From the NCBI GenBank assembly GCA_029883265.1, contig JAOUJM010000011.1, positions 1 through 46,992 on the forward strand: a stretch of DNA of 46,992 nucleotides, given 5' to 3'. The notes under the pieces were generated by a model that worked only from the letters and a program-made list of their open reading frames with translations, was not told where the DNA came from and searched no databases. This stretch comes from Gammaproteobacteria bacterium (GTDB taxonomy: Bacteria; Pseudomonadota; Gammaproteobacteria; S012-40). Position numbers and translations under genes: made by a program. Shown here in pieces: positions 1-46,992 of this stretch. How positions within the stretch are numbered: the first letter of the stretch is position 1; each line of letters opens with the position of its first letter.

Positions 1-1
1 G

Positions 2-280
2 CAAATGCTTCGAAATAGACAAGTAAATCGGTAAGAGTTTAAACGCTAGGTCTCCATAGGAAATTATATTGTCGATTTTCTATGTGTTTCAGAAAAACGG
101 GTTGTTAATGTTGACGCAGGCCAACACCAACAACCAACAGAATACGATCTTAAAAGAACAGAGGTTTTGAACACTCAGGGATATAAGATCATTCGTTTTT
201 GGAACAACAATATTTTTCTACATACTGAAAGCGTTTTAACTACGATTACCCTCACCCTCTCGCAAATGGCGAGGGCACAG
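2..280 (+). pseudogene. Decayed DUF559 (Vsr-like endonuclease domain) gene, 5' end outside the window
   Basis: Reading frame 2 from the window edge gives LRNRQVNR, a stop (TAA 32-34), EFKR, a stop (TAG 47-49), then VSIGNYIVDF, VVNVDAGQHQ, YDLKRTEVLNTQGYKIIRFW and TESVLTTI. This follows the DUF559 family pattern of LRNRQ, KFRRQ, PIGxYIVDF, VDGGQH, YDxxRTxxLxxxGYxxxRFWN and TExVLxxI in order and spacing. The TAG sits where the family usually has the Gln of RRQ, which a C-to-T change of CAG would explain. The frame stays open past the domain end only because it reads through a REP-like palindrome. DUF559 proteins are small Vsr/restriction-fold proteins of uncertain function, often scattered through genomes. 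Here the two stops indicate an inactive remnant. The N-terminus is not visible. Confidence 0.8.
247..280. repeat. REP-like palindrome behind the DUF559 remnant
   Basis: The sequence has the ACCCTCACCCTCTC...GCGAGGG form. CTCTCGC (257-263) pairs with GCGAGGG (269-275), with one G.U pair, around a 5-nt loop. It resembles the dispersed CCCTCACCCTCTCCC-type extragenic palindromes of Gammaproteobacteria, which frequently abut DUF559 genes and are mistranslated as a TLTLSQRERG-like tail. There is no T-run, so it is not an intrinsic terminator. Only one copy was noticed in the window. Confidence 0.5.
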
Positions 281-336
281 AACGAGGTTCGTGATAGCTT
301 TGGTGTTTATTTCTCAAAAACAATGGTAGTTAACTT

Positions 337-2676
337 ATGGCCATCAAACTAGAAGACTACGAAGAACAATTGAAAGATGTTGCGCCAGAAGTGCGTGATG
401 TTTTAAACGGCACGTTCCAAGAAGCGGCGCGCATCATGTCACCTGTCGGTTTGCAAGCATACTTGGAAGGCGCAAAAGGTTTATGTGGATTAGGCCGCGG
501 CAGCGATTTAGTTATCGTCTACTTGCAAGAAATGCCGCAAGTGGCTAAAGAATGTGGCGAAGACATTATTACTGACTGCGTAACGGCTGCTTTAAAACTT
601 GCATCCATGACATCCGGTGAAGTGATTTCATTGATGTTTAGCAGTTTACCCACAGCCTCACGACGTTTAGGCGATGCCGAATTATTACGTGGCTATCTTA
701 CATTAATACATCAACTTGCATCGACTGCTGCACGTGGTTTGCGCCCCATGCTCAATCACATGGACGAGTTGCTTTCCAAGCTCACTCTGAGTGGGTTACG
801 CCGTTGGGCGAATTTTGGTGCACAAGCGTATCGCCGTGACTTCAACAATCTGACGTCATATTTTAATTTGGAGTCGCAAGACAGTTTGGCCATGTTGCAA
901 AAAGAACGACGTGGCACTTTGTTTATTGACACTCAACGCAAACTCAATTTTTATTTACGTGCATTATGGGGTCGCGACTTCTTTTTACGTCCAACCGGTG
1001 CGGACTATACCGACTTTCGCCCCTATATCGCGGCACATATTTTACACATGCCCGACGCCGTGGATGCACTTGGTGACATTAATGGACTGGAACTTTATCG
1101 TGCCACTGCGGCGCATATGGCTGCACACTTGTGCTATACCAGTTCACCTATTTCCGCTGAACAATTAAGTCCTGCACAAATGTTTTTTATTGGTCTTATC
1201 GAAGATGCACGCATCGAATACAAAACCATTCAAGATTTTCCTGGCTTGAAAAAACTATGGTGCTCATTATTAAACTTTGAATTCGAGGGTGATGTAGAAC
1301 ACCCAACCATGGTAATACTCGAACGTATAGCATTAATGTTATTGGATTCATCCGTAAAAAGTGACGATCCTGAACTCGCCAGCTTCTGCGATAAATTTCA
1401 CAGTGAAATTGCAGAACGTCAGGACGATAATCAATTCTCCTGGCACATGGGCATGGAATTATTTCATATCTTTGCCAATCGCAAAGAAGTACCCAGCCTT
1501 CGCATATTAGAACGCATTCGTATTCCTTATCGCGATGATAATCGTTTCGTTTGGGAATTCGAAGAATTCACTTTTGAAACCTTTAGCGAATATGTCGCTG
1601 CCAGCCAGAAACAAGTGCGCAAAACAGTTAGCGTAATGGAAATGGCGAATGAGGTGGATTGCGAACTTGCAGGCGATGACGCCCAGGAAATCTGGACCGC
1701 CGCAACGGAGATGTTTCCCTATGAAGATGATTTGGAAAACACTCCCAGCTTTAATGCTATGTGGGGCAAAGAGCCGATCTCGGAACCGTTCCACTATCAA
1801 GAATGGGATTATCAAATTCAATTACATCGCCCCGATTGGGTCACACTGTATGAGCGTCGTCAAGCAAAAGGCAATGTTGATGATGTAAATAAGATTTTAA
1901 TCGAACACAAACCGATTGCGCATCGCATCAAGCAAATTATCGATTTATTAACCCCAGAAGGTGTGCAACGCGTTCGTAATATGGAAGATGGTGATGAAGT
2001 TGATATTAATGCAGCAATTGACGCCATGATAGCGATTCGCATGGGCGAACAACCCAATCCTCGCATTACCATGCGCAATGTTATTAAAAACCGTGATCTT
2101 GCTGTCGTGGTATTACTCGATTTATCCGAATCAACCAACGAACAAGTGCAAGGCTCAGATAAAACTATTTTGCAATTGACCCGTGAAGCCGCGACCCTGG
2201 TCGCAACCGCTATTAACGGTATTGGCGATCCATTTGCTTTGCATGGTTTTGCGTCGGATGGTCGTCACGATGTGCAATATTATCGCTTCAAAGATTTTAA
2301 TCAGCACTTCGACGATGATGCCAAATCGCGTTTGGCTGGAATGAAAGGTGGCTTGTCAACGCGCATGGGCGCTGCGATGCGTCACGCTGCACATCATTTA
2401 TTAAAACAACCCGAGCGGCGTAAACTATTACTCATTGTTACCGACGGTGAACCCGCCGATATTGATGAACGAGATCCACAAACTTTACGTCATGACACTA
2501 AAAAAGCCGTTGAAGAACTCTACAGCAAAGGAGTTTTATCATATTGTTTGACGCTAGATCCGCACGCAGATAATTACGTTAAACGCATATTCGGCGAAAA
2601 TAACTACACAATCATCGATAACGTCGAGCGTTTACCTGAAAAACTACCTAGCCTTTTTGCTAGTTTAACAAGCTAG
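337..2676 (+). CDS. CbbO/NorD-type VWA-domain protein
   Basis: The product is 779 aa with a C-terminal von Willebrand A domain. Its MIDAS site is visible as DLSES (D595, S597, S599), followed by GGLSTRMG and VTDGEPAD (D703 region). The long N-terminal part is alpha-helical with no obvious membrane segment, so the protein should be cytoplasmic. Family members work with a MoxR-type AAA+ ATPase as metal-dependent adaptors: CbbO with CbbQ in Rubisco activation, NorD with NorQ in nitric oxide reductase maturation. The length is closer to CbbO than to the shorter NorD. No AAA+ partner lies beside it: upstream is a DUF559 remnant, downstream an unknown gene. The target enzyme therefore cannot be assigned here. 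The ATG at 337 has only a weak ribosome binding site. The stop codon sits inside a 13-bp perfect inverted repeat. Confidence 0.8.
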   Translation: MAIKLEDYEEQLKDVAPEVRDVLNGTFQEAARIMSPVGLQAYLEGAKGLCGLGRGSDLVIVYLQEMPQVAKECGEDIITDCVTAALKLASMTSGEVISLMFSSLPTASRRLGDAELLRGYLTLIHQLASTAARGLRPMLNHMDELLSKLTLSGLRRWANFGAQAYRRDFNNLTSYFNLESQDSLAMLQKERRGTLFIDTQRKLNFYLRALWGRDFFLRPTGADYTDFRPYIAAHILHMPDAVDALGDINGLELYRATAAHMAAHLCYTSSPISAEQLSPAQMFFIGLIEDARIEYKTIQDFPGLKKLWCSLLNFEFEGDVEHPTMVILERIALMLLDSSVKSDDPELASFCDKFHSEIAERQDDNQFSWHMGMELFHIFANRKEVPSLRILERIRIPYRDDNRFVWEFEEFTFETFSEYVAASQKQVRKTVSVMEMANEVDCELAGDDAQEIWTAATEMFPYEDDLENTPSFNAMWGKEPISEPFHYQEWDYQIQLHRPDWVTLYERRQAKGNVDDVNKILIEHKPIAHRIKQIIDLLTPEGVQRVRNMEDGDEVDINAAIDAMIAIRMGEQPNPRITMRNVIKNRDLAVVVLLDLSESTNEQVQGSDKTILQLTREAATLVATAINGIGDPFALHGFASDGRHDVQYYRFKDFNQHFDDDAKSRLAGMKGGLSTRMGAAMRHAAHHLLKQPERRKLLLIVTDGEPADIDERDPQTLRHDTKKAVEELYSKGVLSYCLTLDPHADNYVKRIFGENNYTIIDNVERLPEKLPSLFASLTS

Positions 2677-2696
2677 GAATAAACCTAGCTTGTTAA
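2665..2696 (+). terminator. 13-bp perfect hairpin enclosing the stop codon of the CbbO/NorD-like gene
   Basis: TTAACAAGCTAGG (2665-2677) is the exact reverse complement of CCTAGCTTGTTAA (2684-2696), with loop AATAAA. The TAG stop (2674-2676) is in the left arm. No U-tract follows, so it may be a Rho-dependent or mRNA 3'-end stabilising structure rather than a classical intrinsic terminator. Confidence 0.45.
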
Positions 2697-2755
2697 CACA
2701 TTAGTGAAATTTAGCAACAAATTGAAACTGGTAAGCATATTGCCTGTCTAATTTT

Positions 2756-2761
2756 TATAAT
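2756..2761 (+). promoter_or_regulatory. Possible -10 box for the 122-aa gene
   Basis: A perfect TATAAT is preceded by a T-run. It lies 79 nt upstream of the ATG at 2840. No convincing -35 hexamer is present at 16-18 bp spacing, so this is only a candidate. Confidence 0.25.
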
Positions 2762-2839
2762 GCTTATGGAAATCGACTATTCAGTGTAATAGTTAGTATT
2801 AAAACAAAGCTAAAGGTTTTCAGTTTTGGAGTAATACCA

Positions 2840-3208
2840 ATGCATAAATTATTGGAAGGTCTACCACGGTACAGCAGTGAAGATAGTGAAATCGAAGCTG
2901 CATTATTTAACGAAGTCAAACTTGCTATGCTACGACTTGAAGATCGCTACCAGTTTCAACTCCCCGGTTTACGCACCTTGGAAATGATTATCGATAAAGA
3001 CTCCTGGATTTGCATCGACCGTTCGCTTAACAATATGCCGGTTTTTGCTTGGACGGAATTTCAAACCCAAAACCGCACATCCTTGCATGAACCTATTGCC
3101 TGCAAACTTTTTTACTATCACCAGCACGCAGAAAGAATTGTTGATAAAGTGAAACAGGAAATTCATAACTTATTCGATAAAAAATTACATCCTGACACCA
3201 ATAGCTAA
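2840..3208 (+). CDS. Conserved-looking protein of unknown function, 122 aa
   Basis: I do not recognise this family. The protein is small and soluble, with no signal peptide or membrane segment. It is rich in charged residues, with a predicted helical N-terminus (residues about 10-38), a middle part containing several Trp and aromatic residues (WICIDRSL, VFAWTEFQ), and a helical C-terminus (HAERIVDKVKQEIHNLF). Codon use matches the neighbours, and the ORF begins with ATG, 163 bp after the CbbO/NorD-like gene and behind a TATAAT box, which supports a real gene. The spacing and the hairpin in between suggest its own transcript. The stop codon again falls in a short palindrome (3201-3219). Confidence 0.65.
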   Translation: MHKLLEGLPRYSSEDSEIEAALFNEVKLAMLRLEDRYQFQLPGLRTLEMIIDKDSWICIDRSLNNMPVFAWTEFQTQNRTSLHEPIACKLFYYHQHAERIVDKVKQEIHNLFDKKLHPDTNS

Positions 3209-3219
3209 GGCTTAGCTAT
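3201..3219 (+). terminator. Short palindrome over the stop codon of the 122-aa gene
   Basis: ATAGCTAAG and CTTAGCTAT flank a single G, giving an effective 7-bp stem with a 5-nt loop. TAA (3206-3208) is inside it. Only ATTTGT follows, so termination would be weak. Confidence 0.3.
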
Positions 3220-3456
3220 ATTTGTCAAAATGAAAACACCTCCATTTACTTTGGCACTAAGTAAAAATCCCTTTCTGTTGTTACCAAAAACAGATACTTA
3301 AGCCTTTCAAAAAAATCATTTTCTCCATATTAACATCAAGTCATCGAACAAACTTTTATCTAAATATTGTAATTCCATAGCCATAGTGCTTCGACTTCTA
3401 CCCCAGTGGCGTTACAATAGACCGCTTTTCTGGAGAGCTAGAATAATGGAGTGTGT

Positions 3457-4269
3457 ATGTCAGGATTTTTAATGTCCACAGATGAATTAGAACGCCGCCT
3501 GGGAGAGGATGGCCTAGTGATAGTTGACCTAGGAAAAGCAGAAACTTATGCCCAGGCACATATACCCAGTGCGGTCTTTTGTAATTATGCTGATATTTTA
3601 CGTCATGCCAAACCTGTAATGGGTTTAGTCCCTGAAGAACAGCAATTTGCTGAAGTTTTATCCAAGCTGGGAATCAAACCCAGTGATTTGGTCGTCGCAT
3701 ATGATGACGAAGGCGGCGGTAAGGCCGGACGCTTCTTATGGACTCTGGAATTAACCGGCCACAAACAATATGCCTTACTCGATGGAGGTCTGCATGCCTG
3801 GTATGGCCAAGGTCGCCCACTTAGCAATGAAGCCACAGCCAATCCCGACCCTAGCGACTATCCCGTCAACTGGTGTAATGACGATTGTTTGGCCAACCGT
3901 GATTTTATTTTGTACCACTTGAACAACAATGACGTGGTTATTGTGGATGCGCGCAGTCCAGAAGAATATACGGGCAGTAAAGTGTTTGCGCAACAAGGTG
4001 GGCATATTCCCGGCGCGGTTAATTACGAGTGGACCCAAGCCATGGACAAAGACTTACACATGACTATGCGTGATGCTGAAAAAGTTATGCAAGAACTCGC
4101 GCTCTTAGGCATCACCCCAGACAAAGAAATTGTCGTGCATTGCCAAACTCATCATCGTTCATCGTATACCTGGATTATGTTACGTCACCTTGGATTTACA
4201 AAGGTGCGTGGCTACCCAGGTTCCTGGTCTGACTGGGGCAATATCGCCGGAATACCGGTCGAACGTTAA
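3457..4269 (+). CDS. Tandem-rhodanese sulfurtransferase
   Basis: The product is 270 aa with two rhodanese domains. The N-terminal domain (about 3-120) lacks a catalytic Cys and reads DLGKAETYAQAHIPSA, the usual inactive structural copy. The C-terminal domain carries DARSPEEYTG and the active loop HCQTHHRSS with Cys at codon 4141-4143. Such enzymes move sulfane sulfur from thiosulfate or 3-mercaptopyruvate to a thiol or cyanide acceptor in the cytoplasm. The CQTHHR loop differs from the CGSGVT-type loop of classical TST/MST, so the donor is uncertain. The start is placed at ATG 3457 behind GGAG (3448-3451) rather than at the in-frame GTG 3451, which would overlap that site. It lies 40 bp upstream of mutS with no terminator between, so co-transcription is likely. 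Confidence 0.85.
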   Translation: MSGFLMSTDELERRLGEDGLVIVDLGKAETYAQAHIPSAVFCNYADILRHAKPVMGLVPEEQQFAEVLSKLGIKPSDLVVAYDDEGGGKAGRFLWTLELTGHKQYALLDGGLHAWYGQGRPLSNEATANPDPSDYPVNWCNDDCLANRDFILYHLNNNDVVIVDARSPEEYTGSKVFAQQGGHIPGAVNYEWTQAMDKDLHMTMRDAEKVMQELALLGITPDKEIVVHCQTHHRSSYTWIMLRHLGFTKVRGYPGSWSDWGNIAGIPVER

Positions 4270-4309
4270 ACTTTTATTTTAAATTACACATAGGGCATGT
4301 AATTCAGCC

Positions 4310-6901
4310 ATGAATGACGTCAGCACACCGAGCAAAAAATCTGTGACCACTCACACACCGATGATGCAGCAGTATCTACGCATTAAGGCCGACTATCCCC
4401 ACATGCTGCTGTTTTACCGTATGGGTGATTTTTATGAATTATTTTTCGACGACGCAAAACAAGTTGCACAATTACTCGACATCACATTAACCGCGCGCGG
4501 CAAATCCGCCGGTGAACCGATTCCCATGGCGGGAGTACCCTATCACGCGGCTGAACCTTATTTGGCGAAGTTAGTTAAAAAAGGTTTATCAATTGCCATC
4601 TGTGAACAAATCGGCGACCCAGCAACAAGCAAGGGTCCGGTCGAACGTAAAGTTGTGCGTGTCGTGACTCCTGGTACAGTCACCGATGAAATGCTGTTAG
4701 ATGAGCGTCAAGAAAATTTATTGGTTTCAATTTATCAACATCACCAACACTACGGCATTGCCTATTTAGATATGAGCAGTGGTCGTTTTCAAGTGTTGGA
4801 AATTGAGGGTGACGAAAATCTTTTATCCGAACTGGAACGTCTAAATCCCGCTGAATTATTGGTAAACGAAAATGCAGAATTATTAAGTCATAGCGCACTC
4901 AAACAAAGACGTGGACTTCGCAGCATGGGTGCATGGCATTTTGATAATGAAACCGCTACTCGATTACTCACACAACAACTAGCGACACAGGATTTATCAG
5001 CATTTGATGTAGATGACTTACCCATGGCCATCGCCAGCGCTGGTTGTCTTTTAGCTTATGTTAAAGAAACGCAAAAAACTGCGTTACCACATATTCGTGC
5101 TTTACATCGTGAGCGCTATGAAAACGCATTAATTCTTGATGCGGTAAGTCGCCGTAATTTAGAAATCACTAATAATTTAAACGGTGGCAACGAGCATACA
5201 TTGTTATCCGTAATGGACCGTAGCAACACGGCCATGGGAGGGCGTTTATTGCGTCGCTGGTTGCAGCAACCATTACGCGACCAAGATACTATCAACCAAC
5301 GTTATCAAGCCGTTGGCGAATTACTCGACGACTATCGATACGAAGCTTTGCAGGAAAATTTTAAGCTCCTAGGTGATCTGGAACGTATTCTCGCACGTTT
5401 GGCTTTGCGTAGTGCGCGTCCTAGGGATTTATCAACATTACGCGACAGTCTGGCGCAATTGCCCAGCATAAAAACTCAACTCAAACTTTTTCGTGCACCA
5501 CTTTTAAAACAATTAAACAAGCAAACCCAAGAACACCAATCTGTTTTTGAATTATTGGATCGTGCGGTTATTGAAAACCCACCGGTACTAATTCGTGACG
5601 GAGGTGTCATCGCTAAAGGCTATGATTCAGAACTCGATGAATTGCGCGACTTACGTGAAAACAGTGCAAAGTTCTTAGTGGAACTCGAGCAAACCGAAAA
5701 GCAACGCACTGGCATAAGCACATTAAAAGTTGGTTACAATCGTATTCATGGTTATTACATCGAATTATCCAAACTCAATGCTGATAAAGTCCCGGCTGAA
5801 TACATTCGTCGACAAACTTTAAAAGGCGCCGAACGATATATTACACCCGAATTGAAGACCTTCGAAGATAAAATTCTCAGCGCCAAAGAACGTGCATTGA
5901 CCAAAGAAAAAGCCTTGTATGATGACTTGCTTGAGCAGCTCAATTTGCATTTGGCAGCGTTACAACAAAGCAGTGAAGCTTTAAGCCAACTCGACGTGTT
6001 ATGCAATTTCGCCGAACGCGCCATGACATTAAATTTGTGTCGTCCGCGATTAGTCACAGATCCTTTATTACAAATCAAAGGTGGACGTCATTTGGTGGTG
6101 GAACAAGTATTAGATGACCCGTTTGTCGCCAATGATTTGTATATGCAAGATCAACATCGCATGTTGTTAATCACCGGCCCCAACATGGGTGGTAAATCCA
6201 CTTATATGCGCCAGACCGCACTCATTGTTTTACTCGCTTATTGTGGCAGCTATGTTCCCGCAGATGCTTTATCCATCGGACCGATTGACCGGATTTTCAC
6301 ACGCATTGGCGCCTCCGATGATTTAGCCAGTGGACGTTCCACCTTTATGGTAGAAATGACTGAAACCGCGAATATTCTACATAACGCTACCGCTGAAAGT
6401 TTGGTGTTAATGGATGAGGTAGGTCGTGGCACCAGCACCTTCGACGGCCTAGCTTTGGCATGGGCCTGCGCAGAACATCTCGCCGTGGTGAGTGGCGCAT
6501 TTACCTTATTTGCCACCCATTATTTCGAACTTACGCACTTACCGCAGCAAATTCCGACAATAGATAACGTGCATCTGAGTGCCGCCGAACATGGTGACCA
6601 TATTGTATTCTTACATAGCGTAAAACCCGGCCCAGCCAACCAAAGTTACGGCCTGCAAGTTGCTGGACTCGCCGGTGTACCCTATGGCGTTATTCAGCGG
6701 GCAAAACAACATTTACAACAACTAGAAACCCAACATTTACAAGTCAATGAGCCCCAACAAGCCCAGTTAGATCTATTTAATGCCGCAGAAAAACCCAATC
6801 CGGCATTAGATTTGTTAGCTCAATGCAATCCCGATGAATTAAGCCCAAAACAGGCGTTGGAGTTGCTATACCAACTAAAAGCTTGCGAGAATAAGCCTTA
6901 A
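4310..6901 (+). CDS. mutS: DNA mismatch repair protein MutS
   Basis: The product is 863 aa, the normal length. The N-terminal mismatch-binding domain has the GDFYELF element with the Phe-x-Glu wedge used for mispair recognition. Connector, lever and clamp regions follow. The ATPase domain has Walker [10 protein letters not shown] at about residue 623, FMVEMTE, and Walker [14 protein letters not shown], and then the FATHYFELT segment. The C-terminal dimerisation tail ends near residue 863. It scans for mismatches and recruits MutL. A 7Fe ferredoxin gene lies 66 bp downstream, an arrangement common in Gammaproteobacteria such as Pseudomonas. Confidence 0.98.
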
Positions 6902-6967
6902 CACTCGCCGAGACACCTAATAACTTTTACAATAGACGTAGATTGATATGATTTTAAGGAGAATCCG

Positions 6968-7291
6968 ATGACATATGTGGTGGTCGAGAATTGCATTAAA
7001 TGCAAATACACCGATTGTGTGGAAGTATGCCCCGTGGATTGTTTTCACGAAGGCCCAAATTTCTTGGTCATCGACCCCGACGAGTGCATCGATTGCACGT
7101 TGTGTGAACCCGAATGCCCCGCCAATGCTATTTTCGCCGAAGACGATGTCCCAGAGGGACAAGAAAAATTCATCGCTTTAAACGCCGAATTGGCGACCCA
7201 ATGGCCTGTTATTTCTGAACAAAAAGATCCTCCTGCCGATGCTCAAGAATGGGACGGTAAGACGGATAAATTGCAGTATTTGGAACGTTAA
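6968..7291 (+). CDS. fdxA: 7Fe ferredoxin ([3Fe-4S][4Fe-4S])
   Basis: The product is 107 aa with Cys at 9, 12, 17, 21, 25, 40, 43, 46 and 50. Apart from a +1 shift this is the cysteine pattern of Azotobacter ferredoxin I, where C8/C16/C49 hold the 3Fe cluster and C20/C39/C42/C45 the 4Fe cluster. The C-terminal extension after residue 60 is typical of FdxA and not of short 2[4Fe-4S] ferredoxins. It is a soluble low-potential electron carrier whose partner here is unknown. A strong AAGGAG precedes the ATG. It sits directly behind mutS, and a GC-rich hairpin at 7308-7330 follows. Confidence 0.95.
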
Positions 7292-7300
7292 ACATCTATA

Positions 7301-7337
7301 GCATGAACCCGCGTCTCGGCTGGACGCGGGCGTATGC
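7301..7337 (+). terminator. GC-rich hairpin downstream of fdxA
   Basis: CCCGCGTC (7308-7315) pairs with GACGCGGG (7323-7330) around a 7-nt loop. An outer GCAT/ATGC pair (7301-7304/7334-7337) extends it across an internal loop. It lacks a U-tract, so it may act as a 3' stability element or a Rho-assisted terminator. Confidence 0.4.
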
Positions 7338-7482
7338 AGAAGCAAGAAAGCCGCAGCAAATCTCCAACCGAAGATCAATTAGACTGTCGGTAAAGCGCTA
7401 GCCAAATAGGCACACGGATTCCTTTCTTATTATAAATCCCTTAAAAAGAGCCACTCAAAGCCCTATTTTCCCCCAGAAAAAC

Positions 7483-7511
7483 TTGGCTGATAGCCTGGAC
7501 ATGGTTATACT
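7483..7511 (+). promoter_or_regulatory. Sigma-70 promoter of tRNA-Leu
   Basis: TTGGCT (7483-7488) and TATACT (7506-7511) are separated by exactly 17 bp. A GC-rich discriminator (CGCCCC) follows, as at stringently controlled stable-RNA promoters. Transcription would start about 5 nt before the mature tRNA. Confidence 0.75.
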
Positions 7512-7522
7512 ATCGCCCCTAT

Positions 7523-7609
7523 GCCGGGGTGGCGAAACTGGTAGACGCGTTGGATTCAAAATCCAATGGTAGTGATACCGTGTCGGTTCGAGTCCGACCC
7601 TCGGTACCA
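7523..7609 (+). tRNA. tRNA-Leu (anticodon CAA)
   Basis: A class II tRNA of 87 nt with encoded CCA. The anticodon stem TTGGA/TCCAA holds the loop TTCAAAA, giving anticodon CAA. A long variable arm follows. The T arm is GTCGG-TTCGAGT-CCGAC (7582-7598). The D region reads GGTAGACGCG, and discriminator A73 fits the leucine identity set. The acceptor stem pairs GCCGGGG with CCTCGGT, so the first pair is G1.U72 where E. coli tRNA-Leu(CAA) has G-C, plus a second G.U at 5.68. It reads UUG codons. Promoter and terminator immediately flank it, so it is a monocistronic unit. Confidence 0.96.
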
Positions 7610-7615
7610 AACCTC

Positions 7616-7641
7616 AAGGGTTGCAGCATGCAACCCTTTTT
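7616..7641 (+). terminator. Intrinsic terminator of tRNA-Leu
   Basis: AAGGGTTGCA (7616-7625) pairs with TGCAACCCTT (7629-7638) around a 3-nt loop, then more T. It begins 7 nt after the CCA end. Confidence 0.88.
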
Positions 7642-7915
7642 ATTTGCATTATGTAAAGTTAAACATCCATCAGATTATTAGTGATGGAATCGTGGGTTTC
7701 CGAGCCTAACTCCCTTTGTTTGATTTGTACAAAATTCATACTCATTTATTATAATAAATAGGTAATCCTAGTTGGCTGGCACTCTGTACTTTTGGCGCTT
7801 TTCTATTGCTAGTTTATTAAAAGCCTTATTATTCTTTGCTTTCTTTAATGGTTAGCTTAGTATTTGCATACCTTAGAACAATTACCCTAGTATCAGGCAT
7901 CAATAGGAGAATATT
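7642..7915 (+). other. Spacer between the tRNA terminator and pgi
   Basis: AT-rich leader with no ORF of note. It contains a weak CCATCA/TGATGG hairpin (about 7669-7689) and several AT-rich -10-like tracts near 7750. The only clear signal is AGGAG at 7906-7910 serving the TTG start of the next gene. Confidence 0.4.
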
Positions 7916-9238
7916 TTGGCCAGCCTTTCAAGATTGAGCATTGATAGCGAAAACTTACTCGACAAGTCCATTGGCGAAGGCGGAATTAGCCAAAGCGAGT
8001 TAGAGGCATTGTCACCTCAACTACAAAAATTAGTTGAACAAGCACAAAATTGGCTCAAGGACAAACAACCGCGTTTTTTGAATTTACCCCTCACCACCGA
8101 CTTGGATGCCATAAAACATCGTGGTCAAATCATCGCGCAGAGTTTTCGCAATACTATTATTTTTGGCATTGGCGGTTCCTCGCTCGGTGGAGAAATGCTT
8201 GTTGAAATACTCGGAGACGAGCAACCAATTAATAATGTTAAATTCTACGATAATGTTGATCCCTCCACGCTAATTGAGCTCGAATATGTTGATTGGTCGG
8301 TAACACAACTCATCATCATCTCAAAATCAGGAAATACCGCAGAAACCCTTAGCCAATTTCTCACCGTATTGCCAACCATGGAGCATCAACTCGGAGCCGA
8401 ACATGCGGCGCAACATTGCCTGATAATTACGGAAAACAAGGATGGCGCTTTATATGAATTAGCGCAGAAACTGGGCATAGAAGTAATCGAGCATCCACCG
8501 ATTGGTGGTCGTTTTTCAGTATTGTCCGTCGTGGGTTTATTACCTGCCTATGTCGCCGGAGTTGATATTGACGGCGTTATGGAAGGTGCACGCGCTATGG
8601 CTGAGCGTTGTGTTGAAGCCGATATTCTGCAAAATCCGGCGTTTTATAATGGTGCCGCACAATACTTACACGCACAACGCAATCGCACGATTAGTGTCGT
8701 AATGCCTTACGCTGATAATTTGCGTTTTGTGGTCAATTGGTTTCGCCAACTATGGGCAGAAAGCCTGGGTAAAATCGATGCACAAGGTGTAAATCGTGGT
8801 CTCACGCCTACCGAAGCCCATGGAGTGACCGACCAACATTCACAATTACAATTATTGCTCGAAGGCCCTGATGACAAACTGGTAACATTTCTTTCAAATC
8901 CTGGTTTTCGTTTTATGGGTCGACGCATTCCCATGCGTTTCCAAGATATCCCTGCAATTAAACCATTGGCGGGGCATACGATTGGTGAATTGTTTGTTGC
9001 TGAACTTAAAGCGACCCGCACCACCTTAAGTCGTCGAGGTCGCCCCAACCGTACCTTGGCACTGCTTGACCGTGATGCTTATGCATTAGGTGAGTTAATT
9101 ATTTTATTGGAAATGGAAACCGTGGTCGTTGCCGAGCTACTAGGCATTGATCCTTTTGATCAACCTGCCGTGGAAGAAAGTAAAATATTAACGCGAGAAT
9201 ATTTAGCTGAAATCAGTTCGGCGATGAATTTAATTTAG
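7916..9238 (+). CDS. pgi: Glucose-6-phosphate isomerase
   Basis: The product is 440 aa with SIS-fold phosphoglucose isomerase signatures: FGIGGSSLGGEM (residues 83-94), SKSGNTAET (136-144), IGGRFSVLS and the C-terminal TPTEAHGVTDQHSQ segment. It interconverts glucose-6-phosphate and fructose-6-phosphate in the cytoplasm. At 440 aa it belongs to the shorter bacterial type rather than the roughly 550-aa E. coli/eukaryotic type. The start is TTG, supported by AGGAG five nt upstream. It stands alone, with 300-400 bp of non-coding DNA on each side. Confidence 0.93.
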   Translation: MASLSRLSIDSENLLDKSIGEGGISQSELEALSPQLQKLVEQAQNWLKDKQPRFLNLPLTTDLDAIKHRGQIIAQSFRNTIIFGIGGSSLGGEMLVEILGDEQPINNVKFYDNVDPSTLIELEYVDWSVTQLIIISKSGNTAETLSQFLTVLPTMEHQLGAEHAAQHCLIITENKDGALYELAQKLGIEVIEHPPIGGRFSVLSVVGLLPAYVAGVDIDGVMEGARAMAERCVEADILQNPAFYNGAAQYLHAQRNRTISVVMPYADNLRFVVNWFRQLWAESLGKIDAQGVNRGLTPTEAHGVTDQHSQLQLLLEGPDDKLVTFLSNPGFRFMGRRIPMRFQDIPAIKPLAGHTIGELFVAELKATRTTLSRRGRPNRTLALLDRDAYALGELIILLEMETVVVAELLGIDPFDQPAVEESKILTREYLAEISSAMNLI

Positions 9239-9663
9239 GAGAAATCGTAGCTGATGCCAAGCATAATTTTAAGTCGTTTTGCCCTGGCATCTAAAAAACG
9301 TTTTCAGACATAACAAACCACTGGTTAAAAACCAATTATAAGCGATCGCTTTTTTGTAGATATTGAGTGTCTGAAGAATTGGCAATGATTTATATCAACT
9401 TATGTTAAACAACACCATCCCCAATAGACCAGCATATAGAAAATCACATGTTTCAGCACCGCTTTTTTAATGGACTATTGGCTTCTTGCTAGTGTCTCAA
9501 TACAAGTAATCGACATGAATAGGCTAGCCCGCTAGCGCATGAGCGCTTCCATAATTTCAAACAGGAAATCTGTGATCTAGTCGTGTAAAGTATTCGCTTT
9601 GAATGTATTCTGAATTCACTCTACCGTTATTGCGGCTAACTATTTCTAGAACGACATTGAATC
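9239..9663 (+). other. 425-bp intergenic region before the AraC/GyrI gene
   Basis: No credible gene was found on either strand. Visible structures are a long-loop inverted repeat GATGCCA (9253-9259)/TGGCATC (9285-9291) just behind pgi, a self-complementary AAGCGATCGCTT followed by Ts near 9340-9355 that could end the pgi transcript, and AGCGC-ATGA-GCGCT at 9534-9547. No strong promoter was identified. Confidence 0.4.
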
Positions 9664-10557
9664 ATGGCAAAAAATAGCAAAATTCTATATGAACAGCGTC
9701 TTGAACATGTGCTACGTTATATCGATGACCACTTAGAACATCCACTCAACTTAGAGCATATTGCACAAACTGCCTATTTCTCACCTTATCATTTTCATCG
9801 TTTGTTCCACGCGCTTACCGGCGAAACCCCCAATGCTTTGATCACTCGTCTACGCTTGGAACGTGCCGCCAATCAAATGCTTTACCAGCGCAAGCCCAGC
9901 ATTACTGATATTGCATTACGCTCCGGCTTCCAAACCAGTTCCAGTTTTTGCAATGCTTTCAAAAAACACTTTGGTATCAATCCCTCTCAATGGCGTAAAC
10001 AAAATAGCAAGAATGGACAAGTATTTATTAATCAACTTGTCGATAATCAACTCATGATGAAAAACGAAACACAACACTTGGAATTTCCCGTTCATCAACA
10101 AAAACGCAAGGCACTCCATATAGCGTATGCAAGCAGTCGTTCGGGATACGATGAGCAGAGTATCGCTCAGGCCTGGCAGAAGATACTAGCCTGGGCTGAG
10201 TCACAGCATTTGCTCAATGACAAAACGCAATATATAAGCATTGCATTTGATAATCCGGACATTACCCAAGCGCATCAATGCCGGTATTTCGCAGGCATTG
10301 TAATTGATGACCCCTGTCTGATCACACCCGCGGGTATAGCACATTATTATTTGCCTGCAGGCGATTATGCAATATTACAGTTTAACGAAGATATAGCATT
10401 AGTTCCCACTGCTTATCAATATCTATATAAGCACTGGCTGTTGCAAAGTGAATTTCAAGCAATCGATTCACCAACGTTTGAATATTTATATCAGCTAGGA
10501 CCGGATAAAAATAGACGATTGCGCACGGATATTTGTTTACCTATTGCACCTTTGTAA
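9664..10557 (+). CDS. AraC-family regulator with GyrI-like effector domain
   Basis: The product is 297 aa. Residues 5-110 form the double helix-turn-helix of AraC/XylS regulators: PLNLEHIAQTAYFSPYHFHR for the first helix pair, then SITDIALRSGFQTSSSFCNA and FKKHFGINPSQWR. Residues about 140-297 match a GyrI-like/SOUL-fold ligand domain, ending in DICLPIAPL. This fusion (Rob and BmrR relatives) typically senses small amphipathic or toxic compounds. The next gene, 24 bp downstream, encodes a stand-alone GyrI-like protein, so the pair is probably an operon. The ligand cannot be read from sequence. Confidence 0.9.
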   Translation: MAKNSKILYEQRLEHVLRYIDDHLEHPLNLEHIAQTAYFSPYHFHRLFHALTGETPNALITRLRLERAANQMLYQRKPSITDIALRSGFQTSSSFCNAFKKHFGINPSQWRKQNSKNGQVFINQLVDNQLMMKNETQHLEFPVHQQKRKALHIAYASSRSGYDEQSIAQAWQKILAWAESQHLLNDKTQYISIAFDNPDITQAHQCRYFAGIVIDDPCLITPAGIAHYYLPAGDYAILQFNEDIALVPTAYQYLYKHWLLQSEFQAIDSPTFEYLYQLGPDKNRRLRTDICLPIAPL

Positions 10558-10581
10558 AATTTGTTTTTTTAAGGAGTTAAC

Positions 10582-11190
10582 ATGAAAAAAATTGATTACA
10601 AAAAAGAATTTAAGAATTTGTACAGTGCAAAAAAAGGCAAACCTGAGCTGGTGGTAGTTCCAGCACTCAATTATCTTGCTGTTCAAGGTGCAGGCGCGCC
10701 AGGTGATGACAATTTCAAACATGCCATCGAAGCCTTATTTACATTGGCTTATACGCTTAAATTCATGGTTAAAAAAAGCGAACTGGCGATAGACTATGGC
10801 GTCATGCCGTTACAGGGTTTATGGTGGGCCGAGGACATGAGCCAATTTTCCGTTGAGAAAAAACAAGACTGGCTATGGCAAATCATGATTATGCAACCTG
10901 AGCTCATAAATAAAAAACTTATTAACCAAGCATTGACGCAGGCCAAACAAAAAAAACCAGAGCTACCACTGGATACAATCGAATTTATTAAATTCAAAGA
11001 AGGTAAGTGCGCACAGGTTTTACACCAAGGGCCGTTTGCTGAAGAGGGTCCCACCATACAGGCTTTACATCAATTCATTCATGGACAAGGCCTTGCATTA
11101 CGTGACAAACATCACGAGATTTATTTAAACGATTTTAATCGTACCGCACCAGAAAAACTCAGAACCATTATTCGCCAACCCGTGGCATAA
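10582..11190 (+). CDS. GyrI-like small-molecule-binding domain protein
   Basis: The product is 202 aa and opens MKKIDYKKEFKNLYSAKKGK, with the motif LNYLAVQGAGAPGDDNFKHA followed by ALFTLAYTLKF. This start pattern is typical of the GyrI-like family annotated in many bacteria. Family members bind hydrophobic small molecules and some hydrolyse cyclopropanoid compounds. There is no signal peptide, so it should be cytoplasmic. AAGGAG at short spacing precedes the ATG. It lies 24 bp behind the AraC/GyrI regulator and is probably co-transcribed with it. An inverted repeat follows at 11203-11230. Confidence 0.85.
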   Translation: MKKIDYKKEFKNLYSAKKGKPELVVVPALNYLAVQGAGAPGDDNFKHAIEALFTLAYTLKFMVKKSELAIDYGVMPLQGLWWAEDMSQFSVEKKQDWLWQIMIMQPELINKKLINQALTQAKQKKPELPLDTIEFIKFKEGKCAQVLHQGPFAEEGPTIQALHQFIHGQGLALRDKHHEIYLNDFNRTAPEKLRTIIRQPVA

Positions 11191-11202
11191 GTTCAATCGC
11201 TA

Positions 11203-11230
11203 TCGCCGTGAATATTGTTATGCACGGCGA
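11203..11230 (+). terminator. 8-bp inverted repeat behind the GyrI-like gene
   Basis: TCGCCGTG (11203-11210) pairs with CACGGCGA (11223-11230) around a 12-nt loop. There is no T-run. It lies 12 nt after the stop codon, so it may mark the end of the transcript. Confidence 0.35.
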
Positions 11231-11369
11231 ATACTCGGCAAGCACCATAAACCCCACTAGCAGGTGTTGATAAATTTTATTGAATTGTAATTTTAAGTCA
11301 CCAGCCCCAAATTAATCACATATGCCTTGAAGTCTATTTCATATTTACCTTAGTAAAGGAGCGATCGAC

Positions 11370-11927
11370 ATGGACTTACATAAACTGAATCCCTGGAATT
11401 GGTTTAAGCACGAAGAAGCACCGGGCAATAAAAGCGTCACCGTTCCAGTCAAACACGGAGACAAAACCCAATCTCAACAAAGTGTTAACTATCTAAGCCA
11501 AATACATCAGGACATTAATCAACTATTTGAAAAATTATCATCAGGACAAGGTTTTGGTGCTTGGAACGGTTTTTCAGATGAAAACTTTTCACCCTTGTTT
11601 CGTGCCGAAGTGAATATCGCCAGTGATAAGCAACAATATTCAATCACCCTGGAAGCGCCCGGCTTGAGTCAAAAAGATATTTCAATTGAATTACAGGATC
11701 GAGTACTTGTTATTAAAGGTAGCAAACAACACGAAGAAGAAGATAAAAACAAACATTTTTATCGAATTGAACGACGTTATGGAAGTTTTCAGCGTATATT
11801 AGCTATTCCCGATGATGCAGATGCTAATCAAATCAAGGCGAGAATGGACAAAGGCGTTTTAACAATCATCATTCCACGACATGAGTCCAGCAAAAAAAAT
11901 GTGCAGCAAATTAAAATAGATAGCTAA
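11370..11927 (+). CDS. Small heat-shock protein, Hsp20/alpha-crystallin family
   Basis: The product is 185 aa. The alpha-crystallin domain covers about residues 75-180, with the family features ITLEAPGLSQKDISIELQDR, YGSFQRILAIPDDAD and AxxxxGVLTIIIPR. The N-terminal 70 residues are variable and Gln/Ser-rich, as usual. It acts as an ATP-independent cytoplasmic holdase for unfolding proteins. A strong AAAGGAG precedes the ATG. I could not find a convincing sigma-32 promoter. It is convergent with the retropepsin-like gene, only 28 bp apart. Confidence 0.93.
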   Translation: MDLHKLNPWNWFKHEEAPGNKSVTVPVKHGDKTQSQQSVNYLSQIHQDINQLFEKLSSGQGFGAWNGFSDENFSPLFRAEVNIASDKQQYSITLEAPGLSQKDISIELQDRVLVIKGSKQHEEEDKNKHFYRIERRYGSFQRILAIPDDADANQIKARMDKGVLTIIIPRHESSKKNVQQIKIDS

Positions 11928-11955
11928 ACATTAGTGCAGCTTAACATGAACACTA

Positions 11956-13071
11956 TTATTCTCGTGGCACTAACAGTAATTGTTTTTGTGTCTGATCGAT
12001 GGAAAAACGAAAATGCTTAAGAAAATTCATGCCCAACAAACCTTGGTAATGATCTTGTGGTTCTAGCGGCAGAACCAATACGTCAAATGGGGTGATTGAT
12101 GCACTACCAATAGCCGCTTGCTGATGCCGGTAACTTTGAGCCTGAGTTTGGCCATTGGCTGTTTGCACAGTCACAAGCTGACCAGGCTCCCCCGCCAAGC
12201 TCAACTCGTAGTAGTCAGAATCACGAACTACACTCATGCTTGCCCCAGTATCGATTAATAAATTGAGAGGGTGAGCATCGTCCAAACTAAGCGAAACCAA
12301 ATAATGCTCACCGATTTTACGCAAAGGAACCTGTAGCTGGCCAGCTATCGAATTTTCGCCGTGTGAAGTGTTCAATTTTTGCAACAAGGTTTGGGCTGAA
12401 CCATATTCATTACTATGTGGACTAATTAAACTAATGACTTGCTCCGCTTCAAGCGTTTGTCCTGACTGCATCAAGTAACCTGCAAGCTTAAGTTGATATG
12501 CATAATTGCTTGGCTCAGCTTCGGCGAGAAAGTTGTACAATTCTATCAATTCCGGTAGTTGCTGATTGGTGCTTAAACCCGCCTCATAGCGCTCAATCGA
12601 TTCTTGCAAATATTCAGCCGCTATCTTTTTGTTGTGCTTATCTAATATTTTATGCTGACCTAACATTAATAGTTTAATTGCATGAACTTGGCTTTCTCTA
12701 CTCAATAACGCTGCATATTTTTCATAAGCCAACCAGTCTTCCGGCTCCACCACAAAATAGTCCATAAAAAAGTCCCACAAACTTAACGCAGGTTGTGGTT
12801 TACTTAAAAACGCTAAAAGTTGTTGATGTAGATTTTGCTGCTGCTGCTTATTTTGAGAAAATTTGGCAAGCTCATATACTCGTAGGAATTCGTCATAATT
12901 TGCCTTGTCCAGCCAATTTTCGTGGAGTGCAGTTCTTTCTGACTGATGTTGTGCAATTGTCGGCGCAGGCTTTGAGACGTTTCGCATTAGCGGACTATCC
13001 CACCATTGGTGAGCTTGCCAACCGCTAACTAGACCTAGTGTAAATACTATAAACAGCCAAGCAAATCGCAT
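11956..13071 (-). CDS. Membrane-anchored retropepsin-like aspartic protease with helical-repeat region
   Basis: The product is 371 aa. Residues 1-20 form a hydrophobic N-terminal anchor or signal (FAWLFIVFTLGLVSGW). Residues about 45-235 are alpha-helical with TPR-like repeats (NFLAEAEPSNYAYQLKLAGY, QSGQTLEAEQVI). The C-terminal domain from about 245 has the aspartic protease motif LIDTGAS with D274, plus the flap and hydrophobic segments (VTVQTANGQTQ, GLLGMNFLKHF) of the single-domain retropepsin-like family. The protease domain should face the periplasm. The substrate is unknown. It is divergent from the Spy-like gene with 206 bp between them. Confidence 0.88.
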   Translation of the reverse strand: MRFAWLFIVFTLGLVSGWQAHQWWDSPLMRNVSKPAPTIAQHQSERTALHENWLDKANYDEFLRVYELAKFSQNKQQQQNLHQQLLAFLSKPQPALSLWDFFMDYFVVEPEDWLAYEKYAALLSRESQVHAIKLLMLGQHKILDKHNKKIAAEYLQESIERYEAGLSTNQQLPELIELYNFLAEAEPSNYAYQLKLAGYLMQSGQTLEAEQVISLISPHSNEYGSAQTLLQKLNTSHGENSIAGQLQVPLRKIGEHYLVSLSLDDAHPLNLLIDTGASMSVVRDSDYYELSLAGEPGQLVTVQTANGQTQAQSYRHQQAAIGSASITPFDVLVLPLEPQDHYQGLLGMNFLKHFRFSIDQTQKQLLLVPRE

Positions 13072-13186
13072 AAAAAGCGCTTTCTTTTGAGAATCGAGTT
13101 AAATGATAATATTGAAGCATTTCTGAGTTTGAATTATAGCCGATAGTCAAAGCCAACAACCATAAATTCCTTTCACTTTGCCGTTA

Positions 13187-13204
13187 CAAAACGAAACAAA
13201 ACGA
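13187..13204 (+). promoter_or_regulatory. Direct repeat, candidate OmpR-family response regulator site
   Basis: CAAAACGA occurs at 13187-13194 and again at 13197-13204, exactly 10 bp apart, one helical turn, as expected for tandem binding of a winged-helix response regulator. It lies about 55 bp upstream of the start inferred from GATAAT (13240-13245). That promoter lacks a recognisable -35 hexamer, consistent with activation. Confidence 0.45.
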
Positions 13205-13277
13205 TACCCCGCTGAAAAGCTATTCCCTAGAGTTTAGCCGATAATTTCATCGTCGAATACAACACAGGAGACGACAC

Positions 13278-13724
13278 ATGAAAACATTATTTATCATTAG
13301 CAGCGTCATTGCCCTCATCAGTGCGGTGGCATTATTTAGCGGTTGCTCACGTCACGGCCACAAAGATCCACAGAAACACATGGACTACATGGTCAAAAAG
13401 GCCAGCAAAAAACTTGATTTAAATTCCAACCAAGTCGTGAATCTTGAAGCATTTGGGCAAACACTACTGAATTCATTTGCGGACCACAAAGCGAAAAAAC
13501 AAGAGGCTATGGAAACAGTAAAACAGGCCTTTGCATCTGAACGTCTCGACCAAGCTAGCCTGGTTACGCTGATACAATCACATACTCGCGAGATCGAAAA
13601 TAAAGCGCCACAAGTGATTGCCTCGTTTGCTCAATTTTATGATAGTTTAGATGGTGAACAACAAGCCAAACTACGTGAGCATCTACAGGAAAAAATGGCA
13701 CGTCATCATCGTCATCACGAATAA
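13278..13724 (+). CDS. Spy/CpxP-like His-rich lipoprotein
   Basis: The product is 148 aa. A lipoprotein signal (IALISAVALFSGC) puts the lipidated Cys at residue 23. The mature protein is helical and charged, with a Spy/CpxP-like layout (helix MDYMVKKASKKLDLNSNQ followed by long amphipathic helices), though the canonical LTxxQ repeats are not exact. Both ends are histidine-rich (CSRHGHKDPQKH and ARHHRHHE), suggesting metal binding. In relatives such proteins hold misfolded periplasmic proteins or dampen a sensor kinase. AGGAG precedes the ATG. A response regulator and kinase follow, so it is probably both target and modulator of that system. Confidence 0.75.
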   Translation: MKTLFIISSVIALISAVALFSGCSRHGHKDPQKHMDYMVKKASKKLDLNSNQVVNLEAFGQTLLNSFADHKAKKQEAMETVKQAFASERLDQASLVTLIQSHTREIENKAPQVIASFAQFYDSLDGEQQAKLREHLQEKMARHHRHHE

Positions 13725-13734
13725 TTGCAATTAC

Positions 13735-13766
13735 AGCGGTAGCCACTTTTGGCTCCCGCTACTTTT
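13735..13766 (+). terminator. Imperfect terminator/attenuator between the lipoprotein and response regulator genes
   Basis: AGCGG (13735-13739) pairs with CCGCT (13756-13760), and AGCCA (13741-13745) with TGGCT (13750-13754), with one T/C mismatch between. ACTTTTC follows. It could let the abundant lipoprotein mRNA be partly separated from the two-component genes. Confidence 0.5.
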
Positions 13767-13804
13767 CTGCTATGCTCAACAAGTAATACACACTAGGATG
13801 TAAA

Positions 13805-14479
13805 ATGATCCAAGCTTTATTAATCGACGACGATGAAAGACTAGCGAGTTTACTCACACAGTATTTCACTAGCTACGATATTCAGCTTAGCGCTTGCACC
13901 CATCCCATGCAGGGAATTAAGCAAATCAAGCAAAATCATTATGACATTATTATACTCGATATTATGTTACCCGAGTTCGACGGCTTTGAAACATGCAAAC
14001 GTATTCGCCATTTCAGTGCAATACCTATCATTATGCTCACTGCTCGTGGCGACGTCATGGACCGAGTTGTCGGTCTGGAGATTGGTGCAGACGATTATCT
14101 AGCGAAACCGTTTGAACCAAGAGAACTTACTGCTCGCATTCACAATATTCTTAAGCGAACACAGGGCTCAAGTCATCACCAGGATATTTTGAAATTTGAT
14201 GATTTAGAAATTGATATGAGTCGGCGCGAGGTTCAATTGGGCGGACACATTATTGAGCTAAGCTCCATGGAATATCAGCTATTACAGCTCCTCGTCAAAC
14301 AACCTGGAAAAATTTTTAGTCGTGATGAAATTCTGAATGCGCTCAAAGGCATTGATGTAGAAATTTTTTCGCGTTCCATTGACATTTTAATTAGTCGTTT
14401 GCGGCAAAAACTTAAACCCAGCCAATTTATCAAAACCGTTCGTGGTCAAGGTTACTGCTTTGCAGGCAAATCCCAATGA
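13805..14479 (+). CDS. OmpR-family response regulator (CpxR-like)
   Basis: The product is 224 aa. The receiver domain has the acidic pair DDD (residues 8-10), phospho-acceptor D52 in ILDIMLPEFDG, the conserved T of MLTARGD, and the Lys of LAKPFEPREL. The C-terminal winged helix (about 128-222) ends in the RGQGYCF wing typical of OmpR/PhoB proteins. It should bind DNA as a dimer on direct repeats with 10-11 bp spacing, such as the CAAAACGA pair upstream of the lipoprotein gene. Its stop overlaps the kinase start by 4 nt, indicating translational coupling. CpxR-like is inferred from the Spy-like neighbour and is not proven. Confidence 0.92.
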   Translation: MIQALLIDDDERLASLLTQYFTSYDIQLSACTHPMQGIKQIKQNHYDIIILDIMLPEFDGFETCKRIRHFSAIPIIMLTARGDVMDRVVGLEIGADDYLAKPFEPRELTARIHNILKRTQGSSHHQDILKFDDLEIDMSRREVQLGGHIIELSSMEYQLLQLLVKQPGKIFSRDEILNALKGIDVEIFSRSIDILISRLRQKLKPSQFIKTVRGQGYCFAGKSQ

Positions 14480-15765
14480 ACTGGCTGCACCGTCATGCAC
14501 GTCACACACTCGCCGGACGTTTGTTTTGGTTATATTTAGCCATGTCATTCTTATTCGTGGCATTGCTTATGTTATTGTTTCGCAGCGGTTTTCGCAGTGA
14601 AGTAGAAACCATAGTCGAGCCCCACCTCCAACAATATTTGGATTATCTAGTCGCCGATATTGGCGAGCCAGCAAACATCGAACATGCACAAACATTGGCG
14701 ACAAAACTCCATATACAAATAAAAATCACCAGCAACTATTTAAACTGGAGCTCAAGCAGTAGTATTTCGCAGCCGAGCATCAACGCTAAGATTTTGCGTC
14801 ACTATCAAGTTAAGGGCCGAAACTATTTTATCGGCCATACACATGAGCAAAGTTTCGCTAAAGTTCAAACCGAAAATAGCATATATGAGTTTCTAATTCC
14901 CCATCAACAGTTTTCCCAAAAAAAGAACGGCTTTGCGCCTTTTTTAATCTTATTGGGTATTTTGTTTTTCTTTTATCATGCCACACGTCGACTATTCAAA
15001 CCCATCGATACAATAAAATATGGCATCAAACAAATCGAGCAAGGTGTTTTAAGCCATCGCATAGACGTCAAACGTAAGGATGAACTAGGTGAATTAGCCC
15101 AACACATCAATACCATGGCAGACGAGCTAGAAAGATTACTTGATGCAAAGCGCGAATTGCTGCTTGCTGTGAGCCACGAATTACGCACACCACTCACCCG
15201 CATTAAAGTCATACTTGAAATAGAAAACGACCCTAAACAACTGGATATGATTCGCACTGAATTACTCGACATGGAAAAACTAATAACTGATATTCTAGAA
15301 TCGGAGCGATTGAAGAATCACAGCGCACTTACTAGAACTGAAACCAATTTAAGTCAGCTATTGAAGCAAATTATTGGAGAGGATTTTCGTCAACACAATA
15401 TTAAGCTTACATTACCCATAAGCCCGTGCATTAGCCAACTAGACAAAATGCGTATCACACTAGCCATCCGAAATATTATTGATAATGCCATCAAATACAG
15501 TCAGCAACAAGCACCAGAAGTGACACTTGAATGTAATGACATAATTAGAATTGAAGTGATCAATTACGGGAACGTAATTGAAGCAAGCCATCTTCCGCTC
15601 ATCACCGAACCATTTTATCGAGTCGATCCATCACGACAACGGCAAACCGGTGGTTATGGCTTAGGTTTGTATTTATGCAAACTGATTATAGAGCAACACC
15701 AAGGCAAGTTGACCATCACGAGTTCTACAGATGCAGGAACTCGTGTGAGTATAGTGCTACCATAA
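14476..15765 (+). CDS. Sensor histidine kinase (CpxA-like)
   Basis: The product is 429 aa. Residues about 15-37 form TM1 and 155-172 TM2, with a periplasmic sensor loop between. A HAMP domain follows (FKPIDTIKYGIKQIEQG to about 225). HisKA has AVSHELRTPLTRIK with H234. HATPase_c shows the N box (RNIIDNAIKYS), an F-box-like FYRVDPSR and the G2 box GGYGLGLYLCK. It autophosphorylates and donates to the overlapping response regulator. The HisKA variant SHELRTPLTRI is typical of EnvZ/CpxA-type kinases. The gene ends shortly before a palindrome shared with a convergent gene. Confidence 0.92.
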   Translation: MNWLHRHARHTLAGRLFWLYLAMSFLFVALLMLLFRSGFRSEVETIVEPHLQQYLDYLVADIGEPANIEHAQTLATKLHIQIKITSNYLNWSSSSSISQPSINAKILRHYQVKGRNYFIGHTHEQSFAKVQTENSIYEFLIPHQQFSQKKNGFAPFLILLGILFFFYHATRRLFKPIDTIKYGIKQIEQGVLSHRIDVKRKDELGELAQHINTMADELERLLDAKRELLLAVSHELRTPLTRIKVILEIENDPKQLDMIRTELLDMEKLITDILESERLKNHSALTRTETNLSQLLKQIIGEDFRQHNIKLTLPISPCISQLDKMRITLAIRNIIDNAIKYSQQQAPEVTLECNDIIRIEVINYGNVIEASHLPLITEPFYRVDPSRQRQTGGYGLGLYLCKLIIEQHQGKLTITSSTDAGTRVSIVLP

Positions 15766-15783
15766 ACTTCCACATAATCCAGA

Positions 15784-15807
15784 TCTAATACGAACGTTAG
15801 TATTAGA
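15784..15807. terminator. Palindrome between convergent genes
   Basis: TCTAATAC (15784-15791) pairs with GTATTAGA (15800-15807) around an 8-nt centre containing AACGTT. It encloses the stop codon (15803-15805) of the minus-strand outer-membrane protein gene and lies 18 nt after the kinase stop. There is no T-run on either strand. Confidence 0.35.
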
Positions 15808-16441
15808 ACATCAAACCAAAGCCTACTTTCACAATAGCACCCGATGGATAATATTTTAATACGCCTTCTGCATTACGAATTCGTTTTGCGTTGGCAGGGG
15901 AATTGGCAAATTGATCAACGCTTGTTAATACTTCTCCACTGAATGGAATATTCAAGCTAATCCAATCCACCACGAGTGGTTTGTTTCCCAAGACCACCCA
16001 TTGATTGCTCAGACCAACCCGGATGAAGTTCGACTGTATTTTACTCGCTAATAAAGTATAGTCTTTTAATGCTAAATCCAACCAATCTTTAGGTAATGTT
16101 GTTTCGAGTGTTCGCTGACCTAGCGCAAATTTGAAATTGAAACTATTACCAATAAAACGACGCAATTGAATTGCATAGGTCTTTTCGTCTATGGAGCCAA
16201 GCTGAAAACCAAATAGTCCAAGTTCTTTTGCAGAACTAGTATAATCCAAAGCCAAGGTCCATTTATTATTCAGATTCGCGCCAAACTCCGCTCCCCAGGC
16301 CATTGGGAATGGCATTTGCACCGGCGCCCAAAATGCATGGGCGAAAAAATGATTATCCTCGCGATCTACTTTTGCAGCAAAACTATAAATAGGGGATAAC
16401 AATAAAACCATCATACAAGTTAGTGCGGGTATTGACTTCAT
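15803..16441 (-). CDS. Probable outer-membrane beta-barrel protein, unknown function
   Basis: The product is 212 aa. The start is set at 16441 because it gives a proper signal peptide (MKSIPALTCMMVLLLSPIYS, cleavage near SFAA) and is preceded by AGGG. The longer in-frame ORF upstream would add 52 residues without signal character. The mature sequence alternates polar and hydrophobic residues in strand-like segments (KWTLALDYTSS, KTYAIQLRRF, NFKFALGQR, AIVKVGFGLMF) and ends in Phe, the usual C-terminal residue for Bam-dependent barrels. Size and strand number suggest about eight strands. No specific family was recognised. Confidence 0.6.
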   Translation of the reverse strand: MKSIPALTCMMVLLLSPIYSFAAKVDREDNHFFAHAFWAPVQMPFPMAWGAEFGANLNNKWTLALDYTSSAKELGLFGFQLGSIDEKTYAIQLRRFIGNSFNFKFALGQRTLETTLPKDWLDLALKDYTLLASKIQSNFIRVGLSNQWVVLGNKPLVVDWISLNIPFSGEVLTSVDQFANSPANAKRIRNAEGVLKYYPSGAIVKVGFGLMF

Positions 16442-16538
16442 AAAATCCCTTTTTGTCTTTAATAATCTATAAAAATGAATCTCGATTATAGATTCAAAGC
16501 ATTTTTTATCCAAGGCCTTTAACTTATGCCATTTATAT

Positions 16539-16994
16539 TCATCGAACAACAAATTTCTGATAATTGGCGAGTAGTTCTGCGTTATCAATAGAACCATGAT
16601 GATGAACTTGTCGCCACTGTGATTCTATTTTAAAAAAAACTCGACTGGTGCGAATGGCCAAATCCAACTGCACATCGCCACTGCGCACCCATCCACGTTC
16701 CCGCCCGATAAATACAGCACATGTTTCAGTTTCAGAATAGTTGAAGTCATGAAATTCCACAAACACCTTGGCATGCCCATGAAACAATCGATCATAGACG
16801 TCTTCGATCTGATTCCAACCACGTTTAATCCCGCCCAAGGGATTTGACATTATAGCATTATCGCTATGCCACCAATTCTGTTTCACTGCCATCAAATTTC
16901 GCTGATTAAATGCATGATAGAATTGATTCAAAGCAAATAACGCACTTGTTTGATTCGTCAATTGTTGATGTCCATTTATCACTAAGTCACTCAT
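16539..16994 (-). CDS. NTF2-like/SnoaL-like protein in the MarR cassette
   Basis: The product is 151 aa and matches the SnoaL_3/DUF4440 NTF2-like layout: LFALNQFYHAFNQRNLMAVK, WWHSDNAIMSNPLGGIKRGW, the strand segment VFVEFHDFNY, and a C-terminal QWRQVHHHGSID. These small cone-shaped domains bind hydrophobic ligands or catalyse simple isomerase or dehydratase steps. No signal peptide is present. The start at 16994 is preferred because it has GGGAG upstream. The longer version from 17036 would begin inside the palindrome 17021-17040, which is better explained as an operator. It lies directly behind marR on the same strand, with its own operator copy. Confidence 0.8.
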   Translation of the reverse strand: MSDLVINGHQQLTNQTSALFALNQFYHAFNQRNLMAVKQNWWHSDNAIMSNPLGGIKRGWNQIEDVYDRLFHGHAKVFVEFHDFNYSETETCAVFIGRERGWVRSGDVQLDLAIRTSRVFFKIESQWRQVHHHGSIDNAELLANYQKFVVR

Positions 16995-17020
16995 CACTAT
17001 TAACTCCCACTCTTTTAGTG

Positions 17021-17040
17021 ATAGTTGTATATACAACTAT
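17021..17040. promoter_or_regulatory. MarR operator 1, 20-bp perfect palindrome
   Basis: ATAGTTGTATATACAACTAT is its own reverse complement. It lies 27 bp upstream of the NTF2-like gene start and 12 bp past the marR stop. Its 18-bp core matches the palindrome at 17493-17510 at 16 of 18 positions. The size, symmetry and TTGTA/TACAA half-sites fit a MarR/OhrR-type dimer site. Confidence 0.75.
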
Positions 17041-17051
17041 TACACAAATAA

Positions 17052-17471
17052 TTACTCAAACTTATTTTTCACTTCACGTAAAGCACTCACTAATGCTGCT
17101 ATTTCACGAGCTCCAATTGTCTTTTGCATTTGCAAAAATAATTGCTCACCAACCTGATCGAGTTGTTTGTGTAGATGTTTTGCTTTTGCCGTTGGCATTA
17201 TTATTTGTTCACGCCGATCATTGGTTTGCTCATAATCCCGCCTCACCAAGTCTTGCATGCTAAGCGCATCAACAAAGCGAGTAATTGTTGACTTTTTTAA
17301 ACTCAACTCAGCGGCAATATCCCGCTGTGGCATCCCACCTTTAGCCAGCAATAAACGCAAAACATAGGCATGTGCAGGTGATAAACCCAAAGCCTGGTAG
17401 GCTCGGTCCCACACCCGGTTTATTTCTCGTACAGCGGCATTTGCATTAAAATACAGACATCGTTCAAACAT
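17052..17471 (-). CDS. MarR-family transcriptional regulator with N-terminal Cys
   Basis: The product is 139 aa from ATG 17471 (ATG 17483 is also possible; a start at 17507 would lie inside the operator). The winged helix-turn-helix is clear: LLLAKGGMPQRDIAAELSLK, KSTITRFVDAL, then the wing MQDLVRRDYEQTNDRREQII. Residue 5 is a Cys in the N-terminal helix (MFERCLYFNANAA), the region where OhrR and the quinone sensor QsrR carry their reactive Cys. It probably represses itself, the NTF2-like gene and the divergent glutathionyl-hydroquinone reductase gene through the two palindromes. The inducer (quinone, peroxide or other electrophile) is an inference from the gene neighbourhood. Confidence 0.88.
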   Translation of the reverse strand: MFERCLYFNANAAVREINRVWDRAYQALGLSPAHAYVLRLLLAKGGMPQRDIAAELSLKKSTITRFVDALSMQDLVRRDYEQTNDRREQIIMPTAKAKHLHKQLDQVGEQLFLQMQKTIGAREIAALVSALREVKNKFE

Positions 17472-17492
17472 GAATAATACCATACCAGGAAC

Positions 17493-17510
17493 TAGTTGTA
17501 CGTACAACTA
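17493..17510. promoter_or_regulatory. MarR operator 2, 18-bp perfect palindrome
   Basis: TAGTTGTACGTACAACTA is fully self-complementary and differs from operator 1 only in the central two bases. It lies just upstream of marR and in the divergent region before the glutathionyl-hydroquinone reductase gene (start 17694), so one site could control both directions. Confidence 0.78.
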
Positions 17511-17693
17511 ATTTTTCAAAAAAAATGCCCCAAGCATGGCCAATTACCCAAAACATTAAAGCCAAAAGACAATAGAATCATTGTTTTTAATAAACAATCA
17601 AAATTTAGTTCACTTCGATTCAAATTTTATGGTTTTAATAGTAGCCGCTTGTTCGATAGAATAAACATAATTTGTGAATTTAAAGGAAATTCA

Positions 17694-18677
17694 ATGAGCT
17701 TATTGGTCGACGGCATACTGCGGCAAGATGAATGGCTGGATAACCAAACCAAAGACGGCCATTATGTGCGCCGAGATTCCCAGTTTCGGCATTGGGTGAC
17801 TAGCGACGGCGCTGCCGGTCCTAGTGGTGATGCAGGATTCAAAGCAGAATCCGGTCGATATCACTTATACGTTTCTTATGCTTGTCCATGGGCGCATCGC
17901 ACCTTAATTTTTCGTCAAATAAAGCAACTAGAAACACATATAAGTTTTTCCGTCGTTTCACCCGACATGTTGCAAGCCGGTTGGAGTTTTGATACCGCAT
18001 TTCCTGGCAGCACTGGTGAGACCTTGTACGGCCTAGATTACATGCATCAAATTTATACCAAAGCTCAATCTAATTACTCTGGCATTGTAACGGTGCCCGT
18101 ACTATGGGACAAACAACAAGAAACCATTGTTAACAATGAATCTTCAGAAATTATTCGCATGTTAAATTCAGCGTTTAACGAACTCACAGGCAATAACGAT
18201 GATTATTATCCTCAGGACTTGAGAGCGGAAATCGATAGTATCAATCAACGCATATATGATTGCCTGAATAATGGCGTTTATCGTTGTGGCTTTGCGGCAA
18301 CACAAGCAGCATACGACGAGGCTTTTGATCATCTATTCGATACACTGGATTTTCTCGAGACCCATTTAAGCCAGCAGCGTTATCTGGTTGGTGAACAAAT
18401 CACTGAAGCTGATTTGCGTTTGATCCCTACGCTATTACGTTTTGATCCTGTCTACGTCGGCCACTTTAAATGCAATCGCCAACGCATATCCGATTTTGAC
18501 AATCTATCGAACTACACTCGAGATCTTTATCAACAATTAGATTTAAGCAAAACCACATATTTTGATCACATTAAGCGCCATTATTATTTTAGTCATGAGA
18601 AAATTAATCCCACGCGAATTGTTCCCAAAGGGCCGAACATAAATTTAGAGCTTGCACACGATCGAAATCGTTTTTAG
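17694..18677 (+). CDS. Glutathionyl-hydroquinone reductase (Xi-class GST)
   Basis: The product is 327 aa with the thioredoxin-fold active motif YACPWAHRT, catalytic Cys64, and the C-terminal helical GST domain carrying FDHLFDTLDFLE and QRYLVGEQITEADLRL. Length and CPWAH are diagnostic of the YqjG/PcpF/ECM4 family, which reduces glutathionyl-hydroquinones and releases GSH in the cytoplasm. AAAGGAA precedes ATG 17694. The frame stays open upstream to 17496, but that part has no family similarity and covers the operator. The 184-nt leader between operator 2 and the start holds no other gene. Divergence from marR suggests electrophile-inducible expression. Confidence 0.93.
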   Translation: MSLLVDGILRQDEWLDNQTKDGHYVRRDSQFRHWVTSDGAAGPSGDAGFKAESGRYHLYVSYACPWAHRTLIFRQIKQLETHISFSVVSPDMLQAGWSFDTAFPGSTGETLYGLDYMHQIYTKAQSNYSGIVTVPVLWDKQQETIVNNESSEIIRMLNSAFNELTGNNDDYYPQDLRAEIDSINQRIYDCLNNGVYRCGFAATQAAYDEAFDHLFDTLDFLETHLSQQRYLVGEQITEADLRLIPTLLRFDPVYVGHFKCNRQRISDFDNLSNYTRDLYQQLDLSKTTYFDHIKRHYYFSHEKINPTRIVPKGPNINLELAHDRNRF

Positions 18678-19118
18678 TTTCTCATTGCATAGTCTTATCA
18701 CTAAACGTCACCATAAAACAGATTACGCCACATTCAAAAACCTTGAACACCAGGATCAATGACCGCGAATAAAAAACATCATCACCTTTTTATGGACTTA
18801 ATTGCGAATATTGCTAGTGCAAATTCATAGTGCTGGGCAATCATCTTTGACCACAACCATTGTTAACGAAGAGCAAGCAAAAAGCGCTTAGTGTTCCGCA
18901 TCATTCACGGATTAACAGTTTAGAAATTTCACACTGATGTATTCTATGATGGCCTTTATTTTTGATTTTTTGGAAATCACTCCGGAGACAACAGCTGATT
19001 TGTTGAAAAAAGAGAGCCTTAATAAAATTACAAGCTATTTCATTTAAATTGTATTTTGCTTTACGCTAGAAGTGCGCCGTGAATCTGCACTCCTAAGGTG
19101 CTTGCTGTAAGACCAGCT
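18678..19118 (+). other. 441-bp intergenic region
   Basis: Flanked by convergent genes, so no promoter is required here. I see no convincing gene. A 36-codon ORF at 18937-19047 lacks a ribosome binding site. AGTGC/GCACT repeats near 19071-19092 could form a weak hairpin at the 3' end of the minus-strand gene at 19119. Confidence 0.4.
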
Positions 19119-19538
19119 TCACCAAAACTTCCACCAGGGTTTTCGTTTCTCCTCCACAACTAACACACTCAAATCAACAGGCTTGAGATGACTTAACACC
19201 CACCCTGGTAATACTCGCGATCCACTTGAGCCGCATGTCGCACCTAAATTTTTTGGATGATAAAGTTTTATTAACGTCGGTTGCTGCAAGTCATCCGTAT
19301 ACACCAAACCAAACACACGCGCTTGATGTTTCTCGTGAAATAGGCGATCAATTTGCTCAAGAAAGTGGATAAATTGAATTTCAGAGATGGTGTGTTCCGG
19401 TATGGGCTCCCCCACCCGATGAATATACCAATCAGCACTGGCGGTATTTATTAGCTGCTGACGAAACTCATCCCATTGTTGCCAACTCAAGATTCCGATG
19501 AATTTTCCTTGAAAAGCTTTCAGAAATTCATTGCTCAT
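19119..19538 (-). CDS. Protein of unknown function, 139 aa
   Basis: I do not recognise the family. The protein is soluble and Trp-rich at both ends (GILSWQQWDEFRQQ and a C-terminal KRKPWWKFW), with no signal peptide. A middle segment (EHTISEIQFIHFLEQIDRLF) looks helical, followed by VFGLVYTDDLQQPTLIKLYH and LGATCGSSGSRVLPGWVLS, which reads like an alternating strand/loop region. Similar short proteins with a strand DxxxPxLxKxYxPxxLG pattern occur in other proteobacteria, but I cannot name a function. It sits 70 bp downstream of the methyltransferase gene and may share its transcript. Confidence 0.65.
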   Translation of the reverse strand: MSNEFLKAFQGKFIGILSWQQWDEFRQQLINTASADWYIHRVGEPIPEHTISEIQFIHFLEQIDRLFHEKHQARVFGLVYTDDLQQPTLIKLYHPKNLGATCGSSGSRVLPGWVLSHLKPVDLSVLVVEEKRKPWWKFW

Positions 19539-19554
19539 GACTCACACCACATCG

Positions 19555-19591
19555 TTCCAATGGAATTAGCTTAATCCCATTGGAAATTTTT
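19555..19591 (+). terminator. Hairpin with a T-run on the plus strand
   Basis: TTCCAATGG (19555-19563) pairs with CCATTGGAA (19577-19585), loop 13 nt, then ATTTTTG. The T-run serves plus-strand transcription, yet both neighbouring genes are on the minus strand. It could block antisense reading or simply be an mRNA structure between the two genes. Confidence 0.35.
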
Positions 19592-19608
19592 GCAAGAAAA
19601 AAGCAAAA

Positions 19609-20484
19609 CTAGTTGGAACTCAGTTCTAGAATAATATGGCGATAATTTTTATAGCGTTCAAAAACCTCCCGTGTACGCAAACCAGAAAAATATTTAAATT
19701 TGGCGCGCTTGAATTTCTTACCGGCAATTTTGCTAATAATCCAAGCAGTTTTTGGGTAATTTTCTCGCACATAACGACCAATACTCGCGCCCGCAGGACC
19801 CAGCTTGTGCATTAACACATCATTCACTAAATCCAAATTCGGACTAACTAGCTCAGTGATATCATGATCTTGAATCAAACGAAACGAATCGTCTTCCAGC
19901 AAATTATAAAAATCATGCAATTGGTGTCCACCACCAAAACTGCCATCGCCTAAACCACCGTCGCCTTTGTTTTTTGTACTAAAAAAATCACAAATAATTA
20001 CTCGGCCACCCGGTTTTAGTAATTTTTTTAATTTTGAAAATGATTCATGCATAGGCATGTATTGGAAGGATTCACTAAACAAAGCTACGTCATAAGATTG
20101 ATTGCAAGCCTGCAAAGGCAGATCCTGCAATGTAGTGCGGAAAACCTGGCTACGCGCACCCGGCCTAGCATCGACCCGCGCTTGAACTTGATCAGCTAGG
20201 TAAGACGCAGGAATAACGCCATCCACCTCATATCCTTTATCTAACATTTGCGCCAATATATGGCCGGTACCGCAACCAATATCAATCACCTTAATGCTTT
20301 GTGAACCTTCAATCGTCGGTAGATCCGCGAGAATTAAATCGGTATAACGTTGTTGTGCCACGGCGACATTGGCAAGCGTGAGCTCTAAATCGGTACCCCA
20401 TAGGCCATAATGCAAATCATCAACACCCAAGAGCTGCTGCGCCAATACCAAGCCTAGCTCACGACTATGCATTTTTTCACTCAC
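19609..20484 (-). CDS. Class I SAM-dependent methyltransferase
   Basis: The product is 291 aa from GTG 20484, preferred because GGAG lies 6 nt upstream (a TTG at 20496 overlaps that site). Motif I is VIDIGCGTGHILA, followed by motif II/III in YDVALFSESFQYMP and LKKLLKPGGRVIICDFF. The Gly/Asp-rich stretch GDGGLGDGSFGGGHQLHDFY after it is the substrate-loop region seen in small-molecule methyltransferases of the UbiE/sterol group. The N-terminus HYGLWGTDLELTL resembles the HYGxW opening of that group. The substrate is unknown. No biosynthetic neighbour helps. An intrinsic terminator of the upstream minus-strand gene separates it from 20645. Confidence 0.82.
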   Translation of the reverse strand: MSEKMHSRELGLVLAQQLLGVDDLHYGLWGTDLELTLANVAVAQQRYTDLILADLPTIEGSQSIKVIDIGCGTGHILAQMLDKGYEVDGVIPASYLADQVQARVDARPGARSQVFRTTLQDLPLQACNQSYDVALFSESFQYMPMHESFSKLKKLLKPGGRVIICDFFSTKNKGDGGLGDGSFGGGHQLHDFYNLLEDDSFRLIQDHDITELVSPNLDLVNDVLMHKLGPAGASIGRYVRENYPKTAWIISKIAGKKFKRAKFKYFSGLRTREVFERYKNYRHIILELSSN

Positions 20485-20553
20485 ACGAATCTCCAAAATA
20501 ATGACATTAGATAAGCTGTATTCTACCGAAAGCCACCAATACTGTCAGCAAAA

Positions 20554-20583
20554 CAAAAATCAGCGTTTATTAAACGCTGATTT
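20554..20583 (-). terminator. Intrinsic terminator, minus strand
   Basis: AAATCAGCGTTT (20557-20568) pairs with AAACGCTGATTT (20572-20583), loop 3 nt. Read on the minus strand it ends in TTTTTG. It lies about 60 nt past the stop of the 131-aa gene and should end its transcript. Confidence 0.8.
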
Positions 20584-20644
20584 GAGAAAAATAATTATGC
20601 GGGAAAAAGAATGGATTCTTAGCAGTGAATGTAAGCCAATGAAC

Positions 20645-21040
20645 CTATCCTGCAATCACTGGCATTAATTTAATAAAACTGACTAACGATTTATCGGTCA
20701 GAACGATTTGCTCGTCAAGCGACTTTAGCTCCTTGCCATCGACCATCACGAAAAAACTTTTTCGTTCGAATGCATTTATTGCCTCTTCAGCCTGCACGTT
20801 CCAATCCAGACTACGGTGCTCCGGCAAACGAAAGCCATTTTCAAGCTCTTGAGCTCCCTCAGGTTGCACCAAAGCTTTAAAACAAATAGGACGTTGCAAA
20901 TTGAATTTTTCAACCTCTTGCTGGACTCGTCGCTGAATTAATTCACGTACCGATAAACGTTCGCTAATCAAATTCAAATGCAGAGAATTAGTAGTCTCCC
21001 CACGCGCAGATTCATCATTTATTTTGACTAATGCACTCAT
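20645..21040 (-). CDS. Protein of unknown function, 131 aa
   Basis: I do not recognise a named family. The start at 21040 (or the adjacent ATG 21043) is chosen because the upstream extension to 21163 is hydrophobic and lacks coding character. The body reads SLHLNLISERLSVRELIQRR, VQQEVEKFNLQ, and near the end FFVMVDGKELKSLDEQIVL, VSFIKLMPVIAG. The last part, with the terminal two-Gly-like end and the pattern VxGKxLxxLDxxIxL, vaguely recalls ubiquitin/ThiS-like beta-grasp tails, but this is not firm. It is monocistronic with its own terminator and is divergent from the symporter gene. Confidence 0.6.
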   Translation of the reverse strand: MSALVKINDESARGETTNSLHLNLISERLSVRELIQRRVQQEVEKFNLQRPICFKALVQPEGAQELENGFRLPEHRSLDWNVQAEEAINAFERKSFFVMVDGKELKSLDEQIVLTDKSLVSFIKLMPVIAG

Positions 21041-21256
21041 CATCAAACCTATGCTCTCGAACCTATAGTGTTTAGCGAGCCAAAAGCAAAACGGCTTTAG
21101 CAACAGAATGTTAATTGATATCGGTAAATTTTCAATCGAATGCGCTATCCCGTTGAAAAACACTAGATTTTTGAGCTTTTTAAACTAGACTAAGCTTAGA
21201 TTGAAACGCTATATTGTCTTACCATATGGTTTGAACAATTCAAATGGAGATTTGCC

Positions 21257-22627
21257 TTGGAAAAACTCACGGAACTTAGTGGCGATTTAGCCGGCCTTTT
21301 ATGGGGAAGCCCGATCACTTTAATTGTTCTACTGGGTGTCGGATTCTATCTCACCTTGCGCCTAGAACTCGTACAGTTTAAAGGATTCCGTCACAGTATC
21401 CATCTCATCCAGGGAAAATACACGCGCGCAGACGAAACCGGTGAGGTTTCACATTTCCAGGCCTTGTCTACCGCACTTTCCGCAACGGTTGGTACCGGCA
21501 ATATCGCTGGTGTCGCCACTGCAATTGCCATCGGTGGCCCCGGCGCATTGTTTTGGATGTGGGTAACTGCTTTTTTCGGCATGGCAACCAAATTTGCCGA
21601 ATGCACCCTAGCTTTAAAGTTTCGCGAAATATCGCCAGATGGCAAAGTCGCCGGTGGCCCTATGTACACATTATTACACGGCCTGAAAATGAAACGCACG
21701 GCCATGTTATTTGCTTTTTTCGCCCTAATAGCCTCATTTGGCATTGGCAATATGGTACAAGCTAACTCGGTCGTCGACGGTTTGTCTTATTTATGGCCGG
21801 AGGTTAAAACCTATCGCTGGGAATTTGGATTAATTATGGCTATCTTAGTCGCGCTAGTCATACTCGGCGGTGTAAAACGCATTGCCAAAGTCGCGTCGAC
21901 GATTGTTCCGTTTATGGCGGTGCTTTATATCGCCGCAGCGTTTATTGTTCTACTCTCCAACATCGATAAAATTCCCAATGCGTTTTTCATAGTCTTTAAT
22001 TACGCCCTCAATCCTTGGGCTGTTGGTGGCGCAGCCATCGGCGAAGCGATTCGCATGGGGGTAGCACGCGGTTTATTTTCCAACGAAGCCGGATTAGGTT
22101 CTTCTCCAATGGCCCATGCAGCAGCTAAAACCAATGAACCTGTACGTGAGGGTTTAGTCGCCATGATGGAACCTTTTATCGACACCATTATCATTTGTAC
22201 GATGACGGGTCTAGTGATTATTGTCACCGGCGCATATGCGCAACACCCTGACGATGCGGTCGGTGCTTCTTTAACTGCATTTGCCTTCAGCCAGGCTTTA
22301 GGTGATGGAGGTGCGATGGTTGTCGGCATTGGTTTAAGTTTGTTTGCTTTTTCAACTATCATTGCCTGGTCGTATTACGGTGATCGCTCAGCCCAGTTTT
22401 TGTTTGGTGAGCAATCGGTGGTAATATATCGAATTGTATTTGCTATCTTAGTTGCTGTGGGTGCGGGCGTTCCGCTAAATCTAGTTTGGAATATTGCCGA
22501 CAGCATGAACATTCTCATGGCCTTGCCAAATCTGTTATGCTTAGTTTTGTTAACAGGACTTGTTGTTAAATTGAAAAAAGAGTATTTCCAAAAAGATCAT
22601 CAGCCGGTAAACCATGAATCCGCGTGA
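21257..22627 (+). CDS. Sodium:alanine/glycine symporter, AGCS family
   Basis: The product is 456 aa with about 10-11 membrane segments. The AGCS signature ALSATVGTGNIAGVATAIA followed by GGPGALFWMWVTAFFGMATK is present, as are GLFSNEAGLGSSPMAHAAA and GxxIxxxxPFIDTIIICTMT, all family hallmarks. It imports a small neutral amino acid with Na+ across the inner membrane. The start is TTG at 21257 with GGAGA upstream. The end overlaps the cupin gene by 14 nt, so the two are translationally coupled. Which amino acid is carried cannot be read from the sequence. Confidence 0.94.
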   Translation: MEKLTELSGDLAGLLWGSPITLIVLLGVGFYLTLRLELVQFKGFRHSIHLIQGKYTRADETGEVSHFQALSTALSATVGTGNIAGVATAIAIGGPGALFWMWVTAFFGMATKFAECTLALKFREISPDGKVAGGPMYTLLHGLKMKRTAMLFAFFALIASFGIGNMVQANSVVDGLSYLWPEVKTYRWEFGLIMAILVALVILGGVKRIAKVASTIVPFMAVLYIAAAFIVLLSNIDKIPNAFFIVFNYALNPWAVGGAAIGEAIRMGVARGLFSNEAGLGSSPMAHAAAKTNEPVREGLVAMMEPFIDTIIICTMTGLVIIVTGAYAQHPDDAVGASLTAFAFSQALGDGGAMVVGIGLSLFAFSTIIAWSYYGDRSAQFLFGEQSVVIYRIVFAILVAVGAGVPLNLVWNIADSMNILMALPNLLCLVLLTGLVVKLKKEYFQKDHQPVNHESA

Positions 22628-23087
22628 CTTATTACTCACCGCCGCACAAATTCAAGATATGCAAGGTGAGCTAAAAACTCATTTCCAAAATCCCAATGCT
22701 GTGCGCATCAATAAGTCCTTAGGCGATGCCGTAGGCCTAAAGAATATTGGCGTACACTTAATTCAAGTGGCTCCCGGCAAAGACAGTACTGAATATCACA
22801 TTCATCATCACGAAGAGGAGTGTGTTTATGTTTTACAAGGTAAGGCTACCGCAATCATCGATCAAGAAGAATTCCGTTTAAATCCCGGCGACTTCCTTGG
22901 ATTTCCAGCAAGTACCGCAGCGCATAATATTATTAACGACGGCGAAGATGATTTAATTTGTCTTGTCATGGGCCAACGCCTGCCCTTTGATGTCGGCGAC
23001 TATCCAAATAAGAAGCAACGTATTTATCGCTTTAATGGTGAATGGAATGTCGTAGACTGGCATCAAATCATCAAACCAAAGTCCTAA
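22614..23087 (+). CDS. Cupin-domain protein
   Basis: The product is 157 aa with a single cupin barrel. Motif 1 is EYHIHHHEEECVYVLQGKA, with metal-ligand His residues and Glu. Motif 2 is PGDFLGFPASTAAHNIIND with the final His. Family relatives annotated as mannose-6-phosphate isomerase-like or transcription factor-like cupins bind a divalent metal, but the reaction is not deducible. Start and stop of neighbouring genes overlap (ATG at 22614 within the symporter end), so the cupin may act on, or be regulated with, the imported solute. It is convergent with the DUF3047 gene, 6 bp apart. Confidence 0.88.
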   Translation: MNPRDLLLTAAQIQDMQGELKTHFQNPNAVRINKSLGDAVGLKNIGVHLIQVAPGKDSTEYHIHHHEEECVYVLQGKATAIIDQEEFRLNPGDFLGFPASTAAHNIINDGEDDLICLVMGQRLPFDVGDYPNKKQRIYRFNGEWNVVDWHQIIKPKS

Positions 23088-23093
23088 AAAACA

Positions 23094-23774
23094 TCACTCA
23101 CTCGAAAAATAAATATCGTCAATTTGCACCACAGCCGTTTTGCCGGTGTTATCCGTATCACTCATAATGGCGACTACGTGAATAAATGTTTGCTCTTCAG
23201 CAAACGCTTTACTGAAATCATCAAACACATTTTGTTTTTCGGTTTTCCATTCACCTACTGTATTTGCACCTCGTTCAACCGACCATAATACTGCTTGTTT
23301 GCTATACGGGCTAAACCAATACGTTCCAGGCATCTGTTGTTGCGACCAAACATAACTTAATGCTTGAGTTTTCCAGAAAAACCACCCGCCGGCGACCACA
23401 ACATAAATACGTGCCACAAAATCATCGCCTATTTTAGTTGTTTCATTTGGATTATCAAAACCTTTGAGCATTCGCCAACGCCAATTCAGAATGGGTGTTT
23501 TATTTAAGTCGACTTTTTTATTTAGATATAAACCCGAAGCGGCATTATTACTATTGGCTTGTAGTACTTTATTATCACCAATTGTTACTATTGAATAATC
23601 GGTTTGCTTTTTGAATTTCTCATGTTGCCAATGTGATGACAAATCAGGCGCATTAAAATCATCAATCCAAACAACTTCAGCATCCACAGAAAAAATTATC
23701 AACAGCGATAAAAAGCAACTACTCGCTAGCCGGACTGATTTTGTAAATAAATCCGCGCATATAATCCACGGCAT
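23094..23774 (-). CDS. DUF3047 family exported protein
   Basis: The product is 226 aa. The start at 23774 is strongly supported by GGGAGAG a few nt upstream, which lies inside the 3' end of the sugar dehydrogenase gene (overlap 56 nt). An N-terminal hydrophobic segment (SCFLSLLIIFSVDA) is a signal peptide or anchor. The mature part shows DUF3047 features: LNWRWRMLKG, IGDDFVARIYVVV, KTQALSYVWS, and a C-terminal VAIMSDTDNTG with IDDIYFS. The fold is probably a beta-sandwich in the periplasm, function unknown. The gene is coupled to the sugar dehydrogenase gene. Confidence 0.85.
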   Translation of the reverse strand: MPWIICADLFTKSVRLASSCFLSLLIIFSVDAEVVWIDDFNAPDLSSHWQHEKFKKQTDYSIVTIGDNKVLQANSNNAASGLYLNKKVDLNKTPILNWRWRMLKGFDNPNETTKIGDDFVARIYVVVAGGWFFWKTQALSYVWSQQQMPGTYWFSPYSKQAVLWSVERGANTVGEWKTEKQNVFDDFSKAFAEEQTFIHVVAIMSDTDNTGKTAVVQIDDIYFSSE

Positions 23775-24852
23775 ACAACTCTCCCTGATTATCTTGCGCA
23801 AACGTAGACACACTGACTTTGCGTTTAGCAATTGAGTTAACCTGGTAATGACCACTTTTATTTCCCAAAGCCCAAATGCGACCAGAAACAAAGTCACCAA
23901 AAATATATTGGCCTTGTAGAAATTTCAATTGATCACCCCGGTAAACAAAACCACCGGTAATCGATTGTCCCAGGTCATGTGAATATTCCCAAACAGGTGC
24001 TTCAAAATCCATGGGGTCGCATTTTCTCGACGACTTGTAACAATGATTGCCTTCCATAATATTCCAACCATAGTTACCGCCTTTTTTTATAATATTTACC
24101 TCCTCCCAATGGTCCTGCCCTACGTCTGCTAACCATAACTCGCCGGTTTGTTTGTCGAAACTCCAACGCCAAGGATTTCTTAATCCCCAAGCATAAATTT
24201 CCCCACGCCCAGATTTATCTTTAACCAAGGGATTATCACTTGGGATTTGATAGGGATCTCCATGATCAATATCAATACGTAATAAAGCGCCGAGCAAGGT
24301 GTTTTTATTTTGACCATGACCCTGCGGGTCACCCGCCCAACCACCATCACCAAATGCTATATACAAAAATCCATCGCTACCAAATCCAATTTGCCCACCA
24401 TTATGATTACGATAAGGCTGTTCAACTTGTAAAATTATTTTTTCAGCTGCCAGATTCACGCTGTCTTTGGCTTGATCATACTTGATTTGACTAACAATAG
24501 AGACGACTTCGCCATTTGCAACTGCATTATAGGATAAATAAATTTTTCCATTATTTGAAAACTGCGGGTGGAAAGCCATGCCTAACAAGCCGGTTTCGCT
24601 GCCTTTACGGTCAACTTTTTTTCTGAGATCAATAAAATTATCAACTGTTAAGTTATTATTGTAGAAACGTTTAACCAGTCCGTCTTGTTCCAGTCCATAC
24701 CAAATACGATTGTCATCTTGCTGTTGCAGCAAACCAACAGGACGCTCAAATTTCAAATGATGAAAAACGCGTTTTAAATAGACAGGATAGTTTGCCGCAA
24801 CAACAGGTGCGACAAAAAGAATTAATAATAGTCCGAGCCAAGTCCGTTTCAT
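23719..24852 (-). CDS. PQQ-dependent sugar dehydrogenase-like protein (GSDH family)
   Basis: The product is 377 aa with a signal peptide MKRTWLGLLLILFVAPVVAA. The six-bladed soluble glucose/sorbosone dehydrogenase propeller is evident: ETGLLGMAFHPQF, YRNHNGGQIGFGSDGFLYIA, FGDGGWAGDPQGHGQN, WGLRNPWRWSFD and LWLADVGQDHWEEVN. These are the usual blade and PQQ/Ca contact motifs of aldose sugar dehydrogenases like YliI. Two Cys in HCYKSSRKC may form a disulfide. It should oxidise sugars or related alcohols in the periplasm. No PQQ synthesis gene is in the window. It follows mgtE by 18 bp, so it may lie on the same transcript. Confidence 0.9.
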   Translation of the reverse strand: MKRTWLGLLLILFVAPVVAANYPVYLKRVFHHLKFERPVGLLQQQDDNRIWYGLEQDGLVKRFYNNNLTVDNFIDLRKKVDRKGSETGLLGMAFHPQFSNNGKIYLSYNAVANGEVVSIVSQIKYDQAKDSVNLAAEKIILQVEQPYRNHNGGQIGFGSDGFLYIAFGDGGWAGDPQGHGQNKNTLLGALLRIDIDHGDPYQIPSDNPLVKDKSGRGEIYAWGLRNPWRWSFDKQTGELWLADVGQDHWEEVNIIKKGGNYGWNIMEGNHCYKSSRKCDPMDFEAPVWEYSHDLGQSITGGFVYRGDQLKFLQGQYIFGDFVSGRIWALGNKSGHYQVNSIAKRKVSVSTFAQDNQGELYAVDYMRGFIYKISPASE

Positions 24853-24870
24853 GCATGCCTCTTGTTTAGA

Positions 24871-26220
24871 TTAAACTAAGAACAATGCTGCCATTCCCAA
24901 AAAAGTAAAAAAGCCAACCACATCGGTCACAGTCGTCAGCACCACACCGCCCGCTAACGCAGGGTCTGCACCAAAACGCCTCAAGAGCAAAGGAATGGTT
25001 GCGCCAGCAAATGCGGCGACGATGAGATTAAAAAGTATCGCCAAGCCAATCACCACTCCCAAAGTTACGCTATCAAACCAATAATAGGCAACAAAAGCGA
25101 TCACTACTGCCCAAATAACACCATTAAGGCCACCGACTGCGAGTTCTTTACGCAATAATTGTTTGGCGTTATTGTCGACTACTTGGCCTAAGGCTATGCC
25201 TCGAACAACGATGGTTAAGGTTTGACTACCAGCAATCCCCCCCATACTTGCAACCACGGGCATGAGCACCGCCAGCGCGACTAATTTCTCGATTGTCGCA
25301 TCAAATAAACCAATGACCCATGATGCCAATAATGCCGTTAGAAGATTAATCCCCAACCAAACCGAACGGCGCCGCGTACTGCGCACAACCGGCGCAAACA
25401 TATCGTCTTCCTCGTCCAAACCAGCGCGACTCATAAACGAGTGATCTGCCTCATCGCGGATGACATCGACCACATCATCGATGGTTACCCGTCCCATTAG
25501 ACGTTGCTGCGCATCAAGCACTGGCGCAGTTATCAAATTTCGACGTTCGAATAAAACCGCAACGTCATGTGCAGGCATGGTGACATCAATAGAAACATAG
25601 GACGGATCCATAACCTCTTCAACTTTTAATTTACCATCACGAACAAGAATATCGATTAAAGGCAACGCACCTAAATAGCGGTCATCACGGTCAACTACAT
25701 AGAGGTTATCAGTCATTTCCGGCATGGTTTCGTGAATTTTTAAATAGCGTTGCACCACCTCCAGACTCACCTCTGGGCGAACCGTGATCGCATCGACATT
25801 CATTAAACCGCCCGCAGTATCTTCCGGAAATTTTAAAATCGACTCAAGGCGATGACGATTCTGCTCGTCCATCGCTTTTAAAACTTCATCGATTACATTT
25901 TCGGGTAAATCAGGGATTATGTCGGCAAGATCATCAGCATCCAAACCTTCAGTTGCCGCAACTAATTCATGTTGATCCATGTTGCGGATCAAACCGCTAC
26001 GCACTTCGTCGTTTACATGGAGTAATACATCGCCGTCGAGATGGTGATCAACCAGTTCCCAGGCTAAATGACGTTCATCGGGAGGAAGTGATTCTAATAA
26101 GTGCGCTATCTCAGCAGCATGACATTCGGAAAACACCAGGCGTACGGCATTTAAATCGCCCTGATGTAGCAACTCGGTTAATTGACTGAGTCGAACTTGA
26201 TGCTCTTCCGATGTATGCAT
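24871..26220 (-). CDS. mgtE: Magnesium transporter MgtE
   Basis: The product is 449 aa. The N domain of helical repeats covers residues 1-130 (LLESLPPDERHLAWELV, ADDLADIIPDLPENVIDEVL), followed by two CBS domains (about 131-255; AITVRPEVSLEVV and PSYVSIDVTMPAHDV). The C-terminal membrane domain has five segments including MPVVASMGGIAGSQTLTI and TTVTDVVGFFTFLG, where the Asp lies in the Mg2+ pore of Thermus MgtE. It is a Mg2+-gated channel of the inner membrane. It is 16 bp downstream of the HPr gene and is probably the end of the PTS transcript or read through from it. Confidence 0.95.
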   Translation of the reverse strand: MHTSEEHQVRLSQLTELLHQGDLNAVRLVFSECHAAEIAHLLESLPPDERHLAWELVDHHLDGDVLLHVNDEVRSGLIRNMDQHELVAATEGLDADDLADIIPDLPENVIDEVLKAMDEQNRHRLESILKFPEDTAGGLMNVDAITVRPEVSLEVVQRYLKIHETMPEMTDNLYVVDRDDRYLGALPLIDILVRDGKLKVEEVMDPSYVSIDVTMPAHDVAVLFERRNLITAPVLDAQQRLMGRVTIDDVVDVIRDEADHSFMSRAGLDEEDDMFAPVVRSTRRRSVWLGINLLTALLASWVIGLFDATIEKLVALAVLMPVVASMGGIAGSQTLTIVVRGIALGQVVDNNAKQLLRKELAVGGLNGVIWAVVIAFVAYYWFDSVTLGVVIGLAILFNLIVAAFAGATIPLLLRRFGADPALAGGVVLTTVTDVVGFFTFLGMAALFLV

Positions 26221-26236
26221 AGGGGGTTACCAATCC

Positions 26237-26506
26237 TTATTCACCTTCACCAAACCGGTTCTCAATTAAGGCAATAATTGCTGCCAAAGCAGCCTGCTCG
26301 TCTTCGCCACTAATTTCTAGTTGCAACTCAGTGCCCTGACTTGCAGCTAGCAGCATGACCCCCATTATACTTTTGCCATTAACAGTGCGATTATTGCGCG
26401 TCAATTGCACATCTGCACTGAATTTGCTCGCGGTATTAACAAACTTAGCTGCTGCACGGGCATGCAAACCGAGCTTGTTTATAATCGTTACCTGGGATTT
26501 TACCAT
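26237..26506 (-). CDS. npr: HPr-like phosphocarrier (NPr)
   Basis: The product is 89 aa. The phosphorylation site H15 lies in LGLHARAAAKFV. The second regulatory site S46 is present in NGKSIMGVM, the serine that HprK phosphorylates in Firmicutes and other bacteria. It carries phosphate from an EI protein, not in this window, to EIIA proteins such as the EIIA-Man and EIIA-Ntr encoded upstream. Lack of any sugar permease nearby points to a purely regulatory PTS. The presence of Ser46 beside hprK suggests that HprK still has, or once had, this substrate. Confidence 0.92.
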   Translation of the reverse strand: MVKSQVTIINKLGLHARAAAKFVNTASKFSADVQLTRNNRTVNGKSIMGVMLLAASQGTELQLEISGEDEQAALAAIIALIENRFGEGE

Positions 26507-26539
26507 AGCCTAATTTATTGTTTTTGCAACAATGAGTGA

Positions 26540-26947
26540 TTAGAGACGGTCAACTTCAACACTGCAATCCATAACACCTTCACGGCCACCACTTAATGCT
26601 TTATGCATAATTTCATCCAATGTTAAATTTGAATAATTAAAAATACGAATCAGCATAGGCAAATTCAAACCAGAAATCACACGCACCTGATGTTCGGAGC
26701 TTAATAATTTGCAGGCAATATTAGACGGTGTTGAACCATACATATCGGTTAAAACCAATACTCCCTCACCACTATCAAGCAAGGTAAGTAAACCCAAAGC
26801 TTTTCTATGCAGCTTGTCGGGCTCACTATCATCTTCGACACCTAACAATGAGGTTGCCAAAGGACAGAAACCGAGTGTATTAGCCGCTGTTTTTAAAAGC
26901 GCATCGCCTACATCCCGATGCGTAACAATTAAGACTCCAACCGTCAT
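26540..26947 (-). CDS. PTS EIIA-Man-type protein
   Basis: The product is 135 aa, a stand-alone IIA domain of the mannose family. The active His is residue 10 in VLIVTHRDVGDAL. GEGVLVLTDMYGSTPSNIA is the second family motif. In other proteobacteria, such orphan IIA-Man proteins near hprK/rapZ receive phosphate from HPr and signal carbon or nitrogen status rather than transporting sugar. It overlaps rapZ by 4 nt (ATGA) and so is translationally coupled to it. No EIIB, EIIC or EIID partner is seen. Confidence 0.9.
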   Translation of the reverse strand: MTVGVLIVTHRDVGDALLKTAANTLGFCPLATSLLGVEDDSEPDKLHRKALGLLTLLDSGEGVLVLTDMYGSTPSNIACKLLSSEHQVRVISGLNLPMLIRIFNYSNLTLDEIMHKALSGGREGVMDCSVEVDRL

Positions 26948-27804
26948 CCAAGTTCCCGGTGACGCGCAATAACATCATATTTTTCGCGAAACGCCTGATT
27001 GAGTTGTTCGACCAAATACACCGAGCGATGGTGCCCACCAGTACAACCAATAGCAACAGTTAAATAGGTTCGATCAGCCGCCTGAAATCGCGGTAACCAA
27101 CGCTCAATATAAGCAGAAATATCATCAAACATTTCTTTGACCGTTGCCTGTTTTTCTAAAAACTCGATAACCGGCTGTTCCCGCCCATTAAATTCCCGTA
27201 AGCGTGTATCCCAATAGGGATTCGGTAAGCAACGCACATCAAAAACGATATCAGCATCCACTGGTACGCCATGCTTAAAACCAAAAGATACAAACATTAA
27301 GGACAAGGTTTGAGATTTGTGGGTTGCAACTCGCGCCCGCACCATGTCACGCAATTGGTGTAAATTCGTATGGCTGGTGTCGATGCGTAAATCTGCTTCC
27401 TGGGCAATCGGATCTAATAATTGCCTTTCCCAAGCAATTGCTTCTGCCAAGGACATATCGTCGCGAGTTAAGGGGTGTTTACGTCGAGTTTCACTGAAAC
27501 GCTTTATGAGTATATGCTCATCAGCATTCACATAAATGACCTCAATATCAATGCCGGCGTCCCGCAGACCGTTTATGATGGCGGGGAAACGTGCCAAGTC
27601 ATTTGAGCGATTGCGTGCATCAATACCCACCGCCGTACGATCATAAAATTCACCTTCGGCTGCAACCATTTGCCCAGCAAAACTGGACAATAAACCGATG
27701 GGTAAGTTGTCTACACAGTAATAACCCAGGTCTTCCAATACGTGCAATACGGTGGTTTTACCCGAGCCTGAGAATCCACTAACAATAATGAGCTTCAAAA
27801 TCAC
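26944..27804 (-). CDS. rapZ: RNase adapter protein RapZ
   Basis: The product is 286 aa. The N-terminal P-loop is GFSGSGKTTVLHVLEDLGYY, followed by VDNLP, as in the RapZ/YvcJ family. The C-terminal domain has SFGFKHGVPVDADIVFDVR, NPYWDTRLREFNG and AIGCTGGHHRSVYLVE. In E. coli RapZ senses glucosamine-6-phosphate and delivers the small RNA GlmZ to RNase E. The GlmZ/GlmY partner RNAs are not recognisable in the window. It lies between hprK and the EIIA-Man gene, linking cell-envelope precursor sensing with the PTS. Confidence 0.96.
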   Translation of the reverse strand: MILKLIIVSGFSGSGKTTVLHVLEDLGYYCVDNLPIGLLSSFAGQMVAAEGEFYDRTAVGIDARNRSNDLARFPAIINGLRDAGIDIEVIYVNADEHILIKRFSETRRKHPLTRDDMSLAEAIAWERQLLDPIAQEADLRIDTSHTNLHQLRDMVRARVATHKSQTLSLMFVSFGFKHGVPVDADIVFDVRCLPNPYWDTRLREFNGREQPVIEFLEKQATVKEMFDDISAYIERWLPRFQAADRTYLTVAIGCTGGHHRSVYLVEQLNQAFREKYDVIARHRELG

Positions 27805-27816
27805 CTCTCTTGAGGT

Positions 27817-28701
27817 TTACTTAGCCGATGGTTGTGGCAATCTCGAATCGATAGTCCAACCAGCTTGTTCGAGCAAAATCTGCTTTGCGCAGGATTCTAC
27901 CAAGCTACACAAATGGTTACCATGGCCACGTTGCAAAATCCATTGAGGAATTTTGATCTGCTGTATTTCAATAGGCTCATCAGTACGCACCCTTATTTCT
28001 TGGTGTTGCCCATGACTATTACGTGGGTGCAGCATGATTTGGCCATGAATTTCGTGCTGAAACAAACAACTAGCAACACCTAGTTGCCGTTCTACGTCGA
28101 TAAATCCCATCGCCTGCAAATGCAATAAACCTTTTGCATTCTTGGCCGCCTTTCCCAGCAATCGACCAGAAGCCATGCGTTGAACTTCAACCAAGTCGTC
28201 GGCAACCAATTGATGTCCTCGTTGCAATAGCTCCCAAGCGAGTGAGCTTTTGCCAACACCCTCAGGCCCTTTAATCAGCAAACCCACGCCATGTACAACG
28301 AGCAACACTGCATGATGGTTCTGCATCGGTGCCAACTGATATACCACTTCACTAAAAAAACGATCGAATACTTGAGCCGATGACAACGGGCTGGCCAATA
28401 CTGCGATATTGGTTTGCAAAAGATGCTCAGCTATTGTCTGTGCCTCACAAAGCACCAGCAGTTTTCCCCCATTTAACTTGGCCTGTTGCTGGTGTGTGCT
28501 CCATTGAGTAAAAATATTTTGCTGCTCGATTCCTGCAATAATAATTGGCGTCGCTCGTGAATCGCTAAGAAACGATAGGCAATCGCTCGCACAAGCATTA
28601 ACATCCAAAGGCTGAAGTTGTGACATATCAAGCCCGTGCTGCAATTGTTCAAGTGCAAGTGGAGAAGTTAAAGGTCGTATAAGATCACTAATGGTGACCA
28701 T
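27817..28701 (-). CDS. hprK: HPr kinase/phosphorylase with divergent signature
   Basis: The product is 294 aa. The P-loop is GPEGVGKSS (145-153), preceded by the family His at about 130 (NHHAVLLVVHGVG). VADD (D168, D169) is also conserved. The N-terminal sensor-like domain covers residues 1-115. The HprK signature, normally LLEIRGLGII(N/D)V, reads LLHLQAMGFIDV (192-203), so the Glu, Arg and Gly of the core are His194, Gln196 and Ala197. This Glu is a catalytic residue in studied HprKs. The protein may have altered kinase/phosphorylase balance, or bind nucleotide without full activity. It starts 3 bp after ptsN. Confidence 0.85.
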   Translation of the reverse strand: MVTISDLIRPLTSPLALEQLQHGLDMSQLQPLDVNACASDCLSFLSDSRATPIIIAGIEQQNIFTQWSTHQQQAKLNGGKLLVLCEAQTIAEHLLQTNIAVLASPLSSAQVFDRFFSEVVYQLAPMQNHHAVLLVVHGVGLLIKGPEGVGKSSLAWELLQRGHQLVADDLVEVQRMASGRLLGKAAKNAKGLLHLQAMGFIDVERQLGVASCLFQHEIHGQIMLHPRNSHGQHQEIRVRTDEPIEIQQIKIPQWILQRGHGNHLCSLVESCAKQILLEQAGWTIDSRLPQPSAK

Positions 28702-28704
28702 ATG

Positions 28705-29172
28705 CTACTGAGTAGAGCTTGGTTCCCAACCAATCAATCGCTGATAAAGTTCATCAGCTGTATTGCACTGACGTAGACTTTCGCGTAAATCCGGGTCACG
28801 GAACATTTCGGTTAATTGCGCCAGCACGGCTAAATGCTCATCAGTGGATTCAGGTGGAACCAAAAGCGCACACATTAAATCCACCGGCTCACCATCGGGT
28901 GCGTCAAAATCTATACCTTCGGCTAACTGGACAAATGCCGCGAGTGTTTTATCACTGGCTTTTAAACGCCCATGAGGGATTGCAATACCTCGGCCTAGAC
29001 CTGTACTGCCCAAACGCTCACGGGCGATCAAACTCTCGAATACTTCCGTTTGCGATAAACCCGGCTCATGCTGGACAATGAGTTCACTCAAAGTTTCCAG
29101 CGCGCGTTTTTTGCTGGCGGAAGCAACACCACAAGCGACACGATCCGCCGCAATCAATTCAGCTAATTGCAT
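28705..29172 (-). CDS. ptsN: PTS EIIA-Ntr protein PtsN
   Basis: The product is 155 aa. The phosphorylation site is H67 in GIAIPHGRL. Other features are RERLGSTGLGRG upstream and the C-terminal LRESLRQCNTADELYQRL. In Gammaproteobacteria PtsN receives phosphate from NPr and controls potassium transport, KdpD and other targets. Position after hpf and rpoN is the classical rpoN-hpf-ptsN order. HprK follows immediately, so the order is ptsN-hprK-rapZ-IIA-npr rather than E. coli's ptsN-rapZ-npr. Confidence 0.96.
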   Translation of the reverse strand: MQLAELIAADRVACGVASASKKRALETLSELIVQHEPGLSQTEVFESLIARERLGSTGLGRGIAIPHGRLKASDKTLAAFVQLAEGIDFDAPDGEPVDLMCALLVPPESTDEHLAVLAQLTEMFRDPDLRESLRQCNTADELYQRLIGWEPSSTQ

Positions 29173-29221
29173 GGTTTCTTGTTGGCTCTATGTTGTTCGA
29201 CTATGTATTTACACTCTCGAT

Positions 29222-29515
29222 TTACGAGCGGTGATCTTTCAATTTTTGTTTATGCTTAATGATTTGCTTATCCAATTTATCGGTTAAAGCATCAATTGCC
29301 GCATACATATCTGCATTTTCGGCGCTAGCAAACAATTTATTGCCAGTCACATGTACCGTAGCCTCTGCTTTTTGTATTTGTTTTTCAACACTCAAGATGA
29401 CATGGGTATCGATGACACGATCAAAATGATGTTCTAATCGTCCGATTTTTTCATTGACGTAGTCGCGAAGTGAATCTGTGATCTCCAGATGATGACCACT
29501 TAGGTCGATTTGCAT
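29222..29515 (-). CDS. hpf: Short ribosome hibernation promoting factor
   Basis: The product is 97 aa, the short HPF form without the C-terminal dimerisation domain. It shows ITDSLRDYVNEKIGRLEHHF, ILSVEKQIQKAEATVHVTG and DMYAAIDALTDKLDKQI, the beta-alpha-beta-beta-beta-alpha fold of YhbH/RaiA proteins. It binds between the ribosomal subunits in stationary phase to help form 100S dimers. It follows rpoN by 24 bp, a conserved arrangement. Confidence 0.95.
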   Translation of the reverse strand: MQIDLSGHHLEITDSLRDYVNEKIGRLEHHFDRVIDTHVILSVEKQIQKAEATVHVTGNKLFASAENADMYAAIDALTDKLDKQIIKHKQKLKDHRS

Positions 29516-29539
29516 GTAAAAACCCTTTCTATTGAAATA

Positions 29540-31021
29540 TTATGCAATACGCTTCCGTTCATTAGACGGGGGGATGGCCATGGCGTCGCGGTATTTGGCT
29601 ACCGTACGACGAGCGACATTAATTCCCTGCTCCGACAAAACTTTTGCAATTTTACTATCACTAAGTGGCTTGCGTGCGTCCTCATTTGCCACCATTTTCT
29701 TAATCAACGCTCGAATTGCAGTGGAAGAACACTCACCACCACTTGCAGTACTCACGTGACTGGAAAAGAAGTATTTTAATTCAAAAATGCCGCGAGGGGT
29801 ATGCATATATTTCTTATTTGTGATTCTAGAGATAGTTGACTCGTGCATGCCGACCGATTCGGCCACATCATGCAAGACCAAGGCTTTCATGGCTTCCTCA
29901 CCATGCTCTAAAAATGCTTTTTGCCGATCCACAATACAAGTCGCCACTTTCATCAGCGTCTCGTTACGACTTTGCAGACTTTTGATTAACCAGCGCGCCT
30001 CCTGTAGCTGCCCTTGCAGATAGGTATTATCAGCACTTTTGTTGGCGCGTTGAATATAACCAGCATAAAGCGAGTTAATGCTCAGACGTGGCGTAGATTC
30101 TGGGTTTAAGGATACCACCCAAGCACCTTTTTCCTTGCGCACATAGACATCTGGAATAATGTATTCCGTTTTATTGGAATTAATCAAACTTCCTGGACGT
30201 GGGTTTAAGGTGTGAATGAGTTTTATAATGTCACGCAATCCATCCTCTGAAACTTTTAGCTTGCGCATTAATTGATTAAATTCACGATTAGCCAGAAGGC
30301 TAAAATAATTTTCGACCAATTCACGCGCTTGATCATACCATGGCAAACTCGCATCCAATTGTTTTAATTGGATCAATAGATTTTCCTGCAAACCTCTGGC
30401 ACCCACGCCAGGTGGATCAAAATTTTGCACACGATGCAATACGGCTTCCACCTCATCGCTTTCAATTTCTAATTCATTTTTGAGATCTTCCCAGATTTCT
30501 TCCACACTTTGGGTTAAATATCCATCATCATCAATAGCATCAATAATGGCAGTGGCAATCGCCATGTCCGTATCGGAAAAAGGGGTTAAGCGCATTTGCC
30601 ACATTAAATGTTCATGCAAACCTTCCTCAGTACCGCTGCGATTCTCATACTCCATACCGGAGAAGTCATCGCCATTAGTGTTGCTCGTGCTGGTGTTATA
30701 AGAGGTTTGTAAGTCATATGTGTCATCCCAGGAGCTGTCCACAGGTAAATCCTGCGGCATTTCTTCCTTGCGTAAATCCACATCAGGATCCATATTGCTT
30801 TCGGTTTCGATTTGCGACTCAGAATTCGCTTCGGCCTGAGACTCCGTATTACCGCTTTCTCCTTCATTTTCGTCGATTTCCAACATGGGATTGCTTTCCA
30901 ATGCCTGCTGAATTTCTGTTTGTAGTTCGATAGTGGAGAGTTGCAACAAGCGGATAGCTTGTTGTAATTGAGGGGTCATTGTTAAATGTTGACCCAAACG
31001 GAGTTGTAATGACTGCTTCAC
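29540..31021 (-). CDS. rpoN: RNA polymerase sigma-54 factor
   Basis: The product is 493 aa. Region I is Gln/Leu-rich ([20 protein letters not shown]), region II is an acidic linker (about 50-115; [15 protein letters not shown]), region III includes the core-binding and helix-turn-helix parts, and the RpoN box is [12 protein letters not shown] near the C-terminus. It directs transcription at -24/-12 promoters with help from AAA+ activators. No sigma-54 activator is encoded in the window. Two GG-N10-GC matches upstream of motA might be targets. Position between lptB and hpf is conserved across Gammaproteobacteria. Confidence 0.97.
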
Positions 31022-31114
31022 AATGCCTCGCTTTTATAACCGTTTTGTTGAATGAAATTCAAACATTATCAAGATTATAGAACACAAAAAAAAACTTGGG
31101 CAAAGATCTTGCTT

Positions 31115-31843
31115 CTATAGCCGGAAATCATGGCCTAGATATACTTCTTTTACAAGATTATCTTCCAAAATGTGTGATGGACTTCCCTCTGCAATTACTT
31201 CGCCAGAATTTATAATATAAGCCCTGTCACATATTCCCAAAGTCTCTCTGACATTATGATCAGTGATCAACACCCCAATACCCATACTCTTAAGCTGTTG
31301 AATTATAGCCTGAATATCCATTACCGAAATAGGATCTACACCAGCAAACGGTTCATCCAGGAGAATAAATTTTGGTTCTGCCGCCAAAGCACGAGCAATC
31401 TCCACACGCCGCCTTTCTCCGCCAGAAAGACTCATTCCAAGCGTCCCTTCAAGGTGAGAAACAGAGAGTTCTGATAGTAATTGCTCACATTTTTCTCTTT
31501 TCTTCTCGGCACTTAGGTTCTTGCGAGGCTCCAAAACCGCCATTATATTGTCGCGCACATTTAACTTCCTGAAGACCGATGCTTCTTGGGGAAGATAACC
31601 GATGCCTTGTTGTGCCCGAGCATGTAGTGGCAAGCCTGTTATGTCTTGCTTATCCAACAGTATTTGCCCACCATCAGTGCGAACCAAACCAACTATCATA
31701 TAAAAACTGGTGGTTTTGCCCGCGCCATTTGGTCCTAATAGACCAACCACCTCAGAAGAATTGAGCTTTAGTGATACGTTTTTAACCACCTGTCGTGATT
31801 TATAGGATTTAGCCAAAGCCACAGCTTCCAGAACTTGGCTCAT
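31115..31843 (-). CDS. lptB: LPS export ABC transporter ATPase LptB
   Basis: The product is 242 aa. Walker A is [10 protein letters not shown], the signature [16 protein letters not shown], Walker [12 protein letters not shown], and the H-loop ITDHNVR. It energises LptFG to extract lipopolysaccharide from the inner membrane and push it along the Lpt bridge. LptFG is not in the window, as usual. The gene overlaps lptA by 4 nt. A 93-bp gap with no gene separates it from rpoN. Confidence 0.97.
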
Positions 31844-32349
31844 TGTTTCGCATTCTCAAGCGTTTGTGGCTCGATCACCACTTGTACCCGCCCCTTGCCT
31901 TGTGGCGACTTGCTGGCCCTCACAACATCCAGGTGAGTTTCGTAAACGATTAAATTTCCTTGGAAAAAATTGGAACCTTGTTGAAATTTGGCTTTTTCTT
32001 TCAGGGTCAGGACTCCCCCAATAGTCTCGTATTCCACGTGTTGCGCGGTTGCTTCCACATCTTTAAGCGCACCATCAGGGCGCTGCGAAAAACGCGCGGG
32101 GTTACCATCCGCAATAACTTTAGTCAATTTACGATTTTCGCTATGCACTATGACTTTTTCTGCATGCACCAACATGGAACCTTGATTTAGACGCACATTA
32201 CCTTGATAAGTGCTTAACCCAGTACGATCATCAATCTTAACTTGATCGGCTTCGATTTGAATTGGCTGGTTTTTGTCACTGCTTAATGCCCAAGCACTTA
32301 ATCCAAACAAACTTAGCAAAAACAAAAGAAACGCATTAATTAACTTCAT
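31840..32349 (-). CDS. lptA: LPS transport periplasmic protein LptA
   Basis: The product is 169 aa from ATG 32349, giving signal peptide [20 protein letters not shown]. The mature domain has [35 protein letters not shown], and VQVVIEPQ near the end, the OstA/LptA beta-jellyroll signature. It forms the periplasmic bridge carrying LPS from LptC to LptD. A GTG nine nt upstream (32358) is possible. It overlaps the lptC end by 14 nt at the chosen start, indicating coupling. Confidence 0.95.
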
Positions 32350-32917
32350 AAACGCCACGCACTTGGGCTGGTAATACCAGCACTTGTTTTTGGATATCGA
32401 TATCCAATCCTTTTGCTTTTATTTTGCCGCTTATATGGCGTACCACCACATCCTGATTCGAACTTGCATGCTGCCGGCTCATATCAATTAATAAATATTC
32501 AGTATCTATTCGCATGGCATCACTATCTGGCCCAGCATTTCGACTCACCCTGACATCACCATCAAGACTAATTTTGTTATCAGGCAACACTAAGCCATGG
32601 CTAGCGTTGATCAACCATAAACTTTGACCATTAGCACCGGCTTGAACTTTTAGTCTGGGTTGGGTCAGATCACCTTCACCTTCTGTTGCTACCAATAAAC
32701 GCTCTCCCTGCAGCCACCGCTCGGGGACTCCCTTGGCATTATAGTCAGTGATCATAAAATCCTTAGTGTAATATTTTGGCTGCTCACCAGTTAATGCTTG
32801 ACTACGCTGTAACTCTTTATCGGCATCTGGTAACCATAAAATAATGACCAGTGCGAACAAAAATACCAGCACAAAAGCTGGACGCAAATTAAAATTTTCT
32901 TGTAGGTAGGTGAACAC
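32336..32917 (-). CDS. lptC: LPS export protein LptC
   Basis: The product is 193 aa with a single N-terminal membrane anchor (PAFVLVFLFALVIILWLP, residues about 13-30) and a periplasmic jellyroll: YYTKDFMITDYNAKGVPERW, LIDMSRQHASSN and VVVRHISGKIKAKGLDID. It docks LPS from LptBFG onto LptA. KdsC-LptC-LptA-LptB adjacency is the conserved order. The start is 2 bp after the kdsC stop. Confidence 0.93.
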   Translation of the reverse strand: MFTYLQENFNLRPAFVLVFLFALVIILWLPDADKELQRSQALTGEQPKYYTKDFMITDYNAKGVPERWLQGERLLVATEGEGDLTQPRLKVQAGANGQSLWLINASHGLVLPDNKISLDGDVRVSRNAGPDSDAMRIDTEYLLIDMSRQHASSNQDVVVRHISGKIKAKGLDIDIQKQVLVLPAQVRGVYEVN

Positions 32918-32919
32918 GT

Positions 32920-33444
32920 TTAACTTAAATAATTTTCCAAAGTGGCTTGCAATACGCCACGTGCTTCCATTAGAAGCTCACACACATCGCGTGCAGCTCC
33001 ACGCCCTCCAAGGTTCGGCGTTTGCCAATGAGCATGTTTTTTCACAAACTCGTGCGCATCCTGGGTCGCGATAGCCAAGCCGACACGAGTCATGACTGGT
33101 AAATCTACGACATCATCCCCTACATAGGCCACATGATTAGGTGCAATTTTGAGTTTGTCGATTAACTCCTCGAATGCTGGTACTTTATCGCGCTGACCTT
33201 GATAAACATGTTCAATACCGAGCTCGTTCATGCGGTGGCTGACGATTTTTGAAGTACGTCCAGTAATAATCGCAATCTCAACTCCACTGGCTTGCAACAT
33301 TTTCAAACCATGACCATCGCGAGAATGAAAGGCCTTAATTTCAGTACCATCCTCGGTTACATATAAACGTCCATCGGTTAACACTCCATCAACGTCAAAA
33401 ATAACCAATTTTATACTTGCTGCTTTGGCAATAATCTCCTGCAT
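32920..33444 (-). CDS. kdsC: 3-deoxy-D-manno-octulosonate 8-phosphate phosphatase
   Basis: The product is 174 aa, a C0-type HAD phosphatase without cap. The nucleophile motif DVDGVLTDG places D17/D19, then TGRTSKIV (motif II) and YVGDDVVDLPVM (motif IV). It hydrolyses Kdo-8-phosphate to Kdo for lipid A core synthesis and works as a tetramer. The gene is 16 bp downstream of kdsD, so Kdo synthesis and LPS export are on one transcript. Confidence 0.96.
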   Translation of the reverse strand: MQEIIAKAASIKLVIFDVDGVLTDGRLYVTEDGTEIKAFHSRDGHGLKMLQASGVEIAIITGRTSKIVSHRMNELGIEHVYQGQRDKVPAFEELIDKLKIAPNHVAYVGDDVVDLPVMTRVGLAIATQDAHEFVKKHAHWQTPNLGGRGAARDVCELLMEARGVLQATLENYLS

Positions 33445-33460
33445 AATACCTTAGCCTGGC

Positions 33461-34453
33461 TTAGGCTACTCCTTCGCGTAATAAATCATGAATATTTAGC
33501 GCACCAACTAATTGTTGTTGTTCATTGATTACTGGCATGGCGTGAATCTTTTTAGCTTGCATAATATGCAAAGCTTCGGCGGCTAATGCTTGGGGTTGAA
33601 TACTACTGAACTGTCGGGTCATGACCTCAGTAATACCTGTTTGCTGCATATTCACTGTATGATCAAGGTGACGTCTTAAATCACCATCGGTAAAAACACC
33701 AACGACCTGCGCATTCGCATTCACGACCGCAGTAAAACCCAAGCGTTTTTTACTAATTTCAATAATCGCATCAGCCAAACTAGCACTTTCTGTAACGATG
33801 GGAATAGCATCGCCGACTTGCATAACATCTTCAATAAATAATAATAAACGCCGACCTAATGCCCCACCGGGATGAGAGCGGGCAAAATCCTCTTTAGTAA
33901 ATCCACGTTGCTCCAATAATGCCACTGCCAAAGCATCACCCATCACCAGGGTTGCAGTCGTACTCGCTGTCGGCGCCAAACCTAAAGGACAAGCTTCTTG
34001 AGCCACAGACACATCAATATGCGCATCTGCTGCCTGCGCTAAGGTTGATTCAGTGCGCCCAGTCATCGCAATTAGCGGCACACCTTCGCGCTTAATTATC
34101 GGCAAAATCGTGAGTAATTCGTGAGTTTCACCGGAGTTGGATATCGCTAAGACCACATCTTTCGCGGTAATCATGCCAAGGTCACCATGACTGGCTTCCG
34201 CCGGATGGACAAAAAATGCAGGCGTACCTGTGCTAGCTAAAGTAGCCGCTATTTTACCGCCTACATGGCCTGATTTACCCATGCCTAAAACCACCACGCG
34301 ACCTTCGCAAGCAAGCATGAACTCACAAGCTTGCACGAATGTATCATCAATGCGCTCGACTAGAGCTTGCACTGCCTGAGTTTCGATTTCTATAACGGCC
34401 CGGCCCATATCAGCCAAGGCACGCTTTGGTTTTTGCTCACTGCCAGAATTCAT
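33461..34453 (-). CDS. kdsD: Arabinose-5-phosphate isomerase
   Basis: The product is 330 aa. The SIS domain (about 45-180) has VVLGMGKSGHVGGKIAATLA, HPAEASHGDLGMI and PTASTTATLVMGDALAVALL. Two CBS domains follow (about 210-325). It interconverts ribulose-5-phosphate and arabinose-5-phosphate, the first step to Kdo. The gene is 3 bp after the HMA-domain protein gene, so strong co-expression is likely. Confidence 0.96.
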   Translation of the reverse strand: MNSGSEQKPKRALADMGRAVIEIETQAVQALVERIDDTFVQACEFMLACEGRVVVLGMGKSGHVGGKIAATLASTGTPAFFVHPAEASHGDLGMITAKDVVLAISNSGETHELLTILPIIKREGVPLIAMTGRTESTLAQAADAHIDVSVAQEACPLGLAPTASTTATLVMGDALAVALLEQRGFTKEDFARSHPGGALGRRLLLFIEDVMQVGDAIPIVTESASLADAIIEISKKRLGFTAVVNANAQVVGVFTDGDLRRHLDHTVNMQQTGITEVMTRQFSSIQPQALAAEALHIMQAKKIHAMPVINEQQQLVGALNIHDLLREGVA

Positions 34454-34455
34454 AT

Positions 34456-34653
34456 TTATTTTTCAGGATAACCCAGTTCAGTAAGTTTGGCGCTCAAGTC
34501 TGCTCGATTTAAATCTTCACCTTCAACCTCGACCAGACCTCCGTCGATAGTGACATTAACACTTGTGACGCCGTTTGCAGTTTTTAATCCGTTTTCAATA
34601 TTGGCGACACAGCCACCACATTTCACATTTTGCACGCTAAATTCTTCTTGCAT
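34456..34653 (-). CDS. HMA-domain metal-binding protein
   Basis: The product is 65 aa from ATG 34653, supported by GAGAG upstream (the ORF extends to 34686, but that part overlaps the caxA end and has no family match). It is a single heavy-metal-associated domain with the metal site VKCGGCVANIENGL, matching the CxxC motif of copper chaperones and P-type ATPase tails, and VTIDGGLVEVEGEDL. It should bind Cu(I) or a similar soft metal in the cytoplasm. No copper ATPase or regulator is nearby. It lies between caxA and kdsD, where E. coli has nothing. Confidence 0.85.
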   Translation of the reverse strand: MQEEFSVQNVKCGGCVANIENGLKTANGVTSVNVTIDGGLVEVEGEDLNRADLSAKLTELGYPEK

Positions 34654-34663
34654 AATTTCACTC

Positions 34664-35641
34664 TCACGACATAAAAAACAATACACCCATATAGGCGAAA
34701 TAACAGACCAACAACCCTATACCTTCGGCGCGAGTTACCTCACCGCCACCACCGTTGAACTTGCGCGCCATGAAAAATAACAAAATAGTAAGTAAAAACA
34801 TGGCTGGAAAATCCCGGGTCAAAACACTGGACTCAAAACTAAATGGCTGGATCACCGCAGGAATGCCCATGACGCCTAACATATTAAACATATTCGAACC
34901 AATCGCATTACCAATAGCGATATCGTGCTCACCTTTACGGGCACTCATGATCGAGGCAGCGAGCTCAGGCAGACTGGTACCGATCGCTACAATTGTCAAT
35001 CCAATCACTAAATCACTCACACCAAAATGCTGAGCAATCTCCACTGCCCCCCATACCACCATACGTGCGGCAACCAGTAAAATAATCAAACCAAACAATA
35101 ACCACAATAAAGACTTATGTAGTGGTATATCATGTGGTATTTCAGCTTCAAATTCCGCTGTCATTGGATCGTGCTCTTTACGTCCGCGCATGGCGATTCT
35201 TACCATGATGGCAATAAATAAAAACAAACCGAGAAGCAATAGAATCCCGTCGAGGCGACTGAGTTCACCATCGAGAAATAACAGCAATGCCAAGCCCATG
35301 ATAACAATTAACATGGGGAATTCGCGTTTTAGTACATCTGAATTAACCGCAAGCGGTACGATTAAAGCGGTAACACCGATTACCAGGCCGATATTTGTTA
35401 TGTTGGAGCCAATGGCATTTCCTACTGCTATACCTGGATTTCCCTCAAAGGCCGCGATTGCTCCAACTAACATCTCTGGAGCAGATGTACCAAATCCAAC
35501 GACGACCAAACCAATGATTAATGTGGATACACCCAAGGTTTGTGCAGTCCCTGCCGCGCCCATCACAAACCGATCCGCGCCCCAAACCAAAAGAGCAAAA
35601 CCAACGATGATGACACCAAACTCGATAATTCCAAAAGGCAT
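34664..35641 (-). CDS. CaxA-type Na+/Ca2+ (K+-dependent) antiporter
   Basis: The product is 325 aa from ATG 35641. The upstream ORF extension overlaps ubiA and is not coding-like. Two inverted halves each carry the exchanger alpha repeat: GFGTSAPEMLVGAIAA with AVGNAIGSNITNIGLVIG, and AIGTSLPELAASIMSA with AIGNAIGSNMFNMLGVMG. About ten membrane helices are present. It resembles the YrbG/CaxA exchanger next to kdsD in E. coli. It likely expels Ca2+ in exchange for a monovalent cation. The start is 2 bp past the ubiA stop. Confidence 0.93.
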   Translation of the reverse strand: MPFGIIEFGVIIVGFALLVWGADRFVMGAAGTAQTLGVSTLIIGLVVVGFGTSAPEMLVGAIAAFEGNPGIAVGNAIGSNITNIGLVIGVTALIVPLAVNSDVLKREFPMLIVIMGLALLLFLDGELSRLDGILLLLGLFLFIAIMVRIAMRGRKEHDPMTAEFEAEIPHDIPLHKSLLWLLFGLIILLVAARMVVWGAVEIAQHFGVSDLVIGLTIVAIGTSLPELAASIMSARKGEHDIAIGNAIGSNMFNMLGVMGIPAVIQPFSFESSVLTRDFPAMFLLTILLFFMARKFNGGGGEVTRAEGIGLLVCYFAYMGVLFFMS

Positions 35642-35643
35642 GA

Positions 35644-36525
35644 TTACGCGATCCAAAGATAATGACTTACAATACCGGCGAAAATCGCCAAACCAAACCA
35701 ATTATTATTCAAAAAGGCTTTAAAACAGGATGATGGCTGGCGATGACGTATTAAAAATTGCTGATAAATAGCAAATCCCGTCGCCACAATAACTCCGATA
35801 AAATATGGCATGCTTAGCTGATAACGCCAACCAATCAGCAAAAAGCCGAGGATAACACTAAAATGCAGTAAGCCAATGATTAGACGATCATAGCGATCAA
35901 ACAGAATCGCGGTCGATTTAATACCGATTTTCACATCATCGTCCCGATCGACCATGGCATATTGCGTGTCGTAGGCCACGGTCCAGAGCACGGTCAAGGC
36001 AAACAATATCCACGCAATTATTGGCACACTTCCGGTTTGTGCCGCATAAACCATAGGCACACCCCAGCCAAAAGCCACACCTAAAACCATTTGTGGCAAA
36101 TGGGTATAACGTTTCATGAAGGGATAGCTCGCAGCCAGTACCGCCCCTCCAAAAGATAAAGCAATGGTAAGAGCATTCATCAAACAAACCAAAACAAAGG
36201 CAATCAAGCTCAAAACCACAAAAACCATGACGGCTTCTTTATGTGATATGCGTCCTTGCGCTAATGGTCGTAGCTGGGTGCGTTTTACATGAGCATCAAA
36301 ATCACGATCAGCAAAATCATTAATCGCGCATCCGGCCGATCTCATCAGCACCACGCCACTAATGAATACAAATAAAACCAAAGGATCGGGCTGACCTTCG
36401 CTCGACAACCATAAAGCCCAAAGCGTGGGCCATAATAATAAAAGTATTCCAATGGGCTTGTTAAGACGCACTAACAATCCATATTGCACCAGTCGTTGAC
36501 TTAGTGTCATAACGGCTTGACTCAT
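35644..36525 (-). CDS. ubiA: 4-hydroxybenzoate octaprenyltransferase
   Basis: The product is 293 aa from ATG 36525 (GTG 36534 is also possible). The prenyl-diphosphate/Mg motifs are NDFADRDFDAHVKRT and the second Asp-rich DTQYAMVDRDDDVKIG. Eight or nine membrane helices follow in the UbiA pattern. It attaches the polyprenyl tail to 4-hydroxybenzoate in ubiquinone synthesis, acting on the product of UbiC encoded just upstream. Start and ubiC stop overlap closely. Confidence 0.96.
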   Translation of the reverse strand: MSQAVMTLSQRLVQYGLLVRLNKPIGILLLLWPTLWALWLSSEGQPDPLVLFVFISGVVLMRSAGCAINDFADRDFDAHVKRTQLRPLAQGRISHKEAVMVFVVLSLIAFVLVCLMNALTIALSFGGAVLAASYPFMKRYTHLPQMVLGVAFGWGVPMVYAAQTGSVPIIAWILFALTVLWTVAYDTQYAMVDRDDDVKIGIKSTAILFDRYDRLIIGLLHFSVILGFLLIGWRYQLSMPYFIGVIVATGFAIYQQFLIRHRQPSSCFKAFLNNNWFGLAIFAGIVSHYLWIA

Positions 36526-36530
36526 AGTGA

Positions 36531-37103
36531 TCACTTACTCCAGTTTCGAATACGGGCCTTAAAGCACGCAGTTGCCGGTAAAAATATTTCATTGACTAGC
36601 AGTGGTTTCGCGTAGAGCACAAACAGGGAACGCCGCCCCCATAGCTCATGAGGCTTCACGCTTAAGTCTTGAGTAGCTCTATTATATAGGGGATGGGAAG
36701 GTTTAATACAGGCGACTTCACGCCCAACTCGACGCAAACCTGGCGAAGAAAACAATAATTGCCCCAGAGGCTTGCTTCCCAAATGCTGGAGTATGGATAA
36801 GCGTCCTTGCAAAGAATCACGAGGAATAACGGTTCTTGCAAAAACCCAAGTCTCATCGGCGCAAATTAAATGCACATGGCGAATATAAGCCTGACTGGCG
36901 TCCTTAAGCTGTAATACCTGCAATTCATCCAAACTCGCTTTTCCCCACGATTGTTCCAGCACTTGAACACGAAAGCGGTTTGCACTGGCCTGAATTAGCC
37001 GCTGTGTCAGCGATCCAGCATCACTTAACCAGGGACGAAAATGGGCAGGGGCTCGATTGATAAACCACGGCTTGGCTGGATGCCATGAGATTTGTTTGCT
37101 CAA
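36531..37103 (-). CDS. ubiC: Chorismate pyruvate-lyase
   Basis: The product is 190 aa. It shows AYIRHVHLICADETWVFART (product-binding region), IPRDSLQG, LGSKPLGQLLF and WGRRSLFVLYAKPLLVNEIF, all UbiC features. It makes 4-hydroxybenzoate and pyruvate from chorismate, the first committed step of ubiquinone synthesis. It is the first gene of the long minus-strand block, so a promoter should lie between 37104 and 37240, but I could not pick it out. Confidence 0.93.
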   Translation of the reverse strand: MSKQISWHPAKPWFINRAPAHFRPWLSDAGSLTQRLIQASANRFRVQVLEQSWGKASLDELQVLQLKDASQAYIRHVHLICADETWVFARTVIPRDSLQGRLSILQHLGSKPLGQLLFSSPGLRRVGREVACIKPSHPLYNRATQDLSVKPHELWGRRSLFVLYAKPLLVNEIFLPATACFKARIRNWSK

Positions 37104-37242
37104 GTACTATTCCTAATCACGCTTACAAAGGCGTAATTTAATCACAGCTCGCTATTGGATGCATGAAGAATCCTCTTCCTAAGCTGTCTGAATCATTTAC
37201 TTTGTGCTATACCAAACTAAACGCCTATTAGCTGGATTACGC

Positions 37243-38118
37243 ATGACAACACTCAATCACTGGATTAACACCAAGCGCTACCTTTTTTTTAGTAAACACG
37301 CTCAAAGTAAATCGCAAATTTGTAAACAAGTATCTCAACAAGCCATCTCCTCAGACATGCGCTTTGAACCCGAAGTTCGCATTTGCGCTCATATACTTAG
37401 CGCAGGACAGACGGTTTTTGATATTGGCGCACATACAGGGTTTTACAGCGCCGTACTTGAACCTATCGTTGGATCAAATAATCTTTATTTGTTTGAACCT
37501 TTACCGAAATTGCAAAAACTTATCAAACGCCGATTTCCATTCAGTCATGCATTTCCTTTTGCCTTATCCAATGAAAATGGAAGTGCGCTTATTCGCGTCC
37601 CAAAAATCAAGGGTAAATCATATAAGTCCCGCGCGACCCTAGAAACAGGTTTTAAAGAGAAAAATCAAACCGGCCAGCGCAACTTTAAAATTCATAAAAT
37701 CACCCTCGATGAGTTTATTACTCAACACAAAATCGGCCATATAGACTTTATTAAAATTGATGTGGAGGGGCACGAGTTAAGTGTACTTCAGGGTGGTGTC
37801 AACAGCATCAAACAATTCCGACCAAGCCTATTAATCGAAATCGAACAGCGACATCATCAACAAGCGATTACTGAAATTTTTAATTATGTTAAAGAACTTG
37901 GGTACCAAGGATTTTATCTTAATCCTGAAACTGTCAGCATTCACTCGATTCAGCAGTATGATGTGGAAAAATTCCAAGACACACAACATCTAAACAACGG
38001 CGACTATATTCAGTATATTAATAATTTTTTCTTTTTCCCGGATGAAAATTGCAAAACCTCAATCGCTTTGATTGAAAATTTTCTGCAACATGAACGCGAT
38101 CTTAACTCCGAGCTTTAA
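37243..38118 (+). CDS. FkbM-family methyltransferase
   Basis: The product is 291 aa from ATG 37243 (GTG 37204 would add 13 residues; neither has a strong ribosome binding site). The SAM motif I is TVFDIGAHTGFYSAVLEPIV, followed by LYLFEPLPKLQKLIKRRFP, FIKIDVEGHELSVLQGG and SLLIEIEQRHH, the FkbM hallmarks. Such enzymes O-methylate sugars or polyketides, often in surface polysaccharide clusters, but no such cluster is here. It stands alone between ubiC (divergent) and recG (convergent, 7 bp). It may be an isolated insertion. Confidence 0.88.
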   Translation: MTTLNHWINTKRYLFFSKHAQSKSQICKQVSQQAISSDMRFEPEVRICAHILSAGQTVFDIGAHTGFYSAVLEPIVGSNNLYLFEPLPKLQKLIKRRFPFSHAFPFALSNENGSALIRVPKIKGKSYKSRATLETGFKEKNQTGQRNFKIHKITLDEFITQHKIGHIDFIKIDVEGHELSVLQGGVNSIKQFRPSLLIEIEQRHHQQAITEIFNYVKELGYQGFYLNPETVSIHSIQQYDVEKFQDTQHLNNGDYIQYINNFFFFPDENCKTSIALIENFLQHERDLNSEL

Positions 38119-38125
38119 TCTTTAT

Positions 38126-40219
38126 TTACGCTTCCGCATAACGATCACCTTGCGGCAACCAGCGATCGATTAGCGCTTGCATACGTTTTGGGTAGTGTTC
38201 AATTAATTGTTCGGCGACATCCACTACTTGCGGTAAAAGCTCATAATCACGCTCAATGTCAGCCACACGCATTTGTGCCAAACCGGTTTGCCGTGTGCCT
38301 AACAACTCCCCTGGCCCCCGTAATTCCAAATCCCGTTGTGCAATTACAAATCCGTCATTGGTTTCACGCATACAGGCTAAGCGTTGTTTGGCCGTTTGCG
38401 ACAACGGCGGTTTGTATAATAATAAGCAACTGGATTTAATCGCACCTCGACCTACACGTCCGCGTAATTGATGTAATTGCGCCAAGCCTAATCGTTCAGC
38501 GTTTTCAATCACCATTAAACTTGCGTTTGGCACATCCACACCGACTTCAATCACGGTTGTTGCAACGAGTATTTGCAACTTACCTTGTTTGAACGCCGTC
38601 ATGGCATATTCTTTTTCTTGAGATTTCATGCGCCCGTGCACTAATCCAATTTTCACCTGCGGCAATGCTTCGCGTAATTGGGCAAAACTGATTTCCGCCG
38701 CCTGACATTCAATTAGATCTGATTCTTCGATCAACGGACACACCCAGTAAACTTGCCGACCTTGATCACATGCAGCACTTAAACGCTGCATCACGTCAGG
38801 TCGACGACTCTGAGCAATTGCCACTGTTTCAATTTCCTGACGACCTGCGGGCAACTCATCGATTGTCGACACAGACAAATCCGCATAAGCCGTCATGGCC
38901 AGCGTGCGCGGAATCGGTGTGGCCGTCATACTCAGTTGATGTGGTAACATTTTTTCATAACGGCCTTTCTCGCGAAGCGCTAAGCGTTGATCCACACCAA
39001 AGCGATGCTGCTCATCAATAATGATTAATGCTAAATCGTTAAACTCCACATCATTTTGAAACAAGGCATGAGTTCCTATAATCACTTTAGCCTCACCATT
39101 GGCAATCGCTTGCAAACTTTGCTGTTTGGCTTTGGCTTTCAAGTTTCCGGTTAACCAGTAAACCGGTATATCCAACGGCACTAACCAACGACTGAAACTT
39201 TGAAAATGCTGTTCGGACAATAAATCCGTGGGCGCCATTACCGCAACTTGTTTAGCACTGGCTACGGCTTCGATCACAGCTGCGGCAGCAACCAGGGTCT
39301 TACCACTCCCCACATCGCCTTGAACCAAACGTAGCATGGGAATATTTTGTTTTAAATCCTGGCGAATTTCCTCAATGACTCTTGCTTGTGCGTTTGTCGG
39401 TGTAAAGGCTAGTTGAGCTAGTAAACGCTGCCACAATTCGTACCCCTGATCAAGCACTGGTGCGTGGTGTGTTTGTGCTTTTTGGCGTAAGGCACGCAAA
39501 CTCAAATGATGCGCCAGTAGTTCTTCAAATGCTAAACGCTGTTGCGCTGGATGCCGCCCCGTGCGAATAACATGTGTATTAATATCAGGTGCAGGTCGAT
39601 GCAAGGTCTGCAAGGCCGACTTCAAACTTGGCCAGTGCTTTTGTGGTAATAATTCCTGCGGCAAATAATCGTTCAACGAGGCATTTTGCGCTAACAACAC
39701 TAAAGCCTGGTCAGTCAGATTGCGTAACATGGTTTGTTGTAGTCCATCCGTGGCGGGATACACAGGCGTTAGACTCGTATCCATTGTATGGGGCATCTGT
39801 GGATTCACTAGCTTAAATTCTGGATGTACAATTTCCAATGTATCTGGACCGCGTCTAACTTCGCCAAAACACCAAACCTGCTCACCACTCTCAAAATTAT
39901 TTTGTAGCGCTTTGGAAAAATAAAAAAAGCGTAGGGTTAACATCCCAGTATCATCACCAATGCGCACCAATAGCGAACGACGTTTCCCGTAACGAATTTG
40001 CGCCAATAATACTTGGCCACTCACCACGACTTCCTGCCCTGGTCGTAACTGACCAATCGGTACGATGCGGGTTCGATCCTGGTAGCGCAGCGGCAAGTGG
40101 AATAATAAATCCTGCACTGACAATAAATGCAAGCGCGAGAGTTTTTCCAATACTTTAGGCCCCACACCGCGCAATTGGTCTAATTTAATTTCAGCTAATT
40201 TTTCTGTAACCGCATCCAC
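38126..40219 (-). CDS. recG: ATP-dependent DNA helicase RecG
   Basis: The product is 697 aa. The N-terminal wedge/OB domain has LHLLSVQDLLFHLPLRYQDR. The helicase core has Walker A VQGDVGSGKTLVAA, the DEQH box IIIDEQHRFGVDQR, motif III MTATPIPRTLAMT, then VCPLIEESD, VHGRMKSQEKE, ATTVIEVGVDVPNA and RGRVGRG. The C-terminal wing reads LRGPGELLGTRQTGL. It reverses stalled replication forks and migrates Holliday junctions. It is divergent from motA. Confidence 0.97.
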   Translation of the reverse strand: MDAVTEKLAEIKLDQLRGVGPKVLEKLSRLHLLSVQDLLFHLPLRYQDRTRIVPIGQLRPGQEVVVSGQVLLAQIRYGKRRSLLVRIGDDTGMLTLRFFYFSKALQNNFESGEQVWCFGEVRRGPDTLEIVHPEFKLVNPQMPHTMDTSLTPVYPATDGLQQTMLRNLTDQALVLLAQNASLNDYLPQELLPQKHWPSLKSALQTLHRPAPDINTHVIRTGRHPAQQRLAFEELLAHHLSLRALRQKAQTHHAPVLDQGYELWQRLLAQLAFTPTNAQARVIEEIRQDLKQNIPMLRLVQGDVGSGKTLVAAAAVIEAVASAKQVAVMAPTDLLSEQHFQSFSRWLVPLDIPVYWLTGNLKAKAKQQSLQAIANGEAKVIIGTHALFQNDVEFNDLALIIIDEQHRFGVDQRLALREKGRYEKMLPHQLSMTATPIPRTLAMTAYADLSVSTIDELPAGRQEIETVAIAQSRRPDVMQRLSAACDQGRQVYWVCPLIEESDLIECQAAEISFAQLREALPQVKIGLVHGRMKSQEKEYAMTAFKQGKLQILVATTVIEVGVDVPNASLMVIENAERLGLAQLHQLRGRVGRGAIKSSCLLLYKPPLSQTAKQRLACMRETNDGFVIAQRDLELRGPGELLGTRQTGLAQMRVADIERDYELLPQVVDVAEQLIEHYPKRMQALIDRWLPQGDRYAEA

Positions 40220-40278
40220 CAGGATTTATTCTCCGAAAACTCTTTTTGCCGAGTATAACATCTTCACCCATTGCAAGT

Positions 40279-40363
40279 GGCAAACAAGAGGCAAGTTCTT
40301 GCCTATGAAACATCGCAGCTTTCAGCTAAGTCTATGAAATATAGGTAGTGGCATAATTGATGC
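40279..40363 (+). promoter_or_regulatory. Two candidate sigma-54 (GG-N10-GC) sites upstream of motA
   Basis: TGGCAA...GC has GG at 40279-40280 and GC at 40291-40292. TGGCAT...GC has GG at 40350-40351 and GC at 40362-40363. Both have exact 10-bp spacing, and the second would start transcription about 20 nt before the motA ATG. The -12 elements (AGGCAA, GATGCT) fit the TTGCA consensus poorly. The spacing match alone is not strong evidence. Confidence 0.25.
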
Positions 40364-40393
40364 TCACTCGTCACATCACTTAAGGAATTTGTT

Positions 40394-41215
40394 ATGCGCA
40401 ACACTAAAGTTATTGATATTGCCACCCCCATTGGACTCATTGCCGGTGTCAGCATTATTATTTATGCGATTAGTTCCGCTTCCGAGCTCAGCACATTTGT
40501 TAACGGCCCCGGCATTTCAATTGTTGTCGGCGGGACCCTAGCCGCATTATTTATTAAATTTCCGCTAAGTTCGTTTTTTAATTGCATTGCCGATGGATTA
40601 AAAGCCGCATTTTCATCCGATCTAGATGGTCCACGCGACATTATCAATACAGCAACTTATCTTGCTGCGCTGGTGCGAAAACGCGGACGTTTGGCATTGG
40701 AAGATGCACCTGTGCGAAATAGCTTTTTCCATAAAGGCGCACAAATGATTGCTGACGGCCATGATGCGACTTTTATCCGCCAAGTACTAACCAAAGATAT
40801 GAATTCATCGATCGAGACTCATCAGCTCAGCGAACGCTTTTTTCGTGCTATTGGTGACTCGGCCCCAGCATTTGGCATGATTGGCACCTTGGTGGGATTG
40901 GTGCAAATGTTATCGAATATGCAAGACCCAGAAAGCTTGACTATGGGCATGGCCGTGGCCTTGTTAACAACTTTATACGGTTCACTGATAGCCCATTTAT
41001 TTGCCATTCCTATTGCTGATAAATTACAAATGCGCGCACAAAACGAATATCAGAATAAGGCTTTGATCATTGAAAGCATTCTGAATATTTTGGAGCAACG
41101 AAACCCCAAACTCATGGAAGAGTTACTCATGAGTCACTTACCCGATCGCCTACGTGAACTCGGCGGCGACATTGTGGTTCGCAAAACCTATAAACAAGTG
41201 GTCAACGATAAGTAA
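40394..41215 (+). CDS. motA: Flagellar stator protein MotA/PomA
   Basis: The product is 273 aa with four membrane segments. The conserved stator core is FRAIGDSAPAFGMIGTLVGL and MGMAVALLTTLYGSLIAHLF, and the cytoplasmic loop carries charged residues that contact FliG (LVRKRGRLALEDAP). It forms the ion channel of the flagellar motor with MotB. The overall pattern resembles the PomA/MotP group, which is often Na+-driven, but the ion cannot be read reliably. It starts behind AAGGAA, 5 bp upstream of motB. No other flagellar gene is in the window. Confidence 0.92.
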   Translation: MRNTKVIDIATPIGLIAGVSIIIYAISSASELSTFVNGPGISIVVGGTLAALFIKFPLSSFFNCIADGLKAAFSSDLDGPRDIINTATYLAALVRKRGRLALEDAPVRNSFFHKGAQMIADGHDATFIRQVLTKDMNSSIETHQLSERFFRAIGDSAPAFGMIGTLVGLVQMLSNMQDPESLTMGMAVALLTTLYGSLIAHLFAIPIADKLQMRAQNEYQNKALIIESILNILEQRNPKLMEELLMSHLPDRLRELGGDIVVRKTYKQVVNDK

Positions 41216-41220
41216 ATCAA

Positions 41221-41985
41221 ATGTTAGATACCGACTTCCCCTACAATCGATTCGAACATAAACGCAGTAATCAAGCAGCCTGGGTCATCACGTTTGCCGA
41301 CATGATGGCCTTGTTATTAACATTCTTTATCGTCATGCATTCGTTTTCCAGTCTAAATTTGCAAAAATACAAAGCCGTATCCGAAGCCATGCAAGGTGTG
41401 TTTGGCGTGCAGCAACAAATGGCCCAAGAAGATAACAAAACTGAAATCAAACGAGACGGTAAAACCGATATAGAAATTACCGAGTCTGAATCTGAACTTT
41501 TCAGTCAACTGAAAGAATTACTAAAATCGGAACAACAACATGGCTTGGTGCAAATACATAAGAACGGAAATCAAATTGTATTACGTTTTCCAGAACGGGT
41601 AGCATTTGCCTCTGGCAGCGATGTATTACGCGATGAATTTTCCCCGATTGTAAAAAAAGTCGTTGATATATTACAAGCATCCACAGGCCTGATTTTAGTA
41701 TCCGGGCATACGGATGACAAACCCATTCATACCGAACGCTTTCGCTCAAACTGGGAATTGTCGGCAGCGCGCGCTGTTTCAGTGATTCACTCCCTATTGA
41801 AAAATTCTGAACTCAGTTCGGAACGAGTGATTGCGCAGGGATATGGCGACACTCGCCCAATAATGCCCAATGATAACGATCTCAACCGCATGATGAATCG
41901 GCGGGTTGACATTACGATCATGGAAGATGTTGCTCAGGATGAGCAACCCGCAGACGACGGCAAGGATGTCATCAGGCTGCACTAG
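41221..41985 (+). CDS. motB: Flagellar stator protein MotB/PomB
   Basis: The product is 254 aa. A single membrane helix carries the ion-binding Asp27 in WVITFADMMALLLTFFIV, followed by a linker with an acidic Asn/Gln/Glu stretch, and the OmpA-like peptidoglycan-binding domain (about 120-235; LILVSGHTDDKPIHTE, WELSAARAVSVIHSLL, RVIAQGYGDTRP, NRRVDITIME). It anchors the stator to the cell wall. It lies 5 bp after motA, in a two-gene operon closed by tandem terminators. Confidence 0.94.
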   Translation: MLDTDFPYNRFEHKRSNQAAWVITFADMMALLLTFFIVMHSFSSLNLQKYKAVSEAMQGVFGVQQQMAQEDNKTEIKRDGKTDIEITESESELFSQLKELLKSEQQHGLVQIHKNGNQIVLRFPERVAFASGSDVLRDEFSPIVKKVVDILQASTGLILVSGHTDDKPIHTERFRSNWELSAARAVSVIHSLLKNSELSSERVIAQGYGDTRPIMPNDNDLNRMMNRRVDITIMEDVAQDEQPADDGKDVIRLH

Positions 41986-42008
41986 GACAAGGATGTCCTA
42001 ACTTTTTT
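41983..42008 (+). terminator. First terminator behind motB, overlapping its stop codon
   Basis: TAGGACA (41983-41989) pairs with TGTCCTA (41994-42000), loop 4 nt, followed by ACTTTTTT. The stop codon TAG starts the stem. Confidence 0.6.
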
Positions 42009-42009
42009 G

Positions 42010-42035
42010 ACGCTCCTCAAAAAGGAGCGTTTTTT
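42010..42035 (+). terminator. Second terminator behind motB
   Basis: ACGCTCCT (42010-42017) pairs with AGGAGCGT (42023-42030), loop 5 nt, followed by a run of six Ts. It is the stronger of the tandem pair. Confidence 0.88.
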
Positions 42036-42674
42036 CTATGCTCAAACGCCTTATTTTTCTAAGCAAGAATCACATTGCGCTAGTATAAACACTAACGTTG
42101 CGAATTTCTGAAAAAGGTAATTAACAAATTGCGTATGACTTTCCTTACAGTTGTGTTTTTCCCTTAGTTGGCTTTACTATCTAATCAGCACGAATAGATC
42201 AAACTCGCATGCTTAATAGCACCCAAAATATTCGTCAGAATTAACTGATTGTTACAATTTAAGAGGCCATTACCTTCACCCCCCTCATGCTCAAGCTTTG
42301 AATTAACTTGAATTTCGAGTTAGCTCTGAAACCCATTGTTGGGTTAGACCACCACTCATTAAAAATATGTCATCCCGCTAATTCGGCAAATAAATCCCCC
42401 CTGAGCTTTTACACTGGACTTAGCTATACGCGTGATTTTCAGTCAATAGTTCGCCGACAGCAAATGATAGCCCCCAAAGGCTAGACATTGTCTTTTTTCA
42501 AAATTGACAAATTCACTTTATGACACATAGGTTTACTTATGACTCACAATTTCAACACTCAATCAATCTCATTTGAGCACGAAAAAAATAGACTAAATAA
42601 CACCTAAGCTGCTTGCAAAGCATTATTTGTCGGCTAGTATTGTTTCAGACCTGATCGAAAACCAAGGAGCAATC
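42036..42674 (+). other. Non-coding region between motB and the HU-like gene (639 bp)
   Basis: No gene of normal size is visible on either strand. It holds a GGGTT/AACCC hairpin (near 42329-42346), TAGCC/GGCTA at about 42468-42482, a TTGACA hexamer at 42504-42509 with a poor -10 (TAGGTT at 42528) followed by a 22-codon ORF (42539-42607), and the probable HU-like promoter at 42613-42640. It is long enough to hide a small RNA or regulatory region. Confidence 0.45.
42613..42640 (+). promoter_or_regulatory. Candidate promoter of the HU-like gene
   Basis: TTGCAA (42613-42618) and TAGTAT (42635-42640) are separated by 16 bp. Transcription would begin near 42647, about 28 nt before the ATG at 42675. 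Confidence 0.45.
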
Positions 42675-43007
42675 ATGGCCAAAAAACCCAGCGTTATTCA
42701 AGACCCCTACACTCAATCACAAACGATTGCAGAAATTTCCGAAAATACCGGCCTGTCACGCAAACAAGTCAAGGGCGTTCTCGACGAGTTATCAACCATC
42801 ATGGAACGCCATATCAAAAAGCGTGCTTGTGGTGAGTTCACCGTTCCAGGAATGTTTAAAGTAAAAACTGTTAAAAAACCAGCACGTAAAGCACGTAAAG
42901 GCATAAATCCTTTTACTGGGGAAGAAACCGTTTTCAAAGCAAAACCAGCCTCTACTGCAGTTAAAGTCAGACCGCTGAAAAAAGTTAAAGATATGGCCGG
43001 CACCTAA
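42675..43007 (+). CDS. HU-family DNA-binding protein
   Basis: The product is 110 aa from ATG 42675, with AAGGAG upstream. The in-frame extension to 42627 overlaps the promoter and is rejected. The HU/IHF fold has helix TQSQTIAEISENTGLSRKQV, HIKKRACGEFTVPGMFKVKT, and a beta-arm region RKARKGINPFTGEETVFKA, where the usual NPxTGE motif reads NPFTGE. The C-terminus is Lys-rich and longer than in HU-alpha/beta. It should bend and compact DNA. Whether it is a main HU or a specialised nucleoid protein is unknown. Confidence 0.9.
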   Translation: MAKKPSVIQDPYTQSQTIAEISENTGLSRKQVKGVLDELSTIMERHIKKRACGEFTVPGMFKVKTVKKPARKARKGINPFTGEETVFKAKPASTAVKVRPLKKVKDMAGT

Positions 43008-43010
43008 TAA

Positions 43011-43050
43011 TTTAATGCCGGTGAGTTTGTCTCATCGGCATTAAATTTTT
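43011..43050 (+). terminator. Intrinsic terminator of the HU-like gene
   Basis: TTTAATGCCGGTGAG (43011-43025) pairs with CTCATCGGCATTAAA (43031-43045), 15 bp with one G.U, loop 5 nt, then TTTTT. Confidence 0.93.
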
Positions 43051-43149
43051 CATTTTAAACATTTCTTGTTTTTGAAATACGTCATTAGTTTTAATTCCGA
43101 TTAAAAACACCTAAAATAGCTTTTCACATAAATTTAATTGAGGCATCCT

Positions 43150-43719
43150 ATGAACAGTCAAACCAGTATTGACTATGGACCATTAGCCGCGCTCATCGGC
43201 ACTTGGCAAGGTGATAAAGGCATCGACATCGCACCCGAGTCCGATGGCACCGAGACCAACCCTTATTTTGAGACTATTCGCTTTGAAGCCATTGGCGATG
43301 TCACCAACGCCGAGAAACAGGTATTAACTGCGCTTCATTACCGACAAATTGTCAGTAGACATTCCAATCAGCAAGTTTTTCATGATGAGACTGGTTATTG
43401 GATGTGGGACAGCGTTCAACAAATTGTCATGCATTCTTTGCAGATCCCCAGAGCAGTGAGCCTGATCGCGGGAGGTAAATTTTCAGATAAGCAGGAAGCA
43501 GATTCAATTTGTTTACGTGTAAGTGCTAAACATGATAATCCTGATTGGCCAATCATTCAATCACCGTTTATGCGTGATAATGCAAAAACACTTTCATTTG
43601 AACATGAAATCACTGTGCAAGGCGATATACTTAATTATAGTGAAACGACGGTTGTTGATATATATGGTTCGCCTTTCACTCACACAGATAATAATCGATT
43701 AACAAGAATAAATAACTAA
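43150..43719 (+). CDS. Nitrobindin-like/FABP-like beta-barrel protein
   Basis: The product is 189 aa from ATG 43150, with the family opening YGPLAALIGTWQGDKGIDIA, then ETIRFEAIGDVTNAEKQVL, FHDETGYWMWD and SIxLRVSAKHDNPDWPII. The layout fits the DUF1794/nitrobindin heme-binding barrel family, although the family heme His in the C-terminal strand was not located with certainty. The protein is cytoplasmic with no signal peptide. It may bind heme, NO or a fatty-acid-like ligand. The next gene starts 4 bp later and is likely co-transcribed. Confidence 0.8.
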   Translation: MNSQTSIDYGPLAALIGTWQGDKGIDIAPESDGTETNPYFETIRFEAIGDVTNAEKQVLTALHYRQIVSRHSNQQVFHDETGYWMWDSVQQIVMHSLQIPRAVSLIAGGKFSDKQEADSICLRVSAKHDNPDWPIIQSPFMRDNAKTLSFEHEITVQGDILNYSETTVVDIYGSPFTHTDNNRLTRINN

Positions 43720-43723
43720 CACT

Positions 43724-44176
43724 ATGGATGGCTATACCCATACCCAAAAATCCCCATTAAGCTGGTTATTGCTTATTTTTGCTATTGCGATATTACTAGT
43801 GTCGCCATTCGTCAACAGCGATGTTAAATCACTTTTTTTAACCTATATAAGCGCTAGTATTTTTATTGTTGCTGGCTTATGTTTTCATAGCCTAACTATT
43901 GAGGACAAGGGCGATCACTTATTGCTGCGTTTTGGTCCTCTACCCCTGTTTAAAAAAAGCTTTCATTATGCTCAATTTGAGCGCATCGAACCCGATCGTT
44001 CCATCTGGATTGATGGTTGGGGTATCCATTATATCCCTGGCAGAGGCATGATTTATAATATCTGGGGTTTTGATTGTATCAAGCTAATCGGAAAAGAAAA
44101 AACCGTACGCATTGGCAGCAATGACCTAAGGAATTTACAAATATTATTAGGCACAAAAATTCCTCAAAGTCACTAA
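43724..44176 (+). CDS. Small membrane protein with PH-like C-terminal domain, unknown function
   Basis: The product is 150 aa. Two hydrophobic segments form a hairpin in the N-terminal half (PLSWLLLIFAIAILLVSPFV, about 10-30, and LFLTYISASIFIVAGLCFHS, about 38-57). A soluble beta-rich C-terminal part follows (LTIEDKGDHLLLRFGPLPLF, FERIEPDRSIWIDGWG, KEKTVRIGSNDLRNLQILLG), with a pattern like small bacterial PH/PH-like membrane proteins. No named family was recognised. It lies 4 bp behind the nitrobindin-like gene, in an apparent operon. Confidence 0.7.
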   Translation: MDGYTHTQKSPLSWLLLIFAIAILLVSPFVNSDVKSLFLTYISASIFIVAGLCFHSLTIEDKGDHLLLRFGPLPLFKKSFHYAQFERIEPDRSIWIDGWGIHYIPGRGMIYNIWGFDCIKLIGKEKTVRIGSNDLRNLQILLGTKIPQSH

Positions 44177-44345
44177 ATTCCACACAAGCTAGCTGTTTTG
44201 AAAGTCATATCCACACTTGCACCTCTGACCTTGCATTCACTCTAATATTTTCCTTAGGTTTTTGCTTAATTGAGCATTAGTTACTACCGATACAATGTGA
44301 GCACCCCTAATGGAATGAAGCGTTTATTAAAACCTTTTTATTACT

Positions 44346-46442
44346 ATGTTCAAACCTGATCAGCCAACACAAATAATCGTCGACTATAAAGGTAAGATTG
44401 TTGAATCTAGTGACCCCAATGGGCTGCTTGCCTCCATGCAACTTGAACATGCAGATACACTGAACCAAACACTCGCTTGCATTTTCCCACCCTTTAATGA
44501 ATGGCCATCACATCTTTTTAGTGGTTCATTTTTTGGAAATGCGTTTGCTGAAAATAAGAATCAATCGCGCTACCCAGTCAACTTTTTAGTCACCCAAGGA
44601 CCAAAAGAAAACACATTCTTGCTTTATTTGCGCGCAGACGCCACTGGCCTTGAGTATATTACCGAAAGTTATTTTGAAATCGACAATAACGACGCCTTAG
44701 TGTATATCAACCAGGCAGCACAAAAGCTTTTTAAAATCGATAGAGTTGAGGCTCAAGGCCGAAAACTTTGGGATGTTTTCCCTGAACTCGCAAGTTCTTT
44801 TTTTCGCAGCTTTCGCCAAGCACATAAAACTCGGCAAGTTCAACAAAGTGATGGCTACTATCCACCGCAAAACTTATTTCTACAATTTCGAATTTTCCCC
44901 TCCACCAAAGGCCTGCGTGCTTTCATAATTGACTTAACTTCTTATCGTCACCAACAAAGCGCTTATGAAACTCGCTCAAACGAAATTAACGCCATACTCA
45001 ACAACATAATGGAGGGTGTGGTGGCGATTGACATCAGTGGAAATATTGTAACGTTTAATCAATCTGCAGAAAAAATCACAGGCTATTTAGCTCAAGAAGT
45101 CATAGGTAAGAACGTTTCGATACTAATGTCAGAAGATCATGGCAAGCAACATGATCAATATGTGAATAATTTCTTTAGAAGCAAAGCTCATCGAATCATG
45201 AACAATCGTCGTGAGATCCAGATCCGCCATAAACAAGGCCATTTCTTCCCAGCAGAGATCGCGGTTACCAATGTCACCAATGATGACAAGAATCTTTTTA
45301 TAGCGAGCTTCAATGATATAACCCAACAACAAATACAGCAGTCTGAAATGCGTTTGCTAGCAAAGTTTCCAGATGAAAGCCCCGAGCCCATTTTTCGAGT
45401 GACTCAGTTCGGCCATTTAAATTACGCAAACAAAGCGGCCCAGTCACTATTGAACTACTGGAACATTGATATCGGCGATCAAGTACCCGATGATTTGCGC
45501 GAAATCATCACTAACGTATATGCTAGCCACCGCCCAGAGAGTCTCGAGCTATTCGTAGAAAACACCTATTACTCATTCCTAATCGCACCGATTGACGAAC
45601 AGGCTTATGTCAATATATACGGCCGGGATATCACACAAAATGTTCAAGACGAAGAAGAACTTTTACTGCATCGGAATAATTTGAAACAATTAGTTGAACA
45701 TCAGACAGAGTCACTTAAAAGCGCAATCAAACAAGCCGAGCAAGCTAACAAGGCCAAAAGTGTTTTTCTTGCAAATATGAGTCACGAACTACGCACGCCG
45801 CTTAATGCAATTATTGGTTATAGTGAGATTCTTGCTGAGCTTGCCACCGATGACAATAAATTAGACTATATTCAAGACATTGGAAAAATCACTAATTCCG
45901 CGCGATACCTGCTTAACCTCATCAATGACATCTTGGATTTATCTAAAATCGAGTCTGGCCATATGGAGTTGTCTTCACATGAGTTTGATCTCGATAACTT
46001 AATTACCTTAATCAACGACACCATTCAACCCATGCTAAGCAAAAATCAAAATCGCTTTAAAATCGAAAACCGCACGCAACACTTGCATATCAAAAGCGAT
46101 GAGATTCGACTTAAACAAACCATACTCAATTTACTGAGTAATGCGATAAAATTTACACAGAAAGGCACAATTGAGCTCACCATCGACACCAAAACCTATA
46201 ATGATATTGAGCATCTTCTACTTATTATAAGTGATACAGGCATCGGAATGACTGATGAACAAATCCAAAAACTATTTAAACCTTTCTCTCAAGCCAGCAA
46301 TGAAATCAGTATTAAATATGGAGGCACAGGCTTAGGACTCGTCATAAGCAAACGTTTTTGTGAAATGATGGGAGGTGATATTGAGGTTTCCAGCACGCCA
46401 AATAAGGGCAGCAAATTTACCATTCGATTACCACTGGACTAA
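44346..46442 (+). CDS. Cytoplasmic PAS-domain sensor histidine kinase
   Basis: The product is 698 aa with no membrane segment. Three PAS-like regions occur at about 105-205, 212-330 (LNNIMEGVVAIDISGNIVTF, TGYLAQEVIGKNVSILM, the canonical PAS S-box) and 345-435 (SPEPIFRVTQFGHLNYANKA). A coiled coil (LVEHQTESLKSAIKQAEQAN) leads to HisKA with NMSHELRTPLNAIIGYSEIL, H480, and HATPase_c with NLLSNAIKFTQ, ISDTGIGMTDEQ and GGTGLGLVISKRFCEMMGG. It lacks a receiver. PAS domains may sense redox, light or a ligand. Its stop codon overlaps that of the convergent cheX gene. Confidence 0.92.
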   Translation: MFKPDQPTQIIVDYKGKIVESSDPNGLLASMQLEHADTLNQTLACIFPPFNEWPSHLFSGSFFGNAFAENKNQSRYPVNFLVTQGPKENTFLLYLRADATGLEYITESYFEIDNNDALVYINQAAQKLFKIDRVEAQGRKLWDVFPELASSFFRSFRQAHKTRQVQQSDGYYPPQNLFLQFRIFPSTKGLRAFIIDLTSYRHQQSAYETRSNEINAILNNIMEGVVAIDISGNIVTFNQSAEKITGYLAQEVIGKNVSILMSEDHGKQHDQYVNNFFRSKAHRIMNNRREIQIRHKQGHFFPAEIAVTNVTNDDKNLFIASFNDITQQQIQQSEMRLLAKFPDESPEPIFRVTQFGHLNYANKAAQSLLNYWNIDIGDQVPDDLREIITNVYASHRPESLELFVENTYYSFLIAPIDEQAYVNIYGRDITQNVQDEEELLLHRNNLKQLVEHQTESLKSAIKQAEQANKAKSVFLANMSHELRTPLNAIIGYSEILAELATDDNKLDYIQDIGKITNSARYLLNLINDILDLSKIESGHMELSSHEFDLDNLITLINDTIQPMLSKNQNRFKIENRTQHLHIKSDEIRLKQTILNLLSNAIKFTQKGTIELTIDTKTYNDIEHLLLIISDTGIGMTDEQIQKLFKPFSQASNEISIKYGGTGLGLVISKRFCEMMGGDIEVSSTPNKGSKFTIRLPLD

Positions 46443-46900
46443 TCGAAACTCACTTCAACAAAAAAAGTACCCACATCAGAACTAAATGGTATCAAAACAC
46501 TGCGATGATCATGCTGGTGACGAATATGATGCGGCTTTCCCGCAACAATACTTGGCAATGAAATTTGATATTTAATCCCTTCCGACTCCATGATTGCCTG
46601 TGCACCACCTGCAAACATATTTGCCAGTTCTCCTGTTAAATCTTTCAACATATAGTTATCGACTTTAATACTTGGCGGTAACATTATTTTTGCAATATTC
46701 AATAAAACATCAATTGGAAATGAAGCGGATATAGAGCCTCTCCCCTGCTCTCCTTCAAGATTGATTACGGCTGATACTTCACCAAATGCCAAGGTATTTT
46801 CCTTGACCACGATTTCCCCGCGCTTCACATCCTGGCGCACCATGGTTTTCATTACATTCACTATCGATTTTAAAACCGGGTTTATATATTGGGTGTCCAC
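46439..46900 (-). CDS. cheX: CheX-family chemotaxis phosphatase-like protein
   Basis: The product is 153 aa from GTG 46900. The CheX/CheC-like signature ExxN is visible as GELANMFAGGAQ (E91, N94), with the preceding LPPSIKVDNYMLKDLT and SISASFPIDVLLNIAKI. CheX dephosphorylates CheY-P or related response regulators. No CheY or other che gene is in the window. It overlaps the histidine kinase gene at the stop codons on the opposite strand, so antisense effects between them are possible. A regulator partner for the kinase may be nearby outside the window. Confidence 0.85.
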   Translation of the reverse strand: MDTQYINPVLKSIVNVMKTMVRQDVKRGEIVVKENTLAFGEVSAVINLEGEQGRGSISASFPIDVLLNIAKIMLPPSIKVDNYMLKDLTGELANMFAGGAQAIMESEGIKYQISLPSIVAGKPHHIRHQHDHRSVLIPFSSDVGTFFVEVSFD

Positions 46901-46992
46901 AACTTATCTCTTGATATTTATTATTCTACTAACGGACGATTACACATGGATTTTACCTTACAGACATTATGCGCAAGGAGACCAAGTAGAAA
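46901..46992 (+). other. Window end, probable start region of a next transcript
   Basis: Upstream of cheX, this short stretch holds an ATG at 46946 opening a frame that runs off the window (15 codons), and an AAGGAG at about 46974-46979 that may serve a gene starting just outside. Neither can be judged. Confidence 0.2.

Follow-up and report, generated by a model that had tools for sequence, protein, structure and literature searches.

The window analysed here, a stretch of 46,992 nucleotides from a Gammaproteobacteria bacterium, carries on its forward strand three consecutive genes. They encode a Spy/CpxP-like (LTXXQ) predicted lipoprotein of 148 amino acids with His-rich ends (13278-13724; identified by profile, pattern and model), an OmpR-family response regulator of 224 amino acids (13805-14479; open reading frame, profile match and tree) and a sensor histidine kinase of 429 amino acids with HAMP, HisKA and HATPase_c domains (14476-15765; open reading frame and profiles). 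The start of the kinase gene overlaps the stop of the regulator gene by 4 nt, as the preliminary description of this DNA had stated. The divergent neighbour of the operon encodes a retropepsin-like aspartyl protease domain protein (11956-13071, minus strand; Asp_protease_2, E 8e-16), for which tblastn gave no match in the operon loci of the relatives. An HSP20 small heat-shock protein gene (11370-11927, plus strand; E 1.8e-26) is situated two genes from the operon, and the same strand also carries the genes for an AraC-type regulator that contains a GyrI-like domain and, after it, a GyrI-like protein on its own (9664-11190) and for tRNA-Leu (CAA) (7523-7609).

Upstream of the chaperone gene, a direct repeat with an exact 10-bp period had been noticed previously. 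We found this period in the CAAAACGA pair (13187-13194 and 13197-13204, thus 13187-13204 overall), but the two-copy unit was incomplete: the conserved operator unit is GTTACA-N4, present in three copies in the full form GTTACA-N4-GTTACA-N4-GTTAC, and the CAAAACGA pair is its local version. The full window operator, GTTACAAAACGAAACAAAACGATAC (13183-13207, plus strand), was defined by the sequence itself, by scanning and by column conservation; it starts at -95 relative to the chaperone gene and its copies, spaced 10 bp and separated by AAAC, have drifted to GTTACA, GAAACA and GATAC. The three-repeat score of the window upstream region was reached by none of 300 and none of 200 shuffled sequences. 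The promoter had been described as having a -10 box but no -35, and this was borne out. The -10 box GATAAT (13240-13245, plus strand) lies on columns conserved as TAnnnT, and a consensus scan detected no sigma-70-like promoter on the plus strand. A TGAAAAG element (13213-13219, plus strand) occupies the -35 region, and a ribosome-binding site, AGGAGA, was read from the sequence at 13266-13271 (plus strand). Column conservation over 33 repeat-aligned loci revealed two common elements, tGAAAAG (columns 30-36) and TAnnnT (columns 57-62); the column table comprised 33 of 35 loci, with L114 and L019 omitted as misses and L111 shifted by 10 bases by hand.

The three-copy pattern was derived by reading upstream sequence at 14 loci, one of them that of the window, and scored over 17 fixed positions, with gene starts in the relatives picked by a script. 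Scores of at least 13/17 were obtained for 20 of the 24 gammaproteobacterial loci that had not been used for deriving the pattern. Operon-type chaperone genes contributed 38 upstream regions, of which 33 scored at least 13/17 and 29 at least 14. When all 48 chaperone loci were scanned, sister and CpxR-type loci included, these numbers were 35 and 29. The 48-locus scan excludes 15 loci that duplicate already counted sites and includes L113, L116, L123, L124 and L125; the 38-locus set is obtained by subtracting ten loci, namely the sister and CpxR-type loci plus L125 and L019, for which no operon-type regulator was shown. The low scorers among the 38 were L018, L113, L115 and L120 (12 each) and L114, which had no operator at all (9/17, p 0.73). 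The triple repeat is a control site common to many gammaproteobacteria.

How specific is the operator to its own operon? In the 5.27 Mb, 520-contig assembly of the window genome the CAAAACGA pair had a single exact match. Its loose matches (up to 3 mismatches; 59+67) were at or below the level of the reversed pattern (84+95), so that the earlier proposal to look for the motif elsewhere in the genome yielded one exact site and otherwise chance. Similarly, the three-repeat pattern with up to 2 mismatches gave 3 sites against 7 in the control, only the window site being exact. Since the operator occurs once in this genome, no large regulon is visible. An extended pattern (three repeats plus GAAA, at most 1 mismatch) detected 17 sites in 16 of 369 genomes of the class and none with the reversed control; the window genome was not among the 16 because its copy has drifted. 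Twelve of the 17 sites lie upstream of a chaperone gene, and 15 of the 16 genomes have just one site. The other sites adjoin an oppositely oriented operon-type regulator (L145), lie beside a different OmpR-type regulator (L133 and L134) or are found elsewhere (L132 and L144). With up to 2 mismatches, 27 carrier genomes contained 42 sites compared with 14 in the control, and 22 of the 42 were the operon itself. This share, together with the class-wide placement, indicates that the operator acts chiefly on the operon it belongs to. Six non-operon carrier sites with at most 1 mismatch were inspected: two adjoin another regulator-kinase pair (G310:C34 and G189:C12), one precedes two genes that, as judged by eye, resemble those of a TetR protein and a large membrane transporter (G359:C17), and the remainder showed no shared theme. 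The surplus of such second sites relative to the control is small. Some other OmpR-family regulator genes, from beta- and alphaproteobacteria (L041, L058 and L079), are preceded at a distance of about 95-115 bp by two-copy sites resembling GTTACA-N4-GTTACA. In addition, a three-repeat site at locus L198 (approximately 1050-2480) has a divergent gene of LTXXQ appearance on one side and another regulator-kinase pair on the other, possibly a paralogous system.

The assignment of the small protein to the Spy/CpxP type was confirmed by the LTXXQ profile (PF07813, E 7.8e-8, 33.4 bits against a Pfam cut-off of 24.3), and two LxxxQ motifs were present in 37 of the 38 chaperones. Its AlphaFold model is all helical (pLDDT 83) and has CpxP (3itf; prob 0.99, E 0.12) as its best PDB fold match, with Spy and CnrX below; a PDB sequence search gave no useful match. 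The predicted lipoprotein character and the histidines at both ends also held: the lipobox FSGC ends at Cys23 (codon 13344-13346), with 3 His in residues 16-50 and 5 in the last 16. The contrast previously drawn with the soluble Spy and CpxP proteins of Escherichia coli is correct, but the anchor is a trait of the lineage and does not define the operon group. By pattern, a lipobox was found in all 8 copies of the window's family and in 4 of 30 chaperones elsewhere, 12 of 38 overall. According to the Asp+2 retention rule, as given in passages of a paper on lipoproteins (PMC6538781), Asp in this position marks retention. Because residue +2 is not Asp, a finding that extends to all 12 anchored chaperones, the outer membrane is the default assumption, and the chaperone lipoprotein probably sits there. 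A second LTXXQ gene, outside the operon, is located on contig 53 of the window genome (L166, 1321-1845); its product is very His-rich and, as judged by eye, not a lipoprotein. No three-repeat site was detected on that contig.

Conservation extends to the order of the three genes, chaperone, regulator and kinase; the chaperone gene is followed by the regulator gene on the same strand in 33 of the 38 loci. In L112 the arrangement is divergent, while L014, L103, L110 and L117 had no regulator in the sequenced flank examined, and some loci, such as L101, L102, L104, L106 and L110, have a second chaperone gene in tandem. In the window, folding and a stem scan located a terminator-like hairpin (13735-13760) with a T-rich tail between the chaperone and regulator genes (13735-13768 in all, plus strand). 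A stem with a T-rich tail was present in 13 of 24 chaperone-regulator gaps, compared with 1.8 expected from shuffles; 9 gaps outside 40-240 nt were skipped in this count. The overall folding of the window hairpin region was no outlier (z -1.2), and no Rfam family was found within the operon. The hairpin itself is observed; that it acts as an internal attenuator between chaperone and regulator is likely. In Sinorhizobium, a tolC mutant showed expression of the predicted operon SMb21562/21561/21560 raised 69-, 27- and 14-fold, according to passages of a published study (PMC2912261). This gradient would fit attenuation by analogy, rather than demonstrate it. In genome G046, shared sequence fragments (L017, 1943-2737, and L201, 1232-1684) split the chaperone from the regulator gene; they probably represent a mobile or repeated element.

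The 34 operon regulators formed one group in a 78-row tree (89/36), with a 31-row core at 100/99; the support for the whole operon clade is thus modest. The tree contains 78 of the gathered proteins, L018 being dropped for a bad frame and many named proteins omitted for size. E. coli CpxR and the CpxR proteins of Alteromonadales grouped together and outside the operon clade (branches of 98/81 and 100/94), and OmpR and RstA were placed elsewhere, RstA on a long branch. The separation of the clade from all three E. coli regulators indicates that the operon is not a CpxRA ortholog. The window regulator is 47-61% identical to operon regulators, 39% to CpxR, 39% to OmpR and 35% to RstA. It scored 169 bits with the CpxR model (cut-off 341) and 149 with the RstA model (cut-off 330), and was also far below the cut-off of the OmpR model.

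RstA contacts DNA through Arg199, Val203 and Arg207 and recognises the RstA box TACATNTNGTTACA, as stated in passages of PMC4117788. At the positions that we match to these contacts, the recognition helix of the 34 aligned operon regulators has Arg first and last, with Ile, Val or Met as a hydrophobic residue in between. The last of these positions is Asn in CpxR types and Arg in the operon clade, a difference that pairs suggestively with the first operator base (T and G, respectively). We regard this match as a lead and not as a rule, because a sister regulator group (Reyranella and others) keeps Arg with TTTAC. A Spy/CpxP gene on a pSymB record of Sinorhizobium is accompanied by a regulator that resembles the sister group most (67% identity to L025); we take this regulator, from gene content and not from locus tags, to be of the SMb21561 type.

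For the periplasmic part of the kinase (about residues 34-152) no Pfam match was found, and hhalign comparison with E. coli CpxA, RstB, EnvZ and BaeS, used as single-sequence targets, gave probabilities below 1%. A pattern, PhlxqYxxylxxdIGxPP...WsS, was common to this part of the kinase at 25 loci, and its structure model was of fair confidence; the fold search with the kinase bore chiefly on the catalytic region. The window kinase remained below the cut-offs of the CpxA models, with 142 of 486 bits for the E. coli type and 156 of 800 for the Legionella type, matching in the kinase core only.

Taken together, these results make it probable that the three genes form an autoregulated Cpx-like envelope-stress operon belonging to a gammaproteobacterial clade distinct from CpxRA. 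Three other explanations were weighed. A CpxRA-CpxP ortholog with rearranged gene order would share the chaperone family, the position and orientation of the 10-bp repeat in the promoter and the general logic, all of which are seen here. The placement of CpxR in a separate clade, the lower identity to CpxR than to operon regulators, the low CpxR model score and an operator built on GTTAC, not TTTAC/GTAAA, make such orthology very unlikely. Alternatively, the repeat could be the target of some other OmpR-family regulator in the cell, with the adjacent pair only responding. In favour of this, 11 places in the window genome exceed the Trans_reg_C cut-off, and of the 17 sites in the class four or five are found in other positions, two of these beside a different OmpR-type regulator. 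Yet the operator tracks the operon through its 12 chaperone-associated sites and its single occurrence in nearly every genome that has it. Moreover, among 80 named loci that encode a homolog of the regulator, the operator precedes the chaperone gene in the three whose regulators are closest (L021-L023); the scores of 14 or more at L041, L058 and L079 come from two-copy sites in front of the regulator gene. We therefore hold control by a different regulator to be highly improbable.

The third alternative is a metal-responsive system: copper or zinc would be bound by the His clusters, and the kinase would have the chaperone as its metal sensor or buffer, much as ZraSR has ZraP. In its favour is the composition of the chaperone. 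In the window's family (8 copies), His accounts for 16% of the residues at positions 21-36 and for 20% of the 14 C-terminal residues, against 4% of the core; the corresponding values for E. coli CpxP, Spy and ZraP together are 8%, 5% and 3.5%. The chaperone also has a weak Metal_resist match (E 1.1e-4, below the Pfam cut-off), and CnrX is among its fold matches. The wider comparison points the other way: no metal gene adjoins the operon among the scanned neighbours, the heavy-metal models gave 173 bits for the regulator (cut-off 279) and 111 for the kinase (cut-off 293), two or more His among the 14 C-terminal residues are common in the other chaperones of the operon group (19 of 30), which mostly have no anchor, and E. 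coli Spy has His near its N-terminus too. The His clusters are real and recurrent, and metal sensing or repair by the chaperone is possible, but a system that responds primarily to metal seems to us unlikely.

The proposal of an activator-dependent, self-regulated Cpx-like promoter is well supported by the promoter layout, the gene order, the chaperone family and the published stress induction of the Sinorhizobium relative. Judging from the protein families, the kinase would use its own periplasmic domain to sense disturbance of the envelope and would phosphorylate the regulator, whose protomers would align in head-to-tail order along the GTTACA repeats just upstream of the -10-only promoter. 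The bound regulator would then recruit RNA polymerase at an operator and promoter layout that are conserved among the relatives. Much chaperone would be made, and the hairpin would pass part of the transcripts into the regulator and kinase genes. The chaperone lipoprotein would hold misfolded envelope proteins and would probably damp the kinase, as CpxP does. This is an ordinary kind of system; particular to it are its own operator, the lineage-specific lipid anchor and the likely internal attenuator. In the open-access literature we found no description of the gammaproteobacterial operon or its operator and no experiment on the clade. For Cpx-like regulation beyond the well-studied CpxRA lineage, the operator offers a promoter code that is testable and class-wide, paired with a difference in the DNA-contacting helix of the regulator.

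The anchor allows a further reading, which we rate as distinctly unlikely: the chaperone might combine the jobs of CpxP and NlpE, being both the chaperone output and a reporter of lipoprotein sorting. Passages of PMC6538781 describe NlpE as an outer-membrane lipoprotein that feeds the Cpx kinase. With sorting healthy, the anchored chaperone would leave for the outer membrane; with sorting or acylation failing, for example under copper, it would pile up at the inner membrane beside the kinase and set the activity of the latter. In its favour, the NlpE family was absent from all 9 searched genomes of the window's family (0 of 13 genomes overall, with a positive E. coli control) and none of the anchored chaperones has Asp+2. 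If true, this would reveal a way in which bacteria that lack NlpE monitor lipoprotein sorting.

Compared with CpxP-CpxRA of E. coli, the operon likewise combines an LTXXQ chaperone with an OmpR-type regulator and a kinase. The E. coli cpxP promoter carries TTTACGTTGTTTTAC, of the form TTTAC-N5-TTTAC, at -94 on the chaperone strand (-95 in the window), followed, as judged by eye, by a TAnnnT hexamer at a nearly equal distance, and the small RNA CpxQ is annotated directly after cpxP, in the place of the operon hairpin. In contrast to the operon, cpxP is divergent from cpxRA, CpxP is no lipoprotein, the regulator belongs to another clade and the cpxP repeat has two TTTAC copies instead of three GTTACA. 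The CpxR box GTAAA-N5-GTAAA was not found at the window chaperone promoter, whose reverse complement is of the GTAAC type with drift. Passages of PMC12802237 state about 100 targets for E. coli Cpx, while the window genome has one site. The RstA box of E. coli and Klebsiella resembles the operator in its tandem TACA sites 10 bp apart and its GTTACA half, and RstA has the same kind of recognition-helix contact residues; rstAB differs in that no chaperone gene adjoins it and in the 35% identity of RstA to the window regulator.

In the ZraS/ZraR system of E. coli, ZraP, a small His-containing chaperone-like protein, modulates the kinase, and ZraR is of the NtrC type. Unlike the window chaperone, ZraP is encoded divergently from ZraSR and is no lipoprotein. 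NlpE resembles the window chaperone as a lipoprotein but is of another family. In Pseudoalteromonas xiamenensis we found GTTACGCTCTGTTACATTCCGTTGC followed by TGAAAAG, starting at -106 before the genes for a small secreted-looking protein, which has no Pfam match, a regulator and a kinase. The SMb21562-60 genes of Sinorhizobium meliloti differ from the operon in their sister-type regulator, the lack of a visible lipobox, their alphaproteobacterial host and their repeat, TTTACATTTCTTTAC at -111, which is of the TTTAC-N5-TTTAC type and unlike the GTTACA operator. They share with it the order chaperone-regulator-kinase and the upstream repeat, and induction by envelope stress is reported for them (passages of PMC2912261); the window operon displays both the gene order and the 10-bp repeat upstream of the chaperone gene that characterise this Sinorhizobium type.
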